A stretch of 38,261 nucleotides of DNA, taken from the IMG/VR virus record IMGVR_UViG_3300010885_040704, positions 1 to 38,261 of that record; one strand, given 5' to 3'. Source of the stretch: a virus. The position numbers were made by a program, and so were the translations under genes. Below the pieces are notes generated by a model, which worked only from the letters and a program-made list of their open reading frames with translations, searched no databases and was not told the DNA's origin. Below are positions 1-38,261 of this stretch, piece after piece (within the stretch, counting starts at the first letter, position 1; each line of letters starts with the position of its first letter).

Positions 1-93
1 ACCAGTATGCGCGACTGTCCCCGCTCTTCAACCACGGCACACAGCTCTCACGATCTGAGGAGGCTGCTATGGACGCCGCCGCCCGGATCGCCC
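1..93. repeat. Terminal direct repeat, left copy (identical to 38169-38261)
   Basis: The first 93 bases are identical to the last 93. The reading frame of the gene at the right end continues without interruption through the overlap into position 137. This is what a circular contig written with an overlap looks like. A real terminal redundancy of this short length cannot be excluded from sequence alone. Confidence 0.95.
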
Positions 94-137
94 TCGAAAT
101 CCGCGCTCTCTCCCCTATGAAGGACACGACCAAATGA
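1..137 (+). CDS. C-terminal part of zinc-ribbon phage protein spanning the window ends
   Basis: This is the 3' end of the gene that starts at 37784. Position 1 is the second base of a codon. The first complete codon here starts at 3 and the stop TGA is at 135-137, overlapping the ATG of the next gene (134) in an ATGA arrangement. The tail is alpha-helical and rich in Ala, Glu and Arg. It ends in a short RALSPMKD-type segment that resembles the end of the 915-1103 product. The full protein is 173 aa and of unknown function; see the entry at 37784 for the cysteine motif. Confidence 0.85.
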   Translation, partial: QYARLSPLFNHGTQLSRSEEAAMDAAARIALEIRALSPMKDTTK

Positions 138-580
138 CCGACCACGACAAAGGTGACGCCATGACCATCACAGCCGACGAACTGAACGCGCTGGCAGATC
201 GTGTAGAGCAAGAGGAGCCGAGCCGGGAACTGGACGCGGCGGTGCTGGTCGCGTGCGGACATCAGGCCGTTAATCGCGGGCAGCGCATGGATTGGGAATA
301 CCGCCAGAACGGCGTCGGCATTTGGCGAAGCATGCCAAGCCCGACCATCAGCTTAGACGCAGCCGTGACACTCACCGACTGGTGCATCGCGCATTTGAGC
401 GAGATGGGCGGAGACGGCCTGCCCATGTGCGCTCTGACAGACGGCATGCGCGAGGCCACTGGATATTGCCTGAACTCGCCGACATCGGGCGTCACGGCGC
501 TGGCTCGCGCCCTCTGCGCCGCCGCCCTACGTGCCCGCGCCGCTATCCGCGCTGCAGAGGGGAAGGAGGCGGGACTGTGA
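134..580 (+). CDS. Conserved early phage protein of unknown function (148 aa)
   Basis: A 148-aa protein whose ATG overlaps the TGA of the preceding gene by four bases. A second in-frame ATG at 161 is a possible alternative start. The layout (N-terminal helix, a central part reading SLDAAVTL, and an Ala-rich helix ending AAIRAAEGK) resembles small accessory proteins common in alphaproteobacterial phages. No catalytic motif is visible. Its 3' end carries a 27-nt stretch (539-565) repeated with two mismatches at the end of the next gene (883-909). Its stop overlaps the GTG start of that gene, so the two are translationally coupled. Function unknown. Confidence 0.7.
   Translation: MTDHDKGDAMTITADELNALADRVEQEEPSRELDAAVLVACGHQAVNRGQRMDWEYRQNGVGIWRSMPSPTISLDAAVTLTDWCIAHLSEMGGDGLPMCALTDGMREATGYCLNSPTSGVTALARALCAAALRARAAIRAAEGKEAGL
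539..565 (+). repeat. 27-nt direct repeat, copy 1 (partner 883-909)
   Basis: Bases 539-565 and 883-909 match at 25 of 27 positions. In both genes the repeat encodes the C-terminal AAIRAAEGK segment and provides the purine-rich sequence in front of the next start codon. It looks like a shared gene-end/gene-start junction rather than a mobile element. Confidence 0.8.
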
Positions 581-912
581 GCAAGCACACACCCGGCCCT
601 TGGCGTTTCCTTGAGGCCGACGATCACAACCGCGACGACAATAGTTGCCGGCCGATCACGATCTGCGGCCCAGCCGACGACGATCTTGCGAACGTCTACA
701 GCAGCGACGATTCGACGGTTTCAATATCGCGGGAGGAGACAGTTGCGAACGCCCGCCTGATAGCCGCCGCTCCTAATCTGCTGGAGGCCGCTAAGGATGC
801 GCTTTCAGGGTGGCGCTACATCCGCAGCCAGCATGGAGATCTGTCCGGCGTCGGCTGGGATCGTGTCGAGGATGCCTTGCGTGCCGCCATCCGCGCAGCA
901 GAGGGGAAGTAG
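577..912 (+). CDS. SKHTPGPW-type conserved phage protein (111 aa)
   Basis: The GTG start at 577 overlaps the upstream TGA (GTGA). The protein begins SKHTPGPWRF and ends with ANARLIAAAPNLLEAAKDAL. This layout is shared by a very common family of small proteins in phages and prophages, whose biochemical role is unknown to me. The N-terminal TPGPW and the ANARLIAAAP block are the diagnostic features. I chose this start because the long upstream extension in the same frame overlaps the previous gene and does not look like protein. It ends in the same AAIRAAEGK tail as its neighbour. Confidence 0.85.
   Translation: MSKHTPGPWRFLEADDHNRDDNSCRPITICGPADDDLANVYSSDDSTVSISREETVANARLIAAAPNLLEAAKDALSGWRYIRSQHGDLSGVGWDRVEDALRAAIRAAEGK
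883..909 (+). repeat. 27-nt direct repeat, copy 2 (partner 539-565)
   Basis: Second copy of the repeat described at 539-565. It covers the last codons of the SKHTPGPW-type gene, just before the purine-rich ribosome binding site of the gene at 915. Confidence 0.8.
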
Positions 913-914
913 CC

Positions 915-1103
915 ATGACGATAGATGCGCGCCAGATCGAGCGCGTCCGCGACCGGATCGCGCAATACATGGACGACGAAACAAACTGCCTGATGGAGCA
1001 GTACATCAACGCGGAGGACCTGAAATTGGCCAGCAAGGTTCTGGCTGCATACGCAGCCACGTCCCACGCCGCACTCTCTCCCCCTGTAAAGGACAAGCCA
1101 TGA
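915..1103 (+). CDS. Small helical early protein of unknown function (62 aa)
   Basis: The ATG at 915 follows a GAGGGGAAG ribosome binding site and lies 2 nt after the previous stop. The product is predicted helical and acidic (IERVRDRIAQYMDDETNCLMEQ), with an Ala-rich C-terminus. The last residues (ALSPPVKDKP) resemble those of the protein ending at 137 (ALSPMKDTTK). The DNA around both ends is also similar: a CTCTCTCCCC run, then AAGGACA before the next ATG. No function can be assigned. Its TGA overlaps the following ATG. Confidence 0.65.
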   Translation: MTIDARQIERVRDRIAQYMDDETNCLMEQYINAEDLKLASKVLAAYAATSHAALSPPVKDKP

Positions 1104-1240
1104 ACCGCAACATTGCCATCATGATCATCGTCGGATTGTCGTTTATCGTCGTTGGGGCCGTCTGGGCTCAGCAGTGCGTCCAGTGGAGCTGCACCACGAT
1201 CAACGGCGTACAGACGTGCTATTGTACAATGCGAAACTGA
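1100..1240 (+). CDS. Small secreted or membrane-anchored Cys-rich peptide (46 aa)
   Basis: The start ATG at 1100 overlaps the previous stop in ATGA. Residues 1-24 form a typical signal peptide or single membrane segment: Asn/Arg at the N-terminus, then IAIMIIVGLSFIVVGAVWA with a plausible AWA cleavage site. The remaining 22 or so residues contain four cysteines arranged C-x3-C-x8-C-x-C. The mature peptide may therefore be an exported, disulfide-bonded mini-protein. No family is recognised. A periplasmic or membrane-acting role, such as superinfection exclusion or envelope modulation, is only a guess from topology. Confidence 0.65.
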   Translation: MNRNIAIMIIVGLSFIVVGAVWAQQCVQWSCTTINGVQTCYCTMRN

Positions 1241-1259
1241 AATGTGGTTTGGCACGGCA

Positions 1260-1334
1260 GCTGTTCCCCACGAACAGCCGTAGCAGCCAGAGGGCGGGCG
1301 GCATTGTCTCCTCGATGCCGCCCGTTTACCTTTT
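1260..1334 (+). terminator. Tandem hairpins, possible terminator/attenuator
   Basis: Two perfect inverted repeats follow the Cys-rich peptide gene. One is a 7-bp stem (1260-1266 with 1272-1278, GCTGTTC/GAACAGC). The other is a 9-bp stem (1296-1304 with 1315-1323, GGGCGGCAT/ATGCCGCCC), followed by GTTTACCTTTT. The second could act as a rho-independent terminator, though its T tract is interrupted. It could equally be a leader structure controlling the next gene. Confidence 0.4.
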
Positions 1335-1338
1335 CACC

Positions 1339-1797
1339 ATGAGCGGATCACCGGCTATCCCCGTCACGCACTGTCTCGAGTGCGGCATCAGTTTCTACGC
1401 AGCGCAAAAGCGTCACTGCCAAAGACGAACACTTACCCCAAATGCCTGTCCCAAGGCTCTGATTGTCGAAGTCGCAAACGGCGCTATCGGCATGACAGCC
1501 TGGACCGCCGCCAACCTTCGGGAAAAGAGAAAGGCTGGATTGCATCTCTGGCAGAAGGACAAAAACCTTCTGAAGAAGATCGACGCGGGCAAGTTCTCCC
1601 TGAAGTGGATTTCCCGTCGCTACAACCACAACAATCTGATCACCAACAAAACCAAAAAGATTGCCAGCTGGACGAAAGCCGATCGGCAGGCAAACGCCGA
1701 GCGGCTCGCACAGGTCGCCCGGCGCAAGCGGGAGAGAGTGGCGCTCCGCAAGCAGCAGGCCAAGGCGGTAGAGGCGATCCTGACGGCTACCGATTAG
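1339..1797 (+). CDS. Putative zinc-binding, basic early protein (152 aa)
   Basis: Starting at the ATG at 1339, the protein opens with a cysteine cluster (CLECG at about residues 12-16, then two more Cys within 20 residues) that looks like a small zinc-binding knuckle. This is followed by a long, strongly basic, helical region rich in Lys, Arg and Gln (RRKRERVALRKQQAK). The composition suggests nucleic-acid binding. No Shine-Dalgarno sequence is obvious in front of 1339, and the in-frame ATG at 1315 lies within the upstream hairpin, so the start is uncertain. Function unknown. Confidence 0.55.
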   Translation: MSGSPAIPVTHCLECGISFYAAQKRHCQRRTLTPNACPKALIVEVANGAIGMTAWTAANLREKRKAGLHLWQKDKNLLKKIDAGKFSLKWISRRYNHNNLITNKTKKIASWTKADRQANAERLAQVARRKRERVALRKQQAKAVEAILTATD

Positions 1798-1830
1798 CCT
1801 CGGACTGTTTTTCCAACAAAGGAGGTTGAA

Positions 1831-2274
1831 GTGAATGAGCTGCACAAGCAGCGCATCAGGCATCTGATTGCCTTGTTGCGTGTCAGAAAGCCGGAGAAGT
1901 TCGTCATCGTGGACTGGTTCGACGAGAACTGGATCGAGCAGAATTATCCGAAGAAGCCGCTGTCGTGCGAAACCCCGGCCTGCGCGATGGGGCTCGCTTG
2001 CCTCGATCGCGAGTTCAACAAGCAGGGCCTCACCGCGGCCGAGCGGAATGGGATCATCACGCCGGTGCACGACAATTCCGACACCGGCGATAGCGTGGTC
2101 GGCAACGACATCGCCCAGTCGTTCTTCGGAATACCGGGAGCCCAGGCCCGGTTCATCTTCTTCGACGCAGGCTACCTGTGCGACAGCGAAAAGATCACGC
2201 CCGACATGGTGGCCGACAAGCTCGAGCGGCTCCTGCGCGGCATCATGCCCGCGCACATAGAGGACATGGGATGA
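1831..2274 (+). CDS. Conserved phage protein with C-x-T-P-A-C-A motif (147 aa)
   Basis: The GTG start at 1831 has a strong AAAGGAGG ribosome binding site five to seven bases upstream. The only nearby ATG is out of frame. The protein has an N-terminal helix, a DWFDENW aromatic stretch and a CETPACAMG motif near residue 50. Small phage proteins with a Cys-Thr-x-Ala-Cys-Ala block of this kind are widespread and uncharacterised. The C-terminal half is mixed and ends in a helix. Its TGA overlaps the ATG of the next gene. Function unknown. Confidence 0.75.
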   Translation: MNELHKQRIRHLIALLRVRKPEKFVIVDWFDENWIEQNYPKKPLSCETPACAMGLACLDREFNKQGLTAAERNGIITPVHDNSDTGDSVVGNDIAQSFFGIPGAQARFIFFDAGYLCDSEKITPDMVADKLERLLRGIMPAHIEDMG

Positions 2275-2447
2275 TCGCCGACGTGCTTCACGTTCTGGTC
2301 TCCCGCAAGGCGGTGGACTTCACAGCAAAAGTGGTCGGCGTCTGGGTAATGTCCTTCGTCGCCACCTCAGGAGGTTTGTGGGCTCGCCGAGTCCACGATC
2401 GGATGACCCGTCACGACGGAATCATCGTCACTTGGAAGAAACGATAA
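2271..2447 (+). CDS. Small membrane-associated protein (58 aa)
   Basis: The ATG at 2271 overlaps the preceding TGA. The sequence has a central hydrophobic segment (about residues 18-38, VVGVWVMSFVATSGGLWA) flanked by charged residues and a basic C-terminus (WKKR). It is probably a single-span inner-membrane protein. No family is recognised. The position in a run of overlapping genes supports it being real. Confidence 0.6.
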   Translation: MIADVLHVLVSRKAVDFTAKVVGVWVMSFVATSGGLWARRVHDRMTRHDGIIVTWKKR

Positions 2448-2460
2448 GAGGAGACTTGTC

Positions 2461-2796
2461 ATGAACGTCTACGAGAACCTGCACAACGCGCTGGTCGCGG
2501 CCACACAACAGATTCGCGAGCGCCTGGCCGACCAGAACATCCCGCGCATGCGGTTTGAGATCGAGGTCAGCGGCCGCACCGAGTCCGGCGGTGTGATCCT
2601 CAGCTACAGGCTGGGCGAGGAATACTCCAGCCAGAGCCCGGAGGGCAGCAACCTCCCCAACGTGATCAACGAGTTCATGCGCCGGCGTGGCTGGAAGAAG
2701 GAGAACCCGACGCTGCTGATCGAAGACTTCAGCGAGCCGGTGCCGTCGCCGAAAGACATCGTGACGGTGGCGCCGCCAACCCCCATCGACTTCTGA
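2461..2796 (+). CDS. Unknown early protein (111 aa)
   Basis: The ATG is preceded by GAGGAGACTTGTC, a leader resembling those of the genes at 34045 and 34805. The protein is mixed alpha/beta: a helix at residues 3-25, two or three strands (MRFEIEVSGRTESGGVILSYRL), and a proline-rich C-terminal tail. I do not recognise a family. The stop codon shares a base with the ATG of the following gene (TGATG), so the two are likely co-translated. Confidence 0.65.
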   Translation: MNVYENLHNALVAATQQIRERLADQNIPRMRFEIEVSGRTESGGVILSYRLGEEYSSQSPEGSNLPNVINEFMRRRGWKKENPTLLIEDFSEPVPSPKDIVTVAPPTPIDF

Positions 2797-3125
2797 TGCG
2801 CCGACTCGACGACCCCCGGCTCAGCAAGTACGCGCTCGATCTGAGTCCGGGGGACCCGCCCGTAGATGGCGCTTTCAAAGTCAGGAACCTCACCGTGATC
2901 GCAAGCTGCGGCCTCGGCTGGGACCACGTGTCGGTCAGCATGCGCGATCGCTGCCCGACCTGGAAAGAAATGGAACTTGTGAAGCACCTGTTCTTCCTGC
3001 CGGAAGAAACCGCGATGCAGCTTCACGTTCCACGGACTGATCACATCAATATCCACCCTTTCGTGCTGCATCTATGGCGGCCCCAGCACGTCTCCATTCC
3101 ACGCCCACCAGAGGAACTCGTCTGA
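2796..3125 (+). CDS. DUF7694-like conserved phage protein (109 aa)
   Basis: Starts at the ATG sharing a base with the previous stop. The core reads CPTWKEMELVKHLFFLPEETAM followed by PRTDHINIHPFVLHLWRP. This is a highly recognisable block of a small phage family (paired Trp-x-Glu-Met, Pro-Glu-Glu-Thr and Asn-x-His-Pro motifs) that I associate with DUF7694. The invariant histidines suggest a metal site, but no activity is known to me. It sits between the 111-aa unknown and the DUF932 gene with overlapping stop/start codons. Confidence 0.75.
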   Translation: MRRLDDPRLSKYALDLSPGDPPVDGAFKVRNLTVIASCGLGWDHVSVSMRDRCPTWKEMELVKHLFFLPEETAMQLHVPRTDHINIHPFVLHLWRPQHVSIPRPPEELV

Positions 3126-3973
3126 TGCTCGACACTTACGCGGCGATGATGCGGGAACACGGGTACATCCCGATGAACCACAGCACGCCCAACTTCTTCC
3201 CGGTCGACGCCGGGCCGATCTACGACGACCGCGGGAAGAAGATCCCCGGTCACCAGCGCGTTTTCCGGGGAGACAGCGGCGACACGCTGGGCATCCACAC
3301 CGAGAAGTACACGATGGTCCCCTACGAGAAGCACTTCTCGATCTTCGAAGACGCCATCCTGGCCTCCAAGCTCGACAAGCAGGGCATGCAGGTCGCCACC
3401 GATATGTCGGACAACGGCGCTCGCATCTTTCGCCAGTACCTTTTTCCAAGCGAAACGTCGGTAGTGCTGGACAGCAAGGGTCAAGAGAACAGGCTGGCGC
3501 TGCGGATCATCAGCTTCGACAGCTACGATGGCAGTTCCGCCTTCATAGCCAAGGCTGGCTTCTTCAACTTCATCTGCGCCAACGAAAGCATTTTCGGCAA
3601 CAGCCTGATCAACATCCGCTTTCGCCACACCGGAGACGTGCAAGCGCGGGTCGAGGAAGCGGCCGGCAAGATGATCGTTGCCAGCGAACGCTTCCGCGAA
3701 GAGGCGACTCGCATGGAGCGCTGGCCGAACATCACGGTCGACGCCAACCAGCTCGCCGTCCTGCTTGAGCACCTGCCGCAGAGCAACAATACGCTCATCA
3801 ACCAGTTCGTGTCGGACTTTGCCCGCAACGGCAACGACGACCTCTGGGACGTAAACCAGTTCCTGACGTCGTGGGCGACCCACGGCATCCCGCCCAAGAT
3901 CAAGGCCGATCGCCAGAAGCGTGTCACCGATCTGGTCGAGTCTCCGGCTTGGAAGCGTCTGGAGGTCGCATGA
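3125..3973 (+). CDS. DUF932 family protein (282 aa)
   Basis: The ATG at 3125 overlaps the upstream TGA; a longer in-frame extension to 3074 lies inside the previous gene and is rejected. The region after residue 40 (RVFRGDSGDTLGIHTEKYTMVPYEKHFSIFEDAI) is the characteristic N-terminal block of DUF932. That family is found mainly in phages and plasmids, often beside recombination or partition genes, and its biochemical role is undetermined. The C-terminal part is helical. The gene is directly followed by a small membrane protein and the ParB-like gene. The DUF932 + ParB pairing gives this segment a plasmid-like flavour. Confidence 0.85.
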   Translation: MLDTYAAMMREHGYIPMNHSTPNFFPVDAGPIYDDRGKKIPGHQRVFRGDSGDTLGIHTEKYTMVPYEKHFSIFEDAILASKLDKQGMQVATDMSDNGARIFRQYLFPSETSVVLDSKGQENRLALRIISFDSYDGSSAFIAKAGFFNFICANESIFGNSLINIRFRHTGDVQARVEEAAGKMIVASERFREEATRMERWPNITVDANQLAVLLEHLPQSNNTLINQFVSDFARNGNDDLWDVNQFLTSWATHGIPPKIKADRQKRVTDLVESPAWKRLEVA

Positions 3974-4125
3974 AGCCCCCTTACGTCTGGAGACACTCGT
4001 TGACGGAAACCCGGCGCAAGTCGGGTTTTCTTTCCCGGCTCTGGATCATGCAAGCCACAAACTGGGTTCTCTTTGCCATCGCCGTTTCGGTGATGGCTTT
4101 TCTTCTCGCAACACTTACGAGGTAA
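3970..4125 (+). CDS. Small single-span membrane protein (51 aa)
   Basis: ATG at 3970 overlaps the DUF932 stop codon (ATGA). The N-terminal 27 residues are basic (SLTETRRKSGFLSRLW). Residues 29-50 are a clear membrane span (NWVLFAIAVSVMAFLLATL). The topology is likely N-in. No homology is recognised. It ends two bases before the ATG of the ParB-like gene, whose GAGG ribosome binding site overlaps its last codons. Confidence 0.6.
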   Translation: MKPPYVWRHSLTETRRKSGFLSRLWIMQATNWVLFAIAVSVMAFLLATLTR

Positions 4126-4127
4126 TC

Positions 4128-5684
4128 ATGGCCGACAGACTGAACACCGCGCTCTCCAGCGAAGAGCTGGTGGTGAACGAGAGCAACGCCCGCAAGAAGC
4201 ACGAGACCGATCCGGCGCTGGTGGCGTCCATCGCCTCGGCGGGCCTGATGTACCCGATCACGGTCAAGCCGATCGACGGCGGGCTCTACGAAGTCATCGA
4301 CGGCGCCCGCAGGCTCTACGCCATCCGCGAGGGTGTCCGCACCGGCGCAATCGACATGCCCCGCATCCCGGTGAAGATCATTGAGAACGGGCTCGACAGC
4401 CTCGAGTACAGCCTGCACGGCAACCTGCACATGGCGATGCACCCGCTGGACGAAGCAGAGGCCATCGACAAGCTGTCCAAGCGCGAGGAAGACCGCGGCA
4501 CGATCGCTGCTCGCTTTGGCAAGACTGTCACCTGGGTCGATCAGCGCGCCAAGCTGTCGGGCCTGATCCCCGAAGTGAAGAACCTTTACCGCGAGAGTCA
4601 GATCGACCTCGAGACAGCGATGGCGTTTACGCTGGCCGACGCGAAGAACCAGAAGGCGATCGTCAAGGCTCGCCAGTACGACAACGCTCAGGTCGTCAGG
4701 CGCATGGCGACCCAGACCAAAGTCAACGCCAAGGAAGCCATCTTCGACCTTGAGCTGGTGCCCGAAGAGAAGATCGAGCGCGACCTGTTCTCCGACGACA
4801 TCTGGATCACCTCGATTCCGCTCTTCCTTAAGCTGCAGGGCGAGGCGTTCGACGCCAAGGTCAAGGAGTACAAGGACAAGGGCTACAACGACGTTATTGT
4901 CTTGAAAGACGACGACTGGCAGACCGTGAACAAGTACGCCGCCGTTCAGGGCAAGGTCACCGACAAGATGCTCGGCAAGCTCACCTGCCTGTTGCAGCTC
5001 AGCGCCAACGGCAAGTTCCGCGTCTGGGAGAACATGATCCCGAACAAGGAAGCGAAGAAGGTGAAGGCGTCGGCCGACGGCCCGAACAAGACGGAGGCTG
5101 ACGCCATCGTCGAGAAGACGGCCAAGGACCTCACGATGAAGCAGAACGAGTTTCTTGCTGCCCAGGCCGCGTCTGCGATGGTGAGCGACATTGAAAACGG
5201 CAAGATCGAAACCATCGTGATGGACTGGATTCTCGTCACTGCTTTGCTCGGCGCGCAGTCGTCGGTGCCGTGGATACAGACCACGCGAGCCGGTTTCAAC
5301 GCCGAGCGCCGGTGGTCGGGCATCAAGACGAGCAACCCGACGGCAGCGCCCGATCAGTTGTTCGGCTTTGAGGCCTGCTCGCTCGCCGACTGGAAGAAGA
5401 AGCCTGTAGCTCAGCGGCAGGAGCTGGTGCTCGTAGCCTATGCCAGCCTGATCAACCCGCCCTACGGCATCCAGAACGATGCACTGAAAGACATGCCGAT
5501 CGTCGGCTGGGCAAAACCCGACGAGTCGTTCTTCAACGGCTACCGCACCGACCAGCTGGAAGACTATCTTCACAAGTCGAAGATCAAGCCGAAGGAGCAT
5601 GAAGGCTTGAAGAAGGGCGATCTCGTGAAGATGTGCGCCAACGTCGCGAAGACGGACACGGCGTGGAGGTTTGGATTCAAATGA
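4128..5684 (+). CDS. ParB/Spo0J-like partition or nuclease-fold protein (518 aa)
   Basis: The N-terminal ParB domain (about residues 12-90) has the strand-helix pattern VNESNARK...SIASAGLMYPITVKP and a DGARRLYAI box at 58-66. This box replaces the GERR motif of CTP-binding chromosomal ParB. A KorB/ParB-type HTH follows (HMAMHPLDEAEA at 101-112, IAARFGKTVTWVDQR at 126-140). The rest (160-518) is a long C-terminal region of the kind seen in plasmid-borne ParB-like proteins. ATG 4128 has GAGG upstream; the frame stays open to 3921 but overlaps DUF932. No ParA is encoded in the window. A perfect parS-type palindrome lies 2.9 kb downstream. Roles in DNA segregation, replication or transcriptional regulation are all possible. 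Confidence 0.85.
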   Translation: MADRLNTALSSEELVVNESNARKKHETDPALVASIASAGLMYPITVKPIDGGLYEVIDGARRLYAIREGVRTGAIDMPRIPVKIIENGLDSLEYSLHGNLHMAMHPLDEAEAIDKLSKREEDRGTIAARFGKTVTWVDQRAKLSGLIPEVKNLYRESQIDLETAMAFTLADAKNQKAIVKARQYDNAQVVRRMATQTKVNAKEAIFDLELVPEEKIERDLFSDDIWITSIPLFLKLQGEAFDAKVKEYKDKGYNDVIVLKDDDWQTVNKYAAVQGKVTDKMLGKLTCLLQLSANGKFRVWENMIPNKEAKKVKASADGPNKTEADAIVEKTAKDLTMKQNEFLAAQAASAMVSDIENGKIETIVMDWILVTALLGAQSSVPWIQTTRAGFNAERRWSGIKTSNPTAAPDQLFGFEACSLADWKKKPVAQRQELVLVAYASLINPPYGIQNDALKDMPIVGWAKPDESFFNGYRTDQLEDYLHKSKIKPKEHEGLKKGDLVKMCANVAKTDTAWRFGFK

Positions 5685-6031
5685 GCCTGACAGTCAAAGT
5701 CCTCGAAGTCAGAGACAGAGCCACGTTCGTCCCGGTCTTTGCGATCGGGATGGCAACGAAGCTCGAGCCCGTGCGCTGGTATCTTGATCGCACGGGATAC
5801 GTCTCCGGCGCGCCCGATCCGTCAGTCCTGATCGGTCGTCTGGATGGCACCGGACGCATCACGCCCGATCCCTACCAATGGGAGGATCGGACAATGCAAG
5901 CCGCTCACTTGTTCATCCTGAAGAACTGGTGGGCGCTCAACGATGGCAGCGTCGTTGACGTCGAGCATATTCTCGGTGGGACGAAGAAGAAAAAAGAGAG
6001 CGAGCGCTTTCTTTCCGGCCGGAAAGCGTGA
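5681..6031 (+). CDS. Unknown protein downstream of the ParB-like gene (116 aa)
   Basis: The ATG overlaps the ParB-like stop (ATGA), so the pair is probably coupled. The protein begins with a beta-rich segment (LTVKVLEVRDRATFVPVFAIGM) and contains a WYLDRTGY stretch and a basic C-terminus (TKKKKESERF). Small proteins with this RDRATFIPV-like opening occur beside ParB genes and in other phages, with no known function. It is the last plus-strand gene before the minus-strand RuvC island. Confidence 0.7.
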   Translation: MSLTVKVLEVRDRATFVPVFAIGMATKLEPVRWYLDRTGYVSGAPDPSVLIGRLDGTGRITPDPYQWEDRTMQAAHLFILKNWWALNDGSVVDVEHILGGTKKKKESERFLSGRKA

Positions 6032-6589
6032 TCAAGCCCTCCGCAGCTGAGGTAATCGAAAACCTTGCGAAGCTTCAGCAGAAGAAACCGAAGACGGACG
6101 AGAACGCTCTTTCCAACGACGAGCCATCTCGATCCGTCTTATCGCGTGCCGAACTCGAGCGTGCTTTGTCTTTCGCTCTTGGAGGAGAGGCAAAGCGTAA
6201 GCGACCAGTGCGCCTGGCGTTGGCATCACGTGGTAGGTCTCGCGGCTGAGACAGTCGCGGACTGACGGCATCAGCAGATCCGCCGGTATTTCCGAAAGGA
6301 TCGAAACATAAGCCTGCAAGGTCTTGTACGGCAGAGCCTTGCAGTTGAGGACAGTAGTCGCCAGCGCAATGCACTCGGCGGCCACCACGTCTCCGCATCC
6401 CGCAAGGTTCGCTTCCATGCGATCGGCGACCGCGGGGAGCCAGTTATCGACAGGGTCGGGAACGATGTGCTCGATCAAGGCGATCTCGTTTACACGCTCC
6501 GCCCGGGTCAGTGATTTAAAAAAAATGTCTCTCTTTTGTTCAGCCGGCAAGCCGGACAGGACCGTTACCGGCAGAGAGTCTGTTGTCAT
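6032..6589 (-). CDS. Possible replication accessory (helicase-loader-like) protein (185 aa)
   Basis: Second gene of a two-gene minus-strand unit; its ATG overlaps the stop of the RuvC-like gene (ATGA). It is helical throughout. The segment LPYKTLQAYVSILSEIPADLL...YHVMPTPGALVAYALPLL (about residues 85-135) resembles the domain in phage replication accessory proteins where a helix is followed by a Pro-Thr-Pro-x-x-L motif. A basic tail follows (RHAIRRIEMARRWKERSR). A helicase-loader or replisome-organiser role is an inference from this weak resemblance and from the absence of any other replication initiator. The last 73 codons are overlapped on the other strand by an open frame. Confidence 0.65.
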   Translation of the reverse strand: MTTDSLPVTVLSGLPAEQKRDIFFKSLTRAERVNEIALIEHIVPDPVDNWLPAVADRMEANLAGCGDVVAAECIALATTVLNCKALPYKTLQAYVSILSEIPADLLMPSVRDCLSRETYHVMPTPGALVAYALPLLQERKTKHARVRHAIRRIEMARRWKERSRPSSVSSAEASQGFRLPQLRRA

Positions 6590-7059
6590 TCCAATTTCTC
6601 CTTAATGCCATACCAAGCAATCAACAGAGCCTCTGCGGGACCGTCTGCGGCCGGTGACGCAGGCCCGAAGACCTCACGACACAGATCAATGGCTTCGCCC
6701 TTGTCGGCAGAGAGACCCAGCGTTTTTTTCCACTGATCCGGCGCAACGATGTGCGTGCTGATCTTGAGCAGAGAAAGCGAAAGGATCAGGCCATAGTTCG
6801 TGCCTGCCGTATGGGTAGCCACGGACGATTGGTTTGGACGACCGACCTGTCTTTCGACAATCAGGGCGTGCGGCCGATACTCGGCAATCGACTGATGCAT
6901 GGGCACAATATCGACCATGTTGAAGACTTTGCCAGTCATCGAGTAACGCACGGTGCTGCGAGGCATCTTCATGGAAGACCATCCATACAGTTTCCCCTCG
7001 CGAACCTCGACAAATCCGATACCACCCTCGAGCCCGGGGTCGATTCCAACATAGCGCAT
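6586..7059 (-). CDS. RuvC-like Holliday junction resolvase (157 aa)
   Basis: RNase H-fold resolvase. The first strand carries GIDPG with Asp7. The second acidic residue is Glu69 in ALIVERQ. The C-terminal motif is DGPAEALLIAWYG, with Asp139 and Glu143. Together these form the metal-binding catalytic set of RuvC-family enzymes, which cut four-way junctions. The length fits bacterial and phage RuvC. It probably resolves recombination intermediates or debranches DNA before packaging, working with the exonuclease/annealing pair encoded nearby on the plus strand. The ATG has an AAGGAGAG ribosome binding site. Confidence 0.9.
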   Translation of the reverse strand: MRYVGIDPGLEGGIGFVEVREGKLYGWSSMKMPRSTVRYSMTGKVFNMVDIVPMHQSIAEYRPHALIVERQVGRPNQSSVATHTAGTNYGLILSLSLLKISTHIVAPDQWKKTLGLSADKGEAIDLCREVFGPASPAADGPAEALLIAWYGIKEKLE

Positions 7060-7123
7060 CTGCTTCTCTCCTTAAGGGAACAGTTGATATTGCTCATACG
7101 AGAAAATATTGGGAAGGTTGAAC
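7060..7123. promoter_or_regulatory. Divergent spacer with ribosome binding sites and a weak candidate promoter
   Basis: 64 bp between the divergent RuvC-like gene and the small zinc-binding gene. It holds the palindromic CCTTAAGG, which also serves as the minus-strand Shine-Dalgarno. On the plus strand a TTGATA-like box is followed at about 17 bp by a poor TATTGG box. This must contain initiation signals for at least the minus-strand pair, but none matches consensus well. Confidence 0.35.
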
Positions 7124-7372
7124 ATGACCAATCAGGCAGTACTTCACGGTCGCGACATCGGGCCGCGATGTTTCCTATGTCGATGGGGAACACCCCAGCA
7201 GACAAAAATGGAAGACGGCAATAAGCGGCTGATGATCCAGTGCCGCTTGAACCCGCCCCAGATGCTGATCACCGACAAAGGCGCAATGGTCGCCCTGTGG
7301 CCGGTGATGGCTCAGGCCGACTGGTGTGGCCAGCACAAAGAGAAGAACAGTGCTTTCGCGCCGCAAGTTTGA
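7124..7372 (+). CDS. Small putative zinc-binding protein (82 aa)
   Basis: ATG at 7124 follows GGGAAGG. Cysteines in a C-x2-C (CFLC, residues 16-19), a single Cys in IQCRLNP, and a final WCGQH suggest a four-ligand zinc knuckle. Small phage proteins of this kind are common next to recombination genes and have no assigned role. It is the first gene of the plus-strand recombination segment and overlaps the start of the next gene. Confidence 0.65.
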   Translation: MTNQAVLHGRDIGPRCFLCRWGTPQQTKMEDGNKRLMIQCRLNPPQMLITDKGAMVALWPVMAQADWCGQHKEKNSAFAPQV

Positions 7373-7646
7373 GACAGAGGCGGTTGCCGCAGGCGTGCCC
7401 GTCTATCTGGTGCCGGGGCTGATCCGCTACCGCTTCGATCACGCCCTGCCCGGAGACGCTCTCAGCGCCATCCTCGCCAACGATCTGTTCTCGGCGGTTC
7501 AGTATGCCGATCCGATCGTCCTTCAGTCGCTGCGACCGATCTCGCAGTTCATCTATCTCCACTGTCCGGCCATCAGCTGGGGCTCACGCGAAAACGTGAC
7601 CCACTGGGCCGGTGAATATCCAACCCGAGAGGAACAGCACGCATGA
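7350..7646 (+). CDS. Unknown small protein upstream of the exonuclease (98 aa)
   Basis: GTG at 7350 is preferred because AGAGAAG lies just upstream; an earlier GTG at 7326 is possible but increases overlap with the preceding gene. The protein is mixed, with PVYLVPGLIRYRFDHALPGDAL and LRPISQFIYLHCP segments. No family is recognised. The stop overlaps the exonuclease ATG (ATGA), which supports membership of the recombination operon. Confidence 0.6.
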   Translation: MLSRRKFETEAVAAGVPVYLVPGLIRYRFDHALPGDALSAILANDLFSAVQYADPIVLQSLRPISQFIYLHCPAISWGSRENVTHWAGEYPTREEQHA

Positions 7647-8467
7647 GCAGTCTCACACCCAAGCAGATCGAGGCACGTCGACATGGTCTCGGAGCTTCCG
7701 ACGCCATCACGGTATCGCGAGGCAACCTCAAGGACTGGCAGGCGCTGCGGGCCGAGAAGGTAGATGGCGTCCAGCCGAAGTTCAGCGCCGACAGCCGGTA
7801 TCTGATGAGCCTCGGCGTGGCGATCGAGCCGCTGACGATGCGGCGCTTCGCCCAGGACCACGCGCTCCTGCCCATCCCGGCGGAACACATGGTCTACTGG
7901 AAAACCGATCCGTTCTTTTTCTTCACGCCCGATGGCGTGACGGACGAAGGCGTGCCGGTGCAAGCCAAGTTCCACACCGGCGACAAGAGCATCCTCGAGC
8001 TCGCCGACTTCTACCAGCCGCAGCTTCAGCACGAGATGCTCTGCATGGGGAGCCACAGCTGCTGGCTGGTGGTCACCTTCGGCCACTATGGGCGGTACAT
8101 GGCTCAGCAGGTCGGCCGAGACGAAGCATTCCTCGATGCCTATCTGGCGCGGGCGATGGAGTTCCGGCAGTTCATGCAGGCGGGTATCGTACCCGAGTCG
8201 ATGTCCGACCAGATCGAGGGGCCGAAGGTCCCGCGAAAGCGGGATCACATCTGGATGGAGGGCGACAACGAGGTGAAGCCGCTGGCCGTCGGCGTCCTCG
8301 ACAACTACCTCGGCGCCCAGATCTTTGACGACAGCCTGACGAAGCTGAAGCAGATGATGCCTAAGGACGCCGCCACGGCGACGTGGATGCGGGCGGACGG
8401 GTCGGGCGTCCGGCTGAAAGCCAACCGGGCGAACGCGATCAGCTGGACGCCGATCTATCCAGGTTAG
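7643..8467 (+). CDS. YqaJ-like viral recombinase exonuclease (274 aa)
   Basis: PD-(D/E)XK exonuclease of the YqaJ/lambda Exo type. Visible motifs, in order: GLGASDA (residues 15-21), a G-x2-x-EP motif (GVAIEPLT, Glu62), TPDGVTDEGVPVQAKF with Asp97, Gln107 and Lys109 as the catalytic D...x-x-K core, and QLQHEMLCMG (127-136). Such enzymes resect double-stranded DNA ends 5' to 3', leaving 3' overhangs for an annealing protein. The annealing partner is encoded two genes downstream. The length is usual for the family. ATG overlaps the previous stop. Confidence 0.9.
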   Translation: MSSLTPKQIEARRHGLGASDAITVSRGNLKDWQALRAEKVDGVQPKFSADSRYLMSLGVAIEPLTMRRFAQDHALLPIPAEHMVYWKTDPFFFFTPDGVTDEGVPVQAKFHTGDKSILELADFYQPQLQHEMLCMGSHSCWLVVTFGHYGRYMAQQVGRDEAFLDAYLARAMEFRQFMQAGIVPESMSDQIEGPKVPRKRDHIWMEGDNEVKPLAVGVLDNYLGAQIFDDSLTKLKQMMPKDAATATWMRADGSGVRLKANRANAISWTPIYPG

Positions 8468-8492
8468 GCCCTGCGGAGGCCGTACAGCGCGA

Positions 8493-8559
8493 TCTCCGGG
8501 AAATAGGCCCGGAGACTGCCAGGAAGCCACGGACCGCGTCTGGCGGTCAAAAAAAGGGG
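8493..8559 (+). promoter_or_regulatory. Structured leader upstream of the parS-overlapping gene
   Basis: The 91-nt spacer after the exonuclease has two perfect inverted repeats. One is an 8-bp stem at 8493-8500/8508-8515 (TCTCCGGG/CCCGGAGA). The other is a 6-bp stem at 8532-8537/8543-8548 (GACCGC/GCGGTC), followed by seven A and GGGG. The second stem overlaps the GGAAGCCACGGACCG motif (8522-8536) shared with the leader at 34421. The A7-G4 tract serves as the ribosome binding site. The arrangement looks regulatory; its mechanism is not evident. Confidence 0.45.
8522..8536 (+). repeat. Leader motif GGAAGCCACGGACCG, copy A
   Basis: 15-nt motif identical to 34421-34435. A related form occurs at 36674-36688, and a reverse-orientation core at 32651-32660. 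The two exact copies and 36674-36688 lie in spacers in front of early genes; the reverse core straddles the stop codon of the 166-aa gene. Confidence 0.5.
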
Positions 8560-8575
8560 TGTTTCACGTGAAACA
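8560..8575. promoter_or_regulatory. parS: Perfect parS site (TGTTTCACGTGAAACA)
   Basis: This 16-bp perfect palindrome matches the chromosomal parS consensus (TGTTNCACGTGAAACA) that bacterial ParB/Spo0J binds near replication origins. It overlaps the start region of the next gene: GTG 8559 would encode MFHVKQ across it, while GTG 8568 lies inside it. I found no second site of comparable quality; other CACGTG occurrences lack the flanking arms. Binding by host ParB, by the phage ParB-like protein, or by both is possible. Confidence 0.85.
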
Positions 8576-8930
8576 AGACGATCTGTTCGGGCTCACAAAG
8601 GGTCCGTCCGGCGAACAGCTCAAAAAAGAGGCTTTTCAGAAGCTAAGCGGCAAGCACGGGAGGTGGATTCACTGGGCGCGGGAGCAGGTCTACCAGCTCC
8701 TCGTCAAGCGGACGGCCGACCACGAAGCCTTTCCTCTCACTGCGCCTCTGCCCACGGTCACCAGCGACGATATCTGGGACCGCTGGCCGCCGCCGGCCGA
8801 CGCTCACCCTTCCGTGATGGGGCCGGTCTTCAGCGACCTGCGCTTCCTGCGGGAGGGCTACCAGAAGTCCAAGCGACCCTCGGCTCACAGCCGGGTGATC
8901 TCCGTCTACGTACTCTCAAGAAGGAACTGA
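8568..8930 (+). CDS. Unknown protein in the recombination operon, start overlapped by parS (120 aa)
   Basis: GTG at 8568 is preferred because the AAAAGGGGTG ribosome binding site is then correctly spaced. GTG 8559 (giving MFHVKQ first) would sit directly on that site. The product has a short N-terminal LFGL motif, a helical WIHWAREQVYQLLVKR segment and a basic C-terminus with SVYVLSRRN. I recognise no family. Proteins in this position between exonuclease and annealing genes are often nuclease-like or resolvase-like accessories, but no catalytic motif is visible here. The gene starts inside a parS palindrome, so ParB binding could block its transcription. Confidence 0.7.
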   Translation: MKQDDLFGLTKGPSGEQLKKEAFQKLSGKHGRWIHWAREQVYQLLVKRTADHEAFPLTAPLPTVTSDDIWDRWPPPADAHPSVMGPVFSDLRFLREGYQKSKRPSAHSRVISVYVLSRRN

Positions 8931-8931
8931 C

Positions 8932-9594
8932 ATGACCGACAACATGGACCTCTGGAACAAGTATGGGGTCACCGATCCCCGGCACACCAAGGAAGTCGGC
9001 TTCGGCCGCAAGTTCACGGCGATCGACGCCTACTACCAGATCATGCGCGCCACCGAAGCGTTTGGACCCTTCGGACAAGGCTGGGGCTGGGACAGCGAAG
9101 AAGACGTCGTCGTCGCTGTCGGCCCCAACGGCAAGACCAGCACGCTCGCCAAGGTGAAACTCACCCTCTGGTATCGGCCCAAGCCCGAAGCGGACGTCGC
9201 CGTGACTGGCCCTGTCATCGCCATGAATCTTCTCGTCTCCTCGAAAGACGTGCCAGACGAGGAAGCTTTCAAGAAGGCCACGACCGACGCGCTCACCAAA
9301 GCTCTCTCTTACCTTGGTTTCTCGGCCGACGTGTTCATGGGCAAGTTCGACGACAATCGCTACGTCGCGGCGCTCAAAGAAAGTTTTTCCAAGACCGATG
9401 TTGCCAAGGCCGCCGAGCTGCCGCCGGCAGTGAAGCAAGCCGTCGCCAACCTCAAGGGCATCCCCTCCATTGAAGGACTGTCTGCGGAGTGGCTAGCGAT
9501 CAAGCCGGAATACGATAAGTTGGCCCCGGCGCAGCAAGCCTATGTCAGGCTCCAGTGGACCCGCAGGAAGGATGAGCTGTCGCCGCAGGAGTAG
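8932..9594 (+). CDS. Rad52/ERF-like single-strand annealing protein (220 aa)
   Basis: The N-terminal half has the Rad52/ERF layout. It contains a substrate-surface segment, KFTAIDAYYQIMRATEAFGPFG (residues 27-48), an aromatic WGW at 51-53, a central beta sheet, and the helix FKKATTDALTKALSYLGFSADVF (113-135) followed by GKFDDNRY. The C-terminal 70 residues are a variable helical tail. Members of this group coat ssDNA and anneal complementary strands, giving RecA-independent recombination with a partner exonuclease, here the YqaJ-like gene. ATG is one base after the previous stop, with AAGGAA upstream. Confidence 0.85.
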   Translation: MTDNMDLWNKYGVTDPRHTKEVGFGRKFTAIDAYYQIMRATEAFGPFGQGWGWDSEEDVVVAVGPNGKTSTLAKVKLTLWYRPKPEADVAVTGPVIAMNLLVSSKDVPDEEAFKKATTDALTKALSYLGFSADVFMGKFDDNRYVAALKESFSKTDVAKAAELPPAVKQAVANLKGIPSIEGLSAEWLAIKPEYDKLAPAQQAYVRLQWTRRKDELSPQE

Positions 9595-9596
9595 CG

Positions 9597-10094
9597 ATGG
9601 CGCGCAGGAAGAAGCCGAAGATCAAGAGTGTTCGCCCCCGACGAATCGGAAAGAAAAAAGGAGGGGCGAACTTCATTGTCTGGCTGGAAGACGAGGGCAT
9701 CTACGGGCGCAAGGGGCAGATTACCATCACCCTCCCTGACGGTCGCAAGATGTCGGTGACCGCGGCGGCCAAGGAGTGCGGGATCAGCCCGCGCACCCTG
9801 GCACACCGTGTTGCTTCCAAGCCAAAGGAACTCTGGTTTGAAAAGCGGCACCTGCGCCGCAAGCCATCTGCTACCACGAACCCGGCGAAGACGATCAGCG
9901 CGACCGTCTTCAAAAACATCAAAGGCGTCTACAAACCAGACCCCTATGCCAACCCGATCGGCTTGCAGAGAGCCAAGGGGCGCTACAGCGCAGGCTCGAG
10001 CAAACGGCTGGAAGGTCCGGTCAACCAGCGCATCGTAAAGCGCCGGAAGATGTCGGGGTTTACACCGGAGCTGACGCATCCTCCGGAGGAATGA
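9597..10094 (+). CDS. Basic HTH-type DNA-binding protein (165 aa)
   Basis: Very basic protein with an N-terminal Lys/Arg cluster (KKPKIKSVRPRRIGKKK). A beta hairpin (ITITLPDGRKMSV) leads into a helix-turn-helix-like segment (TAAAKECGISPRTLAHRV, about residues 54-71). The hairpin-plus-HTH pattern resembles DNA-binding modules of homing endonucleases, but no nuclease domain is seen. It could be a regulator or architectural protein. It is the last plus-strand gene and its 3' end overlaps the end of the convergent late operon by 35 bp. Confidence 0.7.
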   Translation: MARRKKPKIKSVRPRRIGKKKGGANFIVWLEDEGIYGRKGQITITLPDGRKMSVTAAAKECGISPRTLAHRVASKPKELWFEKRHLRRKPSATTNPAKTISATVFKNIKGVYKPDPYANPIGLQRAKGRYSAGSSKRLEGPVNQRIVKRRKMSGFTPELTHPPEE

Positions 10095-10311
10095 TCTCCG
10101 GCGGAAATGCCGGATCGTTCGTGTCCATCAATGGAAAAGTATTCAAGAACTCGTGGTGCTCGGCATGAGCGGGGTCCGACAAGACCAAAACGCTCAGGAT
10201 GAATATTCCTCCTTTGCGTTCGATTGGACTAAGAGCTGCGCTTGGGACCGTCAAAGATGGCCCCCGAACGGCATCTGCAGCCGCGGCTGGCAGCAAGATA
10301 AAAATAGACAT
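10060..10311 (-). CDS. Last gene of the late operon, unknown (83 aa)
   Basis: The ATG at 10311 overlaps the stop of the previous late gene (ATGA), which favours it being translated. A longer frame to 10341 would run into that gene. The product is low in charge with a moderately hydrophobic centre (GGIFILSVLVLS) and an acidic, proline-rich C-terminus. No family is recognised. Its 3' end overlaps the convergent plus-strand gene by 35 bp, and there is no obvious hairpin terminator between the two arcs. Confidence 0.5.
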   Translation of the reverse strand: MSIFILLPAAAADAVRGPSLTVPSAALSPIERKGGIFILSVLVLSDPAHAEHHEFLNTFPLMDTNDPAFPPEIIPPEDASAPV

Positions 10312-11153
10312 CAGACTTGCGCTCCCACGGCAGTAGCCCACGCTTGGACGTTGTTGTATCTGGCAAGACGCTGTGTCCCAGTAAGAGCCGCGCCATATGA
10401 GACGAAGCCGAAAGAACTGGCCTTGGGGCTGATGAGGGTTCCTAGATTATTGTAGCCGCCGATAAATATTGAATTGATTGGCAACGACGCTCCCACTGCG
10501 GGAGGATCGGCGGTACGCACCATGTCAACGCCATTCTTGGCGCCGTAGACATCGGTCACCAATCCACCGTTTCGACCGCCTTGGGTCAGGCCAAGACTAC
10601 TGGCAATTGGAAGAGTAAATGTTCCCACCTGAGAGTTTCCCGTGACGTATGCGACGGTGCCCACTCGCGACCTGATGCTAATCCGGCGGTTTGACGTGTT
10701 CTCGGCACCGCCGCTATAGGCGTTAACATTGACCTCACTTCGTTCGTATATCTCGAAGTGGTTCGATGACGAGGTCATCGCTAAGGCATCAGTGACCGGC
10801 GTGTACAGCGTGTCAATGTAGCTCGTAACGCCGTCCGTCGCATATCCCCGATCAACAGTAAAGGTTGGTGTGTTGTAAGCAACAGCAAGAATACGTCGCT
10901 TGAGGGATATGAGAGCCTGCGTGGAATTCTCTGCCCACAGGCCAATATAATCGTCCGTCAGAGCCCAAGCACCGGACGCCTTCTCGCTGTAGATAAACTG
11001 ATCGACGATGATGCGGCGAGCAAGAGAAACAGAACCGCCATTAGCGATGACTGAAGTTTCCCAAGACAATACATCCGCATCAAAAGCACGCGGCGCCCCT
11101 CCACTTTCGCCAACAGACGTGGAGAACACGCCCTTCATAATGTTCGGCGCCAT
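10311..11153 (-). CDS. Putative tail-fibre-associated structural protein (280 aa)
   Basis: A beta-rich, low-charge protein downstream of the tail fibre. Repeated short strands with Gly, Ser, Thr and Asn, and a C-terminal stretch (SIFIGGYNNLGTLISP then GFVSYGAALTGTQRLARYNNVQAW), resemble the lectin-like or LamG-like segments of receptor-binding proteins. Position, composition and late strand support a virion surface role, possibly receptor binding. The homology is not firm. The N-terminal 60 residues are more mixed and may be an attachment segment. Four-base overlap with the following small gene. Confidence 0.65.
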   Translation of the reverse strand: MAPNIMKGVFSTSVGESGGAPRAFDADVLSWETSVIANGGSVSLARRIIVDQFIYSEKASGAWALTDDYIGLWAENSTQALISLKRRILAVAYNTPTFTVDRGYATDGVTSYIDTLYTPVTDALAMTSSSNHFEIYERSEVNVNAYSGGAENTSNRRISIRSRVGTVAYVTGNSQVGTFTLPIASSLGLTQGGRNGGLVTDVYGAKNGVDMVRTADPPAVGASLPINSIFIGGYNNLGTLISPKASSFGFVSYGAALTGTQRLARYNNVQAWATAVGAQV

Positions 11154-11155
11154 GA

Positions 11156-11494
11156 TTACCTCACCACGGAAAGACGTGCCGTGCCGGCGGTGCGGACCCA
11201 GCGCAAGCGAACCTGCCAGTTGCCGACCACTGTTCCTAGCTGAGGAAGATTAGTGATGTCAGTCCACGTTCCCAGCACAACAGTTGGGCCAAAGACGCCG
11301 TCGGAGATGATGGTCTGGCCTTCGGAATAGAAAGTGCCTGTTGCCCCTGACGTGTTTTCGGCAACGCACATAAAGCTGTGAGCACCGGGACCAGCAAGCA
11401 GCAGCCAGTTAGTCTGACCGTCTGCAGTCAGATCTAGCGTGCGCTCGTAATTCGGTCGCCCGACAGCAACAAGCGCAGTGTTCGTCTCATACAT
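11156..11494 (-). CDS. Small tail-associated protein (112 aa)
   Basis: ATG at 11494 with GGGAGAGAAAG upstream. The product is almost entirely beta-strand in character (ERTLDLTADGQTNWLLLAGPG, TVVLGTWTDITNLP, NWQVRLRWVRTAGTARLSVVR), suggesting a compact beta-sandwich. It lies between the tail fibre and the 280-aa putative receptor-binding protein, so it is likely a small virion or fibre-assembly component. No family recognised. Confidence 0.65.
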   Translation of the reverse strand: MYETNTALVAVGRPNYERTLDLTADGQTNWLLLAGPGAHSFMCVAENTSGATGTFYSEGQTIISDGVFGPTVVLGTWTDITNLPQLGTVVGNWQVRLRWVRTAGTARLSVVR

Positions 11495-11526
11495 CTTTCT
11501 CTCCCATGCAGCAGTTTGAACAACTA

Positions 11527-12711
11527 TCAGTACTTGATGACGTAGTTGATGATTCCCGTCGGCTGGACCACACGAACAGCAGACCCGCTACCGACCGCTG
11601 AAGTAATGTCGATGCTGCTGCCTCCGTACCAAAGCGAAGAGCCGCCGCCACTGCCACCTAAACCAGAATTGACCGATGTCAGGAACGAAGTAATTGAGTG
11701 GTCGTGAGCAGGCAGCTGGGCAGTAGAAAGGTTGAGTTCTGAAACGCCGCCATAAGCCCCGAGATCAGTCCCGTTGATGCCGCTGTTAGCGACCGTTAGC
11801 CGGTTGGCTGTAGTGCCGCCCATGTTGTCCTTGCCTGCTGTCACCCGACCTCGAAGATCAGGAAGATTAAAAGTTGTAGTGCCGTCGCCAGCGCCAAACT
11901 CCGTTCCGATCACAGCAAAAAGAGCGCTATCGGTTGTTCGGCTCTTTGCCGTGCCGTCGCACCAGTAAGTCCCAGTCGGCAGAGTAGAGCCTGCCCAGGC
12001 AGTGACTGAGCCGATAGGCATGCTTCCAAAAGGCGTGCTGGAGCCAACCGCGCCGATTGCAGTTCGAAACCCGGCTGCGTCAGTGATTCCGACCAGCGTT
12101 TTGAAAAAAGTAGAGAAGCCCTGCAAAGTCATCAAAGTGCTGGCGGTGGAAGTCGACATAACCTGCCGGCCGTAAGTAGACGTCGGCACGCCTGTGACAT
12201 TGACCGGCGTCCCGTAAAAAAGCTCGCCACTCGCGTCAAAGCCCAACCAGCTATTTGGCGCGTCTACCAGCGGAGGAAGTTCGAGCTTGTCGTACTGGTT
12301 CTGATCGACTTCAGAAACACGCATGCTGGCCGACTGGAGCCGACGAAAGTCCTGCAAGATGACAATCATCCGGTTCAAGTCCGCGTTCAACGCTACGCGG
12401 TCAAGGTAGCCCGTCAGCGGAAAGTTAGAGTTCCGAAGAATGCTGGTGCGCCGGGAAATCGTTACCATTCCGTCGCTGACAGACGCCACCAACACAACAG
12501 TTCCAGACGGATAGATGTCGTCTTCGTTTGGCGTGCCGGTGATGTTGTAGTCAACGCCGCGAACCATCAGCGTTGTGATCATGCCGACAGTCGTTCGCCG
12601 GACCTCAATGTCGTCCAGCCCAAAGAAAGGGAAGTCGATGGAAAAGTTAGTCTCGGCTCCCGAGACTACCACCTGCCGCCAGCCGTCGTTCTCACCGATC
12701 GTCGTTTGCAT
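11527..12711 (-). CDS. Tail fibre protein with T7-type N-terminus and collar domain (394 aa)
   Basis: The N-terminal 130 residues follow the T7 gp17-type attachment domain: a beta-rich start, IDFPFFGLDDIEV, a VDYNITG stretch, VTISRRTSILRNSNFPLTG, then a helix LNRMIVILQDFRR. The middle is a short beta/linker shaft. From about residue 230 the sequence (MPIGSVTAWAGSTLPTGTYWCDG ... LPDLRGRVTAGKDNMGG) is a phage tail collar domain, as in short tail fibres, and it ends in a glycine-rich loop and a final strand. The protein should attach to the tail and contact the host surface. ATG has a GGAGAATAG ribosome binding site overlapping the previous gene's end. Confidence 0.85.
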   Translation of the reverse strand: MQTTIGENDGWRQVVVSGAETNFSIDFPFFGLDDIEVRRTTVGMITTLMVRGVDYNITGTPNEDDIYPSGTVVLVASVSDGMVTISRRTSILRNSNFPLTGYLDRVALNADLNRMIVILQDFRRLQSASMRVSEVDQNQYDKLELPPLVDAPNSWLGFDASGELFYGTPVNVTGVPTSTYGRQVMSTSTASTLMTLQGFSTFFKTLVGITDAAGFRTAIGAVGSSTPFGSMPIGSVTAWAGSTLPTGTYWCDGTAKSRTTDSALFAVIGTEFGAGDGTTTFNLPDLRGRVTAGKDNMGGTTANRLTVANSGINGTDLGAYGGVSELNLSTAQLPAHDHSITSFLTSVNSGLGGSGGGSSLWYGGSSIDITSAVGSGSAVRVVQPTGIINYVIKY

Positions 12712-12713
12712 GA

Positions 12714-15700
12714 CTATTCTCCTGCAGCAGACAGCTGCGCCTTTTTCTTTTCAGCTTTCGCCCGGAGCTTGTCCGCACCGGCAATGTCACCACTAGCCCT
12801 CAGATCGCGCTCGGTCTGAGCGCTGACATACCGCTTGTAAGCATCCATTCTGTCTTTCTTTGCGGCCTTTTCTTCCGGACTTAACTTCTTCGGATATAGA
12901 TCCGGCGTGATTGCATCGAACGCCTTGTCCGTCCACGGAAGGTTCTGGCCCGGCACCAGCCGGCGAGCATTGTTCCACGTTGCCGCGGTCGGGTGCAGAG
13001 TCGCAAAATCGTAGAGGACAGACAAGGCGTTGCGGCCTTGACCGCCGACAGGACCAGCAAACTGGTCGAAAATCTTGCCGCCCTCGCCCCGCTTCCACTT
13101 TGGCTCGCCGGGATGCCAGTTTGACCCGTTGAGAATCACCTCGGGGCGCAAACCCAGCCGGTGACCGCTCAAACTCTCAACTGCACGATTGGCATCTGCA
13201 AAGTAACCCAGAACAGAAGAACGCTCGACTCCGTCGGCAATGATGGTCGTGATCGGCTTCTTGCTCGTCGTGGTGCCCTGGAACAGCTGAGCGCGGATTT
13301 CGTTCAGAACGATGCCGCCGCCTACCATCGCGGCTGCGCCGTACCAGAACTGCGGAGAACCCTCCTGCAAGCCCGAGTAAAGCGTGCGGATCAGCTGGCC
13401 GACCGCAAAGCTCTTGTACTGCATCAGCATCGACGTTACTGGCTTCGACATGAAGTTTGGCGTGTCGCCCAGCCCCGGAGTTGGAACCGTGCGAACCGTC
13501 ATCTGCGCCAACGCCGATGCATAAAGACGCGCCGCTTCGGGATCGGTCCACTTGTTGAGGTTGGCAAGCCGCAGCGACTTGTACTGAACGCCGTGCTGCA
13601 TCAGCTGCTCAGCAATAACCTTCATCTCAACGTCGCCGATACCTACGCCGGCCAGACGGGCTCGAGCCCAGTCCGGCATTGCCTTGCCAACCAGACCGCG
13701 CTCGATGATCTTCATGTTCATATTTCCCTGAATGATCAGGGAAGCCCAGTGCTTGTCGAGCTGGTTGATCTGGTTCAAGCCGTTCAGCACAAAGTACCAG
13801 CTGTTGGCTTTGTTCATGCCCCGCTCGAAAGACGTGCGGTGCATAGTGATGTCGCCCATGTCGGAAAGCGATGCAGCTCGGAGATTCAAGATCAGCTCGG
13901 CTCCGTCACCAGAGAAGCGTAGATCCTCCAGAGCCATCTTCAGGATTTCCTTGCGGGACCCAGAGACAAGACTCTTAAACCCGGCGCCGTAAGCAGCTTC
14001 CAGACCCTCAGTCATTACCGGACGGACCAGATCAAGAATAGCCGACACGCCCGACAGGCCCAAAAGCGTCATGTTCGCGAACTGCTTGGCGACCCGGATC
14101 AGCCGATTGTCCCACGTGTGAGGATCGGCCGCTGCGCCGTAGGTGCCATAGACTCGATCGCGCATTGCCTGAATGTCTTCGACCGCAGATTCCATCTCCT
14201 TCTGGATGGCATCAACGCGCTGCTGGGCTCGAGCCATGAAAGCAGCCGCGTCTTCCGGTGTCTGGGCAAGCAGAGCCTCGGCCTGGGCTTGCTCCTGCAC
14301 CTGCTTCATCATCACGCGAGCCTCATCGCTCACCTGCCCGACTTCCTCCATCAGATCGGTCGAGCCGAAACGGCGCTGCATCTCAATCTTTGCGCCCATG
14401 TCTTTCACATGGTGACGAAGCAGCACTTCGATGTCGGTCTCGAGGTAGTCCTTCACCAACTCGTCGGGAATGTCGAAGGTGCGGGCGTGCGCGCCGGCGG
14501 GACCGCTGACGCTCTTGAATATGTCGTCGATGTCGCCGCGGGTATAGACGGGCTCGGCCTTGGTCAGGGTCGAGAAGATGTGGTCGGCGGCCTTCCTCGC
14601 ATCGGCGAGGGGCATCCGCTGAACAAGCCAGGAAACAAAAGTTTTTTTTGCGTTCTCTTCGTCGCCCAGCAGCTTGTCGATCATCCACATGCGCGTGCGA
14701 TAGCTCTGCCCGGTCCGGACCTGCAGGCCGTTCGTCATCAGCTCGTCGTACTTCTTGATCGACGTTGCGATGCGGGCCTCGAGGTTCGGCAGGTCGCGCT
14801 CGTACTCCCTCATCTTCGCTTCGGCGGCGTCGGCCTTCGCCCGCGCCTCGGCATAGGTCGCCTTGCCTGCATCCGTGTTGGAGTGCTGGAAAGCACCGGC
14901 CTTCTGGTTCTCCCGGTCGAAGATTTTCTTCTGCTTCTCGAACCCCTTGAGATTCATCTCGCGGCTTTCCTCCAAAGCCGCCAAAGCCTTCTGATGCGTG
15001 TCGCGGAACAGGTTCGTCTCTTTGGCCTGTTCGGCCACCTCGTCGACGACCTGCCGGTAGCGCTTGGCCGACTTCTCGACCAACGGCGTCGCGGCGTCGG
15101 TGATCAGATCCTTGTCGCCGTTGCGCGCAGCCTCGCCCACGCGCCGGCGAAAAGCCTCGTAGGACAGCTGCTGCGTGTCCTCCCACCAGTCCTTGGCGTA
15201 GGTCTTCACGTTGAAGACGACAGCCGAGCCGTCGCCGCGAATGTCAGGCTTGCCCATCCTTAGCTCGCGCCAGTCGTCCTGGATGCCGCGCAGGGCGTCG
15301 ACCAACGGCTTGTTCCAGCGGACCTGAATGGCCGTCTCGACCGGCACGGCAGAGGCGATGCCCGCCTTGTTCTTCATCCGGATCAGGCCACCGGAACCGA
15401 CGAGGTTCTCGATGATGTTCTGGAAGCTGGAGAAGCTCGAAGCCGCGGCGCGGGTGATCGCGTTCATGCCCCAGATCGGCAGACCGGCGGCAACCATCCG
15501 GTTCGCGACCAGCTCGGCCGCCTTGGCCGCTTCTGGACCGGACGATCCGGCGATGGCGCTGACAGCCGCCGCGCCGGCGTTGCCGTTCGCCCGACCCTCA
15601 GCGCCCACCCAGCCGGGTTTCCCGGTGGCGATGTCGGCCACGGGCTCGTCGGCCAGGGGGAGAGCCCCCGGCTTGAACTCCATGTCGACCAGCCGGATGC

Positions 15701-17030
15701 CATCGAAGGTCGCCGACGCCGGAGGAACCCCAGCCGGCTCGTCCAGCCAGCCGGGACCGCGCAGGGGAACGTCATCCAGCACCTCGGGCAGGTCGCCCGG
15801 TTTGAATTCGGTGTCGATGATCCTGCGCCCGTCGTCGAGATAGCCCGGACCCAGCGGCTTCACGGGCCGCGGGCGGCCGCCGCCGTCGAAGCCAGCAAGG
15901 TCGTCCTCGATGCCCCGCAGGACATCGTTCATCCGCCCTCGGGACGTGCCGCGCTCGAGCATCGCCTCGGTCGCACGGATCGAGGCATAGTCGCTCGACA
16001 GGGAGCTCGGGAAGAGATCCCTGAACTTGCCGTCCAGTTCGTCCACAGAACTGCTGTAACGGCGGAGACTACCCCGCAGCGCGCCTACAGAGCCGCCCAG
16101 AACGGCAGGCAGCAGGATGATGTCGGACCACTTCTCCACCTCCACCGTCGGGTCCAGCTGGCGGTGGACGGAGTAGTCGACGAGAGAGAGACCAGCCTGC
16201 ACAGCCGCCGCTTTCACCGCACCGTGCAAGCCGCCGTAGATCACGCGGCTCGTGCTGTAGGAGGCGGCGTCCGAAGCCTTCTCGGCTCCGCTGGCGAGGC
16301 GGCTCGCCAATCTGGCGCTCTTCACGCCAAGCGTCAGGGGGATGTAGCTCATGGGGTCGCCGAGCAGGCTGCCCACCATGCCGCCCACGGTGCCGAGGCC
16401 GCCGATGTAGTCGACCTCGATGCCGGAAAGCTCTTTCTTCTGCAGGCGATCGAGGACCCACGTCAGCTCCTCCTCCGAGCGAACGTTCTCGAAGAACTGC
16501 CACTGGCCCGCCCACTTCGATCGGGCGATGCGCTCGCTCTTGTAGGGATCGAAGTTCCGATCCGTCTGGAAGTTGGTGGCCGTAATCAGGCCCATGTATT
16601 CCTGCGCGGTGCGGAAGATCGAGCCGCCGATCGAGGCATCGAAGCCTTCGGCGACGGACTGGAGCAGCAGCTCGGTGCGCCGGGCGAGGGTGATGTTCGG
16701 GTGAAGCTCGGAGAGCGTCGGCTCGACCAGCGCCGGCGCGGCCGAAAAGGACTGCGGACGCCCGGTCAGAGAGCCTTCTTCAACCAGTCTTTGCGCAGCC
16801 TCGCGATCGCGGAAGGCCCTCAGAACATGAGGTTCCAGACTCCTGTACTGTTCGTGGCTCAGCCCGCTCACCTCGCGGTGAAAGGTCGCGAAGTTGATCG
16901 CTTCGGCGCGGGCGGACGGGCTCAGGGCGAGAGGGCTCAGTCCCGGAGGCGCAGAGACGGGAGGCTGCGACACGATCACCGAAGGAGACGGGAAGGCGAG
17001 ACCGCTCGGGTCGGGCAGAAGGTCGGCCAT
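12714..17030 (-). CDS. Very large internal virion (ejection) protein (1438 aa)
   Basis: The longest gene, last of three consecutive internal-virion-type genes. This is the place and size of the T7 gp16-like ejection protein. Residues 1-30 are proline-rich. Residues 680-760 are strongly charged and probably coiled coil (EKQKKIFDRENQKAG). Around 980-1010 lies a hydrophobic stretch (ANMTLLGLSGVSAILDLV). The C-terminal 350 residues contain the MSKPVTSMLMQYKSFAVGQLIRTLYSGLQ region typical of such proteins. I see no lytic transglycosylase motif. Expected to be ejected to build the DNA conduit across the cell envelope. ATG overlaps the preceding stop. Confidence 0.8.
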   Translation of the reverse strand: MADLLPDPSGLAFPSPSVIVSQPPVSAPPGLSPLALSPSARAEAINFATFHREVSGLSHEQYRSLEPHVLRAFRDREAAQRLVEEGSLTGRPQSFSAAPALVEPTLSELHPNITLARRTELLLQSVAEGFDASIGGSIFRTAQEYMGLITATNFQTDRNFDPYKSERIARSKWAGQWQFFENVRSEEELTWVLDRLQKKELSGIEVDYIGGLGTVGGMVGSLLGDPMSYIPLTLGVKSARLASRLASGAEKASDAASYSTSRVIYGGLHGAVKAAAVQAGLSLVDYSVHRQLDPTVEVEKWSDIILLPAVLGGSVGALRGSLRRYSSSVDELDGKFRDLFPSSLSSDYASIRATEAMLERGTSRGRMNDVLRGIEDDLAGFDGGGRPRPVKPLGPGYLDDGRRIIDTEFKPGDLPEVLDDVPLRGPGWLDEPAGVPPASATFDGIRLVDMEFKPGALPLADEPVADIATGKPGWVGAEGRANGNAGAAAVSAIAGSSGPEAAKAAELVANRMVAAGLPIWGMNAITRAAASSFSSFQNIIENLVGSGGLIRMKNKAGIASAVPVETAIQVRWNKPLVDALRGIQDDWRELRMGKPDIRGDGSAVVFNVKTYAKDWWEDTQQLSYEAFRRRVGEAARNGDKDLITDAATPLVEKSAKRYRQVVDEVAEQAKETNLFRDTHQKALAALEESREMNLKGFEKQKKIFDRENQKAGAFQHSNTDAGKATYAEARAKADAAEAKMREYERDLPNLEARIATSIKKYDELMTNGLQVRTGQSYRTRMWMIDKLLGDEENAKKTFVSWLVQRMPLADARKAADHIFSTLTKAEPVYTRGDIDDIFKSVSGPAGAHARTFDIPDELVKDYLETDIEVLLRHHVKDMGAKIEMQRRFGSTDLMEEVGQVSDEARVMMKQVQEQAQAEALLAQTPEDAAAFMARAQQRVDAIQKEMESAVEDIQAMRDRVYGTYGAAADPHTWDNRLIRVAKQFANMTLLGLSGVSAILDLVRPVMTEGLEAAYGAGFKSLVSGSRKEILKMALEDLRFSGDGAELILNLRAASLSDMGDITMHRTSFERGMNKANSWYFVLNGLNQINQLDKHWASLIIQGNMNMKIIERGLVGKAMPDWARARLAGVGIGDVEMKVIAEQLMQHGVQYKSLRLANLNKWTDPEAARLYASALAQMTVRTVPTPGLGDTPNFMSKPVTSMLMQYKSFAVGQLIRTLYSGLQEGSPQFWYGAAAMVGGGIVLNEIRAQLFQGTTTSKKPITTIIADGVERSSVLGYFADANRAVESLSGHRLGLRPEVILNGSNWHPGEPKWKRGEGGKIFDQFAGPVGGQGRNALSVLYDFATLHPTAATWNNARRLVPGQNLPWTDKAFDAITPDLYPKKLSPEEKAAKKDRMDAYKRYVSAQTERDLRASGDIAGADKLRAKAEKKKAQLSAAGE

Positions 17031-20000
17031 CAGGGATACGCCATCATGGCGGCATCCCTGATCCCTTTCAGGATCAACTGGAACTCGTTCTGCTGCGTCG
17101 GCTTGCTCCCTCCCGCTCTTTCTCTCTCGATTTCAGCGGCGCGGCGCGCCACGGCGTCACGCTGATCGCCACGCACCTTGTTCTCCTTCGGATTGCCCGG
17201 ACCAAGCAAACGGTCTGCCTCCTGATTGAGGATGGACTGCTTCACGCCGTCGCCCAGCCACGTGTCCATGACCCCGAGGCCAGTCACCTTCAGAGACTGG
17301 AAAGCCTCCTGCGCCCAGAAGCCGATCTCGCGGAAGTTCTCGGCAAGCGTCGGCGGAGTGGGACCGATGCCGGGAGAAGGCGCGGTCGCAAAGAACGGCT
17401 CGCGAACCACCTCCTTGTTACGCCGGCGCGTGTCAGCAACGTCGGCGGGCACCTCGAGCGGAGCCATCGCCTTGCGCTTCTGCTCGCTGACCGCCTGGGC
17501 AATTGACCGACCATAGCCCGTCAGCGCCGGATCATGCGGAGACATTTCGGCGAAGGTGATGTGCTTCCCACCGGTCACATAGCCGACGGCGATGATCGGC
17601 TCGCCGGAAGCCGACAGCCGGGTCTCCATCTTGCCGCTCTGGAAATCGAAGAGGATCGGCATGTTGTGACCCTTCCCGACGGCGTTCTCGATCATGCCCT
17701 GAACATAGGCCGACACCTGCTCATTCGTGGCCGGCTGGCTGAGGCCCGTCATCTTCGCGACGAGGGCCGGCCCCGTCATCAGGCGAAGGATCGACTGGCC
17801 GGGATTGTTCGGGTCGGGAACAACCTCGGTGAAGTCCCGGTAGCTGTCGATCTTCATGGCGATGGCGCGCTTGTAAGTGTCGATCTCGTGCAGCTTGTCG
17901 TTCTTGCCGTGAACGCTCACGTGGCGGGCTGCGGCGTTGATGATCGCCGCCTTCAACTGCGGGTCGGCGACGATCTGGGTTTTCTCGCGACCGAAGACAC
18001 CAGCCTTCAGCTTGCCCCAGAGACCCTCGTTGTCTTCCGGTGTGGTGCTGTTGCCGTACAGAGTGCCCGGCTGCGGCGCGTCGCCGATGTTGAACTTGGG
18101 CGAAGAGTTGAACCATGAGCCGACGAGCGAGCGGGAATTGTCGACGTTCATGTTCGACATAGTGGCTTCGAAGGCGTCGTCCATCTTGCTGTGCATCTCT
18201 GGCGGAGAAGCACCAGCCTGGCCGGTGAAGGACGTGCTTCCACCTTTCTGCCGCTGCGCGATCGTCTCCTCGGGAGAAAAGCCCAGCGTCTGGAAGATCT
18301 GGTTGCCGGCCTCGCCAAGGAGGTTCGTCGCGTGGATGGTGGCGAGATTGGAGTCTATGCCGGGCCGCTTGGAGAGAAGCCCTTCGACGTCGCGGAAGAA
18401 CTTCTGCGAGTTGGCGACCAGCGTCGGGTCCGTCGTCCGGCCATAAGTCGTGTTCAGGAACTCGGTGACCTCGTAGGGAATGCCGCCCGTCAGCGCCATC
18501 CGCTGGTAGGCAACGTCGAATTGCTCCGCAGTGCCGACGAACGTCTGGCCGCCGAGATAGCGAGAAAAAGGGTCTGTTTCGGCTTCGGCTTTGGATTGAG
18601 CCGGCGTCTTCGGGATGCCCTGCTCTGTCCAGCGGCCGTGGTGATAGTCCGTGTTGGCGTTCTGGGCGTACATCTTGCCGCGGGCGATATGATTGCGCTG
18701 CACGGCCTGAGTGACCTGCTCGGCAGAGACGATGTTGCCTACCCAGCCGTCCTTGTACAGGCGGGTGACCAAAGCCTGCACCGACGGCTCGTCCATCACG
18801 CCAGTCGAGACATCGTGCAGCTGCTGGAAGACATCAGCCTTCATGTCTTTCGCGGCATACTCCCTGACGCTGTTCTCGGCGAACTGGACGATCGACGGCG
18901 GCACGACATGCCGCATCGAGCGCAACTGGTTGAGCAGGCGGCTCTGATCCTGCTGGGCGTACTGGATCTGCTGCGGGGTGTACTCCCCCGGCAGGCCCCG
19001 CAGGATGCTGGCGTTCGCCATCAGGGAATCCTGCGCGTAACCGGACGTCGCCTTACTTACCACGCCCTCGGCCTGGTCGACGACCGCAAGGCGCGACAGG
19101 ATTTCCACCGGGCTTGCAGTCTTGTCCGAGTAGATGCCCATCCGCATTTCCTCGAGCTTGATCTGCCTGCTCTGGGAAATGGTAAGAGCCATGTCGGCAG
19201 GGACGTTGCTGGGCATCGGCTGGGTGATGCTCATCACCGCGATCTGATCGGCCTGAACGGCGTTCTTCAACTTCTGGTCTTGAGCCGCGAGCACCAGCTG
19301 CGAGTTCTGGCCGCCGGTGGCAATGGCCGTTGAGACGGCGGAGCGGATTTCGTTGGCGAACTGCGGGTACTTTTTCGCCTGCTCTTCGCCGTATCGCTTG
19401 GCTTCAAGGACGCCCTCATAGCTGAACTGCTGGATGGGGACGCCCTTCTCGTCCGTTTTGGGCTGCCCGGCCTTGTCGCCAGTCGTGTAGATGATGTTGT
19501 TGATGTAGCTCCTGCTTTCGAGCTCCTTCACGATTGTCGCGGTAATGGCTCCGGCCTTGGCCTTGTGAACCATGTTCGTGATCTTGGACTCGGAGGCACC
19601 CGCCATCCGGGCCAGCTTCACGAAGTCTTCCAAATCCGCATTGTCGAGCAACTTGCTCGCCGCGGCGTCTTCCGCCGACATGCCCAGCACGGCTTTCGCC
19701 CGCTGGGACGTGTTCTCGACGTAGCTGTTGAACGACCACGACAGCTTTTCCTGCAGCGCCTTGTTGTCTTCGACCGCCTGATTGTTGAGGGCGACCGAGA
19801 CGGCCTGGGCAGAGACGCCGCCCAGCCTGACCTTCAGGAAAGGCGCAAGCTCAGGGCTGTGCGTCGACAGGAGGTCGTCGCTGTACTTCTTCATCTCCTC
19901 GGCAATTTTTGCCGAGTCGGTCGGGTACTTCGCACCGAGCTGCTGCGCGTAGGCGTTCGCGTCCTGCATCAGCGCGGTCGAGTAGAGCGCCTCCGCCTGC

Positions 20001-20296
20001 TGCTGGTAGGACGTCGCGTAGGCGCGGGACTTGAAGCCCGCCGGCGTGAAGCTGGACGGAGGCGTCAGCTTGCCGTTGCCGTCCCGGTCGATGATCTGGG
20101 CGGCCTCTTCCCTGCCCTTCTTCACCTCCTCCGCGCCGAGGAAAGTGACGGCCTGATCCGAAAGGGTCTGGGCAGAAGCCGCCATCTGGTTCGCACCCTG
20201 GGCGGCAACCTGCGACGCCATATTGCCAGAGGGGACGATGTTGGCGTCGATCGGTGCTGTGACCTGACGGCTCTCGAGGCGTTGAAGGTCGGCCAT
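17030..20296 (-). CDS. Large internal virion protein, gp15-like position (1088 aa)
   Basis: ATG at 20296 lies one base after the previous stop; a longer frame to 20392 overlaps the upstream gene. The protein is mostly helical and rich in Ala, Gln and Lys (VAAQGANQMAASAQTLSDQAV, SYQQQAEALYSTALMQ), with few Cys, as expected for core or ejection proteins of podoviruses. Sequence identity to T7 gp15 is not visible; the assignment rests on gene order, size and composition. No peptidoglycan hydrolase motif is apparent. It ends in an ATGA overlap with the 1438-aa gene. Confidence 0.75.
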   Translation of the reverse strand: MADLQRLESRQVTAPIDANIVPSGNMASQVAAQGANQMAASAQTLSDQAVTFLGAEEVKKGREEAAQIIDRDGNGKLTPPSSFTPAGFKSRAYATSYQQQAEALYSTALMQDANAYAQQLGAKYPTDSAKIAEEMKKYSDDLLSTHSPELAPFLKVRLGGVSAQAVSVALNNQAVEDNKALQEKLSWSFNSYVENTSQRAKAVLGMSAEDAAASKLLDNADLEDFVKLARMAGASESKITNMVHKAKAGAITATIVKELESRSYINNIIYTTGDKAGQPKTDEKGVPIQQFSYEGVLEAKRYGEEQAKKYPQFANEIRSAVSTAIATGGQNSQLVLAAQDQKLKNAVQADQIAVMSITQPMPSNVPADMALTISQSRQIKLEEMRMGIYSDKTASPVEILSRLAVVDQAEGVVSKATSGYAQDSLMANASILRGLPGEYTPQQIQYAQQDQSRLLNQLRSMRHVVPPSIVQFAENSVREYAAKDMKADVFQQLHDVSTGVMDEPSVQALVTRLYKDGWVGNIVSAEQVTQAVQRNHIARGKMYAQNANTDYHHGRWTEQGIPKTPAQSKAEAETDPFSRYLGGQTFVGTAEQFDVAYQRMALTGGIPYEVTEFLNTTYGRTTDPTLVANSQKFFRDVEGLLSKRPGIDSNLATIHATNLLGEAGNQIFQTLGFSPEETIAQRQKGGSTSFTGQAGASPPEMHSKMDDAFEATMSNMNVDNSRSLVGSWFNSSPKFNIGDAPQPGTLYGNSTTPEDNEGLWGKLKAGVFGREKTQIVADPQLKAAIINAAARHVSVHGKNDKLHEIDTYKRAIAMKIDSYRDFTEVVPDPNNPGQSILRLMTGPALVAKMTGLSQPATNEQVSAYVQGMIENAVGKGHNMPILFDFQSGKMETRLSASGEPIIAVGYVTGGKHITFAEMSPHDPALTGYGRSIAQAVSEQKRKAMAPLEVPADVADTRRRNKEVVREPFFATAPSPGIGPTPPTLAENFREIGFWAQEAFQSLKVTGLGVMDTWLGDGVKQSILNQEADRLLGPGNPKENKVRGDQRDAVARRAAEIERERAGGSKPTQQNEFQLILKGIRDAAMMAYP

Positions 20297-20297
20297 T

Positions 20298-20849
20298 TTA
20301 AGCGCCCCGCGCAATGTCTCGCGGATCGACGTCGGATCCCTTGCCCCAGCTGCCAAGCGAGTACGCCTTGACCGTCCCGCCGAGAAGGCCACTAGCGAGA
20401 GAGAACCAGCCCTGCTCCTTCATGCCGCTGCTGGCGGCAAAAGCATCTTCTGCCCGGAAAGAAAGGCGCTGCGAGCGAGCCTCGCCCAGCACGCGCATCG
20501 TCTTCAGATTGTCGCGCATGATGCTGATGTCTTCGTCAGCCGCAGCGACGTTGTGGCGCTGGATCACATCAAAGGACGTGCCACCCTCCATGCCGATCCC
20601 CTTGTTGCCGCCAGCAGCTTCGTTAGTCGACAAGATGCTCAGCACGCTTCGGCGAAGCTGCTTCTCTTTTTGCGCGCCGGACAGCTCGGCACCGGACAAC
20701 TGCAAATCGTTCATAGACGCCTGCAGTTGAAAGTCCTGGCCCTGTCGCTTCATCGACTCGGCCTGGGCGTCCGCGGCTTTCTTTGAGCCGAAAGCACTGA
20801 TGATGCTGCCAGCCATGGACGCGCCCATCATCGCGTACTGTGCACTCAT
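20298..20849 (-). CDS. Internal virion protein, gp14-like (183 aa)
   Basis: Starts at the ATG at 20849 overlapping the nozzle stop (ATGA). The N-terminus is a small glycine/alanine-rich hydrophobic segment (MMGASMAGSIISAFGSKKAADAQ). This is followed by long Gln-rich amphipathic helices (MKRQGQDFQLQASMNDLQLSGAELSGAQKE). That pattern is typical of small podoviral internal virion proteins (T7 gp14/P22 gp7-like) that insert into the outer membrane on ejection. Position after the nozzle and before the two giant virion proteins supports this. Confidence 0.8.
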   Translation of the reverse strand: MSAQYAMMGASMAGSIISAFGSKKAADAQAESMKRQGQDFQLQASMNDLQLSGAELSGAQKEKQLRRSVLSILSTNEAAGGNKGIGMEGGTSFDVIQRHNVAAADEDISIMRDNLKTMRVLGEARSQRLSFRAEDAFAASSGMKEQGWFSLASGLLGGTVKAYSLGSWGKGSDVDPRDIARGA

Positions 20850-22765
20850 ATCTCGACCTCCAGAGAAAGCGCCCGCAGCGTGAACGGCAACGGCAGGCGG
20901 CTTTCGATAACAACTTCGGGCTGGTAGCTCCAACCGAGATGATAGACTTGAAACTGCCCGGTCTTCCGGGGCGGCGCAGTAGATGGATCACTGTTTGGCG
21001 TCGACGTATTCAGCGTGCGGCCGCCGACCGTAATCGAAATAGTGTCTTCAAGCTGCGCTACCGTGCGGACATATCGCTTGGGCATCCCGAAAGATATGCC
21101 GTCCTTCAGCTGCACTTCCTGCCGGAGCGGAACAACCCTCGGGATGTAGTTGAAGCCGATCTCGACAGAAGTGACTTCTATCGGAAGAGTGATGTAACCC
21201 GACGGGCTTACCGTGAATTCGCCATAATACAAATCACCATCGACAACATGGACCGTGGCTCCAATGTGAAGCGGAAAAGGACCAATTGTCTTGCTGGGAA
21301 GCCCCGTCCAATACAAAGAAAAGTCGAGATTGTGATCGGAGTCGATGATCTCCACAAAAAAGCGTGAGCTGCCGGCAACGTAGCGCTCAACAAGACCCCA
21401 TGCCTCGCGATCAACGACGCCAAGACGCTTCCATTCGCCTTGAGTCGTCCAAAGACTCCAGCCACCGATGTTTTCTTTCTTCACCCTCGTCAGGATAGCA
21501 AGCGTGCCGTCGCTGTTCGTGACGTATGCCAGCGCTTCCTGAGAGCCAATGCCTTCCATCTGGCTGTCGATCGACACCGGGTCCCTGATCAGATCTTTCG
21601 CCATGTAAGTCACGCTGTCAGCGGCATAGCTTTCAATGTAGCCAACCTGGCTCATTGAGAACTCGCGGATCGCGTTGGCAACGCGAGTGATAAAGATTGT
21701 CGCCGTATCGAAGATGACGGCTTTTACACCACGGATGCCGTAGCCAGACTGCTGTTTTATCGAAAAGTTAGCCGGCGTGAGCGCGTTCTGGCCGCCCCAC
21801 GGAACGATGAACTCGCCATGAGAAGCGAAAATCTGAAGATTGTTCTGGCTTGCCAGCGCTTTTATCTCAACCACCCGGTCCGCGTAGATGATTGCCTTGA
21901 TCGCGTCGGCAGGCTCGCCGGTGCCGAGGTCGAAGTTGAGCGGGCCGATCGTAGTCGACAGCCAAATGGCGTTCGGGACCTCGTGGCCTGACGCCATCAC
22001 AAAGCGCTGTTCGTGGAAAGTCGTGCAGCCGCACCAGCCACGCACTGCGGAGAAAGCCTGCTCGTCCCACTGAGGGTCCATCGCCGTTCCAGTGGCTGTC
22101 CCATAAACGGTCATAGTTGCTTCGGTCGAGCTGGTGATTGCCGTACAGAGCATCACGGTATTCTTGTAGCGAAAGAAAGTGCCGACATGCTCGGCAACAA
22201 AGACGGGGTCAGAGACAGTGACCGTGACGCTGCCTGTTGTGGCGCTCAGGCTCATGTTGACTTGCGGCCGCACAAACTTGTGGAACGGCATAAGCGGCGC
22301 ATTGTCCGCGCCAGTCGCATAGACAATCGGGTTGCGAGTAAAAGTCGTCGCGCTGGTGCGCTTGATTACCTGCGTCTCAAAGTCGTGATGCGCGATGAAC
22401 ATCGTGTCGAGGTTCTGCGTGCACTGGACTTCGTTCAAGGCCAAATGATTCAATTGCCAGGGGCAACCAGAGATCGTCTGGACAAAAGTACGACTGACCT
22501 TGTTCCAGATGTGCAACTCGCCGGGAGACAAAAAGAACGAGTACGCTTGCTCAGAACTAAAGATGAAGTCTTCGATCTGGCAATTCGTGAAGTTAACTTC
22601 AGCCAGCACTGTCGAGCCCGGGCGCCGGGTGACGCCACCTTGCGGCAACAGACGGCAGTTCTCGATAGTGCGGGCAGCGTTGCGATACGCCGGAAGGTCC
22701 ATGCGGGAGTGCATGGCCTCGGAGATCGCACCGGCAGTAAAGTTTGTCTGAAGATTCCGGATCAC
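20846..22765 (-). CDS. Tail nozzle protein, gp12/tubular-B-like (639 aa)
   Basis: The opening (NFTAGAISEAMHSRMDLPAYRNAARTIENCRLLPQGGVTRRPG) is the diagnostic N-terminus of podoviral tail nozzle/stabilisation proteins. It forms the first blade of a beta-propeller-rich protein that sits below the adaptor ring. The rest is beta-rich with repeated GEFIV and VVEI strands. Length is in the usual range (600-800 aa). It follows the adaptor with a four-base overlap, as in T7 gp11-gp12. A continuous frame with no internal stop supports completeness. Confidence 0.9.
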   Translation of the reverse strand: MIRNLQTNFTAGAISEAMHSRMDLPAYRNAARTIENCRLLPQGGVTRRPGSTVLAEVNFTNCQIEDFIFSSEQAYSFFLSPGELHIWNKVSRTFVQTISGCPWQLNHLALNEVQCTQNLDTMFIAHHDFETQVIKRTSATTFTRNPIVYATGADNAPLMPFHKFVRPQVNMSLSATTGSVTVTVSDPVFVAEHVGTFFRYKNTVMLCTAITSSTEATMTVYGTATGTAMDPQWDEQAFSAVRGWCGCTTFHEQRFVMASGHEVPNAIWLSTTIGPLNFDLGTGEPADAIKAIIYADRVVEIKALASQNNLQIFASHGEFIVPWGGQNALTPANFSIKQQSGYGIRGVKAVIFDTATIFITRVANAIREFSMSQVGYIESYAADSVTYMAKDLIRDPVSIDSQMEGIGSQEALAYVTNSDGTLAILTRVKKENIGGWSLWTTQGEWKRLGVVDREAWGLVERYVAGSSRFFVEIIDSDHNLDFSLYWTGLPSKTIGPFPLHIGATVHVVDGDLYYGEFTVSPSGYITLPIEVTSVEIGFNYIPRVVPLRQEVQLKDGISFGMPKRYVRTVAQLEDTISITVGGRTLNTSTPNSDPSTAPPRKTGQFQVYHLGWSYQPEVVIESRLPLPFTLRALSLEVEI

Positions 22766-23388
22766 GAGACAAAGCCCCCGGACGTATGACGTCGCCGCTC
22801 GTATAGGGTCTGCCGCATGACTTTCGTTGTAACGCTCTGGCTGTCGCGGGTCTTAGCCCGACTCGACTGAATCTGCGCCAGACCCTGCATCGTCTGCATC
22901 TGGCCGGTATTGCGGGTCACAGACGCCGCCAGCGCTTCGGCCAGGCGGTAAATCATCAGCAGGGTAAAAGCCGGCGGCCAGAAGGCTTCCGGAACCCGGT
23001 ACTGGTAAGTGGCTACGACTTCCTGAGACGAATCGACGTTGGCGTAGAGACGACTGCCGTTGATGTCGTAGCGAACACCCTCCAGCCCGCCGGCGCTGAT
23101 CCGCTCGATCGTAAAAGGTTGCCCGTCTTCAAGAACAGGCAAGTGAAAGGCTGTTTCATAGCGATCCAGCGGAGGGCTGGAGTCGACCTGCAAACTCTGT
23201 TGCGCCGTGCAATGCCGCCACGGATAAGAAGCCGTGATGTCGGCAAGAATCACTTCGTAGAGTTGGCTGGCGACAATGACCTCGACACGGTCAATTTCGG
23301 AAAAAGACGAGATTGGATCGAGGCCCAAAAGAACCGCGGCGCGAGAAGCCACCTCCTGCGGGTTCTTGGGCAACGCTTCCTGGGACAT
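22762..23388 (-). CDS. Tail adaptor protein, gp11/tubular-A-like (208 aa)
   Basis: Helical protein with the gp11-type layout. An N-terminal helix (NPQEVASRAAVLLGLDPISSF) is followed by a long helix (VEVIVASQLYEVILADITASYPWRHC), where the aromatic Tyr-Pro-Trp-Arg is the family hallmark. A beta insertion (FHLPVLEDGQPFTIERI) and a C-terminal helical bundle with an Arg-rich tail complete it. It forms the ring between portal and nozzle. It is the first gene after the terminator that ends the head operon, and it overlaps the nozzle gene. Confidence 0.85.
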   Translation of the reverse strand: MSQEALPKNPQEVASRAAVLLGLDPISSFSEIDRVEVIVASQLYEVILADITASYPWRHCTAQQSLQVDSSPPLDRYETAFHLPVLEDGQPFTIERISAGGLEGVRYDINGSRLYANVDSSQEVVATYQYRVPEAFWPPAFTLLMIYRLAEALAASVTRNTGQMQTMQGLAQIQSSRAKTRDSQSVTTKVMRQTLYERRRHTSGGFVS

Positions 23389-23400
23389 TCAGCTCTCCTG

Positions 23401-23434
23401 AAAAAAAAAGAGGGCGGGCTGTCAGGCCCGCCCT
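23401..23434 (-). terminator. Strong intrinsic terminator after the head genes
   Basis: On the minus strand a perfect 9-bp GC stem (23426-23434 with 23411-23419, AGGGCGGGC/GCCCGCCCT) has a six-base loop and is followed by C then nine U (complement of A at 23401-23409). It lies 30 bp after the stop of the second small virion gene and 12 bp before the adaptor ATG. It therefore separates the capsid unit from the tail unit, the position T7 uses for its capsid-gene terminator. Confidence 0.9.
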
Positions 23435-23464
23435 ATGGCTGTTCTTTACCGGAAAGCCGATCCC

Positions 23465-23728
23465 CTAGGTAAAGATTGCACTCGAGACAACCGAAATTGT
23501 CCCCGCTGATTCATTCTTGGCGTTGACGGCGGCTTCCGCCGCCCCTCCTGTCACGCCAACAACCGTCGACCAGAGGTGGATTATGTCTCCGGGCTCGAGA
23601 TCGTGGACGACCGAAGCAAAGTAGTTGGCGGCGATCGCAACGGCGATCGTGTCGGGGGTGGTGTACCCCCAGACACGGCCGACGCCGGAAGCCATGATCA
23701 GTGCCAGAGCAGGACGACTGAAAGCCAT
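23465..23728 (-). CDS. Small virion protein, paralogue 2 (87 aa)
   Basis: ATG at 23728 with TGAGGT upstream; a longer frame to 23857 lies inside the neighbour. The product shares its plan with the gene just before it: an N-terminal strand, a DTIA/DTLA block, AANYF, a (P/V)GD-x-IHL turn, a variable loop, and a final VVSSA-x-F. The two are clearly tandem paralogues. Compact all-beta proteins of this size directly after the capsid gene are usually head-decoration or fibre proteins. That role is inferred from context. Confidence 0.7.
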   Translation of the reverse strand: MAFSRPALALIMASGVGRVWGYTTPDTIAVAIAANYFASVVHDLEPGDIIHLWSTVVGVTGGAAEAAVNAKNESAGTISVVSSAIFT

Positions 23729-23735
23729 GCGGACC

Positions 23736-23987
23736 TCACGCGAACGTGGCGCTCGAGACGACCGTGACCGCGTTCGACGCTTCGGTCTTGGTCGCCACGG
23801 CGAGGGTGCACTGGCCGTCGGAGGCCCGGAGATGGATGCGGTCGCCGACTTCGACATCGGCGGCCGACGGACCGAAGTAGTTCGCGGCCTTGGAGGTCGC
23901 GAGCGTGTCGGTCGTCGTCGAGTAGGTGAAGACTCGCAGGGAGCCGCTGCTCCCGACGAGGCTCAAGTTGGTGCGGATATAAGCCAT
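23736..23987 (-). CDS. Small virion protein, paralogue 1 (83 aa)
   Basis: ATG at 23987 follows AAGGAAAAGCCT. Short all-beta protein with the blocks RVFTYSTTTDTLATSKAANYF, VEVGDRIHL and a C-terminal VTVVSSATF, shared with the adjacent paralogue. Genes of this type follow the major capsid gene in many phages and are likely capsid decoration or small structural proteins. The duplicated arrangement, seven bases apart, suggests either hetero-oligomers or recent duplication followed by divergence. Confidence 0.75.
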   Translation of the reverse strand: MAYIRTNLSLVGSSGSLRVFTYSTTTDTLATSKAANYFGPSAADVEVGDRIHLRASDGQCTLAVATKTEASNAVTVVSSATFA

Positions 23988-24012
23988 AGGCTTTTCCTTT
24001 CCTTTTCTTCGC

Positions 24013-24831
24013 TCAGGCGACCTTGAGCGAACACTTGATGGCGCCGAGCGTGTCGATCAGCACGGCGTTCATCTGCATCTTGTTCATCGCCCAGTAGGCA
24101 GCGCGAGTACCTTCGTAGGTGATGGTGCTGTTCACGTCTTCGCCGATCGCGTGGCCGACCGAAGAGCGATGAAACAGATAGTTGGTGCTGTTGGTCGAGC
24201 GCACGTAGCCCGAGAAGGGCATCCACATGAAGCTCATCCAGCGCTTGGCTTGGGTGCCCATCTTGTAGGGCAGGTCGTCTTCGCCGACGTACTGGCTGTT
24301 GGAAAACTGCTGAATCGCCATCAGCTTGCCCCACTGCTCCCAGCCTATCAGAGCAAAGCGGTCGCCGTCGTCAGGCACGTTGTTGTTGCCCATCGCGACC
24401 ATGCAGCTGGTCGCCCAGGCAAGCGTCGCGCCGTTCGTGGTTTCGTCTGCAACCGTAGTCGAGCCGGACAGCGCCGTGATGATCTGTTCGTCGGTTTTGC
24501 GGCCCAGCGCAAAAGCGCCGGCGCGCTGCGAGGCGAGCATCTCGTCATGGTTGACGCGAAGTACGTCGAGGTCGTCGATGAAATCACCCGCATACCAATC
24601 TTCGACCGTCACGGAGACGTTTGTGTGATCGTTGTTCATCGGCGGGATGACGGCGTTGCGCGCCTTCTGAGTCGCCGTACCGGTGCCGTACTTCTGAAAC
24701 GTAGTCTTGTTTTTTACGCCAGACCGGGTGCGGCAACAGGCGCGAAACTGCGAGCCCTGCAGCTGATAGGCTTCATGGACGCCTTGCTCAAACTCTTGAA
24801 CGAAGGCGACGTCAATACTCGGATTTGCCAT
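24013..24831 (-). CDS. Major capsid protein (272 aa)
   Basis: The N-terminal region (FVQEFEQGVHEAYQLQGSQFR ... VEDWYAGDFIDDLDVLRVNHDE) is typical of the HK97-fold capsid family known as Phage_capsid_2. It comprises an N-arm helix, a long beta arm and a spine helix with a conserved acidic loop. The C-terminal part has a FALIGWEQWGKLM segment and a final beta-rich axial domain (EGTRAAYWAMNKMQMNAVLIDTLGAIKCSL). Size is slightly short for the family. It follows the scaffold gene after a 161-nt structured spacer, the classical scaffold-capsid order. Confidence 0.9.
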   Translation of the reverse strand: MANPSIDVAFVQEFEQGVHEAYQLQGSQFRACCRTRSGVKNKTTFQKYGTGTATQKARNAVIPPMNNDHTNVSVTVEDWYAGDFIDDLDVLRVNHDEMLASQRAGAFALGRKTDEQIITALSGSTTVADETTNGATLAWATSCMVAMGNNNVPDDGDRFALIGWEQWGKLMAIQQFSNSQYVGEDDLPYKMGTQAKRWMSFMWMPFSGYVRSTNSTNYLFHRSSVGHAIGEDVNSTITYEGTRAAYWAMNKMQMNAVLIDTLGAIKCSLKVA

Positions 24832-24992
24832 AGAATGATCCTGTCCTGAAAATGAGTTTCTTCAGACGGTTCATCCCGAGACGGACGGAGGATTTGCCTG
24901 CGAAGCGCCGCGTAGCGGCTGCTGGGCAGGGTCCACGTCGCGGCGGTGGGGCCGTGTCGCTGCCGGACACTAACCCCACGGCCGGTTAAAGG
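24832..24992 (-). promoter_or_regulatory. Structured spacer between scaffold and capsid genes
   Basis: The only large gap inside the head operon. On the minus strand it holds a long imperfect hairpin built from CGGCCGTGGGG and CCCCACCGCCG arms, with an inner GTGTC/GACAC pair, near 24945-24985. A smaller GCCGC-TAC-GCGGC hairpin lies near 24910. It may be a capsid-specific promoter or a leader that raises capsid expression; no clear -35/-10 pair is seen. There is no long T tract, so a terminator is unlikely. Confidence 0.45.
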
Positions 24993-25826
24993 TCAATTCC
25001 GGTTTAAGCGCTGGAAGCCTGCACGCACTTTGGCGACAAAACTCGGGTCGATTTTGCCGCCAACGCCGGAGTAGCGAGAGTCGCGAAGCATCTTTGTCAG
25101 ATCTTCGCGGCTGTAGATTTCCCCGGGCATTGCGCCCATCTCTTCCGCCACCGGGGGAGAGCCGGCAACAGTCATCAGCTCCTCGATCGCTTTGATCGTC
25201 GCCGCAGTGGCCGGCAAGCGAGCAAAAGTCGAGTAATTCTCAGCCGAAAGATTGCCCTTTAGCCAGCCATCGACGCGGGAATGACGGGCATCGGCCTTGG
25301 CTCCCAACAGCTGGGATTCGGTTTCCCACGACGGCTGAGCGGCTACCATCTGGGCGACGTAGCCTTGAATCACCTCGTTGATCTCGCCCTTGGGGATGCC
25401 GTACTTGTGAGCGACACCCTTCATCCAGTCGAGCATCGGATCGTCGGTTTTCACCGTGAAGTCGCGATCGCCGATCTTAAACTCGGTGGCGATTTCGTAG
25501 TCTGCCGCCACGGCAGGCACGTTCTCCAGGCGCTCAGTTTCGAGGCTTTTCTGGATTTCCGTCCGAAGCTCTTCGCGCCGGCGAGAATTGCCCTTTTCGA
25601 GCTCGAGGTAGGACTTGGTGAGCTTCTGGTAGTCTGGCTTACCGTCGACAAGAAACTTGTCGGGAACCCTTATCTCTGGCGAGACAGAAGATTCCCCACC
25701 AGCGCCAGCAGCGCCAGCTCCTTCCTTTTGTCCTTCGCCGCCGGCGGGTGTGCCTGATCCGGCCGCGCCGCCAGCAGCGCCTTCGGCTCCGCCCTGAGCG
25801 CCGGCGCTTTCGTCGGCGGGGCTCAC
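24993..25826 (-). CDS. Scaffolding protein (277 aa)
   Basis: GTG at 25826 overlaps the preceding stop (GTGA). The first 45 residues are a low-complexity Gly/Ala/Glu segment (AGGAAGSGTPAGGEGQKEG). The middle, helical part is acidic (KSYLELEKGN, LRTEIQKSLETERLE), and the C-terminus is basic (FVAKVRAGFQRLNRN), the usual capsid-binding end of scaffolds. It is located directly before the major capsid gene. The low-complexity N-terminus and charge distribution fit a transient assembly scaffold, but there is no strict sequence signature. Confidence 0.8.
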   Translation of the reverse strand: MSPADESAGAQGGAEGAAGGAAGSGTPAGGEGQKEGAGAAGAGGESSVSPEIRVPDKFLVDGKPDYQKLTKSYLELEKGNSRRREELRTEIQKSLETERLENVPAVAADYEIATEFKIGDRDFTVKTDDPMLDWMKGVAHKYGIPKGEINEVIQGYVAQMVAAQPSWETESQLLGAKADARHSRVDGWLKGNLSAENYSTFARLPATAATIKAIEELMTVAGSPPVAEEMGAMPGEIYSREDLTKMLRDSRYSGVGGKIDPSFVAKVRAGFQRLNRN

Positions 25827-25954
25827 TTCTTCACCTTGGGTTCTGGAAAGCGAAGTTCAGACTTCATTTGCCCAAGCGTCTTGCCGTCGTGCTTCTTCAC
25901 AGCGGCGGGGATCGCTTGAGTGTCACTGTCACCCATGCACTTCACACGGTTCAT
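25823..25954 (-). CDS. Very small late protein (43 aa)
   Basis: An ATG at 25954 with GGAAAAG upstream opens a 43-codon frame ending in a TGA that overlaps the scaffold GTG start. The product is basic and helical (AVKKHDGKTLGQMKSELRF). It fills the gap between the two neighbouring genes exactly, with a 3-nt spacer before it and an overlap after it. That is the main reason to accept it. Function unknown. Confidence 0.55.
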   Translation of the reverse strand: MNRVKCMGDSDTQAIPAAVKKHDGKTLGQMKSELRFPEPKVKK

Positions 25955-25957
25955 GGC

Positions 25958-26227
25958 TCACTTTTCCTTCGGCACTTCGGCGGTCGCCGCAAGGACAGCT
26001 GCCATGCTTGCCCCGCGGATCAGGCGGATCGCGTCGACGCACAGCTCATCGCGCTCGATCGTCTTGTGCATCATCTTTTCGACTTTTGTGATCAGGGCGC
26101 CGGCAAGCATCTTGATCTGGGCAATCTCGTCGATCTTCTCCGGGTTAAAGTCCAGACGGAGGTGCCGAATGGCAGTGACGCTTACGTCGAGCGTCGTCTC
26201 CTGGCTGAGGGGGTTCGGTCGGCTCAA
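25958..26227 (-). CDS. Unknown late protein (89 aa)
   Basis: A TTG at 26227 overlaps the TGA of the previous gene and has GGGAGA just upstream. A longer TTG start at 26275, also with an AAGGA-like site, would add 16 residues and a 52-nt overlap. The protein is helical (NPEKIDEIAQIKMLAGALITKVEKMMHKTI ... CVDAIRLIRGASMAAV). Small helical proteins of this type occur between portal and scaffold in related phages, with no known role. Confidence 0.6.
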   Translation of the reverse strand: MSRPNPLSQETTLDVSVTAIRHLRLDFNPEKIDEIAQIKMLAGALITKVEKMMHKTIERDELCVDAIRLIRGASMAAVLAATAEVPKEK

Positions 26228-26514
26228 AGTTTTTCTCCCAAGTCGGTTCTCTTTTGCATAAGGCCGACCAGCCAACGCCTTCCTTCGAAGTGCATCAGTT
26301 GGTTTGGTTCGACGTTGTGATCGAACGTCGTGTTGACCGTAATGTTCTTCAGATAGGCAAGCAACTTCCGTCCGTCATCGTTGCCCAGCACCAGCCAGAA
26401 AAGCCGGTTGAGGTCGTCCTCCATTTCCGCCGTGTATTGCCGGCCATCGGCGGAAACAGAACGGTCTGACGCTGGCCGGATGCTGGCCGCGACCGTCGAG
26501 CGAGCCCGCGCCAT
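26224..26514 (-). CDS. Bbp19-like phage protein (96 aa)
   Basis: The core DDLNRLFWLVLGNDDGRKLLAYLKNITVNTTF (about residues 33-64) matches the short Bbp19-like family, named after a Bordetella phage BPP-1 gene next to the portal and capsid. Hallmarks are a Phe-x-x-Val-Leu then Gly-(R/K)-x-(L/V)-L-x-x-L helix. Its role is unknown. The N-terminus is Ser/Ala-rich and probably disordered. ATG is immediately before the portal stop codon region, with no gap. Confidence 0.75.
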   Translation of the reverse strand: MARARSTVAASIRPASDRSVSADGRQYTAEMEDDLNRLFWLVLGNDDGRKLLAYLKNITVNTTFDHNVEPNQLMHFEGRRWLVGLMQKRTDLGEKL

Positions 26515-28245
26515 CTATTGACGGGTCATCGCTGTCAGGCTGTCGATCATCGCAGACGGATCGCCAGTGCTGGGGTCCATACCCTGCTGCATCTGACCTT
26601 CCTGCGCTTGCTGCTGTCCGACTGTCGCTTCGGCCATCATCTTTTTCACCTCGGCGTCGGAGTTGAGCATCGTCATCGAGACGCCGTTTCGGCGCGCCAT
26701 CTCGGGGATCGAGCGAGCGCGATTGAACATCATTGCAGACGTGCCCTGCCCAAAGATTGCGTTCACCTGCGCGCTGAACTGCATCATCTCGTTCATCTGA
26801 ATAGCGTCCTGCCCGCGCAAGAAAGGCGATTTTACGTCAAGCTTCAGCGCCTTGCCGTCGACCTTCATCCCGATCATGTCGAGAATGCCCTGCTTCTCGA
26901 AGATGTAGATTGTCCGGTTTACCATCGGGATCAGGATTTCCTTCACCAGACGAGCGCCCGGGGCCGATAGATCGCGGGCCGTTTCGGCAATACGGCTCTG
27001 GATCTCATAAGCCGATCGCGGCGTCTTGCCCGGAGCGTCCATTTCGTCGATGAACAAGCCCTTCTTGATGTTCATCCGCATGTCGGCGAGGACCAGCTGG
27101 CTCACGTCGAAGCGAGCAGGGCTCTGCAGGCTTTCCAGTTTCGAGCCCTGCGCCTTGGGGATGAAGGTGCCGGGCTGCAGGATGATGTTGTCGGGGTTGA
27201 AGACGCCGTCGTCGTCGTAGACCCAGATGCCGCCAAGGGCGAGTTCGGCGTTCTCGAGAACCAGCTGGACCGTGAGGTTGCAGGTCTTCACCGCCGGCAT
27301 GATGAGTTGCAGCGGGCCGCGGCCCCAGGCGTCGAGACCCGTCTTGCTCCAGCGCCCGGTCATGTGCGGGCAGGCGCCTTCGCCCTTGAGGTCCAGGTCG
27401 ATCACGACGAGACGCATCGACTGGACGACGATAACCTGTTTCCAGGCCGGCTCGAGCGCGTTGCCGGTTTCCCAGACGGCGCGGACGACCTTCTCCTTGG
27501 CGCGGGGATCGGTTCGCAGGCGGTTGTTGAACTGGTCGTTGTACTGGCCTTTCGGCCACTGGGCCTTGATGTCCTCCAGTGCCATCTCACACCATGTGAA
27601 CCAGCCGCGGATCGTGTCGCCGTAGCCGCGCAGGATGGCGATGTGGGTCGGCGGCAGGGCGGCAAACACGACATCGCCGGGGTAAGGCCCGGGCTCGATC
27701 ATCATGTTCATCGTGCCAATGCCCAGATCGACCATGCCTTCGCTGATTTCGGCCGAAAAGTTGGATTGCTGCCACGATCGGTGGATCATGTCGGTCAAGG
27801 CTTCCAGTTTCGCCTCACCTTCCGCGTTTCGAAGGTGTTTCGGGCTTTCAGGCCCGAGTGAAAGGCTAAAAATCTCGCCGTACTGCGGAAAATAGCCGCT
27901 TGTCATGCGCGAAGCGAAGCGCGGGACGCCGGTGACCGCCGTTTCATCGAAAATCAGGTCCGTGCGCTGCTGGCCGGGGGTCGCCTGATAGAAATGCTCC
28001 CGCTGCGGCAGGGTGTAGTTGTAGATTTCCTGCCAAAGCTGAATCCACGGATCGCGAGCGCGGTTGGCCTCGGCAAAAAGCCGGTCAAAAACCTTCCACG
28101 TGTCGCCGCCACTGTCATTTCTGCCAGATCGAGCCTTTTTCTCCGGTTTTTTTGTCGTTTCGACCTCTTTTTCCTCCTGTTTCGGTCTGCGACCGTAAGA
28201 AGGCTGGGGCGTAGAGGTGTCGGCCATGCGAGGCGTGCGTGCCAT
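26515..28245 (-). CDS. Portal (head-to-tail connector) protein (576 aa)
   Basis: Head-tail connector of the podovirus type. The segment FAEANRARDPWIQLWQEIYNYTLPQRE (about residues 55-80) followed by DETAVTGVPRFASRMTSGYFPQ is the family start. Next come a beta-rich wing, the DTIRGWFTWCEMALEDIKAQW block, LKGEGACPHMTGRWSK, and the long C-terminal helix with AYEIQSRIAETARDL. The tail is Gln/Met-rich (QQQAQEGQMQQGM). The first 50 residues are charged and probably disordered. The portal docks the terminase and nucleates head assembly. ATG is one base after the preceding stop. Confidence 0.9.
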   Translation of the reverse strand: MARTPRMADTSTPQPSYGRRPKQEEKEVETTKKPEKKARSGRNDSGGDTWKVFDRLFAEANRARDPWIQLWQEIYNYTLPQREHFYQATPGQQRTDLIFDETAVTGVPRFASRMTSGYFPQYGEIFSLSLGPESPKHLRNAEGEAKLEALTDMIHRSWQQSNFSAEISEGMVDLGIGTMNMMIEPGPYPGDVVFAALPPTHIAILRGYGDTIRGWFTWCEMALEDIKAQWPKGQYNDQFNNRLRTDPRAKEKVVRAVWETGNALEPAWKQVIVVQSMRLVVIDLDLKGEGACPHMTGRWSKTGLDAWGRGPLQLIMPAVKTCNLTVQLVLENAELALGGIWVYDDDGVFNPDNIILQPGTFIPKAQGSKLESLQSPARFDVSQLVLADMRMNIKKGLFIDEMDAPGKTPRSAYEIQSRIAETARDLSAPGARLVKEILIPMVNRTIYIFEKQGILDMIGMKVDGKALKLDVKSPFLRGQDAIQMNEMMQFSAQVNAIFGQGTSAMMFNRARSIPEMARRNGVSMTMLNSDAEVKKMMAEATVGQQQAQEGQMQQGMDPSTGDPSAMIDSLTAMTRQ

Positions 28246-28246
28246 T

Positions 28247-28510
28247 TTAACCCCCTAGTGGAGACGAGGTTCCGCCCAGCGTTTTGCTGGCGGCGCTGAA
28301 GCCCGCAAACCCGTTGGAAGCCAGCGTCGCCAGGCCGCCCTGCGTGTACATGTCGAGCCGCTTCTTCTCGGTTGCCGCGGCAAGGTCGTCGTTCTTCTTC
28401 TTTTCGATCGCTGCCAGAGCGTCGAGTCTCATGCGCTCGTCGTCGATCATCTTCTTCTGCGCCCAGAAAGCATCGTCGTTGCCGCCGCCACCACCACCAA
28501 AAGACATCAC
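28247..28510 (-). CDS. Small Gly-rich/coiled-coil late protein (87 aa)
   Basis: ATG-initiated, overlapping the previous stop. The N-terminus is MMSFGGGGGG, the middle a highly charged helix (MIDDERMRLDALAAIEKKKNDDLAAATEKK), and the C-terminus a Gly/Ser tail (GLATLASNGFAGFSAASKTLGG). Such proteins sit just before the portal gene in podoviruses of this type. A role in head assembly or as a minor virion component is possible but unproven. Confidence 0.65.
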   Translation of the reverse strand: MMSFGGGGGGNDDAFWAQKKMIDDERMRLDALAAIEKKKNDDLAAATEKKRLDMYTQGGLATLASNGFAGFSAASKTLGGTSSPLGG

Positions 28511-28950
28511 CGCCTCCGTTGCGGGGGCGCGATCAGCTCAATGGCGCCCAGTGAAAGAAGTTCCTCGTAAAGACTGTCAGCTCTTTGCCGAAACGAACGC
28601 GGCTTCAGACCCAAGAGGGACCGCGTAAAGGTAACACAAGTTGTCCATCCGAAGGCGTGCCAGAGAGAAGCCTTTGGCGGAGTGGGCGACCCTTCAAACA
28701 AAAGCATGGCGCCGCAGCGAGCAACAATTGCGTGCAAGCGAGCGGCTTCCCTGGCCGTTACCAGCGTAGCCGAGTACCCCATGAAAGCCCATTCGACTAC
28801 CATGAAAGTGTTTCCGTCTTCACTGGGCTGCAAAAGAAAGCAGTGTTGCCACGGCGGTTTGGGCTTGTGAAAGACAGTGGTGATCCAATGCAGGCGGGCC
28901 GGCACAAAAACAACCTGCCAATGACCCCGCCAGGGTTGCCACGCTTTCAT
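28507..28950 (-). CDS. Unknown aromatic-rich late protein (147 aa)
   Basis: The ATG at 28950 overlaps the terminase stop in ATGA, which I prefer to the GTG at 28962 further inside that gene. The protein is unusually rich in Trp and His (WQPWRGHWQV, LHWITTVFHKPKPPWQH), with a compact alpha/beta core (TFMVVEWAFMG, AREAARLHAIVARCGAMLLF). Genes of this type lie between the large terminase and portal in several podoviruses. Function unknown to me. The aromatic richness suggests a tightly packed fold or ligand site. Confidence 0.7.
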   Translation of the reverse strand: MKAWQPWRGHWQVVFVPARLHWITTVFHKPKPPWQHCFLLQPSEDGNTFMVVEWAFMGYSATLVTAREAARLHAIVARCGAMLLFEGSPTPPKASLWHAFGWTTCVTFTRSLLGLKPRSFRQRADSLYEELLSLGAIELIAPPQRRR

Positions 28951-30533
28951 GTGTTCTGCCACCGGCGAGCGCCCATCCGCGTCGACTGACGCTGGAACGG
29001 GTTTCCTATCCTTGGCGCCGTCACCGAACGGTTTTCTCGCGCCATCTTCAGCATCGGCTTCCAGCCGCCCGCGCCCACGACTCCGTACTGCAAGGCGTCA
29101 TGAATGTGACTGTGCCGGTTCTTGTAGGGCTTGGTCTCATAACTCTGTCCGTGGCTCCCACCGACTTGCCGAAACTGGTAGCCACCCTCGAATCCGGCGA
29201 TCAGGCCCTTGCAGTGCGGACTGATCAGAAAGCCGGGGCCGTGCACCGTCATCTTCGTCAGCGCCGCTGCCACCGCTTCGATCCGGATCAGCGGATCGTT
29301 AGTCGGCGCCGCCGTGAACTGCTTGAAGCCCGAGGCCCGCATGATCTGCAGAGGAGTCTCGTCGCGGGTCTGGGCCATGTCGTCGCCCGCAGGGTCGCCC
29401 CACATCGAATAGGTAAAATCGGTCCACCCCATTTTCGTGATCTCGCGGGACAGGCGGATCGCCAGCGTCTGGGTCGATACGCCGGCAAGAACCAGCTCAT
29501 GGAACACCACGAACCTTCCGTCGATCTCCTGCAGGAAAGCTACCGCGGGCGTCCGACCGAAGTCCGCCCCAAGAATAACAGAGTGGCTTGGCAAGGGAGC
29601 CAGTCGTTGGCTGGCGACGTGAACGTCACGACTGAACTCGGGGTAAACCGGGCGGCCGCTCACGATCTCGTCGTATCGGTTCAGCACGTAGATGTTGATC
29701 CACGTGCGGCTCTTGCCCGGCAGAAGGTCGAGATAATACTTGTCGGGCAGCTTCTGGTTCGCCCGGTCCGGGTTCATCGCATAACTCAGCACCCGGCCAT
29801 CCTCGCCCAGGATTTCGATCATCGCTGCCGGCTGCGTGTAGAACTCCCAGCTGCCAGGCTTAACCAGCAGCTTGGTTTCGTCTTCCGTCATCCACTCGGG
29901 CGCTGGCACTTCGCCGGCCATGATCGGCCACCAGTGGTCCTTCGGAGGACTGTTCGTGTCCATGATCACGCCAGACCACGTTGGCCCGCCCTGCGCCGGA
30001 GACGGATACCTGTTCACGCGGGCCGTCACGCCGTCGAGGATTTCTTTTGGCAGTTCTCGCGCTTCGTTGATCCACGCCCCCGTCAAATCCAGAGACAGGA
30101 GCTTGGCAACGTCCGAAGGGCGATCCAGCGCGAGGAAGATCACCTCACAGTCGACATAACTGCCGTCGGGCATCTTGTATGTCAGGTGATGCGTGAACGG
30201 CGCGCTTCGCAAGAAGGGACCCAGCGTCTCGGGAACCCATTCCAGCCACGTTTTTACCGTCGTTAGCTTCAGCTCAGGAAACGTGTTGCGGACGATCGCC
30301 CACCGGCTTCGCCGCACCCGTTCCCCATTCTCTTCAAACGGTTCCTGCTGCTGCGCTCGTCGCATTACCTCATGCACGCACAGCACGGACTTGCCGGACC
30401 CGAACGGCCCCCGGATGCCCCGCACAAAGGCATCGCTTCGCATGAACTTCACCGCCACAGGATCAGGCGGCACGAACGACACAGGGTTCTTTGGCCCCTT
30501 CACCATTGCCTGGGCTGCGGCTTTGCGAGCCAT
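28947..30533 (-). CDS. terL: Terminase large subunit (528 aa)
   Basis: ATPase-nuclease motor that packages DNA through the portal. N-terminal ATPase: Walker A GPFGSGKS at residues 42-49 and a Walker B-type strand DLTGAWINEA at 149-158 (Asn-Glu as in the terminase group). C-terminal RNase H-fold nuclease: GADFGRTP with Asp324, GDPAGDD with Asp380, and HSHIHDALQY with Asp479, the three acidic metal ligands. Length is normal. ATG overlaps the previous stop. The subtype most like this is the podoviral, BPP-1/P22-like headful group, but the packaging mode cannot be read from sequence. Confidence 0.93.
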   Translation of the reverse strand: MARKAAAQAMVKGPKNPVSFVPPDPVAVKFMRSDAFVRGIRGPFGSGKSVLCVHEVMRRAQQQEPFEENGERVRRSRWAIVRNTFPELKLTTVKTWLEWVPETLGPFLRSAPFTHHLTYKMPDGSYVDCEVIFLALDRPSDVAKLLSLDLTGAWINEARELPKEILDGVTARVNRYPSPAQGGPTWSGVIMDTNSPPKDHWWPIMAGEVPAPEWMTEDETKLLVKPGSWEFYTQPAAMIEILGEDGRVLSYAMNPDRANQKLPDKYYLDLLPGKSRTWINIYVLNRYDEIVSGRPVYPEFSRDVHVASQRLAPLPSHSVILGADFGRTPAVAFLQEIDGRFVVFHELVLAGVSTQTLAIRLSREITKMGWTDFTYSMWGDPAGDDMAQTRDETPLQIMRASGFKQFTAAPTNDPLIRIEAVAAALTKMTVHGPGFLISPHCKGLIAGFEGGYQFRQVGGSHGQSYETKPYKNRHSHIHDALQYGVVGAGGWKPMLKMARENRSVTAPRIGNPFQRQSTRMGARRWQNT

Positions 30534-30721
30534 CAGTTGAGCATCTTTGCGTCGATCATCCGCCTCAGCATCCGCTCAGCCGTCTGCCCGCCAATGCTCT
30601 CGATCACTCGATCCGCCTCGTAGTCCGTGATGAACTCGATTGGATTGTGCCGGAGATGCACACGCTTCACGATCTGGCGAAGCCTGCGGAGATCTTCTGG
30701 GTTCAACTCGGAAACCTTCAA
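30533..30721 (-). CDS. Small helical protein preceding the terminase (62 aa)
   Basis: TTG start with a good GAGGAG ribosome binding site. Entirely helical and basic (PEDLRRLRQIVKRVHLRH, DYEADRVIESIGGQTAERMLRRMIDAKML). The DYEADRVIE block is recurrent in small proteins just upstream of large terminase genes in alphaproteobacterial phages. It may be a terminase partner, but it is shorter than usual small terminases. Its stop overlaps the terminase ATG. Confidence 0.65.
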   Translation of the reverse strand: MKVSELNPEDLRRLRQIVKRVHLRHNPIEFITDYEADRVIESIGGQTAERMLRRMIDAKMLN

Positions 30722-30738
30722 AACACACTCCTCACCAA

Positions 30739-31311
30739 TCAGAAATCCTTTCTTGTAGCCGCCTTTTCAAGCGCCATTGTTTTATGGGCCGAGCCGCTGG
30801 ACGAACCCAGCCAATAACTCAGCACCATGCCGTAGCCGGTGGCTGCGCTGCCGCCCAGAAGCAACAGCGCTTCTTTCATGCCCTCCGGCACGACCCTCGC
30901 AAACAGCATGTAAACAAAGCCGCCAAACACGCAGATTGCCAGCACGGACACGATTGGCGAGCCCCAGGCGATGGCGCTACCGGCCTTGGCAAGCTCGACG
31001 GTCTGGCTGCGGGCGCCCTGCACATCAGCAATGCGCGCCTTGATGTCCTCCAATTCAGCGACACGCCGGTCCTGCTCGGCTTGATCGGCGGCCTTCTTGG
31101 CGTCTACCTCGGCTTGGATGACAGCCATCTTGAACTGCAGCGCAAGGTTCGGGTCTGTTGCAATCGCTCGCTCGATCCCGCCTGCGTCCGTAGTGCCAAG
31201 GATGTCCTGCGCGATGCCGGTGATCTTGGCCGCAGCGACGCCAGCCTTGTCGCCCATGATCCAAGACGCGACGGTCGGCGCAAGACCAAGCAGGAGGGGG
31301 ATCAGCGGCAT
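30739..31311 (-). CDS. Three-TM holin, GTA-type (190 aa)
   Basis: Resembles the holin family first described from gene-transfer agents (Holin of 3TMs). A short N-terminal membrane segment (about residues 2-19, PLIPLLLGLAPTVASWIMGD) is followed by a charged cytoplasmic coiled coil (60-105, QAEVDAKKAADQAEQDRRVAELEDIKAR in part) and two more spans near 117-139 and 147-169. It should form the membrane lesion that releases the endolysin. The ATG overlaps the endolysin stop. Confidence 0.85.
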   Translation of the reverse strand: MPLIPLLLGLAPTVASWIMGDKAGVAAAKITGIAQDILGTTDAGGIERAIATDPNLALQFKMAVIQAEVDAKKAADQAEQDRRVAELEDIKARIADVQGARSQTVELAKAGSAIAWGSPIVSVLAICVFGGFVYMLFARVVPEGMKEALLLLGGSAATGYGMVLSYWLGSSSGSAHKTMALEKAATRKDF

Positions 31312-31853
31312 CAGGCGTGCCTCTCGTAGGCTGCAGCCATCAAGCCGGCGTAGTGATCAATCTGCCCGAGTCCGTTGTAGCGGGCGGCAAAAACATGCCA
31401 GTCCTTGCGACGTAAAGCGTCAACCAGGACAGCGTCGGCCTTCACGAAGCGCACAAAAGCGTTGAGCTGGCCATCGTCGGTACCCATCGCCTCGCGCATG
31501 GCTTGCGGGCTCTCGTAGCCCAGTGTCTGCCAGTGAAAACCCATGATTTGATACGCTCCCCAGCTCGTTGACTGGATCGCCGCGTCCTCATCCAGAGCCG
31601 CGGCTTCATTGAACTGCACCCATGCTTCGCCCTGATTGCGGGCAGCAAGTGCCGGCGTCCATGCCCGGCAGGAGATGTGTGGATGGCTGTCGTCGTACTG
31701 GTAGCCGGTGAGCTTGCCGAACCAGTGCGCCTCGAGGCGAATGACGGGCAGATCGTTTCGAAAACCGTGTCCGCTGCTTTCTACCTCGGCGATCGCCTTG
31801 ATTGCGGCCACTTCGACGCCGATCTGGTCGGCCGCTGACTGGTAGTCGATCAT
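31311..31853 (-). CDS. N-acetylmuramidase endolysin (DUF3380-type, 180 aa)
   Basis: Single-domain lysozyme of the N-acetylmuramidase (DUF3380) family. The catalytic region IAEVESSGHGF (residues 21-31) holds the active-site Glu of the Glu-Ser-(S/G)-Gly pattern, followed by PVIRLEAHWF. Later family motifs are STSWGAYQIMGFHW and WHVFAARYNG. It lacks a signal peptide and a separate cell-wall-binding domain, so it depends on the holin encoded directly downstream. It cleaves the glycan strand of peptidoglycan for lysis. Confidence 0.9.
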   Translation of the reverse strand: MIDYQSAADQIGVEVAAIKAIAEVESSGHGFRNDLPVIRLEAHWFGKLTGYQYDDSHPHISCRAWTPALAARNQGEAWVQFNEAAALDEDAAIQSTSWGAYQIMGFHWQTLGYESPQAMREAMGTDDGQLNAFVRFVKADAVLVDALRRKDWHVFAARYNGLGQIDHYAGLMAAAYERHA

Positions 31854-32225
31854 CTACTTCCCCGGTTTATCGGTTTTCTTTTCAAGTTTCCCATCAAGAT
31901 CGCGAAAGCCTTCGCGAACAATGCTTTTTATCTCTCGAATGTCGTCGGCCGTCCGAACCTGTATCTGATCCATGTGCGTTTTCTGGAGTGCCATCTCGCG
32001 CATGATCCGGGTTTCGAGTTGCTGGTCGCCGGCAAGCCGCACGGTCTGCTCTTCGCGCTGGGCGCGCTCCAGATGACCAAAACGCACATCCAGCGAAACA
32101 TAGCCGCCAGTGCCCACAATCAGAAAAGATGCAGCAGTCAGGACATGGCCCAAGTTGATCGTCGGATCAAAAATAAAACGTCGGTGTGGGTCTCCAACCC
32201 CTGCCTTCAAGGCTTCTTCAACCAT
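31854..32225 (-). CDS. Membrane-anchored coiled-coil protein of the lysis cassette (123 aa)
   Basis: ATG at 32225 with GGGGGAGGTC upstream. One membrane span (about residues 22-45, LGHVLTAASFLIVGTGGYVSL) is followed by a long charged helical domain (ERAQREEQTVRLAGDQQLETR ... DIREIKSIVREGFRDLD). The topology resembles DUF2730-like proteins and inner-membrane spanins. Because it precedes the endolysin directly (the stop abuts the ATG), a role in lysis timing or envelope disruption is likely. No outer-membrane spanin partner was recognised. Confidence 0.65.
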   Translation of the reverse strand: MVEEALKAGVGDPHRRFIFDPTINLGHVLTAASFLIVGTGGYVSLDVRFGHLERAQREEQTVRLAGDQQLETRIMREMALQKTHMDQIQVRTADDIREIKSIVREGFRDLDGKLEKKTDKPGK

Positions 32226-32658
32226 CACCGACCTCCCCCGGGCACCAGGCTTTGCAACGCAAGCGCAGCTTTACAGGCAAAAGCATAAAAAAAAGACGAC
32301 CATTACGCCTCTTTTTTTACTCAGTTCCTCATACAGAAAAAATCCAAGGAGAGGCAGCAGGTCTTTGCGCGGACAAGGATAAAACTGGCGTGCTGGTCCC
32401 TTCACCTAACGCGGCCGGCCTGTTTTTAAGGCCAGTACCCTGTAAGCCCCGCTGGTGAATGGGTCCCATACCGAGCCCGAGAGAGGGGGATGCCCCCTCT
32501 CCGCCCGCAGGCGGGCTCCTCTCCCCCTGAGGAGGGGGATGCCCCCTCCTCGCCGCAAGCTGACGCTCGCTGCTCACCTCCCCCGGCTGCGCTTTAGAGA
32601 GATGCTCCCGCGGGGACCAGCAGAGCCACACCCTGCTGATCGGTAGCACAGTCCGTGG
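32226..32658. other. 433-bp spacer with GC hairpins and an A/T-rich inverted repeat
   Basis: No convincing gene; a 106-codon minus-strand frame through it is low-complexity. It holds perfect GC hairpins at 32481-32501 (GAGAGGGGG, loop ATG), 32503-32516 (GCCCGC, loop AG) and 32529-32551 (GAGGAGGGGG, loop ATG). A CAGCAG/CTGCTG repeat lies near 32615-32640. Near 32287-32317 an inverted repeat with A8 on one side and T7 on the other could be a weak bidirectional terminator. It separates the 166-aa gene from the lysis cassette. Confidence 0.6.
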
Positions 32659-32660
32659 CT
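32651..32660 (-). repeat. Leader motif core AGCCACGGAC, copy D (minus)
   Basis: The minus strand reads AGCCACGGACTG here, the core of the motif found at 8522-8536, 34421-34435 and 36674-36688. This copy straddles the stop codon of the 166-aa gene. Confidence 0.35.
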
Positions 32661-33159
32661 ACTCGCTCTCCGGTAGAGAGAACGTGAACGCATGGTGCTC
32701 CCCAGCAGCACGCATCGCGGTTGTATTCCCAACGCCAGCTCTATCGAGCAGCTCCACAGAAACCCTGTATTTCAAGGCTTCGTCGGCTGTTTTGTCGCGC
32801 AATTCCGCCAAGGTTGCGACCGATTTTCCGGCCTCAAGACCCAACGTACTCAAGGTGACAGCAGCCATAAGGCGCTGAACCTTCGGCATGAGGAGTTGCC
32901 TCGAGGCCCACTGGTCGTCGTTGCCGAGAGTGCGGCTGAGAGACTTGAGCGTCGAGCCTGTAGAGAGGCGGAGTGTCACCAGCGCGATCTGGGCGTCGGT
33001 GTATTGATCGTCTGTGCGCTTGGCTTCGCGAGCGGTTGCCCGAGAGATTGTATCGACGTCTGGAATGGCTTTGGGGGCGGCTTTGCGGACAACGTTTGCG
33101 ATGGCGGAGGAATCGCTTGGGGCAACGTTGGCTCTGAGCTTGTCGGTCCGGAGAGACAT
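32659..33159 (-). CDS. HTH/small-terminase-like protein, first gene of the late arc (166 aa)
   Basis: Starts at the ATG at 33159, which has no Shine-Dalgarno sequence. The N-terminal 50 residues are Ala/Arg-rich. TDAQIALVTLRLSTGSTLKSLSRTLGNDDQWASRQLLMPKV (about 54-94) looks like an HTH. The C-terminal helices with DEALKYRVSVELLDRAGVG resemble small-terminase endings. It could be the small terminase or a regulator of the late arc. It is the first gene after the divergent spacer and is separated from the lysis and packaging genes by 433 bp, which is unusual for a small terminase. Confidence 0.65.
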   Translation of the reverse strand: MSLRTDKLRANVAPSDSSAIANVVRKAAPKAIPDVDTISRATAREAKRTDDQYTDAQIALVTLRLSTGSTLKSLSRTLGNDDQWASRQLLMPKVQRLMAAVTLSTLGLEAGKSVATLAELRDKTADEALKYRVSVELLDRAGVGNTTAMRAAGEHHAFTFSLPESE

Positions 33160-33292
33160 AAAGAAATAGAAAGCATTTCTGCTTATCCACCGTCAAGGCA
33201 CTTGTTCGTAACTAATAGCCCCGCTTGATAAATACACACCTGATAGGGAACGTCTGTGAACCAATTCCGTGGGGTATTAGAGTACCGTGTCA

Positions 33293-33309
33293 GGGGGGGG
33301 GGGAGGGGG
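33293..33309 (+). repeat. Poly-G run (G11-A-G5)
   Basis: Eleven G, one A, then five G. An unusual homopolymer for this genome, at the boundary between the A/T-richer promoter-like part and the hairpin-rich part of the spacer. It may form a quadruplex or be a site of length variation or sequencing error. Confidence 0.7.
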
Positions 33310-33877
33310 TGGCTCCGCTCGCTTGTTCCGGCCTGGCGGCCGGCGCTCGCTCTCGCTGTGTGCATGGGGCATGTGTGATCGCCGGCGCAAGCGCCGCCGA
33401 CCCCTTGAAAGGAAAGGAGCGGGCTCCGCCCGCACTTGCTCAGCAAGATGGCTCGCTGGTCGCTCGCGGGCTCGCCAAGCTCGCCTCATCTCATGAACGC
33501 GCTGGTGCGCGAGCTACCATGCAGTGCCGGGGGGTTCTGTGCTGGCGCTGTGCGGGTGCACGCCCCCGGCAGAGTCTCTGATTTTTTCTCTCTCTTGACG
33601 CCCCAGCGCACGCCCCCAGAAGAGGGGGCGTGCTTGCCACCCCCGCTCGCCCTGTCAAGGCGGAGGAGGAGAAACATTCAGTCGCGGATTACCGCAACAG
33701 AATGTCTCACCTCCCCCGCCTCCTCCGTATGAACTCCGGCCCGCCAAGAGGCGGGTGACAGGACTCGGCAGCCGTTCGGTGCTCGCCCTCAGGCATAGGT
33801 CGCTTCGCGACTTGAGTGGGCTCGACCCGCATAGATGCCCGTGTGCCCACTCAACCCCCGGCCCAGCCGGGGGCTAC

Positions 33878-33937
33878 GGAAGCCGGACGGGCGCAAGCGC
33901 CCGGCGGTGGCCAAGAGGCCCCCGCGTCCCGGCTTCC
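33878..33937 (+). other. Predicted three-way-junction structure
   Basis: An outer 9-bp stem (33878-33886 with 33929-33937, GGAAGCCGG/CCGGCTTCC) encloses two hairpins. One is a perfect 7-bp CGGGCGC stem with loop AA at 33888-33903. The other is a GGCC stem with loop AAGA at 33909-33920. Three nested perfect repeats in 60 bases suggest a folded RNA leader or a DNA cruciform. It lies upstream of the first early gene. Confidence 0.5.
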
Positions 33938-33961
33938 TGATGCCTTCGATATGGCTCGCAC

Positions 33962-34011
33962 GCTCTCTCGGGTGGACCGGGGTCTGCGTCAAGCGAGAGC
34001 TGACGCAGACC
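33962..34011 (+). promoter_or_regulatory. Leader hairpin with possible pseudoknot before the first early gene
   Basis: A perfect 10-bp stem (33981-33990 with 34002-34011, GGTCTGCGTC/GACGCAGACC) has an 11-nt loop containing GAGAGC (33995-34000). This is complementary to GCTCTC at 33962-33967. The loop could form a pseudoknot or an alternative fold. The element ends about 20 nt before the GAGGAGAC ribosome binding site of the gene at 34045. Confidence 0.45.
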
Positions 34012-34044
34012 TGTGGAGGTCTGATCCATACAGAGGAGACAGTC

Positions 34045-34317
34045 ATGGAAGTGTTGAACAAAGCCCACCTGAAGCGGATGCCGCATGATGCCGTGTACAT
34101 CGGCCGCGGCAGCAAGTGGGGCAACCCGTTCATCATCGGCAAAGACGGTGACCGCGATGAAGTCGTCGCGAAGTACAAGCGCTACCTCTGGACCAACAAG
34201 CAGCTGCTGGCCCAGATCCGCGAACTGCTGAACAGGGACCTCGTCTGCCACTGTGCACCGCAGCGCTGCCACGGGCATGTGCTTCTCGATGCGCTCGAGT
34301 GGGACATGCGTCGATGA
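34045..34317 (+). CDS. DUF4326 domain protein (90 aa)
   Basis: ATG at 34045 with AGAGGAGAC upstream. The sequence DAVYIGRGSKWGNPFIIGKDGDRDEVVAKYKRYL and later LVCHCAPQRCHGHVLLD is the DUF4326 signature (Tyr-Ile-Gly-Arg-Gly-x-x-Trp-Gly-Asn-Pro and Cys-x-Cys-x-x-x-x-Cys-His-Gly-x-x-Leu). The conserved Cys/His residues suggest metal binding. The function is not established; it is common in phages. It is the first gene of the early arc. Confidence 0.88.
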   Translation: MEVLNKAHLKRMPHDAVYIGRGSKWGNPFIIGKDGDRDEVVAKYKRYLWTNKQLLAQIRELLNRDLVCHCAPQRCHGHVLLDALEWDMRR

Positions 34318-34323
34318 CCGAGA

Positions 34324-34381
34324 GAGAGGGGGCTCCGCCCCCTCTCAAACTCTCCCCCGGCAGAGGCGCGTCCGCCTCTGC
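34324..34381 (+). repeat. Pair of perfect GC hairpins after the DUF4326 gene
   Basis: 34324-34346 is a 10-bp stem GAGAGGGGGC with loop TCC. 34360-34381 is a 9-bp stem GCAGAGGCG with loop CGTC. Neither is followed by a T run, so they are more likely members of the hairpin family spread through the spacers than ordinary terminators. Confidence 0.65.
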
Positions 34382-34420
34382 ACTCGGGCCTTGTCAAACC
34401 AGACCGTCGGTAGCACGGGC

Positions 34421-34435
34421 GGAAGCCACGGACCG
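34421..34435 (+). repeat. Leader motif GGAAGCCACGGACCG, copy B
   Basis: Exact match to 8522-8536. Flanked by GTCGGT (34406-34411) and ACCGAC (34432-34437), which can pair around it. It lies 40 nt before the ATG at 34475. Confidence 0.5.
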
Positions 34436-34474
34436 ACTTCTCAATTCGCATCTTTCTTTTCATTGGAGACGACC

Positions 34475-34771
34475 ATGTTGACCATCATCCTCTCGGCTAT
34501 CGGAACCTTCCTCGCCTTCGCTTCGATTGAGCTGGCGAAGGCCATCCTCATGTACTTCGCCGTCCGCATCGTGGTGGAGGCCGCGATCCGCCTGAAGGAC
34601 CGCGTCCTCTACACCGCCATGCGGGCAGTGGCCGAACCGAAGGCGACCCTGATGTCGATCGGGAACTTCCTGATCTACCTCACCTTTGCAGCAGCCACGC
34701 TGGCGACCAGCGTCGTCTACTGGCTGGTGTTCATGGCGGCCCGCGCACGGAACGTGGCTGCCGCAGCGTAA
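34475..34771 (+). CDS. Membrane protein with two hydrophobic segments (98 aa)
   Basis: ATG at 34475 with TTGGAGACGACC upstream. Hydrophobic segments near residues 2-30 (LTIILSAIGTFLAFASIELAKAILMYFAV) and 60-88 (SIGNFLIYLTFAAATLATSVVYWLVFMAA) flank a basic stretch (RLKDRVLYTAMR). It is probably a two-span inner-membrane protein. No family is recognised. The early position suggests action on the host envelope, but that is only a guess. Confidence 0.65.
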   Translation: MLTIILSAIGTFLAFASIELAKAILMYFAVRIVVEAAIRLKDRVLYTAMRAVAEPKATLMSIGNFLIYLTFAAATLATSVVYWLVFMAARARNVAAAA

Positions 34772-34804
34772 GCGTACCCACCCACAGTGATTGAGGAGAC
34801 AATC

Positions 34805-36148
34805 ATGCCGAGACTTGCAGAAGAGACCATCGAACACGACGAAGACCAGCTCACGCAGATCGAGCAGGAGGCGGCAGCTTTCGGAACGACCGACGACATC
34901 GACCTCGTGCCGGAGCCGACCCTCACGGTCGTCGTGCCCACGCCGCCGAAGAATCGGCGCACGAAGAAGAAGCTCCCGGTCCCGGCACCGAAGCCGGTTG
35001 CGGTGAGCATCGCGGCCTATGCCGACCACCTCTTCACGCGGCACCAGTACCTGCGGCAGCTCCGCATTAAGGTGGCGCTGCTTCGCGAGAAGCAGGCGCA
35101 GGAAGAGGCGGTGGTGGCGACCACCAGCCACCCCGACAAGGTCACCGGGAGGGTCCCGGCACCCCGGCTCAGGTTCCGCCGTGCGCCAGGTCACGCCTAC
35201 CCGATGGACGCAGCCACCTTCGCTCGGTGGCAGGCGAAGTACGGCAAGCGGGCTCACGACAAAATGGTCGAGGAAGCGCAGACCGCGATCGACACCGGAC
35301 ACACCCGCTACTTCCCCGACGGGGGCAGCGACTTCATGACTCGGCGCACCGTGCCCGCCATCGAGAAGGCGGTGCGGGACCTGCTGAAGAAAGAGGGCAT
35401 TGAACTCTCGTCCTACTACGATCCCGAAAAGCGCCAGTGGTTCCGGCTCTGGGAACCGACCGACCTGCCTCCCATCCCGCTGCGGAACGTCAGCCGCGAG
35501 AGGGCGCTGGCCGACGGATACGTCTCCGAGTCGGACAGGGCGCTGGCCGAGGGAACCTACGTCAGGAACACCACGTTCCAGATGTTCAGGACCATCGAGG
35601 GCGACGACTGGGACGACCTCGGCCCGGACGAACAGCACCGGATCATGAAGGCCAAGTACGACGCACATCGCGCCATACTGCAGACCACCTTCTGGTCCGA
35701 CGACAATGAGCTTGCCCGCCTGAAGTACATCGACGGGTATCTGAACACCTACGAGTGGAAGATCCACTCCCTCGTGGCGGCCGACAGGGCAGCGCGTTTC
35801 GAGATGAAGAACCTCGTGCGTGACAACGACGACACGGAAATCCCACTTCAGCTCATCGAGCAGAAGCAGGCCCGTATCAACGGCCTGCGGAACCAGCTCC
35901 GCGACTGTCAGGCGAACTTCGACGTCTGCATGAAGCTCCGCGATGAGCTTGTCTCGGCCACCTCGATCCAGTGGGGCGCATACCGCTCGATCGAACAGAA
36001 AGCCACGGACAAGGCAGCGCGTGAGCGTAGGAACAAGGCCGTCTCCCACCATCTGGCGGGGCTTTCGCGGCCCGAGTACGAACTCTGGCTCAAGGATCAG
36101 GACTGGCGCGTGCACCGGGACGGTGTGGCCGCCAGCGACGACGAGTAA
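34805..36148 (+). CDS. Large early protein of unknown function (447 aa)
   Basis: ATG at 34805 follows GAGGAGACAATC, nearly the same leader as the gene at 34045; a GTG at 34787 in frame is rejected. The first 60 residues are acidic, then proline/lysine-rich (TPPKNRRTKKKLPVPAPK) and probably disordered. The rest is helical and highly charged, with HLFTRHQYLRQLRIKVALLREK, a TTFWSDDNELARLKYIDGYL block and a C-terminal coiled-coil-like part (LIEQKQARINGLRNQLRDCQ). No enzyme motif is recognised. It is the largest unassigned early gene and is followed by a clear terminator. Confidence 0.7.
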   Translation: MPRLAEETIEHDEDQLTQIEQEAAAFGTTDDIDLVPEPTLTVVVPTPPKNRRTKKKLPVPAPKPVAVSIAAYADHLFTRHQYLRQLRIKVALLREKQAQEEAVVATTSHPDKVTGRVPAPRLRFRRAPGHAYPMDAATFARWQAKYGKRAHDKMVEEAQTAIDTGHTRYFPDGGSDFMTRRTVPAIEKAVRDLLKKEGIELSSYYDPEKRQWFRLWEPTDLPPIPLRNVSRERALADGYVSESDRALAEGTYVRNTTFQMFRTIEGDDWDDLGPDEQHRIMKAKYDAHRAILQTTFWSDDNELARLKYIDGYLNTYEWKIHSLVAADRAARFEMKNLVRDNDDTEIPLQLIEQKQARINGLRNQLRDCQANFDVCMKLRDELVSATSIQWGAYRSIEQKATDKAARERRNKAVSHHLAGLSRPEYELWLKDQDWRVHRDGVAASDDE

Positions 36149-36157
36149 CGAACGCTT

Positions 36158-36204
36158 CCCCCGGACGCAGGCCGCTTCTCGCCTCCGTCCGGGGGATTTC
36201 TTTT
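36158..36204 (+). terminator. Intrinsic terminator after the 447-aa gene
   Basis: A perfect 10-bp stem CCCCCGGACG (36158-36167) with CGTCCGGGGG (36186-36195) is followed by ATTTCTTTT. The 18-nt loop can fold further (AGGC/GCCT). It lies nine bases after the stop codon and reads on the plus strand. Confidence 0.8.
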
Positions 36205-36511
36205 GATCGAACGGGTCGGCGGCGCTCGCTGGTCGCTCGCACGTGGCGCTACGACGACACAGTGAAGCCCAGCGCCAGGTCTCGACACCGGGCATGAAGG
36301 GGGCACGCCCCCTCGCTGCGCTCACCCCCGCGCCCGCAAGCGGTCGCCCGGCCGAAGACGGCCGGCGGAGGGCTGGCCGCCCTCCGGACCTCCCGCGTGA
36401 CGCCATGACCCTGAATACGATTAGCCTCAGTGGGCGGCATCGCCCGGGTTGATTAGCCTTGGTTCGCGACTTTCTTCGCAGGGCAGACACCGGAGAAAAA
36501 AAGGATCGGTC
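36205..36511 (+). other. Spacer with further GC hairpins, no gene seen
   Basis: About 300 bp between the terminator and the small membrane gene. Perfect hairpins: 36298-36313 (AGGGGGC, loop AC), 36348-36365 (CCGGCCG, loop AAGA) and 36367-36385 (GGAGGGC, loop TGGCC). GATTAGCCT occurs twice, near 36419 and 36450. Promoter signals for the SSB region must lie here or just downstream, but none is clear. Open frames in it are low-complexity. Confidence 0.55.
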
Positions 36512-36664
36512 ATGTTTCTTCTTGTTTTTTTATGGGCCGCGGCCGCGATCGGCTATGCCTACGGAGGCATCGACGAAGCCTTCACGTGGTTCGTTGGCTC
36601 TGTTTTTCTGCTGGTAGGTGGCTTGTGGCTGCTGGATGAACTCAGTCAGCGGATGACCACCTGA
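36512..36664 (+). CDS. Small two-span membrane protein (50 aa)
   Basis: ATG at 36512 with AAAAAGGATC upstream. Two hydrophobic stretches (FLLVFLWAAAAIGYAYGG and FVGSVFLLVGGLWLLDEL) flank a short acidic turn, followed by a polar end. Length and composition fit a tiny inner-membrane protein. No family is recognised. The longer frame to 36449 adds residues without membrane or protein character and has no ribosome binding site. Confidence 0.55.
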   Translation: MFLLVFLWAAAAIGYAYGGIDEAFTWFVGSVFLLVGGLWLLDELSQRMTT

Positions 36665-36764
36665 TCGCAACACCGAAGCCACGGATTGCTTTTTTGTCCC
36701 TTGTCGGTTTTCGGCAAGGGTTGACCGCCTCACTCGCGGGTGAGGCACCTTAGGAGAGAACGAT
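36665..36764 (+). promoter_or_regulatory. Structured leader of the SSB gene
   Basis: Holds the motif variant CGAAGCCACGGATTG (36674-36688) followed by six T. Next comes a 9-bp stem with one G-U pair (CCCTTGTCG/CGGCAAGGG, near 36700-36722), and then a 7-bp GCCTCAC/GTGAGGC hairpin just before the TAGGAGAG ribosome binding site. The first hairpin region could terminate upstream transcription. The last could control SSB translation. Confidence 0.5.
36674..36688 (+). repeat. Leader motif variant, copy C
   Basis: CGAAGCCACGGATTG shares the GAAGCCACGGA core with copies A (8522-8536) and B (34421-34435). It lies in front of the SSB gene and is followed at once by CTTTTTT. Confidence 0.4.
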
Positions 36765-37187
36765 ATGTACGCGCAGATCACCATCGTTGGACGGCTCGGC
36801 AAGGACCCCGAGATCAAGAAGCTGAACAACGGCGCGACCGTTGCCCGGTTCTCGGCGGCTGTCGACAAGGGCTACAAGAACAAGGACGGCACCAAGCCGG
36901 ACGCCGAGTGGTTCAACATCGACGCCTATCAGGCGAAGGACACCGGCATCGTCACCAACCTGATCCAGCCGTACCTGAAGAAGGGCCAGCTGGTCTTCAT
37001 CGCCGGCGAGCCCACGATCGAGAAGTACACCAAGGACGGCGTGGAGCAGCGGGTCTTCAAGATCAAGCTGGGTCCGCAGTCGACGCTGAAGATGCTCGGC
37101 GGCACGGCCAAGCCCGGCGAGAGCGGCGGCAGCGCCCCGGCCTTGACCGGCGGAGCCGCGCCCGGAGACGACGACATCCCCTGGTAG
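36765..37187 (+). CDS. ssb: Single-stranded DNA-binding protein (140 aa)
   Basis: OB-fold SSB. The opening YAQITIVGRLGKDPEIK has the first strand and turn of bacterial SSBs, followed by GATVARFSAAV, the aromatic DNA-contact region (EWFNIDAYQAKD) and KGQLVFIAGEPTIEKY. A Gly/Ala/Pro-rich linker leads to an acidic tip ending DDDIPW, the place where SSB partners bind. It should coat ssDNA during phage replication and cooperate with the exonuclease/annealing proteins. ATG has TTAGGAGAG upstream. Confidence 0.93.
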   Translation: MYAQITIVGRLGKDPEIKKLNNGATVARFSAAVDKGYKNKDGTKPDAEWFNIDAYQAKDTGIVTNLIQPYLKKGQLVFIAGEPTIEKYTKDGVEQRVFKIKLGPQSTLKMLGGTAKPGESGGSAPALTGGAAPGDDDIPW

Positions 37188-37197
37188 GAACACCGAG

Positions 37198-37246
37198 GTC
37201 CAGACGCTGGCGAAGCATGGCGCATGCCTGACGACAGCGTCTGGAC
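37198..37246 (+). other. Long perfect stem-loop after the SSB gene
   Basis: A 12-bp perfect stem (37198-37209 GTCCAGACGCTG with 37235-37246 CAGCGTCTGGAC) encloses a smaller GCATG-GCG-CATGC hairpin (37215-37227). No T run follows, so a simple intrinsic terminator is unlikely. It may be an RNA-processing or stability element, or an operator for the next gene. Confidence 0.6.
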
Positions 37247-37290
37247 ACACTTATGAGTCTGAATCAATACGCCTGTCAGGGAAACGCTTT

Positions 37291-37473
37291 ATGAGAAACA
37301 AACGCGCCGGCTGGACCGACCGCGAACTGAAGCGGATGAAGACGCTAGTGGAGCAGAGCGGCCTCTCATGGTCCGTCATCGGGCAGCGGTTCAGATGCGG
37401 GGCAACCACCGTTGCCGATCTGGCTAAGAAACACGGATGGAAGAAGAAGATCGCAGGAGCGCCGACTTCATAA
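37291..37473 (+). CDS. Small HTH protein, GcrA/Myb-like (60 aa)
   Basis: ATG-initiated. The sequence GWTDRELKRMKTLVEQSGLSWSVIGQRF followed by ATTVADLAKKHGW has the layout of the N-terminal DNA-binding domain of alphaproteobacterial GcrA and of Myb/SANT-like phage HTH proteins: an N-terminal Trp-Thr, a middle helix, then a recognition helix. A C-terminal basic patch (KKKIAG) is present. It probably regulates transcription; its target is unknown. The upstream stem-loop could be a control site. Confidence 0.7.
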   Translation: MRNKRAGWTDRELKRMKTLVEQSGLSWSVIGQRFRCGATTVADLAKKHGWKKKIAGAPTS

Positions 37474-37485
37474 GGAGAATAAGCG

Positions 37486-37794
37486 ATGACATCCATTGGC
37501 CGCATCATAGATGCGCTTTTCCGCGACCCCGACAGAACAGTCGCGGGTGCGCGTGTTGATATCGCCTACACCGAGAACGAGACGGTGATCGAAGTCGGGC
37601 CTCATCCTGGATTTGCCGCTGGATCAATGGTCGTGGTGATGAGGCAAGGGTCTGGGGAAAATCTGCACCACTACGAGATGGAGTTCAGCCTGACCGACGT
37701 GCGCGAGGCGCGAGCCCTTTCGGCGGCGCTCACGGCATGGGCCGATTGGGCTGAAAGCGTAAACGCGCCGAAGGAGACGGGCGATGAGCAATAG
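37486..37794 (+). CDS. Unknown early protein (102 aa)
   Basis: ATG with GGAGAATAAGCG upstream. Mixed alpha/beta: an initial helix (IGRIIDALFR), strands (ARVDIAYTENETVIEVG and SMVVVMRQG), then HHYEMEFSLTDVREARALSAALTAWADWAES with a final helix. No family is recognised. Its stop overlaps the ATG of the end-spanning gene by 11 bases. Confidence 0.6.
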   Translation: MTSIGRIIDALFRDPDRTVAGARVDIAYTENETVIEVGPHPGFAAGSMVVVMRQGSGENLHHYEMEFSLTDVREARALSAALTAWADWAESVNAPKETGDEQ

Positions 37795-38261
37795 AGCCAA
37801 GATCAAACCAGATGATCCGCGCCCAGCCAAGGGCGGATGGGCGCCAGGCGACTACATGAACACCTGCACGACCTGCGGCGCTACCTTCACCGGATGCGAC
37901 AAGCGATCATGGACATGTGCGGATTGCGCCTATGCCAAAAGCGACGCGCCCATGGCCCCCGACGACAACAAGGAACTGGTAGAGATCGTGGCGAGGGCTT
38001 TGGCGAGGTTTTGGGGCGTCAACCTCGACAAGCATCCAGACTTGATCGGGCAGCAAGCGCGCATCGCCCTCACCGCCATCGAGTCATCAGGCAGAAGGAT
38101 TGTGCCCTCCTCCCCACGGGTGGAAGATGTAAGGCGCAAGGCGCTGGAAGAAGCGGCGGAGGTGGCGGACCAGTATGCGCGACTGTCCCCGCTCTTCAAC
38201 CACGGCACACAGCTCTCACGATCTGAGGAGGCTGCTATGGACGCCGCCGCCCGGATCGCCC
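37784..38261 (+). CDS. Zinc-ribbon phage protein spanning the window ends (N-terminal part of 173 aa)
   Basis: ATG at 37784 opens a frame without a stop to the window end. It continues from position 94 after joining the 93-bp repeat and ends at 137, for 173 aa in all. The N-terminal region GWAPGDYMNTCTTCGATFTG then TCADCAYA holds two Cys-x2-Cys pairs (residues 28/31 and 45/48), a zinc ribbon often seen at the start of small phage proteins. A helical region (LVEIVARALARFW) and an Ala/Arg-rich C-terminus follow. Function unknown. Confidence 0.8.
   Translation, partial: MSNRAKIKPDDPRPAKGGWAPGDYMNTCTTCGATFTGCDKRSWTCADCAYAKSDAPMAPDDNKELVEIVARALARFWGVNLDKHPDLIGQQARIALTAIESSGRRIVPSSPRVEDVRRKALEEAAEVADQYARLSPLFNHGTQLSRSEEAAMDAAARIA
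38169..38261. repeat. Terminal direct repeat, right copy (identical to 1-93)
   Basis: Exact copy of bases 1-93. Both copies lie inside the same gene (37784 to 137 across the ends), so joining the window at this repeat restores one continuous coding sequence. Most simply this is assembly overlap of a circular or circularly permuted molecule. Confidence 0.95.

Follow-up and report, generated by a model that had tools for sequence, protein, structure and literature searches.

What are the perfect, G/C-based hairpins that crowd the spacers flanking the divergence point between the leftward late genes and the rightward early genes of an uncultivated virus? The window analysed was the whole of IMG/VR virus record IMGVR_UViG_3300010885_040704 (positions 1 to 38,261 of the record; 38,261 bases), in which, judging from gene content, the leftward genes are taken to be late and the rightward genes early. 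The first-pass annotation had described the hairpins as falling into loop classes and as resembling a small REP-like or packaging/processing element family.

The window contains tail, connector, exonuclease and ParB-like genes. The gene for the terminase large subunit (TerL) is followed by endolysin and Rz-like genes and then by a TerS-like gene, the product of which gave no family match. Among annotated phages, the nearest TerL proteins are those of Pelagibacter phage Hodr (46%) and Methylophilales phage MEP301 (38%). No host turned up in scans of genome contigs for TerS and for a 19-nt hairpin. The coordinates of the genes and structures are collected in Table 1.

Table 1. Genes, hairpins and other predicted structures around the divergence point.
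Position	Strand	Feature	Remarks
28947-30533	minus	terminase large subunit (TerL) gene	
32287-32317	minus	A-run/T-run hairpin, terminator-like	between TerS-like and Rz-like genes; 12 pairs, 3 GC
32481-32501		GAGAGGGGG-ATG-CCCCCTCTC hairpin	3' side of minus-strand TerS-like gene; -19.1 kcal/mol with flanks
32503-32516		GCCCGC-AG-GCGGGC hairpin	
32529-32551		GAGGAGGGGG-ATG-CCCCCTCCTC hairpin	-21.7
32659-33159	minus	TerS-like gene	called from position near TerL and 45% identity to syntenic L009 gene
33383-33396		CGGCGC-AA-GCGCCG hairpin	RNA loop CAAG
33419-33433		GCGGGC-TCC-GCCCGC hairpin	minus-strand T-rich tail TCCTTTCC
33600-34044	minus	exceptionally structured segment of divergent spacer, 445 nt	z -10.0 minus, -7.8 plus
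33608-33633		GCACGCCCCC-AGAAGA-GGGGGCGTGC hairpin	-24.2
33658-33721	minus	long hairpin, 64 nt, two 30-nt arms	-53.5 kcal/mol, z -11.0, 0/200 shuffles
33740-33755		CCCGCC-AAGA-GGCGGG hairpin	
33812-33854		TTGAGTGGGC...GCCCACTCAA hairpin, 10-bp arms	predicted structure
33855-33873		CCCCCGGC-CCA-GCCGGGGG hairpin	
33878-33937		three-way junction: GGAAGCCGG/CCGGCTTCC around CGGGCGC-AA-GCGCCCG and GGCC-AAGA-GGCC hairpins	predicted on both strands
33981-34011		GGTCTGCGTCA/TGACGCAGACC hairpin	plus-strand GAGA loop; upstream of DUF4326 start
34045-34317	plus	DUF4326 protein gene	first rightward (early) gene; E=1.1e-25
34324-34346	plus	GAGAGGGGGC-TCC-GCCCCCTCTC hairpin	7 nt after DUF4326 stop, without T tail
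34360-34381	plus	GCAGAGGCG-CGTC-CGCCTCTGC hairpin	second of pair after DUF4326
		98-aa gene	between DUF4326 gene and 447-aa gene
34805-36148		447-aa gene	
36157-36196	plus	canonical intrinsic terminator	9 nt after 447-aa gene; tail TTTCTTTT
36298-36313		AGGGGGC-AC-GCCCCCT hairpin	
36348-36365		CCGGCCG-AAGA-CGGCCGG hairpin	
36366-36386		CGGAGGGC-TGGCC-GCCCTCCG hairpin	abuts 36348-36365 hairpin
36765-37187		SSB gene	

A coding explanation of the divergent spacer was rejected: no gene was called in it and none of its nine small ORFs had a PHROG match. No promoter was predicted, a point against a reading at the RNA level, and no tRNA was found near the structured segment. Comparison of the spacer DNA with phages and plasmids yielded short chance matches only.

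A systematic inverted-repeat scan was performed, counting perfect stems of at least 6 G/C pairs and taking the expectation from dinucleotide shuffles. The scan recovered the hairpins noted earlier. Four spacers (32229-32658, 33160-34045, 34318-34475 and 36149-36512; 1.84 kb together) contained 15 perfect GC hairpins against 0.85 expected, a number reached by none of 500 shuffles. Each spacer was enriched on its own, with 3 hairpins against 0.11, 7 against 0.38, 2 against 0.03 and 3 against 0.32, respectively, while the remaining 3.3 kb of spacers in the window showed no enrichment (1 against 0.44), nor did the mostly coding left arm (4 against 6.8). Shuffled sequence of the same composition therefore does not account for the density, and the proposed confinement of the hairpins to the non-coding part of one boundary was borne out.

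Such a density might simply be usual for GC-rich phages. As a control, 15 other viral contigs with a GC content of at least 0.55 were analysed, all of them chosen through TerL or SSB, independently of hairpins. Their spacers held 24 hairpins in all against 15.3 expected, and never more than 4 within 1 kb; in the same comparison the spacers of the window held 16 against 1.3 expected, 8 of them within 1 kb. The explanation was rejected on these counts; the window stands out from phages of comparable GC. The hairpins are a real, strongly non-random feature, ordinary in the kind of its parts and unusual in its density.

Seven of the eight hairpins singled out by the first-pass annotation were found in place as perfect stems of 6-10 bp. 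The eighth, at 33909, is GGCC-AAGA-GGCC with a stem of just 4 bp, and the hairpin at 33740 is a better AAGA example (6 bp). The remark that few of the hairpins carry T runs held: among 19 stem-loops tested on both strands, a T tail was clear at 36157-36196 (7 T of 8) and weak at the 33419 hairpin on the minus strand (4 of 8), and the other 17 had not even a weak one. A GC stem-loop stands directly 3' of a gene at 34324-34346 and at 36157-36196 (7 and 9 nt after the stop, respectively); those of the divergent spacer do not follow a gene. By its sequence, 36157-36196 is one ordinary full terminator, and the other hairpins lack a tail of that kind.

The loop classes were only partly upheld. Identical loops recurred modestly above chance (4 pairs against 0.78, p=0.011; for loops of at least 3 nt, 3 pairs against 0.34, p=0.009), and the classes were weakly supported and not kept in the nearest relative, L009 (see below). 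The ATG pair is one duplicated 17-mer, and a 2-nt AA loop is impossible in RNA, where the actual loop is CAAG.

If the hairpins were copies of one dispersed REP-like or mobile palindrome, they should share sequence beyond the palindrome and occur in many scattered copies. The 17-mer GAGGGGGATGCCCCCTC, duplicated at 32483 and 32532, the presence of GCTCGCTGGTCGCTCGC at 33451 and 36224, and the loop recurrence (p about 0.01) speak for such copying. The families returned by the repeat search, however, match mainly in the palindromic stem, the stems vary freely, and repeats between hairpins are essentially the stems themselves; no consensus beyond the palindrome was found, and in the virus record the hairpins occur only within 32.2-36.5 kb. 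The 19-mer AGAGGGGGATGCCCCCTCT was found in genome contigs of unrelated phyla, as expected of convergent or chance matches. L009, moreover, keeps the presence and place of the hairpins and not their sequence, with other stems and other loops, which argues against a REP-like family. This part of the earlier description is already largely refuted, and we consider it very improbable.

The relatives were sought by TerL, TerS, SSB, the 447-aa gene and motif scans. One usable relative was obtained, in the form of three nearly identical fragments, L005, L008 and L009, the first two being 99.96% identical to the last. L009 is syntenic with the window (identity 45% for TerS, 58% for SSB and 28% for the 447-aa gene), and its group is the only independent relative that carries matching spacers. 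It is also hairpin-dense: its matching spacers, delimited manually, contain 6 hairpins where 0.41 are expected (none of 1000 shuffles), located downstream of TerS and of the 447-aa homologue as well as in the divergent spacer. The stems and loops, such as GGCGGGC-TTG, CCCTCCC-AAA and GAGCGCCT-GTA, are unrelated to those of the window.

The top peak of the fold scan over the whole window was the hairpin at 33658-33721. On the minus (late) strand it includes four G.U pairs, and on the plus strand none; there it has more mismatches and folds at -38.5. Its imperfect stem, with 30-nt arms and a few internal mismatches, fits in shape the form of an RNase III substrate. This strongest element was absent from the list of the first-pass annotation.

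The long hairpin is part of the structured segment 33600-34044, which also contains the TTGAGTGGGC...GCCCACTCAA hairpin and the predicted three-way junction at 33878-33937. Three other long spacers of the window gave fold z values between +0.7 and -1.3. The divergent spacer of L009 is structured as well, and more so on the late strand (z -6.6 against -4.1). Neither sub-segment 33725-34044 of the window nor 4495-4660 of L009 showed a clear strand bias. As the bias is mixed across sub-segments, assignment to the late strand is tentative.

Long folded elements were also seen in early-region spacers of phages more distantly related by TerL. Hodr has an imperfect hairpin of about 180 nt in the spacer ahead of its leftward genes, and L012, L013, L019 and partly L011 have a hairpin of about 250 nt some 2.1-2.3 kb upstream of TerL (z -7.8 in L013), in the core of which 5 of 31 pairs are changed on both sides among three sequences. 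Rfam contains none of these elements, and no counterpart could be aligned in the window. These findings suggest that folded early-region spacers are a recurrent trait of this clade.

Hairpins of this kind were also considered outside the locus. Those that lack a U tract may not terminate by themselves, and for mycobacteria U-less termination is disputed. A scan of IMG/VR for pattern AGGGGGCNNNGCCCCCT gave at least 120 matches, of which the first 120 were read. Among these matches, 102 of the 120 fall in spacers; their loops are varied and for the most part A/T. Of the 103 distinct cases among them, 16 are coding, 47 lie within 30 nt of a gene 3' end, 5 are near a 5' end only and 35 near neither, so that 47 of the 87 distinct spacer cases read are near gene 3' ends. 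A T tail (4 or more T among the 8 bases that follow the stem) accompanied 35 of 40 gene-end hairpins among the matches read at GC below 0.45, 7 of 10 at 0.45-0.55 and 2 of 8 above 0.55, numbers that are small and depend on genes called by a simple caller. From these counts, the general class appears to consist largely of terminators, with the T tail often missing in GC-rich phages. Hairpin clusters without a poly-U trail have been described at bacterial operon ends by RNA-seq (PMC8355165).

Several explanations may be weighed against this background. A function at the DNA level, the hairpin cluster near ssb being a replication origin, a single-strand initiation site or part of a pac or cos site next to TerS, would suit the location, which is flanked by the TerS-like gene and by the early operon that includes SSB; a perfect stem folds as well on one strand as on the other, and phage relatives too have long inverted repeats in early-region spacers. 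We hold it to be unlikely, given that hairpins also occur 3' of genes beyond the divergent spacer (34324 and 36157), that one of them is a plain terminator and that the G.U bias of the long hairpin favours RNA. In addition, the repeat search found no iterated binding sequence, and the composition profile has no clear origin-like switch. Alternatively, template switching could have perfected palindromes in unconstrained GC-rich non-coding DNA, leaving the hairpins as a neutral by-product. Stems and loops that are not conserved between relatives, the mild loop recurrence and the strand symmetry of most stems agree with this; however, other spacers of the same genome show no such hairpins in excess, phages of similar GC show little excess, and L009 retains hairpins at matching positions. 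The confinement of the hairpins and their return at matching positions make neutral palindrome growth less likely, and we rate it as quite unlikely.

It is also conceivable, and in our estimate decidedly unlikely, that 33600-34044 forms a single large, structured non-coding RNA, broadly speaking of the GOLLD/ROOL kind, surrounded by shorter hairpins that are terminators. The 445 nt at z -10.0, the predicted three-way junction and the unbroken helix chain point in this direction, as do the covarying (about 250 nt) or hairpin (about 180 nt) elements in early-region spacers of related phages. Against it, the elements of the relatives do not align with the segment, no homologue of the segment was found outside the window by DNA similarity to phages and plasmids, and Rfam gave no match at the gathering score (the best sub-threshold hit was whalefall-1, 20.9 bits against 37).

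Most likely the hairpins act as RNA ends or as elements of processing or folding, and are not a mobile or packaging repeat family. We give about an even chance to the more specific reading that they are RNA-level elements in untranslated parts of phage transcripts, a function deduced from sequence and placement. Perfect stems are strand-symmetric, and therefore most of the hairpins cannot tell RNA from DNA; the strand bias that points to RNA comes from a few G.U pairs. The hairpins directly downstream of genes (34324-34381 after DUF4326 and 32481-32551 after the TerS-like gene) would set or protect mRNA 3' ends, acting singly or clustered and lacking a U tract, a state that is common in GC-rich phages. 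The chain 33600-34044, and above all 33658-33721, would be a structured leader of the divergent transcripts or a site where they undergo RNase III-type processing, probably, though tentatively, read from the late strand; of the possible roles, RNA processing is favoured. The hairpins may share no sequence because, as we propose, folding itself is selected.

A bolder version, to which we attach a low probability, is that in this podovirus-like clade the divergent spacer is the source of an untranslated RNA, strongly folded and fast-evolving (in the window its length would be about 445 nt), which is conserved in position and foldedness and not in sequence. Such an RNA might act at the early/late switch, and the short hairpins nearby might be its U-less terminators or processing sites.

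Should the hairpins prove to be genuine 3' ends and sites of processing, the lineage would show transcript ending and maturation free of U tracts in GC-rich phages, with ends that standard terminator finders would overlook. Far more hairpin-dense than phages of similar GC, the spacer offers a compact test case. The late-strand long hairpin and the covarying element of related phages are candidates for undescribed phage untranslated RNAs.

Among known systems, GOLLD and ROOL are large ornate phage RNAs (PMC12286853), and segment 33600-34044 is likewise long, highly structured and untranslated, but has no Rfam match or nearby tRNA. The SAS and ESAS of actinobacteriophages are conserved short inverted repeats with one consensus (e.g. 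GATCAACCNNGGTTGATC) at a fixed distance from start codons (PMC7302621); those of the window are also repeated intergenic inverted repeats in a phage, but without a common consensus or a fixed start-codon distance. Intrinsic terminators and the U-less clusters at operon ends (PMC8355165) resemble them as GC hairpins, single or clustered, tens of nt past stops. One window hairpin only has the full T tail of an intrinsic terminator, 17 of 19 lacking even a weak one, and many stand in the divergent leader and not after a gene. REP/BIME elements are intergenic GC palindromes too, whereas the hairpins of the window have no common sequence family, are few and lie in one region. Phage T4 has C(UUCG)G and other stable intercistronic hairpins, untranslated, with differing stems and recurring loops. 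The hairpins of the window are alike in all three respects, with other loops in place of the UUCG tetraloop class. In the early mRNA of phage T7, hairpins are processed by RNase III, and the element at 33658-33721, compared by shape alone, is like them in its 30-nt arms with a few internal mismatches and in its untranslated location.

A single long hairpin of about 250 nt, located between early genes, was found to be conserved among several more distant TerL relatives of the window (L013, L012 and L019, with a partial counterpart in L011). Compensatory pairs make up 5/31 of its core, and a GCGGAGGCTCCGC hairpin within the element is also conserved. The element had no match in Rfam and is a candidate new phage structured RNA.

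Coordinates of hairpins and of the direct repeat
Feature	Sequence	Position	Location
~250-nt single long hairpin	L013	2057-2306	between early genes
~250-nt single long hairpin	L012	1314-1563	between early genes
~250-nt single long hairpin	L019	2333-2582	between early genes
Counterpart of the ~250-nt element	L011	7587-7677	between early genes
Long hairpin	L011	3236-3299	
Long hairpin	L011	8640-8735	
Imperfect hairpin, ~180 nt	L185 (Pelagibacter phage Hodr, OQ414635.1)	1585-1785	divergent spacer
Exact 17-nt direct repeat GCTCGCTGGTCGCTCGC	window	33451-33467 and 36224-36240	

Two further long hairpins were located in L011: that at 8640-8735 folds well on the late strand only (z -5.4 versus -1.2 on the other), with 7 G.U pairs on the late strand versus 1. 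The Hodr hairpin scored a z of about -6.9 on either strand.

The 17-mer repeated in the window is also present in 22 IMG/VR stretches, mostly in spacers; some (L154, L163, L165, L167) carry paired copies 41-50 bp apart. The divergent spacer of the window contains a long G tract at 33294-33310, a run of about 10 G followed by A and 5 G. Several other contigs (L035, L048, L051, L057, L065, L074, L087, L116, L117) share a recurring composite motif, exemplified by GGGGGCTTTGCCCCCTGGACCCCC, in which a further C run lies a few bases past a GGGGGC-NNN-GCCCCC hairpin.

The TerS-like gene of the window (32659-33159) was not called by the composition-based gene caller and had no match in Pfam or PHROG; despite this, it shares 45% identity with the syntenic gene of L009, the nearest relative.
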